Shown here one piece after another: positions 1 to 43,111 of a stretch of DNA of 43,111 nt (the stretch's first letter is position 1; the number at the start of each line of letters is the position of its first letter). The stretch spans positions 1 to 43,111 of the forward strand of contig JAIPCU010000008.1 in NCBI GenBank assembly GCA_021738045.1, written 5' to 3'. This DNA comes from Candidatus Methylopumilus sp. (GTDB lineage: Bacteria; Pseudomonadota; Gammaproteobacteria; Burkholderiales; Burkholderiaceae_B). Position numbers and translations under genes: made by a program. The notes beneath the pieces were generated by a model, which was not told the DNA's origin, did not search any database, and was given only the letters and a program-made list of their open reading frames with translations.

Positions 1-333
1 CAGGGGCACTGATATCCCCATGCGATCAAGGTGCTCACGGATGGCCGCGACTTCTTTTGCGGCCTCGGGCGTATTGACGGTAATACGCACAATCTCAGAG
101 CCGGCCAGGGCAAGTTCTTTGACTTGGATGGCTGTGGCGACAGCGTCTGCTGTGTCAGTGTTTGTCATCGACTGCACTAGCACCGGCGCTTGCCCACCGA
201 TCGATACCACTTTGCCGCCCCACTCAATCGGCACAAGCCGAGTGCGGTGACGGGCAAGCGGCCCCACCAACACGCCAGTCGACTGAGGCACAGAGTTGCT
301 CTCGGTCAAGGCTGTACGCACTGACTCGTTCAT
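1..333 (-). CDS. ispG: 4-hydroxy-3-methylbut-2-enyl diphosphate synthase IspG/GcpE (N-terminal part; 3' end runs off the window)
   Basis: Reverse-strand reading from ATG at 333 gives [102 protein letters not shown], an IspG N-terminus ([12 protein letters not shown]). Start overlaps the rodZ stop (ATGA). Not in the ORF track because it is open at the window edge. Confidence 0.93.
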
Positions 334-818
334 TTTGTCCAGGCCCCAAGCCAGGCAGGCAACCACGCCGAAGGAATCAAGCCTTGCCACACAGCAACGC
401 CGGCTGCCACCAACGCCAAGATGACGATCAACACGAACCACAACACCGAGCCACCTTGCGTATGTTCAATTTCGTGCGCGCCCAACGTGCGAGTCGACGT
501 GTGATTCGCGATGCCGCCCTGAACACTACCGATATAGGGTTCGAGCATCGCCTCAAGGGGCCTCGAATCAATCTCTAACAATTTAGCGTAATTTTTTACT
601 AAACTTTTTAACGGCAGCCCTCGCGGCAGGCTTTCAAACCGTTCGGATTCGAGCGCATCAATCAGCTTGGCCGGATACTTGAGCCGAACTTCAACATCGT
701 GCAGCGACAAACCTTTTGACACACGCAAGCTACGTAACGAGCCCGTCGAAATGATCAATTCATTTTGAACGGGCGGGGATTCTTCACGCAACGGATTTTT
801 CAATTCGACATTGGTCAT
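330..818 (-). CDS. rodZ: RodZ-like protein: N-terminal HTH plus one TM helix, short, lacking the C-terminal periplasmic domain
   Basis: HTH region [76 protein letters not shown], position next to ispG and rlmN. Confidence 0.8.
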
Positions 819-1963
819 GCTCGAACCTCTTTTATCGGAATCGATCGTTTCAAGGCCATTTGTTCGCTTAAACGAGTACGGTCTTGGACTTCGCCTGCCA
901 GCTGCCCGCAGGCTGCATCAATATCGTCGCCACGGGTTTTACGCACCGTGGTGACAATACCGGCATCGCTGAGTATCTGGGAGAACGTCTTGATACGCGC
1001 AGCTGCTGAACGCTTAAGCCCTGAGGCAGGAAAGGGATTAAAAGGGATGAGGTTCAGTTTGCAGTGCACGCGGCGAACAAGGTCAACAAGCTCGTGTGCC
1101 TGCTGATCAGAATCATTCACGCCATCAAGCATCACATACTCGAAAGTAATGAAATCGCGTGGCGCAAACTCAAGATAACGCTCGCAGGCAGCGAGCAACT
1201 CAGCAAGCGGGTATTTTTTATTCAAGGGCACCAACTGATCGCGCAACGCATCGTTAGGAGCATGCAAAGACACGGCCAGTGCCACCGGGCAATCTTGCGA
1301 CAGACGATCCATCATCGGGACGACACCCGAGGTAGAGATCGTGACGCGACGACGTGACAGGCCATAGGCGTTGTCATCGAGCATCAACCGAACCGCAGTG
1401 ACCACTGGGTCGTAATTGAGCAGGGGCTCGCCCATGCCCATCATGACAACATTGCTAATCACTCGCGTATCAGCGATTTTCTCGCCAGCCTGCAGCCGGG
1501 ACGAATCAAGGTCTTTTAAAAGTTCGTGGCGCGCCCACCAAAGTTGCCCGATGATCTCGGCAGCCGTGAGATTGCGATTAAAACCTTGATGGCCTGTTGA
1601 GCAGAAGCGACAACCAACGTTGCACCCAGCTTGGCTAGAAATACAAAGCGTGCCGCGATCATCTTCGGGGATAAATACCGATTCGATCGCGTTGCCCTGA
1701 CCCACATCAAACAACCACTTGCGGGTGCCGTCACTTGAGCGCTGCTGTGTGAGCACTGCCGGCGCCTGCACCACGCACTGTTCGGTGAGCTGGGCGCGAA
1801 AATCGCGCGCCAGGTCGGTCATATCATCAAAGCAGCTTGTATTGCGCTGATGCACCCACTTTTGCAATTGCCGGGCGCGAAACGGCTTGCCCCCCCACTG
1901 CCCCACTAATTGGGTCAGTGCCGGGGCATCAAGCCCAAGCAGATTGATCGGTTCAGGATGCAT
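815..1963 (-). CDS. rlmN: 23S rRNA (adenine2503-C2)/tRNA methyltransferase RlmN, radical SAM
   Basis: [24 protein letters not shown] radical-SAM motif; [13 protein letters not shown]; 382 aa; next to ndk and rodZ. Confidence 0.97.
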
Positions 1964-1994
1964 GCAGAGCGAGCCACTTTTTCAGTCAACCGAA

Positions 1995-2420
1995 TTAACG
2001 GCTGTGGATGTTGATTTCAGGAAAGAAAAAAGCGATCTCGACAGCCGCGGTTTCGGGCGCGTCAGAGCCGTGCACAGCGTTGGCATCGATGCTGTCAGCA
2101 AAGTCTGCGCGAATCGTGCCTTTTTCTGCTTTTTTAGGATCAGTCGCGCCCATCAGGTCGCGATTGGTTTGAATGGCGTTTTCGCCTTCAAGGGCTTGCA
2201 CAAAAACAGGACCCGAGATCATGAAATCGACAAGGTCTTTGAAGAAGGGACGAGCACTGTGCACAGCGTAAAAACGCTCGGCATCAGCACGTGACAACTG
2301 TGTAAGACGTGCGGCAATGACTTTCAAGCCTTTGGCTTCAAAGCGCGAAACAATTTGACCGATCACGTTCTTTGCAACGGCATCGGGCTTAATAATCGAT
2401 AGGGTACGTTCGACAGACAT
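1995..2420 (-). CDS. ndk: Nucleoside diphosphate kinase
   Basis: [23 protein letters not shown]...[20 protein letters not shown]; the NAVHGSD motif is diagnostic. The ORF-track start at 2432 adds [10 protein letters not shown] is the likelier start. Confidence 0.97.
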
Positions 2421-2578
2421 GTAAAACTCCAAGATTTCTCAATAAAAACAGGGACTTTGCTTACGCCCACCGTAACCCGATATTTTACCACGGCACTAAA
2501 CTCGACAACATCCTAAAATAGCAGGCTTGTACTGAACTTTTGCCGGCCTGACTTTAGGCTTGGCGCACTGCCTAACAC

Positions 2579-5485
2579 TTGCGGAACACTATGAACCAGC
2601 CCAACCCACTGCCCGATGTGGATCTCTCAAAAAGCTTCGAACCGGCCGAGATCGAAGCCCGTTGGTATCCCGAGTGGGAGCGCCGAGGCTATTTTGCCGC
2701 AGGTCAGCATGTTCAAGTCGCTACCCCTGGCGCTGCAGCAGCCGCGCCAGCACCCGCCTACGCCATTCAATTTCCACCGCCAAATGTCACGGGTACGCTG
2801 CACATGGGGCATGCGTTTAATCAAACGATCATGGACGGCCTGATCCGCTACCACCGCATGCTGGGGTGTGACACGGTGTTTGTGCCTGGCACTGATCACG
2901 CAGGCATCGCGACTCAAATTGTGGTTGAACGGCAGCTCGATGCGCAAAAGGTCTCGCGCCACGACCTCGGTCGTGAAAACTTCATTAAAAAAGTCTGGGA
3001 ATGGAAAGAAGTCTCAGGTAGCACCATTACCAGCCAGGTACGACGCCTCGGCGCCTCGGCCGACTGGCCGCGTGAATACTTCACGATGGATGCGCAAATG
3101 TCTGAAGGTGTCGTTGAAACCTTCGTGCGTCTACACAAGCAAGGCTTAATCTATCGCGGCAAGCGTTTGGTGAACTGGGATCCCAAACTCATGACAGCGG
3201 TGTCAGACCTTGAGGTGCAAGCGGTCGAAACCGAGGGGCATTTGTGGCATATCCAGTACCCGTTTGTCGATGGCCCACAAACGATTACGCAAGCTGACGG
3301 TACGGTACAAACACTATCGGGTATGACGATCGCCACCACGCGCCCCGAGACCATGCTGGCCGATGGCGCGTTATGTGTGCATCCCGATGACGAACGCTAC
3401 AAGCACCTAATCGGCAAAATGGTCGATCTGCCGTTATGCAACCGCCAGATTCCAATTATTGCCGATAGCTTTGTGGACCAAGCTTTTGGTACCGGCTGCG
3501 TCAAAATCACAGGCGCCCACGACTTTAACGATTATGCCTGCGCGATGCGCCATGGTTTGCCCTTGATCGTGATCTTCACACTTGATGCGAAAGTCAGCGA
3601 TCAGGCGCCAGCGCAATTTCAAGGCATGGATCGTTTTGATGCCCGCAAGGCCGTCGTCGCTGAACTTGAAAAACAAGGTTTTTTGGTTAAGGTTGACGCA
3701 CACAAAATGATGCAACCACGCGGTGACCGTAGCGGCGCCGTGCTTGAACCCATGCTGACCGATCAGTGGTTTGTGGCAATGAGTAAGCCTGCACCGGTCG
3801 ACACACTCCACCCAGGCAAAAGCATCACCGAGGTCGCCCTTGAGGTCGTCGCGAAAGGCGACGTGCAGTTCTATCCCTCAAACTGGACAACCACCTACAA
3901 CCAGTGGCTTGAAAACATCCAAGACTGGTGCATTTCGCGTCAATTATGGTGGGGCCATCAGATCCCAGCTTGGTACGCGGCCGATGGTCAAGTGTTTGTT
4001 GCGCACACCGAGGCTGAGGCTCTTAGTCAGGCAGCGGCAGCGGGCGTCACTGGCCCGCTCACGCGCGACCCAGACGTGCTTGACACCTGGTTCTCGTCGG
4101 CACTGGTGCCCTTCACCACCATGGGTTGGCCCGAGCAAACGGCCGACTACGCGCGTTATTTGCCGTCAAGCGTGTTGGTCACCGGTTTTGACATTATCTT
4201 TTTTTGGGTGGCACGCATGGTCATGATGACCACCCACCTGACGGGCCAAGTGCCGTTCAAACACGTCTACGTGCATGGCTTAATTCGCGACGCCGAAGGC
4301 CAAAAAATGAGCAAATCCAAGGGCAACACGCTTGACCCTGTGGATTTGATTGATGGCGTCGATCTTGAAACCTTGGTGGGCAAACGCACCTATGGTTTGA
4401 TGAACCCCAAGCAAGCGGGCGCCATTGAAAAAACCACGCGCAAACAGTTTCCGGATGGCATCCCAGCCTTTGGCACCGATGCACTGCGCTTTACCATGGC
4501 TGCCTATGCAAGCCTTGGGCGCAACATCAATTTTGATCTGAAACGTTGTGAAGGCTATCGCAACTTTTGCAACAAGCTCTGGAACGCCACGCGTTTTGTC
4601 TTGATGAACACCGAGGGCCAAGAGCTGGCTGCAGCAACCGATACCTCGGCACAAAGTTTTGTCGATCGCTGGATCATCAGCGAGTTGCAACTGCTTGAGC
4701 AAGAGGTGGGCAAAGGGTTTGCAGATTATCGCTTTGATAATATTTCGAACGCTCTGTATCACTTTGTGTGGGACGAATACTGCGACTGGTATCTTGAGCT
4801 TGCGAAGGTTCAAATTCAAACCGGCACGCCAGAGCAGCAACGCGCCACGCGCCGCACCTTGATTCGGGTGCTTGAGGCGGTATTGCGTCTGCTGCACCCC
4901 ATCATGCCTTTCATCACCGAAGAGCTCTGGCAAAAGGTGTCACTGGTGGCGGGCAAACGCGTCGCCGCCGACGTCACCAGCATTTCGATTCAACCGTTTC
5001 CACAACCAAACCTTGAAGCGGTCGACCCTACGGCTACTGCACGGGTCGCCTTATTGAAAGGTCAGATTGAAGCAGTCAGAGCCTTGCGCGGCGAAATGAA
5101 TCTGTCGCCCGCTGCGCGAGTGCCACTCATTGCAAAAGGGCCCCAAGCGATGTTGACCGAGCATGCGGGCTATGTGGCGGCGCTCGCCAAATTGTCGGGC
5201 GTTGAAGTGGTCACTGAACTGCCAGACGACGGCTCGCCCGTTCAAGTGGTGGGCGATACTCACCTGATGCTGAAGGTCGAAATCGATGTCGCCGCCGAAC
5301 GCGTGCGCCTAGACAAAGAGATCGCCCGCCTGTCTGGTGAAATTGCCAAAGCGCAGGCAAAGCTGACCAACGAATCGTTTGTTGCGCGCGCACCTGCTGC
5401 CGTGGTTGAGCAAGAGAAGCTACGGGTTGAACAGTTTGGCGATACGCTCAAGCAAGTGCAGGCGCAACGCTCTAAATTGGGATGA
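2579..5485 (+). CDS. valS: Valyl-tRNA synthetase
   Basis: Class I signatures [15 protein letters not shown] and [10 protein letters not shown]; 968 aa; C-terminal coiled coil. Confidence 0.98.
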
Positions 5486-5564
5486 GTCGGGCGGGGTGCA
5501 ACGCGCGACGCTGAGCTTTAGCCGCGTGCGTTCAACTTGCTCGCAGCGCAACGAGTACAAGCGA

Positions 5565-6413
5565 CTACGATCTGGTCAAAGTCAGTAAGTACCGCTCGTC
5601 AGCGACGGTTAACAAACCGCGTGCGCGCGCCTGGTCGATTAGGTCTGGCCGGTTAGTCAACGTAATGGCTAAGGATTGCTCGCGCCGCCAGCGTGCAATG
5701 TGTGCGTGGTTGCCCGACAGCAACACTGCTGGCACGGTTTGGCCGTTTAGGTTTTCGGGGCGGGTGTAGTGCGGGCTATCGAGCAAACCTGATAACGACT
5801 CTTGAAAAGAGTCTTGCGCTGACGATTGCCCATGATTTAGGGCACCAGGCAACAAGCGGACTGCGGCGTCGATCATCGCTAACGCCGCGATCTCGCCGCC
5901 CGACAACACAAAATCACCAAGCGACCACTGCTCGTCGACATGCTGATCAATAAACCGTTGATCAACGCCTTCGTAGCGACCACAGATAAAAATCGCACCT
6001 GCTGACTGCGCCAGACGCTGGGCCTGCGCTTGATCAAACGGCTTGCCAATTGGCGAAAGCAACACAACGGGGGCTTGTTCTTGAGTGGCGCGATCTTGTG
6101 TGGATTGTTCTTGTGCGACTCGATCTGGAGTGGCTCGATATTGTGTGGCTTGTTCTTGAGTGGCTTGCGCGAGCGTAGCTCGCTGGGTGCGAATCGCTGA
6201 GAGCGCACGCGTTAAAGGCTCGGCCATCATGACCATGCCGGGCCCACCACCATAAGGACGGTCGTCTACCGTGCGATGTACATCTTCGGTGTACTCACGC
6301 GGGCTATGGGTATGCAAAGACCAAAGTTGATTGCCGTGCGCGCGGCCCGTCACGCCAAGGTCGCGAACCACGCTAAACATTTCAGGAAACAAAGTGACGA
6401 GATCGATTCGCAT
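5565..6413 (-). CDS. trmD: tRNA (guanine37-N1)-methyltransferase TrmD with an internal pentapeptide-repeat insertion
   Basis: [67 protein letters not shown]. Confidence 0.97.
6073..6177 (-). repeat. 15-bp in-frame tandem repeat (about 7 degenerate units) inside trmD
   Basis: gcttgttcttgagtg / gcgcgatcttgtgtg / gattgttcttgtgcg / actcgatctggagtg / gctcgatattgtgtg / gcttgttcttgagtg / gcttgcgcgagcgta; encodes [35 protein letters not shown]. Confidence 0.93.
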
Positions 6414-6423
6414 CGCAGCGATT

Positions 6424-7020
6424 CTAAAAGTCTACAGGCCAATCAGTATCGATTCGACGCGCGGCGATATCAACATGCTGCACGTGAGCGGCCACAAAAG
6501 GCACGAGTATTTCTTGCGGTTTGCCTTTTGCATCAAGCAACGCGAGCGGCTCTGCCGCGTCTTGTGCTTGCTGGCGGTGTACTTTGAGAAGCGCGTGGGC
6601 GCCGTTATCAACGACCTCATGCACGACACCCAAAAGACCATCTTCGCCAAACACCTGACAGCCCACCAGATCAACCCAGTAGTACTCGTCTGTTTGCGCT
6701 TTAGGAAAGTGTTGTCGTGATACCAAGACGGTATAGCCACGCAGGTTTTCGGCCAAATCTCGCTCGCCAACGCCTTCAAGGTCAGCAACGACCGTTGAGC
6801 CTTGAGGCCGTGCCTGCTTGACCTTGTGAGGAACGGGTGCGCCAGGCTTGGCCAGGGGCGCAACAGGTGCAACTAACCACCACACGGGTGCGGCGCGAAG
6901 TACAGTCCCTTGAGCAGAATGCGGTTGAATCTTGACCCAACCGCGAACACCATAGGCTGAAATGATCCGACCTAGTTCGATCAGATCATCTGGCGCTGTT
7001 GCGGCGCCATCAACAGCCAT
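6424..7020 (-). CDS. rimM: Ribosome maturation factor RimM
   Basis: [23 protein letters not shown]; between rpsP and trmD. Confidence 0.96.
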
Positions 7021-7023
7021 CTA

Positions 7024-7284
7024 TTAAGCCGCTGTCGCGACTTTGGCAGAGAAGTCTTTAACCAAGCGGGCAACCGCTGGAGACAACTGAGCACCAACAC
7101 CAGTCCAGTGACTGACGCGGTCAAGCGCGATACGCAGACGCTCTTCGTTTGCATTGGCAACGGGGTTATAAAAACCAACGCGCTCAATAAAACGACCATC
7201 ACGGCGATCACGAGAATCGGTCGCTACGAGGTTGTAAAAAGGACGCTTCTTGGAGCCGCCACGGGCCAGGCGAATCACGACCAT
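7024..7284 (-). CDS. rpsP: 30S ribosomal protein S16
   Basis: [43 protein letters not shown]. Confidence 0.98.
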
Positions 7285-7331
7285 AGGTAATACCTTGAAA
7301 ATGTTCAGGAAAGTCTAGCAGTATAGCACCC

Positions 7332-7435
7332 TTTTACCAAAAAACTAGAGAGTTTCTACTGCCGACTTTTACCAACCGACTAGCGGTTGTTACCACGGGC
7401 TTTTAACCAAAGACTAATTAGTTGTCACTGCTGGT
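7332..7435. repeat. Three tandem 34-35 bp imperfect repeats between rpsP and tusA, third unit overlapping the tusA 3' end
   Basis: ttttaccaaaaaactagagagtttctactgccgac (7332-7366), ttttaccaaccgactagcggttgttaccacgggc (7367-7400), ttttaaccaaagactaattagttgtcactgctggt (7401-7435). Confidence 0.85.
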
Positions 7436-7692
7436 TTCACACGCCGTTTCAGGTAGTGGGTGACCTGCTCAACCTCATCGACTTGCGCCAAAAGTTCGTT
7501 ACCGGTTTGCCGGCAAAAAGCCTGAAAATCGCGCACCGCGCCTCGATCAGTCGTAATCACACGCAAGACCTCGCCCGGTGAGATTGTGGCAAGTGCTTTT
7601 TTTGCCCGCAAAATCGGCAGCGGGCAAGCCAGCCCCACCGCGTCAACGGTGTGCTGATACTCAGGGGTACTGCCTACAGAAGAGTCAGTCAT
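7414..7692 (-). CDS. tusA: TusA/SirA-family sulfurtransferase
   Basis: VDAVGLACPLPILRAKKALATISPGEVLRVITTDRGAVRDFQAFC; CPxP motif. Confidence 0.88.
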   Translation of the reverse strand: MTDSSVGSTPEYQHTVDAVGLACPLPILRAKKALATISPGEVLRVITTDRGAVRDFQAFCRQTGNELLAQVDEVEQVTHYLKRRVKPAVTTN

Positions 7693-7700
7693 GATGAACC

Positions 7701-10349
7701 TTAGGCACGCGACTCAGCCCACGCCTTTACGCTTGCCAAAGCACCCGAAAGTGCCGCTAAATCGGTGCCACCGCCCATTGCCATGTCAGGGCGCCCGCCG
7801 CCTTTGCCACCAACCTGAGTCGCTACAAAACCAACCAGATCGCCGGCTTTGATCTTGCCTGACAAATCGGCGGTCACGCCGCCCACTAAACTAATTTTGC
7901 CATCGGCTGAGCGCGCGGCCAACAACACCACGGCAGATTTGAGACGATCTTTGAGTTGATCAACCATCGAGCGTAAGTCTTTGGGATCGACGCCCTGCAC
8001 TTCGGTGACCAACAGTTTGAACCCTGCGGCAAGTGTGAGCGCCTGATCCGTTAACGCATTACCGGCGCTTGAAGCCAGTTTGGCGCGCGCTTGCTCGAGT
8101 TCTTTTTCAACTGCCTTGAGTTGCTCTTGAAGTAGTGCAATACGCTCGGGCAGTTCGGCTGGTTGTGTCTTGAGTGCCGCGGCAGCGCGCTGTGCGGTCG
8201 CATTCAGATTTTGTACCCAGGCTAACGCATTGCCGCCTGTGACGGCTTCGATGCGTCGCACACCGGCAGCCACACCACCTTCAGAGACCACTTTAAACAA
8301 ACCGATATCGCCGGTACGGGCAACGTGGGTGCCGCCGCACAATTCGCGTGAAAAACCAATATCAAGCACGCGCACAGTGTCACCGTATTTTTCGCCAAAC
8401 AAGGCCATGGCGCCGCCCTTAACGGCATCGTCATACGACATCACCTGAGCCTGCGCGGCATTGTTTGCCAGCACCTCAGCGTTGACCAAGGCCTCGACTT
8501 TGGCGATGTCAGCGTCAGAGATCGGTGCATCGTGTGCAAAGTCAAAACGGGTTTTATCAGCATCCACCAACGAACCGCGCTGCTGCACATGGCCTCCCAA
8601 CACTTCGCGCAAGGCTTTGTGCATGAGGTGTGTGGCCGAATGGTTGCGAACGGTGCGGGCGCGATACTCAGTATCAACCTGAGCGCTCACGACTTGCCCA
8701 AGTTTGAGTGCACCGACCGTGAGCTTGCCATGATGGCCAAACACGTTAGGTTGAATTTTTTGTGTATCGAGCACGGCAAACGAGGCGGCACCTTGAGCGC
8801 CGAGCAATTGACCCGTATCACCAACCTGCCCACCCGACTCGGCGTAAAACGGCGTCGTATCAAGCACCACGATCGCGTCTTGACCCGCCGAAATTTGCTC
8901 AACGGGTGCACCGCCTACATAAATCGCCAACACCTTTGCCTCAGTTTGCAGATGCTCATACCCTGCAAACTGGGTTAAGGCTCCTTGGTAGACCAAGCCC
9001 TCGGCCATTTTGAACTTGCCGGCGGCGCGCGCTTGATCGCGCTGGCGATCCATCGCCTTATCAAAACCAGCTTCATCGACCTCGACATTGCGCTCGCGAC
9101 AAATATCGGCTGTCAGGTCAAAAGGAAACCCGTAGGTGTCATACAGCGTAAACACAGTGTTGCCATCAAGCGTTGGCAGCGTTTGGCCACCCGGTTTGGC
9201 CGCAGGCAAGGCCGCTAGCGCAACATCAAGAATTTTCATGCCATGTTCGAGGGTTTCGCCAAAACGTTCTTCTTCTTGGCGCAGCACTTGTTCAACGCGG
9301 GTCGCCGTTTTTGCCAGCTCGGGGTAAGCCTCGCCCATCTCTTTGACAAGATCTTTGACCAACAAATAAAAGAACGGCTTGGTTTGGCCCAGCTTGTAGC
9401 CATGGCGCAAGGCCCGGCGCACGATACGCCGCAATACATACCCTCGACCTTCGTTACTTGGGATCACGCCATCGACAATCAAAAAGCTGCAAGCACGAAT
9501 GTGGTCAGCAATCACCCTGAGCGAGTTGTGCGCTAAGTCTTTGCAACCCGTTTCACGTGACGCGGCAGCAATCAGCGCCACAAACAAATCAATCTCGTAA
9601 TTTGAGTGCACGTGCTGCAACACTGCAGCCAAGCGCTCAAGCCCCATCCCGGTATCGACACAAGGCTTAGGAAGCGGCGTCAACGTACCCGCTGCGTCAC
9701 GCTCGAACTGCATAAAGACGAGGTTCCAGATCTCAATATATCGATCGCCATCTTGTTCAGGCGAGCCAGGCGGGCCACCCCAAATTTCAGGGCCGTGATC
9801 GTAAAAAATTTCGGTGCAAGGGCCGCAAGGGCCGGTATCAGCCATTTGCCAAAAATTATCTGAGGCGTAACGCGCACCTTTGTTGTCGCCAATACGGATG
9901 ATGCGCTCGGCTGGGACCCCGATCTCGTTTTGCCAGATTCCGTAAGCCTCGTCGTCCTCTTGATAGACGGTAACCCAAAGTTTTTCTTTAGGTAAGGCGT
10001 ACACCTCTGTCAGCATCGCCCAAGCAAACTTGATGGCATCGTGCTTGAAATAATCACCAAAACTGAAGTTGCCCAACATCTCAAAAAACGTGTGATGACG
10101 TGCTGTATAGCCAACGTTTTCAAGGTCGTTGTGCTTACCACCCGCACGCACACTACGTTGCGAAGACGTGGCACGCGTGTAGGGACGCGAATCTTTACCG
10201 GTGAAAACGTCTTTAAACTGCACCATGCCCGAATTGGTAAACAACAGGGTCGGGTCGTTACCAGGCACCAGTGACGAAGAGGCGACGACGGTGTGCCCCT
10301 GAGACTGAAAATATTGCAAAAATTTTTGACGGATTTCGGACGTTTTCAT
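7701..10349 (-). CDS. alaS: Alanyl-tRNA synthetase
   Basis: [58 protein letters not shown]; 882 aa. Confidence 0.98.
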
Positions 10350-10456
10350 CGCGCAGCACTGAAATAAAGTAAACAGACCATCACACCGCCAAAACGATGT
10401 AACCCTTTGGATTTAAGCCCCTAGTATAAAGGCTATGCCCGAACCTGCCCTCCGGG

Positions 10457-11557
10457 CTACCGCAGACACATAAAGCTGCGATATTCGCCCGATTGATGGT
10501 CTTGAAAGCCCCAGGCAGCAAGCAGCATCGGCGAAAACCCCGCAGGGCAATTACATTCGCCAGTTTTGGGATTTACCAGACTCACGCCACCCAAATTCCA
10601 GGGCAAAAACTCTGCCAGATGTCGATTACCGTGGCAAGAACGCCAACTATGTGTCAAAAATACACCACCGAAACTAGCGCCCGAAAGCTGCCAGCGTCCC
10701 TGATGGCATGACAAGAGATTGCCATCCACACCTCGAGCAATCAACCCCGGCGCTTCACACGCGTGGCCCTCGACCGCCAGCGCACCGACCTGCAGATACT
10801 CGCCGGCCGAGATCCTAGAACCAGCACGCATTGAAGCACCCGCCACGACATCTGCTGGCGTGCTGATCTCTTGAGCCACCTCAAGCTTTCCCTTGAGCAC
10901 GGTATCGCGCAGGTCTTGCTGCCGAACAAAATGGGCATACTGCGTCGAGTCGTAGAAGCTCAGGGCTGCAATCGTACCGATTGGTAAGGGTGCCAGTTCA
11001 GCGCTTGGGGGGTTTGGCCGATCAACAACTGAACCCTTGATACGCTGGGGCAAAAATGGATGAACCGAGGCCCCCTGCCCTTCGAGAGCTGTCAACAGTT
11101 TTCCGAGCCGGTTGGTGTCATTGGCCTGGCGCAGTTGCCCTGCACCGGGTTGCGCCCAGACCAAGGCTTCAATTTTGCAGCCTCTTGTCAGGCATGCCCC
11201 TTGAGGCGTAAACACGCGCACCCGCGCCTCGTACCCTAAGGCAGGTCTGCTCGGAAAGCCTGCTGACAAGTGCCCCGCCGCAATCAACTCTGCAATCGTG
11301 GGATGCCAGATATCGCGATAGCCTGACCCCCCGGGCTCGTCCTGCACAATCCCCACCAGCAGATCCGCCTGACGCACAAGCATCTGATCAACCGCTTTTT
11401 TAAGTGTCAGCAGCCACGTTCCGGTGGACTGCGCTGCCGCATCCTCTGCCTGTTGCATCCAAAATGACCCGCCCCATAGTGCGAGCAACGAAGCGAGCGC
11501 CATGGCGATAATCAGTTCGAGTAAGGCAAAACCGCCTTCACGCTTGGCGTCGCTCAT
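10457..11557 (-). CDS. pilV: Type IVb minor pilin / PilV-like tip protein (shufflon-protein N-terminal domain type)
   Basis: Prepilin signal REGG|FALLELIIAMALASLLALW (class III peptidase site, E5); long Cys-containing C-terminus GLIARGVDGNLLSCHQGRWQL...CPAGFSPMLLAAWGF. Last gene of the pil operon; start at MSDAKREGG, 3 nt after the pilS stop. Confidence 0.72.
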   Translation of the reverse strand: MSDAKREGGFALLELIIAMALASLLALWGGSFWMQQAEDAAAQSTGTWLLTLKKAVDQMLVRQADLLVGIVQDEPGGSGYRDIWHPTIAELIAAGHLSAGFPSRPALGYEARVRVFTPQGACLTRGCKIEALVWAQPGAGQLRQANDTNRLGKLLTALEGQGASVHPFLPQRIKGSVVDRPNPPSAELAPLPIGTIAALSFYDSTQYAHFVRQQDLRDTVLKGKLEVAQEISTPADVVAGASMRAGSRISAGEYLQVGALAVEGHACEAPGLIARGVDGNLLSCHQGRWQLSGASFGGVFLTHSWRSCHGNRHLAEFLPWNLGGVSLVNPKTGECNCPAGFSPMLLAAWGFQDHQSGEYRSFMCLR

Positions 11558-11559
11558 GG

Positions 11560-12237
11560 CTAGCGTATCGTAAAGACAAACGTGTTGCGATCGCCGCTGA
11601 CACACTGTGCATCAGCCAGCACTGGGTTGTAGGGCATATTTGGTTCGGTCAAGGTGTTCTTCACCATCATCGGACCGCTGGCCCCAGCAATCGTCACCAC
11701 CTCGGCCAAGCGTTGCAAAATCGAGGCGAGTGCAGGGCAAGCGGCCTGATTGACGTCATTTAATGTCAGAGAAAAAGCCGATCCACTCGATCCTCCGGCC
11801 ACAGCTTGCGGCTCGACAGAGATCACCCCGCGTCCAGAATGCCCCGTACCACCCAAACCATGCGCAACACTTGCGCGAGGCCCGAAGCCCGTCACCGACA
11901 CCACGCTCGAAGAGCGCAACGCGTTGGCTAAAGCACCGCTATCTAGCCCAAGATACGGGCTTGCGCCAAAACCGTTGGTATTCGCTTTCATGCGTGCAAC
12001 AAAGCGCTGCATCTCTTCGGCGACGCGCGGCACTTTGTTTTCAATCACGTAACCTTGAATCGCCGGAATCCCGATAATTGCGATCAACATCATTAACGTG
12101 GTCACAATTGAAATCTCAATCAACGAAAATCCTCGTTGTGCAGAAAATCGTCGCGCGCGTTGCTCGGGCAAAGACAAAGGTGTTGGCAGCAAACTAACGA
12201 TCAAATCGTCGGCGCGCCTCAAAAGAGGTGTATTCAT
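11560..12237 (-). CDS. pilS: Type IVb major pilin, PilS-like
   Basis: Prepilin signal SAQRG|FSLIEISIVTTLMMLIAIIGIPAIQGYV; positional match to PilS; C-terminal region with Cys pair. Start taken at MNTPLLRR (ORF track starts at 12279). Confidence 0.75.
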   Translation of the reverse strand: MNTPLLRRADDLIVSLLPTPLSLPEQRARRFSAQRGFSLIEISIVTTLMMLIAIIGIPAIQGYVIENKVPRVAEEMQRFVARMKANTNGFGASPYLGLDSGALANALRSSSVVSVTGFGPRASVAHGLGGTGHSGRGVISVEPQAVAGGSSGSAFSLTLNDVNQAACPALASILQRLAEVVTIAGASGPMMVKNTLTEPNMPYNPVLADAQCVSGDRNTFVFTIR

Positions 12238-12270
12238 CGCAGAAACTCCGAAATTAAACAGATTAAATAG

Positions 12271-12381
12271 ATCAAACAAGAATCATCAATGGCCGCGATG
12301 CAAACTCAAAGACCGCCTGAGGTTGAAGCGGTCAAACAAGAATCATCAGCGCGCGTAATACAAACTCAAAGCCTGTCTGAG
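12271..12381. repeat. 60-bp-period tandem duplication spanning the pilR 3' end and the pilR-pilS intergenic region
   Basis: tcaaacaagaatcatca-N12-caaactcaaag...ctgag at 12272-12321 and 12332-12381; 17-bp and 11-bp identical blocks. Confidence 0.9.
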
Positions 12382-13476
12382 TTCGTCAAACACACGAAAA
12401 TGCCAAAACGCGATCGCGAACACCACCACAACCGCCGAGAGCAGTAACAGCCAACGCAGGGTCATCGCCTGCCTTTGCAAGCGCTGCACGGTGTGCACCG
12501 CTAATCGATGTTTGGTTCGTTGCAGGCCTTCATCAAGCCCCAGCGTATGCACCATATCGGTGAAGTACCACCATGTTTCACGATCAATTAAGCCGGTATT
12601 CAGCGCCTCGATCGCCAAGGCGCCGGTATCAATACGCATCAGCATTTTTTCGAGATGATGATTGAGCCAGGGCAGAGCGCCGCGCTGCTGAATCAAAAGT
12701 GCTTCGCGCAAACGCGCACCGGTATTACTTCGGGGCTTGAGCAACACCGCCAACAGCGACAAAAATCTGACTGCTTGCACCACTCGATACAAGCGCCAAA
12801 TACCCCATTGATCGGCGAAGCTGCGAGCCGCACCGCACCAGTGGCGCAACGACCAAACAGCCGTTGTCACACCACCTACAGACAAAAACAACAATAAGGG
12901 CCACAAGAGCTTTAACCACTCAGAGGTGGCAAACAGTGCCCGCGACCAAGACTGATAGAGCTCGGGTGGCACCTCAGAAAACACACGTGCTAAATGGTCG
13001 GCAGTCAACACGGGAATCGAAAATATCGCGCAAATAGCCACCACGATGCCAACCAAACCGACCCATACCGTTTGAATAAACGCCTGACTCGCTGCGTCAG
13101 TGGTTCGCACGACTGCCGCTAGCTGCCGCAACGTCTGCGTCAAGGCGCCCGAGCCGGCATATTGGGCAGCCTGTACGGCCACTAGATCTTCTGTTGGTAA
13201 CGAGCCAAACCAGGTGGTAAACAGATCGCCGCCACTTTTAGGAAACTGCTGTGCCCAATGACGCGACAGAATGCCCCGCGCGCCGAGACCGTGATAGCGC
13301 TGAGCGTCATCTTCAAAAATACTCAGCAGCGTTTTGGCTCCTGAGGTCATTGCGATCATCTCAGCGAGGTAATCATAATAATCGGCGCGCAACGAACGAA
13401 ACTGATTCGCTGCAACACGTACACGCCAGTCTGAGAATTGCGTCACCCGACAATACTCTTGCAATCTAAACAGCAT
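12346..13476 (-). CDS. pilR: PilR/GspF-like inner-membrane platform protein of type IVb pilus
   Basis: Three hydrophobic segments with GspF-like topology, two repeated halves (AEMIAMTSGAKTLLSIFEDDAQRY..., MLMRIDTGALAIEALNTGLI); starts at MLFRLQEYC directly after the ATPase stop. Confidence 0.78.
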   Translation of the reverse strand: MLFRLQEYCRVTQFSDWRVRVAANQFRSLRADYYDYLAEMIAMTSGAKTLLSIFEDDAQRYHGLGARGILSRHWAQQFPKSGGDLFTTWFGSLPTEDLVAVQAAQYAGSGALTQTLRQLAAVVRTTDAASQAFIQTVWVGLVGIVVAICAIFSIPVLTADHLARVFSEVPPELYQSWSRALFATSEWLKLLWPLLLFLSVGGVTTAVWSLRHWCGAARSFADQWGIWRLYRVVQAVRFLSLLAVLLKPRSNTGARLREALLIQQRGALPWLNHHLEKMLMRIDTGALAIEALNTGLIDRETWWYFTDMVHTLGLDEGLQRTKHRLAVHTVQRLQRQAMTLRWLLLLSAVVVVFAIAFWHFRVFDELRQALSLYYAR

Positions 13477-13477
13477 C

Positions 13478-15217
13478 TTACGCACGCATCCCCCGCTGCG
13501 ATACCGTCGTATCCAAGCCGCCAAAACGTGCCTGTACATCGCGCGGATCCAACATGCCTTGTGCCATTTTGTACATCGCAATTTGCCGAGCCGATTGACG
13601 TTGCGGCTCGCGGGCAATGAGCGCCTGCTGATTTCTTTGGGTAAACCAGCGATACAGACCGACACCGTCTTGTTTCTTCACGCCATCAAGAAACTCTGGC
13701 TCACGTAGCGGCTCAATCATTTCGGCGACAACCGTACGCCCTGCCGTACCGCGCAAACTCGCAATTGAATGAGCACACGCTGAGCAGGCTTGGTCATTGC
13801 GAAATCTCAGAGCGCTGCGCGACACCCCGAAGTTTGCCTCGATGCTGTTGACCCAACCTTCTAGCCGGCTGTGACTACCCGCTTGAGTCGCAACGCCGCG
13901 CCACTGTGGTTGCTGCCGCGCCTGCTCAATGGTCAGCGAGCAACTGGAGCACAGTTTGACCATCAGCGCCTGAAATACCAACAGCTTGAGCACGCCTGGT
14001 GTCGCTAACAAATCTCGGGCAACACCAATAAAGCTTGACGCTAACCGATCGGGTATCAAGAGCGCCGACCCCGCGTGCACTGTTGTGTAAAGATTCACGC
14101 CGCACGCGGCCAAATCCATAAAAGCGCGGCCCGTCGTGTGATCCCTGATTTCTCCGATCAGCAAATCGTTCATGGCCGAGCGTTTGATCGCTTTGAGCTT
14201 GGCATCAAAAGCGTGTTCGTCTTCTTCTGAAAAACTTCTGCAGACAGTATTTTGCAAGGCATTAGGGATCAAGTACTCGGCCGGATCCTCAAGGGTAATG
14301 ACCTTGCGCTCAGCAGCAATCGCACGCATCAGCGTTGCAATCGTGGTGGATTTTCCGCAACCCACGGTACCGGCCAACACAACAGCCCCACCGTCGGTCA
14401 GCTCAAGCCTTTCAAACAGTGCAATCTGCTCGGGCAAGTAGCCTAGCGCCTGAAGATCTGGGGTCAGCTTGGACTCGTCCATCACTAACAGACGCAGACA
14501 TACCGAAGGGCCCACATCGGTCGCGAGCGAGGCCCACCGAAGCAGCAGCCTTTGACCATCGACGGTGCGACTCAAGCGCCCTTGTTGCTCGATCATCGGA
14601 TCAAACACGGCACCGTTACCACCTTCAACATCCATCCACGCCACTGCGAGCATGTCGAGCACGGTTGACGTGGGCAGGTTAGAGAACTCGGGCGGCGACA
14701 CGTAGCGGCCTGCCAACGTGAAGAAAACTGGTGACGAATAGCGATTACGGTTAACGTTAAAGTGTATGTCGCTTGCCTGACGTACGACTCCCCAGCGCAA
14801 GACGGCATCAAAAGCCGCCGAAAGCGCACCCTGTTGGGTCTGTCGGTCTGTGTGAACACTAGAGGTTGCTGCGTGATGTTCATCTGCAGACTTATCAATC
14901 GCGAGCAACAGTGCCGGGGGCAACACGAAAAGCTGCGGTTCGTTCAAACGCAACCCTCGACGTCTGAGCAAGTCAAGCACTGCGCGGGTCTGATCGTCGT
15001 AGCAATACTCGGGCAGGGTAAACACACCAGCACTACCATCCGAAAAACATACTGGGCACACCCGACCTTGTAAGCCGAGCACAGCAAGCTCATGCGCCAG
15101 TGAACGCACAAAAGCCGGCGATAACTGCATCAAGGCTTCGCGTGTGGGGATCGCAACATACGCTGGTGCGTGAGTTGCGATTTCAGTTTGTGTTCGATTG
15201 ACGAATCGATTGAGCAT
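13478..15217 (-). CDS. pilQ: PilQ-like type IVb pilus assembly ATPase (GspE/PilB superfamily)
   Basis: Walker A VVLAGTVGCGKSTTIATLMRA; VITLEDPAEYLIPNALQNTV; LIGEIRDHTTGRAFMDLAACGVNLYTTVHAG (Asp/His boxes). Confidence 0.86.
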   Translation of the reverse strand: MLNRFVNRTQTEIATHAPAYVAIPTREALMQLSPAFVRSLAHELAVLGLQGRVCPVCFSDGSAGVFTLPEYCYDDQTRAVLDLLRRRGLRLNEPQLFVLPPALLLAIDKSADEHHAATSSVHTDRQTQQGALSAAFDAVLRWGVVRQASDIHFNVNRNRYSSPVFFTLAGRYVSPPEFSNLPTSTVLDMLAVAWMDVEGGNGAVFDPMIEQQGRLSRTVDGQRLLLRWASLATDVGPSVCLRLLVMDESKLTPDLQALGYLPEQIALFERLELTDGGAVVLAGTVGCGKSTTIATLMRAIAAERKVITLEDPAEYLIPNALQNTVCRSFSEEDEHAFDAKLKAIKRSAMNDLLIGEIRDHTTGRAFMDLAACGVNLYTTVHAGSALLIPDRLASSFIGVARDLLATPGVLKLLVFQALMVKLCSSCSLTIEQARQQPQWRGVATQAGSHSRLEGWVNSIEANFGVSRSALRFRNDQACSACAHSIASLRGTAGRTVVAEMIEPLREPEFLDGVKKQDGVGLYRWFTQRNQQALIAREPQRQSARQIAMYKMAQGMLDPRDVQARFGGLDTTVSQRGMRA

Positions 15218-15265
15218 CGTAAAAAAATCCTCTGGCAGTCACGTCAGCGCTACAGTGGCTTTCAT

Positions 15266-15715
15266 TTAAGGGCCTTTGCGCAAACAGATGACTTGCGCTT
15301 GACCGGATTTTTTTAAATACACGCAAGGCGGCAAAATTCGTTCAAGTCTGTATTGCAACGATGACCCCCATACGGGCCGAGCTCGCGAATGCTTAAAGAC
15401 ATGGGGCTCTGAATCTAAGAGCACCTCGGCGGTCAAGAGTTTGCCGACGCCGTAAATGGCTAAAACCTGATTACTCTCAGGGCGAACAACGTCTGCACCC
15501 AAGCCTGCTTGAGTGTGCTGTGTGATCCCGAAAATATTTTTTCTGGCGGCCAATAAGGCAGCTTGCGAGTCAAGCCGCAGCAACTCGTCAATCGTCGATT
15601 GCTGCGTGGCCTGTTCGCGCGCCAAGGCTGCAGCGCCATTGAATAACACTGCCATGGTGGCAACACATAAAAAGCGCCCAAGACGGCTCACAGACTTATT
15701 ATGGGAGGTGTTCAA
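15266..15715 (-). CDS. pilP: PilP-like type IVb pilus biogenesis protein with signal peptide
   Basis: N-terminal signal sequence, small protein with IYGVGKLLTAEVLLD...AQVICLRKGP, between PilO and PilQ homologues as in R64. Confidence 0.62.
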   Translation of the reverse strand: MNTSHNKSVSRLGRFLCVATMAVLFNGAAALAREQATQQSTIDELLRLDSQAALLAARKNIFGITQHTQAGLGADVVRPESNQVLAIYGVGKLLTAEVLLDSEPHVFKHSRARPVWGSSLQYRLERILPPCVYLKKSGQAQVICLRKGP

Positions 15716-17021
15716 ACAGGTCTCCGATCAGTTGTACAACTAGGGCACTGCGCGTCAGTTCTTGCCCTGAAATATTGCCGACCTCAAGCGTCGCACTGCG
15801 CCAGCGGACCGGTGCAGTCAACTCTTGCAACGCAGTCATTGCGCGCAGCGGCCCTTTTAAGGCGAGCGAACGTTGGTGCCAATTTGGCAAACTGACAGGC
15901 CGTTCAAGTACACGACCTTGCGAATCGACTGGTGCATTCATTGGCAGCTTAGCGGCAAGCCCAACTTGAATATGTTCAAACAAGGGACTCAACCGCTGCA
16001 AGCTCGTCATCCAATCAACGCGCAAAGGTTCTTGAGAAAAATCGAATGACTGCCCAGCTTGCAGCAAACTCCAAGTCAGCGTGGCGCGATCAAGCGCCAC
16101 GGCGTGAAACTCCCAGTCACCTGGCTTGACGGCGACAAGATGCTGATTTAATGCAAAGCGATGCTGACGACGATAATGTGCCGCACACGACCAATCGCTT
16201 AACACTGGCTCGCACTGCACTCGCAAGAGTTGCCAGCCTGCAGGATCAAACGGAACGCGACGCCAAGCTGTCATCACTCGCATCAGATCTGCAAAACCGT
16301 GCACCGGATGTTGCTGGGCGTACTGTCCCATCGTATCGAGCCAGCGCTGACTGGGGTGCGCCTGAGTGACGGCCGTGCCCTCTTCGGAGCTTTGCTCAAC
16401 CAATCGGACCCAAAGACCCGTCGCCACAATGAGCGCCAGTGCTGCAACACGAGACTTGCCCCCCAGCCGCGCTGCCTGATACGCAGACACTCGCGCTTGC
16501 TCTGAGCACTTATCATTGAGCCAGACTGGCAGTTGCGCTGAACTTGCGACGAGCTCTTCGTACACCACCAAATTTGGAAAGCGCAAGCGGATGGTACTAA
16601 GAGCGTCAAGGGCAGCTTGGGAATCTACAAACCACCGGTCTGTTGCGGATATGATCGAACCCGAGTGCGACGCCACCATCCAGCAACCGCCCTCTTCAAA
16701 ACGCACAAGGCAGGCGACTGCCGAACTGGGGTACGCGACAGAAAATAGCGCGGCTGCCGAATAGATTCCGCAAGACTGCGCAAAGTATTGCCGTTCGAGC
16801 TGAACGGACCCAACGGTCATCGCGGGTGCGCCAATCAGCACATAGTGTGTGGCACGTACAAGGCGTGCCTGCTTTCTTGCCAGTTTTAAGGGTTGGCCGC
16901 CCACCACTGCAGTCCAATCCATACCAAAGATCACCGGTTGACCAAAGGCATTACGCACAACGACTGTTTTTGCAAGGGGTTTGACTCGAGGCGTTGACGA
17001 GTGTTCAGTCGAGGCATTCAC
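15699..17021 (-). CDS. pilO: PilO2-like type IVb pilus accessory protein
   Basis: FGMDWTAVVGG motif, AAALFSVAYPSSAVACLVRFEEGGCWMVASHSG (PilO2-family style), single TM RVAALALIVATGLWVRLV; position. GTG at 17021 (near the pilN stop) or ATG at 17057 are candidate starts. Confidence 0.7.
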   Translation of the reverse strand: MNASTEHSSTPRVKPLAKTVVVRNAFGQPVIFGMDWTAVVGGQPLKLARKQARLVRATHYVLIGAPAMTVGSVQLERQYFAQSCGIYSAAALFSVAYPSSAVACLVRFEEGGCWMVASHSGSIISATDRWFVDSQAALDALSTIRLRFPNLVVYEELVASSAQLPVWLNDKCSEQARVSAYQAARLGGKSRVAALALIVATGLWVRLVEQSSEEGTAVTQAHPSQRWLDTMGQYAQQHPVHGFADLMRVMTAWRRVPFDPAGWQLLRVQCEPVLSDWSCAAHYRRQHRFALNQHLVAVKPGDWEFHAVALDRATLTWSLLQAGQSFDFSQEPLRVDWMTSLQRLSPLFEHIQVGLAAKLPMNAPVDSQGRVLERPVSLPNWHQRSLALKGPLRAMTALQELTAPVRWRSATLEVGNISGQELTRSALVVQLIGDLFEHLP

Positions 17022-17022
17022 G

Positions 17023-18633
17023 TTAAAAACCCTCTTCAACTTGAGCCGTAATAACAATTAAGGTAATCGTCTTGCTGTGTTTGGCGCGATCGCTTCCACC
17101 GAAGACGATTGGCGCATCTGCACTTAAACGTGCGCGGTCTGCTTCGCCTTGCCGTTGCTCAAAACCAGACACCAACATGGGTTGCCCAGGTCGCAGTGCA
17201 ACTTGTTGCACAGTGCCATTACCGTCGATGGTGATTTGTTGAATCTGCATGCGACTGTTTGGCTCGCCAATCGTCAGCGTTTTAAGTGGTTGCGCAACCG
17301 TGTTGTCATAGGCAAGCGACAGTAGAATCTGCCCATCATCTTGGGCATCTGGCACAAGCGTCAAAAACGACCCAACGGTTTCTTCTTTTTGACTCACCGA
17401 CATCGAGGGCAGGCCACTGCCTGCACCGGGTACGCCCGACGCACTGCCCCCAGACGTTTTGACTTGATCGATGTACGAAAAAGTTGTTCGAATAGCGTGG
17501 GTCACTGGGCGTCTGTTGAGCGTAAGCACCGGCATCGACACATGACGTACGACGGTCCCGTACTTGGCCAAGGCACTCACGATGAGCTTGGAAGATTGCA
17601 TGGGGCCGTGAGCCGCGTCTAGTGCGGCGCGGGCCACGCCAACGCCCGCACCCGCAACAGGGGCAGACAAGGCCACGGCCAAGTTGCCTTGCGTAAACAA
17701 CGTATCCCAATCGAGACCGAACTCTAGATCTTCGTGCGTTTGCACAGAGATCTCTTCGAAAATTAAACGGACACGACGCGTTAACGTGCGGTTTTCGCGC
17801 TCGATGAAGCGACTGACGGCCTGCAGTACCTCGGGGGTATCGGTCACAATCAACGAGCTCAACGCGCCGGGTTGCGCGGCGACGACACCCGCACGCGATA
17901 ACAACGGTTCGAGGCGGAACTTGATTGCCTCAAGCGCATGTTGCTCGGTGCTCTTGAGCGACGTGCTCGAGGTACTGTCAAAGCCCCCTGCCTTGGCGCT
18001 GGCGCCCCGACCTAGACGTGCGTCAGCCTGAGCAGAAAGCGTCAGCGACCGCACATCAAACACTTGGGTCTGCGTTCGATAGAACTCGATTGCGCCATTG
18101 TAAAAACGCCAGCTTAGGTTTAAGCGCTTTGAAATTTGATCAAGAATCTTGGGCAGCGGTTGCGGGCCCATCTCGAGCAAGACTTGATGAGGCATCACCA
18201 CAACAGGTGTCATCGTGCCGACGCTGAGTCGAGGCAAGAAACTCTCGGCCGGCAGTAGTGCTTCAGGTTTAATTTGTACCGGCACACCAGTCGCTTGAGT
18301 GATTCTCTCGGCCAACAACACAAGGTCACTTTTGCCACCGCGATACAGCATGGTGGTGTTGACCTTGGCGCGCAGCGCTGCCGGCAGAGTGACCTCGCGC
18401 GACAGCGGGACAGCGCGACTCGCAAGCCAGGGCTTTTCGACCTGCTGAGCCTTGAGCTTCTGGGCTCGATTATTGGTACGAGCCTCAAAGGCTGACTGCG
18501 TACGCGCAATCGTCTGACGCGTCTGTGACGCCTCTGCATCGCGTTGCTTGAGGCGCTGCTGAAGGGCACAACCATTGAGCGTCATCGCGGTGAAGATGAC
18601 AGACAACGCAGTTGGGAGAAAATGCCTAGTCAT
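17023..18633 (-). CDS. pilN: PilN-like secretin lipoprotein of type IVb pilus
   Basis: Lipobox LNGC near the N-terminus; secretin features LSWRFYNGAIEFYRTQTQVFDVRSLTL, LSSLIVTDTPEVLQAVSRFIERENRTLTRRVRLIFEEISVQ. Confidence 0.86.
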   Translation of the reverse strand: MTRHFLPTALSVIFTAMTLNGCALQQRLKQRDAEASQTRQTIARTQSAFEARTNNRAQKLKAQQVEKPWLASRAVPLSREVTLPAALRAKVNTTMLYRGGKSDLVLLAERITQATGVPVQIKPEALLPAESFLPRLSVGTMTPVVVMPHQVLLEMGPQPLPKILDQISKRLNLSWRFYNGAIEFYRTQTQVFDVRSLTLSAQADARLGRGASAKAGGFDSTSSTSLKSTEQHALEAIKFRLEPLLSRAGVVAAQPGALSSLIVTDTPEVLQAVSRFIERENRTLTRRVRLIFEEISVQTHEDLEFGLDWDTLFTQGNLAVALSAPVAGAGVGVARAALDAAHGPMQSSKLIVSALAKYGTVVRHVSMPVLTLNRRPVTHAIRTTFSYIDQVKTSGGSASGVPGAGSGLPSMSVSQKEETVGSFLTLVPDAQDDGQILLSLAYDNTVAQPLKTLTIGEPNSRMQIQQITIDGNGTVQQVALRPGQPMLVSGFEQRQGEADRARLSADAPIVFGGSDRAKHSKTITLIVITAQVEEGF

Positions 18634-19502
18634 GTTGAGGTACCGTCGCCTAAGGTACGATCGCAGGGCTCAGCGACTGGCACGATTCGTAACACCTGAT
18701 TTGAATAAAAGCATGGTTGCAAGGGGCGATCTGACAACTCAGTCGAGGCGAGCAGCGCTTGCACCGACGAGACGAAATCATCTGAAAACTTTGCTGAGGC
18801 CGATAAGGGGATATCGACATCCACCGCCCAATGCTCGGGCTCAAAGCGCCAACCACTCAAGCCGGCCCAACGAATCAACGCTTGTCGAAGATGAAGGTCA
18901 GTATGACTGACAGAAAAAAATGGCCGCGACGGCTGAGCCGACTGCTGGGGCGAATTCGGCCGGTGCTGCAAACCACGCTGCTGTTGTGCGCTTGACTGCT
19001 GTTGGGCACTCGTAGAGTGGTGAAAACTCAATTGCTGTTGTGTACCCAATTGCGGTTGTGAACCCAACGAGTGTTGCGGGGCCAACGAGTCTTGCGCCAG
19101 AGGATGAGGCATTGAGCCCGATGCGGCAAGCGAAGCGCCTACGCGCCGAGCGCGCGCCTGTAGGCGTGCAGAGCGAAAGAGCAATGCGGGCCAATGCCCC
19201 TCAAGAATGGTGTAAGGCCCTTGGCGTAGATAGGTTAAAACCTGCTCGCCTTGCTCGGTCGCCCCCAAGATGATCGGCAGTATCTGACCTGGCAGCCATT
19301 GCAACCAAGTACGTGATGTATCCGAAAATACTTGCAGAGGTGCGACCGCACGATCACCTGACAGTTTCCAGCCAAAATCAAGCTTGCCAGAAGGGATATT
19401 GGTGCCACTAGGTTGTTCACTGGGCCAAGGCCGACCAGCAGGTCCCATGCACCCCGAGAGCAATACAAAGACAAACATCAACCAAGTGCCACGCATCGTC
19501 AT
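18630..19502 (-). CDS. pilL: PilL-like lipoprotein with C-terminal TcpQ-like domain and Q/S-rich repeat linker
   Basis: Lipobox VLLSGC; C-terminus FFSVSHTDLHLRQALIRWAGLSGWRFEPEHWAVDVDIPLSASAKFSDDFVSSVQALLASTELSDRPLQPCFYSNQVLRIV resembles the TcpQ/PilL domain; ATGA overlap with the secretin gene. Confidence 0.72.
   Translation of the reverse strand: MTMRGTWLMFVFVLLSGCMGPAGRPWPSEQPSGTNIPSGKLDFGWKLSGDRAVAPLQVFSDTSRTWLQWLPGQILPIILGATEQGEQVLTYLRQGPYTILEGHWPALLFRSARLQARARRVGASLAASGSMPHPLAQDSLAPQHSLGSQPQLGTQQQLSFHHSTSAQQQSSAQQQRGLQHRPNSPQQSAQPSRPFFSVSHTDLHLRQALIRWAGLSGWRFEPEHWAVDVDIPLSASAKFSDDFVSSVQALLASTELSDRPLQPCFYSNQVLRIVPVAEPCDRTLGDGTST
18920..19110 (-). repeat. Degenerate 18-bp (hexapeptide) Q/S-rich repeat tract in pilL
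   Basis: Protein reads APQHSL-GSQPQL-GTQQQL-SFHHST-SAQQQS-SAQQQR-GLQHRP-NSPQQS. Confidence 0.75.
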
Positions 19503-19599
19503 GACTCACTCGCCCATAAACATTTAACAAGGAGTGATCTTGACCGGTGTCGATCGCCAGCACAATTGTGTGACTCACGCATAGACGAAAAAAGCGCGC

Positions 19600-19631
19600 A
19601 AAAAAACGAGACCGCGAGGTCTCGTTTTTTT
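19600..19631. terminator. Strong, symmetric (bidirectional-capable) intrinsic terminator between ugpB-like and pil operon
   Basis: AAAAAAACGAGACC-GCGA-GGTCTCGTTTTTTT: 14-nt perfect inverted repeat with 4-nt loop and T-tracts on both strands. Confidence 0.93.
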
Positions 19632-19659
19632 TGCTGCTCACGCGTTCAGCGTATGGGTA

Positions 19660-19711
19660 ACTCGAATAATCAGCGACTTGACTCGTCAGTGACTCGACTA
19701 ATCAGCGACTT
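19660..19711. repeat. Imperfect direct repeat (2 x 20 bp, 32-bp period) downstream of ugpB-like gene
   Basis: actcgaataatcagcgactt (19660-19679) and actcgactaatcagcgactt (19692-19711), 19/20 identical. Confidence 0.85.
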
Positions 19712-19746
19712 TTTTCGTCATTGAGTTAACGCTTGACTGACAGTGA

Positions 19747-21093
19747 TTATTTTTTTCGTGCCGCGGGTGCTGTCTTGGCCAACGCTGGATCGTGCATCAG
19801 CGGACGCGATTCGTCGAGCGCCATCGTTAGAGCGGCTACGGGTGGGGTATTGCCCGATAACGCTACATCAAACTGACGAACTAAAATAGGCTCGATGCTG
19901 TGATAATTGCGTGCGCGAAAACCGCGACTATTTGGATCTTTAACTGTGCGCATTGAATCAACTAGCAATCGAATACCAGGCACCTTGTCGTAAAGCGACA
20001 CATTTGCGGCGCGAAAGGCTGCGTCCGTTAAGGGCAAGTAACCAGTGCGTTGATGCCAGTTGGCGGCAACCACTGGTTTAGAGAGGTGCTCTAAAAAGGC
20101 AACCGTTGCTTTCTCGGCCTCTTTGGTGTGACCTGATACCGCCCACAAGGCGCCACCACTGACGAACGGTGCGCCGGCTTTGGGGCTGACTTGATCATAA
20201 AACGGTAGGGGCGCCATGCCGAACTTCAAACCACGAGCATCGAGCATCTGACCTAAAGCACCAGAGGTGGTCGTAATGACAGCACATTTGTTTTTAGCAA
20301 ACAGCGCGTCTGCTTCGGTACCGTTGCTATATTGCGTCAGCAGTTCTGAACGTTTCCAGCTCACCATGATTGACATATGACGCATAAAGATAGGGTCAGC
20401 CAAATTGAGCTCGGGCTGTTGCTTCGCTTTACTATCTAGCCCGTTAGCGGGCGTGACATACACCGCATTGTTGATGGGCGCTAGATTTTCAAGATGCGTG
20501 TTTACCTGTTGGCTGATGCCAAACGGACAATCGTAATGCGCCTTGTCGCGCAGGGCCAACAAATGATTTTGCAATTCGGGCCAAGTGCTAGCAGGCTTAG
20601 CAGCGTCAAGCCCGGCCTTTTGGTAGCCTTCGACGTTATAAAACATCACAGGGATTTCGGCCATATAAGGAAAGGCCATCAAGCGACCCTGCGCGTCACG
20701 CATAAAACCCGTTGTTTGGGACAAGAACCAATTGAGATCTGCAATTGGATAGCGCTTCAACAAATCATAGAGTGGAACGATATTTTTATGCTGAGCAATC
20801 AATTCGGGCGAGCGGTTGTCTTCGATCTGCACGAGGTTAGGTTTGCCCGCACCCGGCGAAGTCATTGCCGCAGTCGCTTGCGCCCGCAACGCGGCCTGAT
20901 GATCAAACCCTTTCAAAACAACCTTAACGGCAGATTGTTCGTTATTAAACTGCCTGGCGATCTTTTCAAATTCAGATTTGTTCACTGAAGTCAAAGTATG
21001 CCAAACCTGCACCTCGACCGGATTGGCCTGAGCCAGCCCTGCGAGCAAACAGGTGGCGCCAAAAATCATTGCAATACGGGAGAAGAAAATCAC
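19747..21093 (-). CDS. ugpB: ABC transporter extracellular solute-binding protein, UgpB-like (family 1)
   Basis: Signal peptide; VEVQVWHTLTSVNKSEFEKIARQFNNEQSAVKVVLKGFDHQAALRA...; NLVQIEDNRSPELIAQHKNIVPLYDLLKRY; UgpB-type SBP architecture. Confidence 0.82.
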   Translation of the reverse strand: MIFFSRIAMIFGATCLLAGLAQANPVEVQVWHTLTSVNKSEFEKIARQFNNEQSAVKVVLKGFDHQAALRAQATAAMTSPGAGKPNLVQIEDNRSPELIAQHKNIVPLYDLLKRYPIADLNWFLSQTTGFMRDAQGRLMAFPYMAEIPVMFYNVEGYQKAGLDAAKPASTWPELQNHLLALRDKAHYDCPFGISQQVNTHLENLAPINNAVYVTPANGLDSKAKQQPELNLADPIFMRHMSIMVSWKRSELLTQYSNGTEADALFAKNKCAVITTTSGALGQMLDARGLKFGMAPLPFYDQVSPKAGAPFVSGGALWAVSGHTKEAEKATVAFLEHLSKPVVAANWHQRTGYLPLTDAAFRAANVSLYDKVPGIRLLVDSMRTVKDPNSRGFRARNYHSIEPILVRQFDVALSGNTPPVAALTMALDESRPLMHDPALAKTAPAARKK

Positions 21094-21175
21094 GCTGTCA
21101 GTTCCGTTAAAAGGTCAAACACTAGGGTTGAATAACTTTAATCACACTTGTACCGCGAACTCTTGATACTAAACG

Positions 21176-22219
21176 TCATTTTACCGCGGCGAGATCTGCC
21201 TCTGAGGTAAATGAATCTGCAAAGAAGGCGTCTTCAGGCAGTTTGCAAGCGGCAACAAATTCGCGGCGCGCCGAATCAACCACGATTGGGGCTCCGCATG
21301 CATAGACTTGATAGCCACTCAGATCCGGAAAGTCTTGCATCACCGCGCGGTGCACGAAGCCGGTACGGCCAGCCCAGCCATCTTCAGGTAAGGCGTCTGA
21401 AATCACAGGTACATACGAGAAATCTGGGATAGTTTTGGCCCATTGCTCGACCAATTCGTTCATGTACAGGTCGCCGGGACGCCGACCACCCCAGTACAGC
21501 GTAATGGGGCGATGAATATTTTTTTGCACCATGTGTTCGACAATTGACTTAATCGGCGCAAAGCCGGTGCCGCTGGCAAGCATCACAATTGGCAATTGAC
21601 TATCTTCACGCAGGAAGAATGAACCGAAGGGCCCTTCGAGTCGCAAAATTTCGCGCTCTTTCATGGCTGTTGCACCAGCTCCAAACACGTGATCGGTAAA
21701 CAACCCACCGCTCAGATGACGAATATGCAGTTCTAGTGCGCTAGCCGAGTGCGGTGCATTCGCCATTGAGTAGCTGCGTCGCTTACCATCTTTAAGAATC
21801 ACTTCAATATATTGCCCGGCATGAAAACGAAACGTTTCAGTTGCAGGCAATTGCAACGTCAACAGCGCCACGTCTGCAGTGGGGCGCTGAATCGTTGTCA
21901 CCCGCGAAGGAATCTTGCGGATCTGAATGTCGGAGGCCAAGCGCAACTCACGCGATTCAATCACAAGATCAGAGGTTGCACGCGCCTGACAAAGCAAGGT
22001 GAAGCCCGCTTCGATTTCATCGGCACTGAGAATTTGAGCAGGACTTGAGCCTGCCTCGACCGAGCCCGACAAGACTTTAGCCTTACACGTCGAGCAGGCC
22101 CCGCTGCGGCAGCTGTAGGGCAAGACGATACCGGCTGCCAAAGCAGCATCCAGCACGCTTTTATCGGCCTCTGCGGCAAACTGGTGTTGACTGGGCTGAA
22201 TCGTAATTTGAAACGACAT
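21176..22219 (-). CDS. CDP-6-deoxy-delta-3,4-glucoseen reductase-like [2Fe-2S]/FAD oxidoreductase
   Basis: 2Fe-2S motif PYSCRSGACSTCKAKVLSG; FAD/NAD motifs RRSYSMANAP and LASGTGFAPIKSIVEHM. Confidence 0.88.
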   Translation of the reverse strand: MSFQITIQPSQHQFAAEADKSVLDAALAAGIVLPYSCRSGACSTCKAKVLSGSVEAGSSPAQILSADEIEAGFTLLCQARATSDLVIESRELRLASDIQIRKIPSRVTTIQRPTADVALLTLQLPATETFRFHAGQYIEVILKDGKRRSYSMANAPHSASALELHIRHLSGGLFTDHVFGAGATAMKEREILRLEGPFGSFFLREDSQLPIVMLASGTGFAPIKSIVEHMVQKNIHRPITLYWGGRRPGDLYMNELVEQWAKTIPDFSYVPVISDALPEDGWAGRTGFVHRAVMQDFPDLSGYQVYACGAPIVVDSARREFVAACKLPEDAFFADSFTSEADLAAVK

Positions 22220-22287
22220 AATCGCTTTAACCTAAAAATGAGTCAATAAAGGCGGTACTGCTGCAAGACGGCACCCACGTAGGCATT

Positions 22288-22354
22288 ACCACTGCAAAAC
22301 GTTACTGTTGTATGACAGCATCGACAAAGGTAAAACCACTGCAAAACGCTACTG
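22288..22354. repeat. Imperfect direct repeat (2 x 20 bp, 47-bp period) just downstream of parC
   Basis: accactgcaaaacgttactg (22288-22307) and accactgcaaaacgctactg (22335-22354), 19/20 identical. Confidence 0.85.
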
Positions 22355-22367
22355 CCGGATTCTACTT

Positions 22368-24677
22368 TCAAAGAACCGGCGAAAGTACAGGCTCTTTACT
22401 GCGAACGGCTAATAATTTTCCTTTGCGGGCACGTTTTGATAGATACGAGGCAAGCTCTGCACCCGACAAGACGTCTTCAACTTGTTTATTGCGGTAGGTT
22501 CCGGTGACACGCAAACCAGCTTTTGAGACTGGTACGGTCTGGGCCAACATATCTGGCGCATCAAGCCCCATCAAAATGGTACCCCGCCCACCCGAGGCCA
22601 AAGCCTTGATCTCAGAAGCTTCGATCAACAGCATGCGACCGCGACTCGACAAGAATGCCACCCGGACGGCTTGCGTAAACATCGGCACGGGGCGCAGCAA
22701 ACCGTCTTTCGGTTCAAGCGTCACAAACTGTTTGCCAGCGCGCTGTCGGCTCGTCATATCTGAAATTTTGGCAATAAAACCAAAACCTTGCTGTGTGGCT
22801 AACAACCAAGCCGAATCTGCTTGTGCTGCCACCATGTGCTCAATGCGCGAGCCCGCTTCAAGATCAATCATCGACGTCACAGGCGCGCCATCACCACGCG
22901 CAGAAGGTAAGGTCGTGATCGGTACTGAATACACGCGTCCGTTGTCACCAAACGCAATCAGGGTATCAGTGCTGCGGCACTCAAAGATGCCGTAACAATC
23001 GTCACCGGCTTTAAATGAAAACTGAGTCGCGTCGTGCCCGTGGCCTTGTCGGGCACGTAGCCAACCCTTTTGCGACACAATGACCGTCACGGGTTCGTCG
23101 ATGATTTTGACCTCAAGCACCGCACGCTCGGCCGGTTTGATGAGGGTACGACGCTCGTCTCCGTAGGTCTTGATATCGGCCTCGATCTCTCGTACGACCG
23201 TACGCTTCAGCGCCGTTGGCTGCTCAATGAGCTCTTTGAGTTTGTCTTGTTCAGCACGCTTATCGGCCAGCTCTTGCTCGATCTTGAAGCCTTCGAGACG
23301 TGCCAACTGACGTAAACGCATATCAAGAATGTCGTCGGCTTGACGCTCGGTCAACGCAAAACGTTGCATCAGCGCCGGGCGTGGCTCATCAGACTCTCGA
23401 ATCGTTTTGATGACTTCATCGACATTGAGATAGACCAACATGCGGCCTTCGAGAACATGGATGCGATCAGTTACCTTGTCATAGCGGTACTGCGTACGAC
23501 GTAAGACTGTGCGGGTGCGAAAATCAATCCACTCGAGCAACGCCTGACGCAAACCTTTTTGACGCGGACGCTTATCTGTGCCGATGCACACCAAGTTCAT
23601 CGAGACGCTGGTTTCCATACTGGTTTGAGCCAGCAAGGTATTGACCAGTTCGTCGCGATCAATCCGCGATGTCTTTGGTTCGAACACCAGGCGCACCGCA
23701 GCATCTTTACCCGACTCGTCACGCACGGCATCAAGCAGACCTAGCATTTGGGCCTTGGTCTGCTGCTGCTCGGGTGTCAGTGCTTTTTTACCTGTTTTGA
23801 CTTTTGGATTGGTAAGGTCTTCGATCTCTTCGAGGACTTTTTGACACGAGGCCCCTGGGGGCAGTTCATGAACAACCAATTGCCACTGACCGCGCGCCAT
23901 CTCTTCAAACTGCCAGCGCGCGCGCGCTTTAATCGAGCCGCGTCCTGTTTGATAAATTTGTGCGATGTCTGCGGCAGCTGTAATGATTTGTCCGCCGCCC
24001 GCAAAATCAGGCCCAGGCACCATTTCAAATAAGGCCGCATCAGACAAGTTGGGTTGCTTGAGCAGCGCCACACAGGCCTGCCCAATCTCACGTAAATTAT
24101 GTGAGGGGATTTCTGTGGCCATGCCAACCGCAATACCCGAGGCACCGTTAAGCAACATGACCGGCAAACGCGCGGGCAACATGTCGGGCTCTTGATGACT
24201 GCCATCGTAGTTGGGCACGAAATCAACCGTGCCTTCGTCGAGCTCATCAAGCAGTAAGCGAGCAAAGGGCGTGAGTCGCGCCTCGGTGTAGCGCATTGCT
24301 GCAGCGTTATCACCGTCGCGTGAACCAAAATTACCCTGACCATCGATCAAGGGGTAGCGCAGGGTGAACTGCTGCGCCATACGCACTAGAGCGTCATAGG
24401 CAGCTTGATCGCCATGCGGATGATATTTACCGAGCACGTCACCGACTACCCGGGCCGACTTGACGGGTTTGGCACCCGATTGCAGACCCATCGCCTGCAT
24501 CGCGTACAAAATACGACGTTGCACAGGTTTTTGGCCGTCACCCACATCGGGCAAAGCACGACCACGCACCACTGAAACCGCATAATCGAGATACGCCTGC
24601 TCGGCATACAGACCAAGCGTTAGGGATTCACCATCATCTTTTGTATCAAACAAACCAGGTTGAGTACCGTCAGTCAT
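22368..24677 (-). CDS. parC: DNA topoisomerase IV subunit A
   Basis: [50 protein letters not shown]; 769 aa, follows parE with no gap. Confidence 0.96.
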
Positions 24678-26639
24678 TTAAATATCAACCTCTGCAAGAT
24701 TACCTTTATCTTCAAGCCAAGTACGACGAGCACCCGATTCGCTTTTGCCCATCAACATGTCAAACATCGCTGTGGTCTCTGAGGGTGCTAATGCACCATA
24801 GCCAACCGGCAACATCCGACGCGTGTCAGGATTCATGGTGGTTTCCCAAAGCTGCACTGGGCTCATTTCGCCCAAGCCTTTAAAGCGACTGATATCCCAA
24901 GAGCCTTCTCGCACGCCCTCTTTGCGCAGCTTGTCTTGCACCACCTCAAGCTCGCCAGCGTCTAGGCAGTAAATTTTACGAGCGGGGCGTTTACCCAGCG
25001 CCGGGACGTCGACACGAAACAACGGAGGACGCGCCACGTACACGTGACCCAACTCAACGAGCCGCGGAAAATGCTTGTAAAACAAGGTCAGCAGTAGCAC
25101 CTGAATGTGCGAACCATCAACGTCAGCGTCAGACAAAATACAAATGCGACCATAACGCAGCCCAGACAAGTCTGGCGTATCTTTGGGGCCATGCGGATCA
25201 ACGCCAATTGCCACCGCAATATCGTGGATTTCGTTATTGGCAAAGAGGCGATCACGGTCGACCTCCCAGGCATTTAACACTTTACCGCGCAAGGGCAACA
25301 CTGCCTGAAATTCTTTATCTCGACCCATTTTTGCTGAGCCACCGGCCGAGTCCCCCTCAACCAGAAAGACTTCAGTGCGCGACGAATCGGATGATTCACA
25401 GTCAGTGAGCTTGCCGGGCAGGACGGCCACGCCCGAGCTTTTACGCTTTTCAACTTTTTGCGCAGATTTGGCCCGCGCCTGCGCTTGCCGGATCGCGAGT
25501 TCGGCTAGTTTTTTGCCGTACTCAACATTGCTGTTTAACCAGAGGTCGAGCGAGGTACGCACAAAACCGCTCACTAAACGCACCGCGTCGCGGCTATTGA
25601 GTCGCTCTTTGATCTGCCCTTGAAACTGTGGATCTAGCACTTTGGCAGACAACACAAAACTTGCGCGCGCAAACACATCTTCAGGTAAAAGTTTGACACC
25701 TTTGGGCAACAAACTATGTAGTTCGGCGAATCCTTTGACGGCACTGAATAAACCTTCACGCAGCCCGGCTTCGTGGGTACCGCCTGCAGGGGTGGGGATC
25801 AGGTTGACGTACGACTCACGCACCACGTTGCCCTCATCGGCCCAAACCACCACCCACTGAGCCCCCTCGCCTTGCGCAAAGCTTTCATGATCGGCCAGCG
25901 CAAATTGCCCGCCCTGAAACATGGGTACACGCAACTCAAGGCCTTCAAGCGCCTCGGATAAATAGCCCGCTAAGCCATTTTCATACTGCCAGTTGCGGGT
26001 ATCGCCCGTTTTTTCGTTGACGAGCGTGACTTTGACACCCGCCATCAGTACCGCTTTACTGCGCAGCAAATGCATCAGCTCATTAAGAGGGATGACGCCA
26101 GAATCAAAAAAACTATTGTCTGGCCACACACGTACCCGCGTACCCGACTTTTTGCGATTGAGCTCAGGGACCACGACCAGCGGCTCAAGAACGTCGCCGT
26201 TGGCAAATACCATACGGTGCGCAGCCGCCTCGCGCCACACCACCAATTCAAGTCGCTTGGATAAGGCGTTGGTGACCGAAACACCGACCCCGTGCAAACC
26301 GCCCGAGAAGGCGTAGGCACCGCCGCCCTTTTTGTCGAATTTTCCACCGGCATGCAGGCGCGTAAACACCAGTTCGACAACAGGGGCTTTTTCTTCGGGG
26401 TGTAATCCAACCGGGATGCCGCGCCCATCGTCTTCAACTGTCACGCTGCCGTCAGTGTGCAACGTGACTTGAATATGCTTACCAAAGCCGGCCAAGGCCT
26501 CATCGGCCGCGTTATCGAGAACTTCTTGAATAATGTGAAGGGGGTGCTCAGTGCGGGTATACATGCCAGGCCGCTGGCGCACAGGTTCAAGGCCTTTCAG
26601 CACCCGAATCGATGACTCGTTGTAAGACTTAGTACTCAA
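24678..26639 (-). CDS. parE: DNA topoisomerase IV subunit B
   Basis: VRQRPGMYTRTEHPLHIIQEVLDNAADEALAG; EGDSAGGSAKMGRDKEFQAVLPLRGKVLN; ILSDADVDGSHIQVLLLTLFYKH. Confidence 0.96.
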   Translation of the reverse strand: MSTKSYNESSIRVLKGLEPVRQRPGMYTRTEHPLHIIQEVLDNAADEALAGFGKHIQVTLHTDGSVTVEDDGRGIPVGLHPEEKAPVVELVFTRLHAGGKFDKKGGGAYAFSGGLHGVGVSVTNALSKRLELVVWREAAAHRMVFANGDVLEPLVVVPELNRKKSGTRVRVWPDNSFFDSGVIPLNELMHLLRSKAVLMAGVKVTLVNEKTGDTRNWQYENGLAGYLSEALEGLELRVPMFQGGQFALADHESFAQGEGAQWVVVWADEGNVVRESYVNLIPTPAGGTHEAGLREGLFSAVKGFAELHSLLPKGVKLLPEDVFARASFVLSAKVLDPQFQGQIKERLNSRDAVRLVSGFVRTSLDLWLNSNVEYGKKLAELAIRQAQARAKSAQKVEKRKSSGVAVLPGKLTDCESSDSSRTEVFLVEGDSAGGSAKMGRDKEFQAVLPLRGKVLNAWEVDRDRLFANNEIHDIAVAIGVDPHGPKDTPDLSGLRYGRICILSDADVDGSHIQVLLLTLFYKHFPRLVELGHVYVARPPLFRVDVPALGKRPARKIYCLDAGELEVVQDKLRKEGVREGSWDISRFKGLGEMSPVQLWETTMNPDTRRMLPVGYGALAPSETTAMFDMLMGKSESGARRTWLEDKGNLAEVDI

Positions 26640-27005
26640 GAGATCCCCAATTGCAATAAAAGATGCGCCATTTTACGGAAAATGCGGAATCAGGCAGTTT
26701 GGCTGGCAAATCAGCACTCAGGCGCTACGTCTGACGAGCGGTAGATCACCAGAATGCGCCGCATTTTGGCGACGAGTTGTTATTCTGCACAGTCGTTTAC
26801 CGGCAAAACGCCCCGAGCCTAGCAAAATTGGTTGATGTTATGCTTTAATAGATTTCAGTCATGTAGGTAACGACTAAGTTGCCAACGATCCAAAACACAG
26901 GATCTGTGACAGCCACGGCCAACCTCGCCGAACGGCATTGCCGAAATTAAAAGCAAAACATATCCTGAAGTTGCCAGACCGACCGATCACTCTAAGAGAA
27001 AAACA

Positions 27006-27332
27006 ATGAGCGAACACATCAAAAACGTGAGCGACGCCAGCTTTGACGCAGACGTCATCAAATCTTCACAACCCGTATTGGTTGATTACTGGGCAGCCTG
27101 GTGCGGCCCTTGCAAGCAAATCGCCCCGATGCTCGAAGAAGTTGCCGCGCAATACGCTGGCAAAATGACCGTTGCCAAGCTCAATGTTGACGAAAATCAA
27201 GCAACGGCCGGTAATTTCGGTATTCGTGGTATCCCGACTTTAATGTTGTTTAAAGATGGCAAAGTGGCCGACACCAAAGTCGGTGCCTTGTCAAAAGCAC
27301 AACTAACCGCATGGTTAGACAGCGCGATCTAA
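27006..27332 (+). CDS. trxA: Thioredoxin
   Basis: [24 protein letters not shown]; 108 aa; upstream of rho. Confidence 0.97.
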
Positions 27333-27345
27333 GTTGTCGTCACGC

Positions 27346-27366
27346 GCGAGCCCCTTCGTGGCTCGC
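27346..27366 (+). other. Hairpin in the trxA-rho intergenic region
   Basis: gcgagcc-ccttcgt-ggctcgc, 7-bp perfect stem with 7-nt loop, 14 nt after the trxA stop; no following T-tract. Confidence 0.6.
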
Positions 27367-27458
27367 CACTGGCTTCGCTCAAGGCGGGCTGTTCGTTTGT
27401 TAACACTGTTCTTTCCCCCTCCTCTTCTATTTTGAAGTAATTTTTTACACTGACATCA

Positions 27459-28715
27459 ATGCACCTGAACGAACTGAAGGCGCAGCACGTTTCGCAGCTG
27501 CTCGAAATGGCCGCAGGCCTCGAAATCGAAAACGCGAGCCGCTTACGCAAACAAGAACTCATGTTTGCCATCATGAAAAAGCGGGCTAAACAAGGCGAAC
27601 AAATTTTTGGCGATGGCGTACTAGAAGTCTTACCCGACGGGTTTGGCTTTTTACGTTCGCCCGATACCTCGTATCTGGCCAGTACCGACGACATTTATAT
27701 TTCGCCCTCACAAATTCGTCGCTTTAATTTGTACACCGGCGATTCGATTGAGGGCGAGGTGCGCACCCCAAAAGATGGCGAGCGCTATTTTGCGTTGGTT
27801 AAAGTCGATAAGGTCAATGGCTATGCGCCTGAGGCGATCAAACATCGCATCATGTTCGAGAATTTGACACCGCTGCACCCCGATAAAGTCATGCCCCTTG
27901 AGCGTGATATTAAAAGTGAAGAAAATCTGACAGGTCGCATTCTCGATATTTTTGCGCCGATCGGTAAAGGGCAGCGCGGCCTCATCGTTGCAAGCCCGAA
28001 ATCAGGCAAAACGGTGATGATGCAACACATCGCCCACGCGATTACTGACAATTTTCCTGATGCAGTCATGATTGTCATGCTGATCGACGAGCGTCCAGAA
28101 GAAGTCACCGAGATGCAACGCACCGTGCGCGGCGAAGTCGTGGCCTCAACCTTTGACGAACCCGCAACCCGTCACGTTCAAGTCGCTGAGATGGTCATCG
28201 AACGGGCTAAGCGCCTGGTCGAAATGAAAAAAGACGTCGTGATTTTGCTGGATTCGATTACGCGTTTGGCACGTGCCTACAACACAGTGGTACCGGCTTC
28301 GGGCAAGGTGTTGACTGGCGGCGTTGACGCCAATGCACTACAACGACCCAAGCGTTTTTTTGGTGCTGCGCGTAACCTTGAAGAAGGCGGCTCACTCACG
28401 ATCATCGGTACGGCCTTGATTGAAACAGGCAGCCGTATGGACGAAGTGATTTACGAAGAATTTAAAGGTACCGGCAACTCTGAGATTCACCTTGAGCGTC
28501 GTTTGGCTGAAAAGCGTGTCTACCCGGCCATCAACTTGAACAAGTCAGGCACGCGTCGTGAAGAGCTGTTGATCAAACCTGATCTGTTACAAAAAGTCTG
28601 GGTACTACGCAAATTTATTCACGATATGGATGATGTCGAATCGATGGAATTCATCTTGGACAAAATGCGTTCAACCAAGAACAATAATGAGTTCTTCGAG
28701 TTAATGAAGCGCTAA
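27459..28715 (+). CDS. rho: Transcription termination factor Rho
   Basis: [83 protein letters not shown]. Confidence 0.98.
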
Positions 28716-28721
28716 GCGCCC

Positions 28722-31700
28722 TTAGTTTGCCGAGTTCGGTGAGGCGCGATTAGGTGCTGAAACCGGCTCGGGCGCTCCACGCGGCTCAAGCTTGGGATCA
28801 TCCCAAGGACCCGTGACAGCATATTTAACCGTCATCGCCTTTTCAATTGGATTGCGCAACAAAAATTGCGAGACCATGGCACTCAAGCCCGCGATGGGGT
28901 TGACCACAAAGGCGGTTGCGAGCGCCGCGCCGCTCATATCAAACTGCGGTCGCACGTCGGCCTCCATATCCCAAAGTTTTTTATCCAGATCCGAATTACC
29001 CTTTAATAAAATGCTCGCAATCGGACTGCTGACCGTCAGGTCGGTGGTGTTCACCACACCCTTGGTGAACACAAAGCCACCCGTCAAGGCACTCCAGGGA
29101 AAACCATCTTTAAACTCGTTACCGGGCCTAAAGTTAAAGCTCAAGATCCTTTGCAGTGACTGAAGCGACAAGAGCTCTAAGAGTCGTGCGCTACGTGAGT
29201 TGACATGCTCAAACACACCGTTTTTCAGGTCAACTTTGGCAGAACCATTTAATCCCTGATAGTTATTGACCCAGGGGAAATTCACCCAATCCACTTGTGC
29301 CTGAATGGTGCCACTACCGCCCTTCACACGGTCAGGATGCCCCATCTGCGCTGAAAAACGAGCGAGATCATGAATGACCACATCCGCGTTGAGTTTGACG
29401 CCACGTGTTGGCCCCTTGAGGCGCCATTGCCCCGTGGCGGTAGCTGTAGCAGCCGTACTTTGAATATCGAGCTTTTCGATGTTCCAGAGTTCGGTGCGCA
29501 GTTGATTCGAGCCTACTAGACGCAACGAACCCAACTGGCTTCCAAATAGCGTGAAGTCGTCAATTGTGAGATCAATTGCAGGAATATCAGACCAGTGCTG
29601 AGAATCAATCACATCGATCTTTAAGGCTTCAGTTTGCCCGTCATCCGGGGACCCGAGGGCGAGTTTTGAAAATCGTGCTTGAATACGTCCGTCGAGCGCC
29701 CCAGCTGCAGCCCGCCACGTGGCGCTTCCGGCGGTTTCCTTTGACGCAATTCGGGCGGACCACTGATTAGTCGCACTTTGTGTTGCCGTGAAATCAAGAT
29801 CTGTAAAGGTTAGATCAGACAAAATAAAATGCGGCGAGCGTAGTCGTGCCGTCGCTAAGCTTGGAAACACTCTGAACTCAACTTTGGACGTACGTTTAGG
29901 CTCTTGCGTCACCTGCTCAAACAACGTGCTCCAATCGTCAAAATCAACCCGTCCAAGTTTGATATCCAAAGCCAAGCCACTGGCAGGGAGTGGCAAGGTC
30001 TCGCCCATCGCAACCGTAGCGCGTGAAAAATACGGCGAAGGCCGCGCACCGGCGGGCCGTTCAAAGCGACCATTGATCAGGTTAGGCACACTCACGGACA
30101 GAGTTTCGCGAAAATCGTTTTTGACAGGCGTTGCTACCCAGCGCACCGTCAAGGGCGTGCGACTTTGGGCAGTTTTGCCCAAGGGCGCAGGCAAATTAAC
30201 CGCCAGGCCTTCAAGCGTAGAACTCACGACTGCCTCGTAGCCGCGGTCTTTCGTGGAGGCAAGCTGGGCCTTATACCGAGCCTGCCCAGCAAAGGGCAAT
30301 AATGCTTTCGCCCCCGCCAAACTCGTCAACGCCGCAACCGTGATCATGCCTTCGGCTTGCAGGCTCTGGGCACCTTCACCCCAAACGCCGCGCAGTAGCG
30401 ACTGGCCGCCTAAAAACTGAGCGCTCAAGTTATCCGCCCGCACGGACTGTTCTGAAAACTCAAGCGCTCCACGAACATTCTCAAGGGCAGGAAGGTCAGC
30501 CCCAAGCCTCACCGTGCTTCCGGCGAAGTTGATCTGACCCTTCACCCTAGGTGCCTGATCAGTGTCGAGCCTCATGTTGAGCGACAGCGGCACTGTCAAC
30601 AGACCATCCACCTCGAGGCGCTCAAGCGATGATTTGAGCGCGCTGGGCAACGGCGACCTGCTCAAGACCGAGAGGTAGTCTTTAGCTTGGCCATCGAGCA
30701 CCGCGTCAAGCGAGAGGTCAGGCCGCAAGGCAAAATCAGGCACCTTGAGCGCAAGCCGACTCACATTGACTCGGGTACCAGTCGTATCAAGCAATGTGGC
30801 GCTCGACACATCCATATTGAGAGACAATTTATCGAAGACGAGCTTGCCTTTAGCCTGTGTCACCTGGGGCCAATTCGGCTGCCCTGGGCGGCTCGGATCG
30901 TAATCAACGCTCAACCCACTGAATTGACCCTCGAGCCTAAACGCGCCCGGCACGCCCGTTTCATTGAACGGAAAATGATCCAGATCGCCTTTGAGCGTCA
31001 CCGCTATTTGGTTCAACTGCCCTTGGGTGATGGCCGAACGCAAAAACTGACGTGCCTCGAGGGGCGCAAGCGTGGTCACAAACTGATGAAGCTTGTTGGC
31101 AGGCCCTTTGGAGATGAATCCTGTCATATCCACCAGGCCAGCACCAGTCGCCCCCCCAGACACCCACGACCCTTGCAACTGTGTGGCGAGTTCGGTCGAT
31201 TTCAGGTCAAGCTGCGCCGAATCAATGGTAAGTGCGCCCGCTGCATTTTTAAACACTTTTGCACGCGCCGTGACCTCGCCCAGCTCAAGCATTGAAGGCT
31301 CAAACAATGGACTATCGATCTTAAGCTCAGTGGTGGTGGTGCTGACAGCGACACCCTGTCGGCCTGCGCTGCGTGCCAACAACGGCCATTGCTCTGCAGA
31401 TAACAAGTCGGCAAACCAACCCGTCAGCCTGAGCTGAGCTGTTTGAGCAGAGGCTACGCTTTTACCATCCGCGGCCAGAGGCAAGACGATTTTTTTTGCC
31501 GAAAGCTCGAGGGTGGTTTGACCCAGAAGCCCATCTTGCACATCGATCCAGGCACGCGCGGCGATGTTTCCGGAGACTGCTGGCATATCGACCCAGGGCG
31601 CTAAGCCGGCAAGATGGATATCTTGAATCTCGATGAAAATTTCAGCTTCGCGCGTTGAGCCAGTCGCCATTTGATTCAGGATGTTCTCGGTGCGCATCAC

Positions 31701-32378
31701 AAGCTCAAGGCGCTTACCGACAGACTCGGGTAAAGACGCCATTAGCCGCAGCTCGTGACGAAACAAACTATTACTCAGACTCGCGTCGATCTGAGACAGA
31801 TTCAAAGCCGGAGCCTGCCGCAACTGATCATGCCAGCGAAAACTCGCCTGACGAATTACGATCTCACCCTGATCCAAGAGCCAACGCACGGCTAACGTGT
31901 CGCGATCTAATTTGAGTTGCTCGTTTGAATGGGGCTCAATACGCTGGCCTGCGATCGACACGGTGCCATCTTCATGACGCGTGGCAGCCAGATCAATGCC
32001 AGTAATTTCTAAGCGACTGAGTCGCAGTTCAAAATCGAGCAGGCTGCGCCACGAGACCACAGCAGAAGCAGTGGGCACCTGCAACAAGACATCGCCATTG
32101 ACGTCGTTCACAGCAAGATCGCGAACCGCAAGCGTTGGATTGAGCCCGGACCAGTCTGCCGAGATATTTGCGATCGATACTTTAGCGCCTACAGCCGTCG
32201 AGACATGCTGCTCGATCAGAGGCCGCCATTCATTGATACGTGGCAATGCCCAATACCGCACCGTCAGCATCGTTGCAACTGCTACAAAATAAAGCAGCAG
32301 CAGGCTCAACAGCGCAAGACGCAGTAGATATTTGACTGGTTGCAAAACGGGCAAATTAAAAAGATTTTGTGAAGTCAC
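28722..32378 (-). CDS. yhdP: YhdP/TIGR02099-family AsmA-like envelope protein
   Basis: 1218 aa, N-terminal TM (LLRLALLSLLLLYFVAVATMLTVRYWALPRI), C-terminal AsmA-like region LLSLQSLQRILSFNFRPGNEFKDGFPWSALTGGFVFTKGVVNTTDLTV; adjacent to glnE. Confidence 0.87.
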   Translation of the reverse strand: MTSQNLFNLPVLQPVKYLLRLALLSLLLLYFVAVATMLTVRYWALPRINEWRPLIEQHVSTAVGAKVSIANISADWSGLNPTLAVRDLAVNDVNGDVLLQVPTASAVVSWRSLLDFELRLSRLEITGIDLAATRHEDGTVSIAGQRIEPHSNEQLKLDRDTLAVRWLLDQGEIVIRQASFRWHDQLRQAPALNLSQIDASLSNSLFRHELRLMASLPESVGKRLELVMRTENILNQMATGSTREAEIFIEIQDIHLAGLAPWVDMPAVSGNIAARAWIDVQDGLLGQTTLELSAKKIVLPLAADGKSVASAQTAQLRLTGWFADLLSAEQWPLLARSAGRQGVAVSTTTTELKIDSPLFEPSMLELGEVTARAKVFKNAAGALTIDSAQLDLKSTELATQLQGSWVSGGATGAGLVDMTGFISKGPANKLHQFVTTLAPLEARQFLRSAITQGQLNQIAVTLKGDLDHFPFNETGVPGAFRLEGQFSGLSVDYDPSRPGQPNWPQVTQAKGKLVFDKLSLNMDVSSATLLDTTGTRVNVSRLALKVPDFALRPDLSLDAVLDGQAKDYLSVLSRSPLPSALKSSLERLEVDGLLTVPLSLNMRLDTDQAPRVKGQINFAGSTVRLGADLPALENVRGALEFSEQSVRADNLSAQFLGGQSLLRGVWGEGAQSLQAEGMITVAALTSLAGAKALLPFAGQARYKAQLASTKDRGYEAVVSSTLEGLAVNLPAPLGKTAQSRTPLTVRWVATPVKNDFRETLSVSVPNLINGRFERPAGARPSPYFSRATVAMGETLPLPASGLALDIKLGRVDFDDWSTLFEQVTQEPKRTSKVEFRVFPSLATARLRSPHFILSDLTFTDLDFTATQSATNQWSARIASKETAGSATWRAAAGALDGRIQARFSKLALGSPDDGQTEALKIDVIDSQHWSDIPAIDLTIDDFTLFGSQLGSLRLVGSNQLRTELWNIEKLDIQSTAATATATGQWRLKGPTRGVKLNADVVIHDLARFSAQMGHPDRVKGGSGTIQAQVDWVNFPWVNNYQGLNGSAKVDLKNGVFEHVNSRSARLLELLSLQSLQRILSFNFRPGNEFKDGFPWSALTGGFVFTKGVVNTTDLTVSSPIASILLKGNSDLDKKLWDMEADVRPQFDMSGAALATAFVVNPIAGLSAMVSQFLLRNPIEKAMTVKYAVTGPWDDPKLEPRGAPEPVSAPNRASPNSAN

Positions 32379-32456
32379 ATTCTATAGGGTATTGTGCAAG
32401 CTTGTCGCCCAAGGTGCCTTGGCTTTGTGACACGGCGACGTTCTGGGCATCAAAGT

Positions 32457-35252
32457 ATGACTGAATCCGACTTTTCCTCCTCGCTAGCCTGGTCTGGGGC
32501 GTTGCGTCGCCTGACCCAAAGCGATCCGGCGTTTGCGCACTGGCTAGAACAAGAGCGTTCACAACCGCTGACCACTGCCCGGCTACATGACTGGTTTGCT
32601 GAGCTAGCCGGAGCGCCAATTGGTAGCGCCCTCCTCGAGCTCGATACGTGTCGGCGAGTGCTTCGGATCTTACGCAAACGAACCTTTTTTTTGCTGATGG
32701 TTCGTGATTTGGCAGGGCTCGCTACGCTTGATGAAGTCGTCGGTACCATGGCGACCCTCGCAGATCGTTGTATCGAACAGGCCTATCGTACGATCATGCA
32801 TGACATGGTTGCCCAACACGGCCAACCCAAAGACGCACTGACGGGCCGCCCGCAAGAGATGTTAATCATTGGCATGGGAAAGCTTGGCGGGTCTGAGCTC
32901 AATGTCTCGTCTGATATTGACTTGGTGATGCTATACAACGAAGAAGGCGAAACCGAGGGCCCCAGGCCGCTGAGCTATCACGAGTTTTATGGTCGTCTGA
33001 CCCGCCGCATGATGCCTGTGCTCTCAGAGCTTGACGCCAATGGGCAAGTCTTTAGAACTGATTTACGTCTGCGCCCAGATGGCGATTCGGGCCCACTGGC
33101 CTGGAGTCTGGACGCTTTTGAACAATATCTGTTTACACAAGGGCGCGAATGGGAGCGTTATGCCTGGCTCAAAGGGCGAGTCATACCGGCCCGTGCGTTT
33201 GATGACAGCGACTCAACCACGCAAGTGCAACAGTTTGAAAGTTTGCGCCAGCCTTTCGTGTATCGAAAATACTTTGACTTTAGTACCTTGGCGGCACTAC
33301 GCACCTTACGCGAGCGCATCCGCTTAGATTTACAGCGAAAATCCTTGGCCCGCCCTGGCTTAGAGACAAAACTAAACATTAAGCTGGGCGAAGGCGGAAT
33401 CAGAGAGATCGAGTTTGTTGTGCAATTGGTGCAACTGATCAAAGGCGGACGAATGCCTGCCTTGCAACAGCGAGGCTTATTGGCCGCGCTCGAAGCGCAA
33501 GCCCGTGCGTCGCTGATCCCGAGTGCGACCGCCGAGCAGTTAGCACAGGCCTATGTGTTTATGCGACGCACCGAACATGCGTTGCAGTACGCTGAAGACG
33601 AACAGACACATCAACTCCCGGTTCGGCCCGAGCAGCTCGCCGCGCTTGCGAGCGCGATGCGTGTATCGCTGCCCGAATTTGAACAGACGCTGGCCAAACA
33701 CCGCCTCTTTGTCGCCGACACCTTTCGCGACTCGTTTCGCATTGCTGGCTTAGGCGATGGCTTTGATGAGGCTGAGCGCGAATTACGCGACAACTCTTCA
33801 CCAACCGTATCGCTTGAAACGAGTGTATCGGCCTTTGGCGAGGACGCAGCGACCCTAGCTGCGCGAGTCGATAGCTTTTTAGAAGGCCACCGGATTCGTG
33901 CCTTATCGACGACAGGCCGTAATCGCATTGACACGTTACTGCCGCTCGCGTTGAGCGCGGCTCACCACACCTCGCAACCCTTGACGGCAGCGTTGAGGCT
34001 GCTGGAATTGATTGAAACTGTTGCGCAGCGCGGCGCTTACCTAGCGCTACTTGCCGAATATCCCGAAACCATGGCGCGTATTGCACGCTTGATGACGGCA
34101 AGCCCCTGGGCCGCGCAATATGTCATTCAACACCCGTTGGTGCTCGATAGCCTGATTGCCTGGCATACCTTAATGGAGCCCGTGGATATTGGTCGCGTTG
34201 CGACAGCGATGCACGAAGACCTTGACGCCTGCACCTTGCCTGACGGCTCGTTTGATATCGAGCAGCAAATGAATTTGATGCGCGATACGCAGCGGCAGAT
34301 CAGTTTTCAATTGTTGGCGCAAGATCTTGAAGGGATCCTGACCGTTGAACGTTTAGCCGATCAATTATCGGCCTTGGCTGACATGCTTTTGCAAGAGACC
34401 TTAGCGAGGGTCTGGCCGCAGGTATGCCCGCCTGATGCCAATGGCGATGGGCCAGAGCCTCAGTTGGCCATCATTGCGTATGGGCGCTTGGGTGGCAAAG
34501 AGCTTGGCTATTCTTCTGATTTGGATCTTGTGTATTTATATGACGACTCAAGAGAAGATGCAGCTGAACTATACGCAAAACTTGCTCGTCGGCTGACCTC
34601 GTGGCTCTCGACCATGACGTCTTCAGGCCGACTCTATGACATTGACCTTCGCTTGCGGCCAGATGGCGAATCGGGATTGCTCGCCACCTCAATCGAGTCC
34701 TTCAAGCAATACCAGCACAATCATGCCTGGCCGTGGGAGCATCAAGCACTGACACGCGCTCGCTTTGCCGCTGGAAACCAGCGCGTCGGCGCAATTTTCG
34801 AGCAAGTCCGCCACGAGATTTTAAAACGGTCTCGTGCACCCGCCCCGTTTGCCCAGCAAGTGCGCGCGATGCGCGACAAGATGACAGCAGGACATCCGAA
34901 CACAACCGCACTGTTTGACTTGAAGCACGACCACGGCGGCATGGTCGATCTAGAGTTTGTCACCCAGTATCTAATTTTGGTACATGCAGGGCAACACCCA
35001 GAGTTACTCAACAATCTAGGCAATATTGCGTTGCTGCAACTAGCAGGAAATGGCGGCCTCATTCCCGTTGACTTAGCACAGCGCGCCAGCGACGCATATC
35101 GCAACTTGCGACGGCGTCAGCACGAACTGCGCTTACAAGGGGCGGATAAGGCACGTGTTGAGCAACACGAACTACTCGAAGAGCGTCGTGCCGTGCAAGA
35201 GTTGTGGCAGACGGTTCTGGGTGAAACACCTCTGACAACTAGGGCGCCGTAA
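32457..35252 (+). CDS. glnE: Bifunctional glutamine synthetase adenylyltransferase/deadenylase
   Basis: Two nucleotidyltransferase halves: [22 protein letters not shown] and [43 protein letters not shown]. Start taken at MTESDF. Confidence 0.96.
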
Positions 35253-35262
35253 CTCGCCGACG

Positions 35263-35283
35263 GCCTCGCTCAAGCAGCGAGGC
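35263..35283 (+). other. Hairpin downstream of glnE (possible 3' end structure)
   Basis: gcctcgct-caagc-agcgaggc, 8-bp perfect stem 10 nt after the glnE stop; no T-tract. Confidence 0.5.
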
Positions 35284-35454
35284 GGGTCAGTCGCTGCAAA
35301 GCGGATATCTTCTCGTCTGGGTCAACGCAAAAGATCTGTGGCGTTTCGGCTGTCGCACTTCTTGTTAAACTTGTAGATCAACGACTCGTCGCGGGTCGCC
35401 CTCAAACAACTCTTTTGACACTTGAGGCTCTAGCCTCTCGACACTTTTTAAAAA

Positions 35455-36141
35455 TTGGATTGGATCGTGCCCGACGCTCTTCGCCCTAGTTTTTCGTTAC
35501 CCGAAGGCAAAACAAAGGTGCTACTGCACTCTTGCTGTGCGCCCTGCTCGGGCGAGGTCATGGAAGCCATGCTCGCAGCCGGGATTCAATACGACATCTT
35601 TTTTTACAATCCCAATATTCATCCCGTTAAAGAATACGAAATTCGAAAGAATGAAAATATCAGGTTTGCCGAAAAGCACGGCATTCGCATGATTGATGCC
35701 GACTACGACGTCGACAACTGGTTTGAACGTATTAAAGGGCTTGAAAACGAGCCCGAGCGCGGCGAGCGCTGCACCCAATGTTTTGATATGCGCTTTGAGC
35801 GCACCGCCCTGTATGCCTATGAGAATGGCTACGACACCATCACGAGTTCACTGGGTATCTCGCGCTGGAAAGACATGAATCAGATCAATGCAAGTGGCGA
35901 ACGCGCAGCAGCCCGCTACGAACAGCTACTGTACTGGACGTATAACTGGCGCAAACATGGGGGCTCGGCTCGCATGATCGAAATCAGTAAGCGCGAAGAG
36001 TTCTATCAACAAGAATATTGCGGCTGCGTGTATTCGCTACGCGACACCAATCGGCACCGTCGTTCGCAGGGCCGTGAGCGCATTGCCCTAGGGGTCAAGT
36101 TTTATGGGCGTGATGAGCTAAAAGCGCTGAAAGACGAGTGA
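35455..36141 (+). CDS. queH: Epoxyqueuosine reductase QueH (DUF208)
   Basis: [65 protein letters not shown]-like; [10 protein letters not shown]. Confidence 0.94.
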
Positions 36142-36961
36142 TCTGCAAACCGCGTTGCTGCAAGCGTGTAGCGAAAGCGTCGCTCGATAACACCCGGTAC
36201 TCTTCGATACGATCAACACCAAAAGCCAAAGCCGACGAGGCTTGAGTGGCGGGATGCACCATAAAAAGCATGTGTGAAGCGGCTTGCTCAAGCCAAGCGC
36301 TGAGCATGCTTTCGTACGCAGGATGAGGGCGATCAAAGTCATAGGCCCCTGCAAAACCTCGATTGCTTTGTATGCCCAACTGTTGAGCCTGGCGAACGAG
36401 GCTGGCGGCGCCCAAGGCCCCGATCAACTGCGCTTTCAAGCGTTGCATCACAGGTAACTGTGCAGACATTGGGCCCGCGCGCGTATCGCGAATCCAGGGC
36501 AACTTTTTGGAGTAACGTCGTTGTATCGCCTGCAGCAACAACTCTCGAACCACCGGAAACTGATGCACATGCAGGTGCCCATCGATAAAATCCGGCACTT
36601 GCCCAACGTGCTTTTCAAACAAATCAAGCTGAGTTTCGATTTGCTCGGCGACGGCCTGTTTAGCAATCAGACCTGAATAGGTGCGCCACAATAACTGGCC
36701 TAGCGGCAAACGCAGCCCCGTTTGCCCCAGAGGCTCGGTCAGGTTTAAGTGCAACCCGAGATCGATGGGCAAGCCCTTGAGCGCCCGTGCCGACTGCGCG
36801 AAGTTAGGCGCCTGCACCAGACAGCCTGTCGCACTGATCCGCCCTTGCCCGGCAAGCGCCACAATCGCCTGGTCGACTCCGGCTTCAAGTCCAAAATCGT
36901 CGGCACAAACAGCAATCGGGATCAGCGCTGGCACCGCGGCCTGCTGTGCCGCATTACTCAC
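36095..36961 (-). CDS. ChbG/YdjC-family carbohydrate deacetylase (HpnK/NaxD/LgmC-like)
   Basis: [68 protein letters not shown] start at 36961 overlaps the GT stop; the ORF track extends to 37048. Confidence 0.85.
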
Positions 36962-37967
36962 GAAAGCGACGCCCGCTTGCGCGGCGCACGATATAGAGGG
37001 GGCGCCCTTTGACTTCTTCAAAAATTCTGGCAATGTACTCGCCGACAATGCCGATTGAAATCAGGGTGATGCCAGAGAAAAACAACAGGATGGTCACAAT
37101 GGTGGGCCAGCCACTCACCGGATTTGAGAACAGAAAATATTCACAAATAATATAAAGCCCATACACAAACGAACACATTGAGACGAGAAAACCAAACAAG
37201 CTCACCGCGCGTAAGGGCCAAGTTGTAAAGGAGGTGAGCCCCGCAAGCGCGAGGGTCAACAACTTAAAGGCGCTGTAATGAGTTTGGCCATGTTCGCGCT
37301 CGGCAGGCATGTAGGTGATTGGCTCAGACTCAAAACCCACCCAAGCGTAAAGCCCCTTCATAAACCGATTTCGTTCAGGCAATTGGCAAAGCGCATCGAC
37401 GACAGCGCGATCCATTAAACGAAAATCGCCGGCATCGGGCGGCACTTTGACGCCGCGCGAACCCGCGAGCAGAGAATAAAACAATTTCGTGCCCCAACGC
37501 TTACCTGCGCTTTCGTCGGTACGGGTGCCTCTGACTGCGTACACCATATCAACCCCCGCATGCCAGCGCGCCAACATGGCGGGCAGCAACTCTGGCGGAT
37601 GCTGCAGATCAGCATCCAGAATCATCACCACATCGCCCGTGGCAGCTTCGATGCCGGCCGTGATGGCGGGCTCTTTACCGAAGTTACGTGACAATTGCAC
37701 AAAGCGAAAACCGGGGTTACACACCCACGCAGCCATCAGGCTGGCAGTGGCATCCCGACTGCCATCATCGACCACGATGACTTCCCAGTTGGCGCCGGTT
37801 TGCGTCAGCACCGCCTGCAGGCGCGGCAACAACAGGCCCAAATTATCGTGTTCATTGAACGCCGGCACCACGCAACTCAGCGTTGCACTAGCGATGTCGC
37901 GCCCCTGCGCGTGAGAGCTTGACTCGGGCGCAGGCGTGTTAGAAGAGGATGAAATCGATGAGGTCAT
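36954..37967 (-). CDS. GT2 polyprenyl-phosphate glycosyltransferase (ArnC/GtrB/DPM1-like) with two C-terminal TM helices
   Basis: LSCVVPAFNEHDNLGLLLPRLQAVL; VIVVDDGSRDATASLM; VMILDADLQHPPELLPAML; VYAVRGTRTDES; TM pair plus IGEYIARIFEEVKGRPLYIVRR-like C-terminus. Confidence 0.92.
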   Translation of the reverse strand: MTSSISSSSNTPAPESSSHAQGRDIASATLSCVVPAFNEHDNLGLLLPRLQAVLTQTGANWEVIVVDDGSRDATASLMAAWVCNPGFRFVQLSRNFGKEPAITAGIEAATGDVVMILDADLQHPPELLPAMLARWHAGVDMVYAVRGTRTDESAGKRWGTKLFYSLLAGSRGVKVPPDAGDFRLMDRAVVDALCQLPERNRFMKGLYAWVGFESEPITYMPAEREHGQTHYSAFKLLTLALAGLTSFTTWPLRAVSLFGFLVSMCSFVYGLYIICEYFLFSNPVSGWPTIVTILLFFSGITLISIGIVGEYIARIFEEVKGRPLYIVRRASGRRFRE

Positions 37968-38026
37968 GGGTCAATGATAACGTTTAACAGAGGGCGCGGA
38001 AATCCTCACCGTTCAGGGAAAGGATG

Positions 38027-38917
38027 TCAACGCGCTTTTTGCAGTGCCAGACTGGCGCTCAGGATTGTCAAAATGATGACTGCCGCGCCCAATAAGGTGC
38101 GCGGCGACGGCTCTTGACTGAAAAACCACCAGGCAAAGGCAATCGCGTAGATGGGCTCAAGGGCCACCACAAGCCCGGCACTGCGGGCCGGCAAATGCCG
38201 CAAACTCGACACAAACAAAAGATGCGCCAAGCCCGTACAGAGCACACCCAATGCTGCCACCCAGAGCCAATTGGTCAGGCTAATTTGCCTAAGCGAGCCC
38301 AGTACCCAGGGCGACATCACCAAAAAAACCACGGCGTTTTGCAGGCCCGCCACAGCGAACGCGTTGACCTCAGTCAAATAGCGCCGATTCAGTACCGCCA
38401 GCACACCAAAACTTGCCCCTGACAGCAAGCCCCACAGTAAGCCTTCAGTGCCTAAATTCGACAGCTCAAACGAGGGGGTAATCAGTAGCAGCCCAAGGCT
38501 GACCAGCCACAGACGCACCCATTCGGCGCGAGTCACCTTCTCGCGCAGCAGGCCCCACTCAATGAGCGTAATAAAGGCAGGGAAACTAGCAAAACCCAGC
38601 GTCGCGATCGCGATTCCACCCACTTTGACCGAAATAAAGAAGGTGACCCAGTGCAATGCTAGGACCGCGCCTGAGCAAAGTAACGCCACCCAGCGCCCGT
38701 GACCCAAGACGCTTAAGCGTGGCTGGGCGAGCAAGAGCCGCCCAAACAGGGTCAACGCCAGAACAGCAAACGCCGCCCTTCCCCAAGTAATAAATGCCGG
38801 ATCGGCTGTGATCAACTCGCCCAACACACCCGTGGCACCGAACAAGACCGCCACCAGATGAACCGCAAATAAAGACTGGGTGCGGGTCAATCTGGCCAGC
38901 CTAAGGGGGCAGCCCAT
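38027..38917 (-). CDS. DMT superfamily (EamA) transporter
   Basis: About 10 hydrophobic helices in two EamA repeats; ALEPIYAIAFAWWFFSQEPSPRTLLGAAVIILTI. Confidence 0.88.
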   Translation of the reverse strand: MGCPLRLARLTRTQSLFAVHLVAVLFGATGVLGELITADPAFITWGRAAFAVLALTLFGRLLLAQPRLSVLGHGRWVALLCSGAVLALHWVTFFISVKVGGIAIATLGFASFPAFITLIEWGLLREKVTRAEWVRLWLVSLGLLLITPSFELSNLGTEGLLWGLLSGASFGVLAVLNRRYLTEVNAFAVAGLQNAVVFLVMSPWVLGSLRQISLTNWLWVAALGVLCTGLAHLLFVSSLRHLPARSAGLVVALEPIYAIAFAWWFFSQEPSPRTLLGAAVIILTILSASLALQKAR

Positions 38918-39624
38918 CCTGTATAGGTTTTGCGCAGCGGCGTTGCATAATCCCCGCGCTTGCTTGTGCCTAAGCCCAAAGCGGCCAAGGCCTCGGCAAA
39001 TTTGACGGCAACTGAGACGCCATCAATCACGGGCACGCCCAGGCGCTCAGTGAGGGTGTGGCAAAGTGCAGACATGCCAGCACAGCCCAGCACAATGGCA
39101 CCACTGCGATCGCGCGCCAAGGCTTCGCGGGCGACATCTTCAATCTGGCGTGTCAGGGGTTCACCACCATCTTCGAGATCTAACACAGCGATGTCGGTGC
39201 CGTGCACCCCACGACATTGGTGCTCAAACCCATACCGTTGCACCAAACGCTCAGCAATGATGCAAGTGCGTGTCATGGTTGTAACAACTGAAAATCCAGT
39301 TGCAAGCATGCTGGCGGCATGAAATGCTGCCTCGGCGATGCCCAATACTGGTGCATGCGTCGCTTCGCGGGCCGCTTCTAAACCCGGGTCGCCAAAGCAG
39401 GCAATCACAATCCCGTCTGGGCGTTGCGCTTGAGCGAGCCGCACTTGTTCGGCCACACCCGCAGCCGCAAAGGCTTCGTCGTAATGCCCCTCAATGGAAA
39501 GTGGGCCAAAACTAGGATGCACGGCAATGATTTGCGTGCCAGCGGCGGCAACCGCCTGAGCGCTTTGGGCGATCCCGGCTGTCATGGCATCGGAGGTATT
39601 AGGGTTAATAAGGAGTAGTTTCAT
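38887..39624 (-). CDS. Aspartate/glutamate/hydantoin racemase-family protein (HyuE-like)
   Basis: MKLLLINPNTSDAMTAGI; DGIVIACFGDPGLEAAREATHAPVLGIAEAA; GAIVLGCAGMSAL; two catalytic-type Cys. Confidence 0.87.
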   Translation of the reverse strand: MKLLLINPNTSDAMTAGIAQSAQAVAAAGTQIIAVHPSFGPLSIEGHYDEAFAAAGVAEQVRLAQAQRPDGIVIACFGDPGLEAAREATHAPVLGIAEAAFHAASMLATGFSVVTTMTRTCIIAERLVQRYGFEHQCRGVHGTDIAVLDLEDGGEPLTRQIEDVAREALARDRSGAIVLGCAGMSALCHTLTERLGVPVIDGVSVAVKFAEALAALGLGTSKRGDYATPLRKTYTGWAAPLGWPD

Positions 39625-39668
39625 TTTGAAAGGTCGGTTAACTTTGCTAACTTATGCAAGCATTATGT

Positions 39669-39685
39669 TGCACCAAATTGGACAA
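39669..39685 (+). promoter_or_regulatory. NtrC-like enhancer site 1 (partial dyad)
   Basis: TGCACC-AAATT-GGACAA versus consensus TGCACC-N5-GGTGCA: left half perfect, right half 3/6. Confidence 0.45.
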
Positions 39686-39709
39686 AAATGCCCCAGAATT
39701 AAGTCTTGA

Positions 39710-39726
39710 CGCACCAACATATTGCA
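39710..39726 (+). promoter_or_regulatory. NtrC-like enhancer site 2 (partial dyad)
   Basis: CGCACC-AACAT-ATTGCA versus TGCACC-N5-GGTGCA: 5/6 and 4/6, correct 17-bp length. Confidence 0.5.
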
Positions 39727-39841
39727 TGAAGTAAAAATCACCCTAAATGAGCGTTGGATTTGACCCAATACTTGCCCACAGAATTTCTTGGCGGTGATCA
39801 GTTTGGAAATTCATTTCAACATCTAGCAGCCGTAGCATACA

Positions 39842-39857
39842 TGGCACGCTAATTGCT
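39842..39857 (+). promoter_or_regulatory. Sigma-54 (RpoN) -24/-12 promoter upstream of the oligopeptide-type ABC operon
   Basis: TGGCACG-CTAA-TTGCT matches TGGCACG-N4-TTGCW exactly, with the invariant GG-N10-GC spacing. Confidence 0.82.
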
Positions 39858-39982
39858 TAAGATGATACAACGAGGTTGCAATGTTTTTCTAGCAGTAGGC
39901 GATCTCGGTCGACATAAACGAGTAAAAAATTTTATTCAGTCACTTTGGCACGAATTCAGTCATTCAATCCTTCGGAGAATCC

Positions 39983-41632
39983 ATGAAAAAGTCTTTTTTG
40001 CGCATGTCGCTAATAGCTAGTGTATTGGCCGCAGCCTTTGCTCAACCCGTGTTGGCACAGAATAAAACTCTGACAATCGCCATGACGGCTGCAGATATCC
40101 CCAGAACCTTGGGGCAGCCTGATCAAGGCTTTGAAGGCAACCGGTTTACCGGCATCCCAATGTATGACTCACTCACACAGTGGGATTTATCGAAAGCGGA
40201 CGCAGCCAGCGTCGTGATTCCTGGTGTTGCGCTATCATGGGCAGTTGATGCCACGGACAAAACCAAATGGATTTTCAAATTGCGCCCTGGCGTGAAGTTT
40301 CATGATGGTTCGGCGTTCAATGCTGACGCGGTCGTCTGGAACGTGCAAAAGGTTTTGGACAAGAGCGCAGCCCATTTTGACGCCAGCCAAGTCGGCGCCA
40401 CCGCCTCGCGTATGCCCACCTTGCGCAGTGCCAAAAAAATTGATGATATGACCGTGGAACTCACCACGAGCGAGCCCGATTCGTTTTTGCCCATCAACTT
40501 GACCAACTTGTTTATGGCTTCGCCAGCCAAGTGGGACCAAAAGCTTAAGGCTGTTCCGGCCACAGTGACCGACCCAGCCGAGCGTGCCAAGCAAGCCTGG
40601 ACCGCCTTTGCCGCCGACGCCTCGGGCTCTGGCCCCTTTAAAATGGCTCGTTTTGTACCGCGTGAGCGCTTAGAGCTTGTTGCCAACAAAGACTACTGGG
40701 ATGCCAAGCGCGTACCGAAAATTGACCGCGTTGTGATGATTCCAATGCCTGAGGCCAATGCACGCACAGCCGCATTGCTTTCAGGCCAAGTTGACTGGAT
40801 TGAAGCCCCCTCCCCCGATGCGATGCCGCAAATTAAGCAACGCGGCTTTACGATCTATAGCAATCCACAACCCCACGTCTGGCCCTGGCAGCTGTCTTTT
40901 GCTGACGGCTCACCTTGGCTAGACAAGCGCGTGCGTCAGGCCGCTAACTTGTGCGTTGACCGCGCTGGCTTGAAGACTTTGCTCGGTGAGATGATGGGCA
41001 TCCCCAAGGGCACCTTCCCACCCGGGCACCCTTGGTTTGGCACCCCAACGTTTGACATCAAGTACGACCCTGCAGCCGCCAAAAAACTGATGGCAGACGC
41101 AGGCTACTCGGCTGGCAAGCCAATGAAGACGAAAGTGCAAATCTCGGCTTCTGGCTCAGGCCAGATGCAACCCTTACCCATGAACGAGTTTGTACAGCAG
41201 TCGCTCAAACAGTGTTTCTTTGACATCCAGTTTGATGTGATCGAATGGAACACCATGTTTAACAGCTGGCGCTTGGGTGCTAAAGATCCAGCAGCCAACG
41301 GCGCAACCGCGACCAATGTCAGCTTCTCGGCAATGGATCCGTTTTTCGCCATGGTTCGTTTCTCAAGCACCAAGGCGTTTCCGCCCGTTTCAAACAATTG
41401 GGGTTATTTTGGCAGCCCCGAGATTGAGCAGTTAGTGACAAATGCTCGCACAAACTTTGACGAAAAAGGGCGTGACGATGCCTTAGCAAAGCTACACGCT
41501 AAGATTGTTGACGAAGCCGCTTTCGTCTGGATCGCACATGACGTGGGCCCACGTGCAATGAGCACGAAAGTCAAAAACGTTGTTCAGCCGAAAAGTTGGT
41601 TTATTGATATCGCAACGATGACAAAAGACTAA
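39983..41632 (+). CDS. Peptide/nickel/opine-type (family 5) ABC transporter substrate-binding protein
   Basis: Signal peptide MKKSFLRMSLIASVLAAAFAQPVLAQ; KWIFKLRPGVKFHDGSAFNADAVVWNVQKVLD; DppA/OppA-type fold motifs. Confidence 0.93.
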   Translation: MKKSFLRMSLIASVLAAAFAQPVLAQNKTLTIAMTAADIPRTLGQPDQGFEGNRFTGIPMYDSLTQWDLSKADAASVVIPGVALSWAVDATDKTKWIFKLRPGVKFHDGSAFNADAVVWNVQKVLDKSAAHFDASQVGATASRMPTLRSAKKIDDMTVELTTSEPDSFLPINLTNLFMASPAKWDQKLKAVPATVTDPAERAKQAWTAFAADASGSGPFKMARFVPRERLELVANKDYWDAKRVPKIDRVVMIPMPEANARTAALLSGQVDWIEAPSPDAMPQIKQRGFTIYSNPQPHVWPWQLSFADGSPWLDKRVRQAANLCVDRAGLKTLLGEMMGIPKGTFPPGHPWFGTPTFDIKYDPAAAKKLMADAGYSAGKPMKTKVQISASGSGQMQPLPMNEFVQQSLKQCFFDIQFDVIEWNTMFNSWRLGAKDPAANGATATNVSFSAMDPFFAMVRFSSTKAFPPVSNNWGYFGSPEIEQLVTNARTNFDEKGRDDALAKLHAKIVDEAAFVWIAHDVGPRAMSTKVKNVVQPKSWFIDIATMTKD

Positions 41633-41644
41633 TTTTTTTGCGAC

Positions 41645-41687
41645 TACGGCGGCACCGCGAATCGTGGTGTCGCCGTATTTATTTTGT
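41645..41687 (+). terminator. Intra-operon terminator/attenuator between SBP and permease genes
   Basis: tacggcggcacc-gcgaatcgt-ggtgtcgccgta (12-bp stem with one G-T pair), followed by tttattttgt. Confidence 0.78.
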
Positions 41688-41745
41688 CTGATCACCATCG
41701 TCAAGTGCCAACGATCGATTTAAAGATTTTTTAAAGGCTGTTTGT

Positions 41746-42699
41746 ATGCTGAGCTTTATGTTTCAACGGGTTTTATACACCTTGCCCATTATGTTTGGCG
41801 TGGCGCTGGTGTGTTTCGCGCTCGTGCACCTTGCGCCCGGCGATCCGCTTGTGTCGATCATGCCGCCCGATGCCTCGCAAGAGTTGCAACAACAGTTGAT
41901 GGAGATCTATGGCTTTAACAAGTCATATCCAGAACAATTTTTTCGGTGGGGTTGGCGCGCGCTGCAAGGTGACTTAGGGACCTCAATTGCCAGCGGCCGC
42001 CCTGTGACTAGCGAGGTCATGCGTGCAGTGCACAACACCTTTAGGCTAGCAGCCGTGGCAACGATGATCGGCTTTATTTTTGGCTGTTTATTCGGCTTCG
42101 TAGCCGGCTATTTTCAAAACTCATGGGTAGATAAAGCGGCATCCCTGACCTCGGTCTTAGGTGTCAGCGTGCCGCATTACTGGCTTGGCATGGTGCTTGT
42201 GATCATTTTCAGTTCACTGCTGATGTGGTTACCGCCCAACGGCGCTGGGCCCGGCGGCTCATCAGACTGGCAATGGAACTGGGAGCACATTAAGCACTTG
42301 GTCTTGCCTGCGATCACGATGAGCGTGATCCCGATGGGTATTATCTCGCGTACGGTGCGTGCGCTTGTCGCAGAAATTTTGTCGCAAGAATTTATTGTCG
42401 GACTGAAAGCAAAGGGGTTGACCAATATCGGGATTTTCATGCATGTGGTTAAAAATGCAGCTCCAACCGCTCTTGCCGTGATGGGTTTGCAGTTGGGCTA
42501 CCTGCTAGGCGGTTCAATCTTGATCGAGACCGTGTTCTCGTGGCCTGGTACTGGCTTTTTACTAAACTCTGCGATTTTTCAACGAGATCTGCCGCTACTA
42601 CAAGGAACCATCCTTGTACTCGCTACTTTCTTTGTCGTTCTCAACATGATTGTCGATATTATTCAGACCATGCTTGACCCACGTATCGCGCGAGGCTGA
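41746..42699 (+). CDS. ABC transporter permease, DppB/OppB family
   Basis: LYTLPIMFGVALVCFALVHLAPGDPL; GLKAKGLTNIGIFMHVVKNAAPTALAVMGLQLGYLLGGSILIETVFSWPGTGFLL (EAA-type loop). Confidence 0.95.
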   Translation: MLSFMFQRVLYTLPIMFGVALVCFALVHLAPGDPLVSIMPPDASQELQQQLMEIYGFNKSYPEQFFRWGWRALQGDLGTSIASGRPVTSEVMRAVHNTFRLAAVATMIGFIFGCLFGFVAGYFQNSWVDKAASLTSVLGVSVPHYWLGMVLVIIFSSLLMWLPPNGAGPGGSSDWQWNWEHIKHLVLPAITMSVIPMGIISRTVRALVAEILSQEFIVGLKAKGLTNIGIFMHVVKNAAPTALAVMGLQLGYLLGGSILIETVFSWPGTGFLLNSAIFQRDLPLLQGTILVLATFFVVLNMIVDIIQTMLDPRIARG

Positions 42700-42703
42700 A
42701 CCC

Positions 42704-43111
42704 ATGTTGAACATTACCGTCGATACTAAAAAAATTCCGTCACTCGATATTGAACGCTCGGCTGGCTATTGGCAAAACGTCATGTCGCGCCTAGTGCGTG
42801 ACAAGGTTGCTATGTTTGCCGCCTTCGTCATTTTGTGCCTGTTAATCATGGCCGTCTTGGGACAATGGATCACCCCATCAGATCCGTACGCCGCCTCAAT
42901 CATGAAGCGACTCAAACCCATCGGCTTCGAAGGCTACCCCTTGGGCACCGACGAGTTAGGCCGCGACATGCTATCTCGCTTAATGGTGGGCGCACGGCTG
43001 TCTCTTTTTATGGGGATCACACCAGTGCTACTGGCGTTTGTGATTGGCTCAACCATCGGCATTATCGCGGGCTACGCGGGTGGCATGCTCAACACCTCGA
43101 TCATGCGTACG
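42704..43111 (+). CDS. ABC transporter permease, DppC/OppC family (5' part; runs off window)
   Basis: Reading from ATG 42704: MLNITVDTKKIPSLDIERSAGYWQNVMSRLVRDKVAMFAAFVILCLLIMAVLGQWITPSDPY...PLGTDELGRDMLSRLMVGARLSLFMGITPVLLAFVIGSTIGIIAGYAGG; DppC hallmark LGTDxLGRDxLSRL. Open to the window end. Confidence 0.95.
   Translation, partial: MLNITVDTKKIPSLDIERSAGYWQNVMSRLVRDKVAMFAAFVILCLLIMAVLGQWITPSDPYAASIMKRLKPIGFEGYPLGTDELGRDMLSRLMVGARLSLFMGITPVLLAFVIGSTIGIIAGYAGGMLNTSIMRT

Follow-up and report, generated by a model that had tools for sequence, protein, structure and literature searches.

In the window (the whole stretch of 43,111 nucleotides analysed here), nitrogen limitation would lead phosphorylated NtrC and sigma-54 to turn on an ABC importer of the Dpp type that would take up allantoin or a related ureide, a reading drawn from sequence comparison to which we assign a probability of roughly 0.7. 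According to this reading, nitrogen limitation would cause phosphorylated NtrC to bind a tandem array of TGCACCA-type sites at 39669-39726 (about -200 to -142) and to oligomerise there, and the activator would then loop across about 115 bp to the RpoN-RNA polymerase held closed at 39842-39857. Activation would drive transcription of a five-gene Dpp-type importer (a substrate-binding protein, SBP, two permeases, and two ATPases), which would take up allantoin or a closely related ureide or hydantoin. A divergently encoded racemase of the type found in Klebsiella pneumoniae (KpAllR) would equilibrate the stereoisomers of the imported ureide, and the stereospecific allantoinase PuuE and enzymes of the allantoate-amidohydrolase type, encoded elsewhere in the genus, would release the nitrogen. 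The features involved are collected in Table 1.

Table 1. Features of the racemase-importer region, with coordinates in the window and centres of sites relative to the predicted transcription start.
Feature	Coordinates	Strand	Basis
EamA/DMT-type transporter	38027..38917	-	PF00892; overlaps the end of the racemase gene
Asp/Glu/hydantoin racemase family protein, allantoin-racemase (KpAllR)-like	38887..39624	-	PF01177; best PDB match 3qvj, E 1.1e-75
Putative NtrC-type site 1, TGCACCA-AAT-TGGACAA, TGCACCAAATTGGACAA	39669..39685	+	11/14 to consensus; centre about -191; identity 0.70 in left half, 0.76 in right half
Putative middle (third) site, TGCCCCA-GAA-TTAAGTC	39689..39705	+	centre about -171; left half strong, right half degenerate; TGCCCCA identity 0.80
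Putative NtrC-type site 2, CGCACCA-ACA-TATTGCA, CGCACCAACATATTGCA	39710..39726	+	11/14; centre about -150; left-half identity 0.77
Sigma-54 (RpoN) -24/-12 promoter, TGGCACG-CTAA-TTGCT	39842..39857	+	12/12 to consensus; at least 10/12 in 28/29 orthologues
Predicted transcription start	39868	+	12 nt past the -12 GC; predicted from the position of the -12 element
SBP, Dpp/Nik/Opp-type (family 5) ABC importer	39983..41632	+	PF00496 (SBP_bac_5), E 8.6e-71
ABC permease, DppB/NikB type	41746..42699	+	PF00528, E 2.8e-37
ABC permease, DppC type, cut by contig end	42704..43111	+	PF12911

The Importer and the Divergent Racemase

The genes beyond the contig end can be read from a near-identical genome (G004, locus L070), where two ABC_tran/oligo_HPY ATPases lie downstream of the DppC-type permease and are followed by a ClpB-like protein; thus, the importer operon comprises five genes. 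With the ATPases taken from G004, the family 5 importer set is complete: the SBP, two BPD_transp_1 permeases, and two ATPases. On the other side of the intergenic region, the racemase and the EamA/DMT-type transporter are likely carried on one transcript, and their order is the same in most racemase-bearing loci of the genus.

The racemase is 56% identical over 236 residues to 3qvj, the K. pneumoniae allantoin racemase, which has the catalytic residues Cys79 and Cys184, the substrate residues Asn12, Thr118, and Thr119, and the subfamily residue Met17 (PMC12661438). All six of these residues are conserved in the window, as Cys76, Cys181, Asn9, Met14, Thr115, and Thr116, the mapping allowing an offset of two between the chain index and the published KpAllR numbering, and the protein carries every residue by which the subfamily was recognised (two catalytic Cys, Asn/Asp12, Met17, Thr/Ser118, and Thr119 in KpAllR numbering). 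The family assignment of the earlier note, Asp/Glu/hydantoin racemase, stands, and a generic Asp/Glu racemase gives way to a KpAllR-like enzyme on account of this identity and these residues. The likeness to KpAllR lies in the sequence identity and in the retained catalytic Cys and Asn/Met/Thr/Thr residues, whereas in the window the racemase gene and a Dpp-type ABC importer diverge from a shared intergenic region.

Gene Linkage in Relatives and the Substrate Class

Comparison with relatives moderately favours a substrate of the ureide/allantoin class. Outside the genus, a PuuE allantoinase over the model cut-off adjoins the orthologous transporter in G039, G147, and G094, and M20 hydrolases over the NF006769 'allantoate amidohydrolase' cut-off adjoin it in G039, G061, G062, Cupriavidus, and Klebsiella. 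Moreover, racemase-family genes adjoin the transporter in G039 (where the linked racemase has 5lfd, the allantoin racemase of P. fluorescens, as its nearest match), G062, Rhizobium, and Dinoroseobacter, and the urease gene UreD does so in G062. It had been proposed that the transporter imports a nitrogenous compound on which the racemase acts; this proposal is supported, and the compound is narrowed by the KpAllR-likeness and by the PuuE and allantoate-amidohydrolase-type neighbours.

The importer could instead carry another nitrogenous ligand, such as hydantoins, N-carbamoyl amino acids, D-amino-acid peptides, or other dipeptides, under the same sigma-54/NtrC control and next to a broad hydantoin-type racemase, which we regard as rather unlikely. 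Family-5 SBPs bind diverse ligands, and the SBP of the window matches both DppA and haem-binding proteins by sequence. The linked M20 proteins, which are mutually 56-61% identical, score well above the hydantoinase/carbamoylase TIGR01879 cut-off and far below the AllC equivalog cut-off, which leaves room for a related ureide or hydantoin as the ligand. Racemases of allantoin and of hydantoin belong to a single subfamily (PMC12661438). In G013, moreover, the transporter is linked to an amidase, and both this genome and G026 have the transporter without an adjoining racemase and without PuuE over the cut-off. Against such a ligand stand the linkage of PuuE, whose model is specific for allantoinase, to the transporter in three genomes and the conservation of all six KpAllR residues checked.

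The ureide reading can also be set beside the gene content of the genus, where PuuE is over the cut-off in 22/31 genomes and an NF006769 M20 hydrolase in 27/31; this co-occurrence with the transporter is suggestive. Neither of the two lies beside the transporter in the genus loci examined, and no strong sigma-54 box was found at the genus PuuE loci. The present assembly (G000), which is 82% complete, has no PuuE over the cut-off and no high-scoring M20 orthologue, and G029 (99% complete) has the transporter and the racemase and no PuuE over the cut-off. An M20 gene on contig C149 of the present assembly was rejected as a partner of the transporter: its product shares only about 42-43% identity with the linked M20 proteins, and the gene is surrounded by others of the amidohydrolase type.

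Two further gene clusters were observed in these surveys. The stretch C149:3156-8389 of the present assembly (L150) holds an amidohydrolase-like gene, an M20 hydrolase just over the NF006769 cut-off, and a nitrilase-like gene, and may possibly serve the use of N-carbamoyl or D-amino acids. At the PuuE loci of the genus (L138-L145), PuuE and a conserved gene whose product starts MAGSLLVSGNPQHYKAIGEGGQPVY are often divergently oriented.

NtrC and the Upstream Array

Sigma-54 promoters require an enhancer-binding activator of the PF00158 type. NtrC is encoded in the assembly (TIGR01818, 672 bits against a cut-off of 558.6) and is the only protein in it with a PF00158 match above 190 bits; the other matches reach 20-25 bits, too weak for another sigma-54 activator to be retained as a candidate. 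NtrC is likewise the sole strong PF00158 match in 22/31 sampled genomes of the genus, including G005, G013, and G014, which are at least 95% complete, and is thus the default activator. A PF00158 match on the 870-aa neighbour of the importer in G004 was discarded, since the protein is Clp/ClpB.

Sites were scored against the NtrC consensus TGCACCA-N3-TGGTGCA (14 fixed positions), and a literature search found no compilation of NtrC sites. NtrC-type dyads number 199 genome-wide against 97 control sites, and the best of them fall at the amtB-like and OMP/GlnK loci, so the motif model is valid for this organism. A 12/14 NtrC-like dyad nearly touching an exact sigma-54-like match inside the ntrC coding region (L002/L097, C85:6647-6675) is probably a chance occurrence.

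Within the window, sites 1 and 2 have three mismatches each, and five such sites are present against 3.5 expected; thus, neither dyad is significant when taken alone. When 21 intergenic regions between racemase and SBP are aligned, a footprint TTGCACCAnnnTGGACAAAAATGCCCCAAAAT...GCACCAnnATgnnGCA is apparent, and the positions of the array are conserved in 20/21 regions with 10-13/14 matches to the NtrC dyad. Among 14 representative sequences, the core of the block has a mean pairwise identity of 0.70-0.82. The earlier note had described two NtrC-like sites 41 bp apart, and both are where it placed them; their number has to be revised, since a third, equally conserved repeat lies between them. 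The TGCCCCA at 39689 stands midway, so the left half-sites at 39669, 39689, and 39710 follow one another in steps of 20 and 21 bp, about two helical turns, and the block is better read as three tandem, putative TGCACCA-type sites than as two dyads. The middle site reaches 11/14 as a 17-mer in L051, L052, L054, and L065 and persists in the first three of these loci, in which the left half-site of site 1 is degraded. Site 2 reaches 12-13/14 in L043, L045, L048, L057, L058, and L060, and all three sites score 10-12/14 as 17-bp dyads in L057, L058, L060, and L065.

The block could also be a promoter or operator of the divergent racemase that is used by another regulator, in which case NtrC would activate the sigma-54 promoter from weak or remote sites. 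This seems improbable. In its favour, the racemase start codon is only 45-102 bp from the block, which lies upstream of it, the best-conserved part of the block, TGGACAAAAATGCCCCA, deviates from the NtrC consensus, and L049 and L055, which have no divergent racemase, retain the sigma-54 box and have no clear array. On the other hand, the TGCACCA half-sites recur with a period of 20-21 bp, at 10-13/14 and in the same places in 20/21 genomes, the distance to the -24 element suits an enhancer, and a sigma-70 scan found no promoter above chance.

The combination of strong left and weak right half-sites with a conserved TGGACAAAAA segment goes beyond the NtrC consensus alone. The TGGACAAAAATGCCCCA core fits the NtrC consensus imperfectly, so the array may be overlapped by the site of another factor or by an element of the racemase promoter. 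The highly conserved TGGACAAAAATGCCCCAAAAT core within 39669-39726 is, in the same manner, only partly explained by that consensus. In L049 and L055 (genomes G013 and G026), the upstream context has been swapped for a gene of a 2OG-Fe(II) oxygenase or of another ABC ATPase, and NtrC is the sole strong activator in G013 despite the lack of a clear array there. L059, too, keeps the sigma-54 box and shows no clear array.

Activation of the sigma-54 promoter of the importer by NtrC, which the earlier note had proposed, appears very probable on indirect grounds: NtrC is the sole true enhancer-binding protein in this genome and in most of those sampled in the genus, the half-sites and their distance fit, and dyads occur at the amtB-like and OMP/GlnK loci. 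From the same sequence comparisons, we infer that NtrC occupies the array and that the importer is induced under nitrogen limitation. As for the racemase, the array is indeed located just upstream of its gene, as had been noted, and its control by NtrC is no more than a possibility, since no reverse-strand sigma-54 box is conserved: across 21 regions, only isolated, non-consensus matches occur on that strand, in 3/21, and a second sigma-54 promoter serving the racemase was accordingly rejected.

The Sigma-54 Promoter and Its Conservation

The promoter element TGGCACGCTAATTGCT at 39842-39857 has GG at 39843-44 and, after N10, GC at 39855-56, and it agrees with TGGCACG-N4-TTGCW at all 12 fixed positions. 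The letters and coordinates of this box and of both dyads are as the earlier note gave them. Transcription from the predicted start at about 39868 would yield a leader of about 115 nt before the SBP ATG at 39983, which is preceded by a GGAG motif. The sigma factor itself is encoded in the assembly (RpoN, PF04552, E 1.2e-58, contig C216).

Within the window, TGGCACGCTAATTGCT is the only sigma-54 match with at most one mismatch; since chance would give about 0.9 of them, the element taken from a single sequence is no more than suggestive. Pattern searches, rather than position weight matrices, gave 74 matches with at most one mismatch genome-wide, against 28 for a reversed control pattern, and, across the 2.96 Mb of the assembly, nine exact ones, five intragenic and four intergenic. 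The four intergenic boxes precede an OMP/GlnK-like locus, a nitrate-type ABC SBP, the SBP at 39983, and another family-5-like (SBP_bac_5) SBP, the genes at the three boxes outside the window having been assigned by inspection of their translations and not by a family search. In the last of these loci (L009/L154, C187:3973), the second family-5-like SBP is accompanied by permeases and divergent from a 353-aa gene, and the set is likely a nitrogen-scavenging importer. In the nitrate-type locus (L007/L151, C140:4949), the SBP is accompanied by a permease and an ATPase, and the contig ends with an AllC-like M20 hydrolase.

SBP orthologues are present in most sampled genomes of the genus and in other genera, and conservation of the box was counted over the 29 orthologous loci with enough upstream sequence. 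The GG-N10-GC element is found at 10/12 or better in 28/29 loci, 79 to 207 bp before the SBP start, with at least 11/12 in 23 loci and 12/12 in 13; L069 is the sole locus among the 29 in which no element of at least 10/12 was found upstream of the SBP. In dinucleotide shuffles of segments that took in the whole intergenic region, the chance per sequence was 0.011 for at least 10/12 and 0.0008 for at least 11/12, and this conservation therefore places the box beyond chance. Mean pairwise identity in the 14 representative sequences is 0.81 in the box, with the GG invariant, 0.21 between block and box, and 0.29 in the leader. Phylogenetic footprinting of the intergenic region, suggested earlier as a check, thus found both the sigma-54 box and the upstream block conserved.

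Beyond these, the more distant orthologues in G092, G094, and G141 have a 10/12 box each, two Klebsiella records and Cupriavidus sp. KK10 have 10/12 boxes, and Rhizobium johnstonii 3841 has one of 11/12. No sigma-54 box was found upstream of the Paracoccus and Dinoroseobacter orthologues or, as a negative control, of five SBP paralogues about 50% identical. The promoter before the SBP gene is, on this comparative evidence, almost certainly real, and the claim that sigma-54 controls the transporter is strongly supported by the footprint. That TGGCACGCTAATTGCT matches by chance and a sigma-70 promoter serves the SBP gene can be dismissed as extremely improbable: the number of near matches expected in the window and the five intragenic exact matches would allow it, whereas the box is kept in 28/29 orthologues with diverged flanks, which rules a chance match out, and the sigma-70 scan returned one site, on the other strand and at chance level.

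Relation to Known Systems and Biological Meaning

In E. coli, NtrC binds ddpXABCDF, which resembles the system proposed here in encoding a Dpp-type five-subunit ABC importer under NtrC for nitrogen scavenging (PMC4066584). The E. coli system imports D-Ala-D-Ala and has a dipeptidase as its partner, in contrast to the divergent allantoin-racemase-like protein found here, and the SBP at 39983 is likened to it by type and regulation, with no orthology implied. A second parallel is offered by the beta-proteobacterium Burkholderia cenocepacia H111, in which mutation of ntrC impairs the use of allantoin and lowers expression of the dipeptide-type SBP BCAM1770 and the dppB gene BCAM1771, so that NtrC-dependent Dpp-type SBP/permease genes and allantoin use occur together (PMC5491218). 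No racemase link is described in the passages of that paper drawn on here (PMC5491218), and BCAM1770 is likened to the SBP at 39983 by type, with no orthology implied. In two Klebsiella records (NZ_CP099745.1 and NZ_CP114358.1), the SBP is 60% identical, the order SBP-permease-permease-ATPase-ATPase is the same, and the 10/12 sigma-54 box lies 54 bp before the ATG; an M20 Zn-dependent hydrolase comes next, and there is no racemase and no clear NtrC dyad upstream.

The regulatory architecture is that of textbooks and, therefore, the locus is a well-supported new sigma-54/NtrC target and not a new mechanism. More tentatively, and at a little less than even odds, the importer may belong to a widespread, uncharacterised Dpp-family subfamily specific for allantoin or related ureides, in which the sigma-54 promoter would have been kept across alpha-, beta-, and gamma-proteobacteria while racemase, PuuE, M20, and urease partners were shuffled, and in which the enhancer of the genus would consist of three NtrC sites spaced 20-21 bp apart, with possible control of the divergent racemase as well.

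The newer part is the substrate class, which provides a testable assignment for an abundant, uncharacterised family-5 binding protein. Among the titles and abstracts matched by a search of open-access literature, no described ABC importer for allantoin was found. The conserved sigma-54 control, together with the linkage to an allantoin racemase, PuuE, and an enzyme of the allantoate-amidohydrolase type, suggests a ureide ABC importer, which, if the assignment is true, would be a route to scavenge purine-derived nitrogen.
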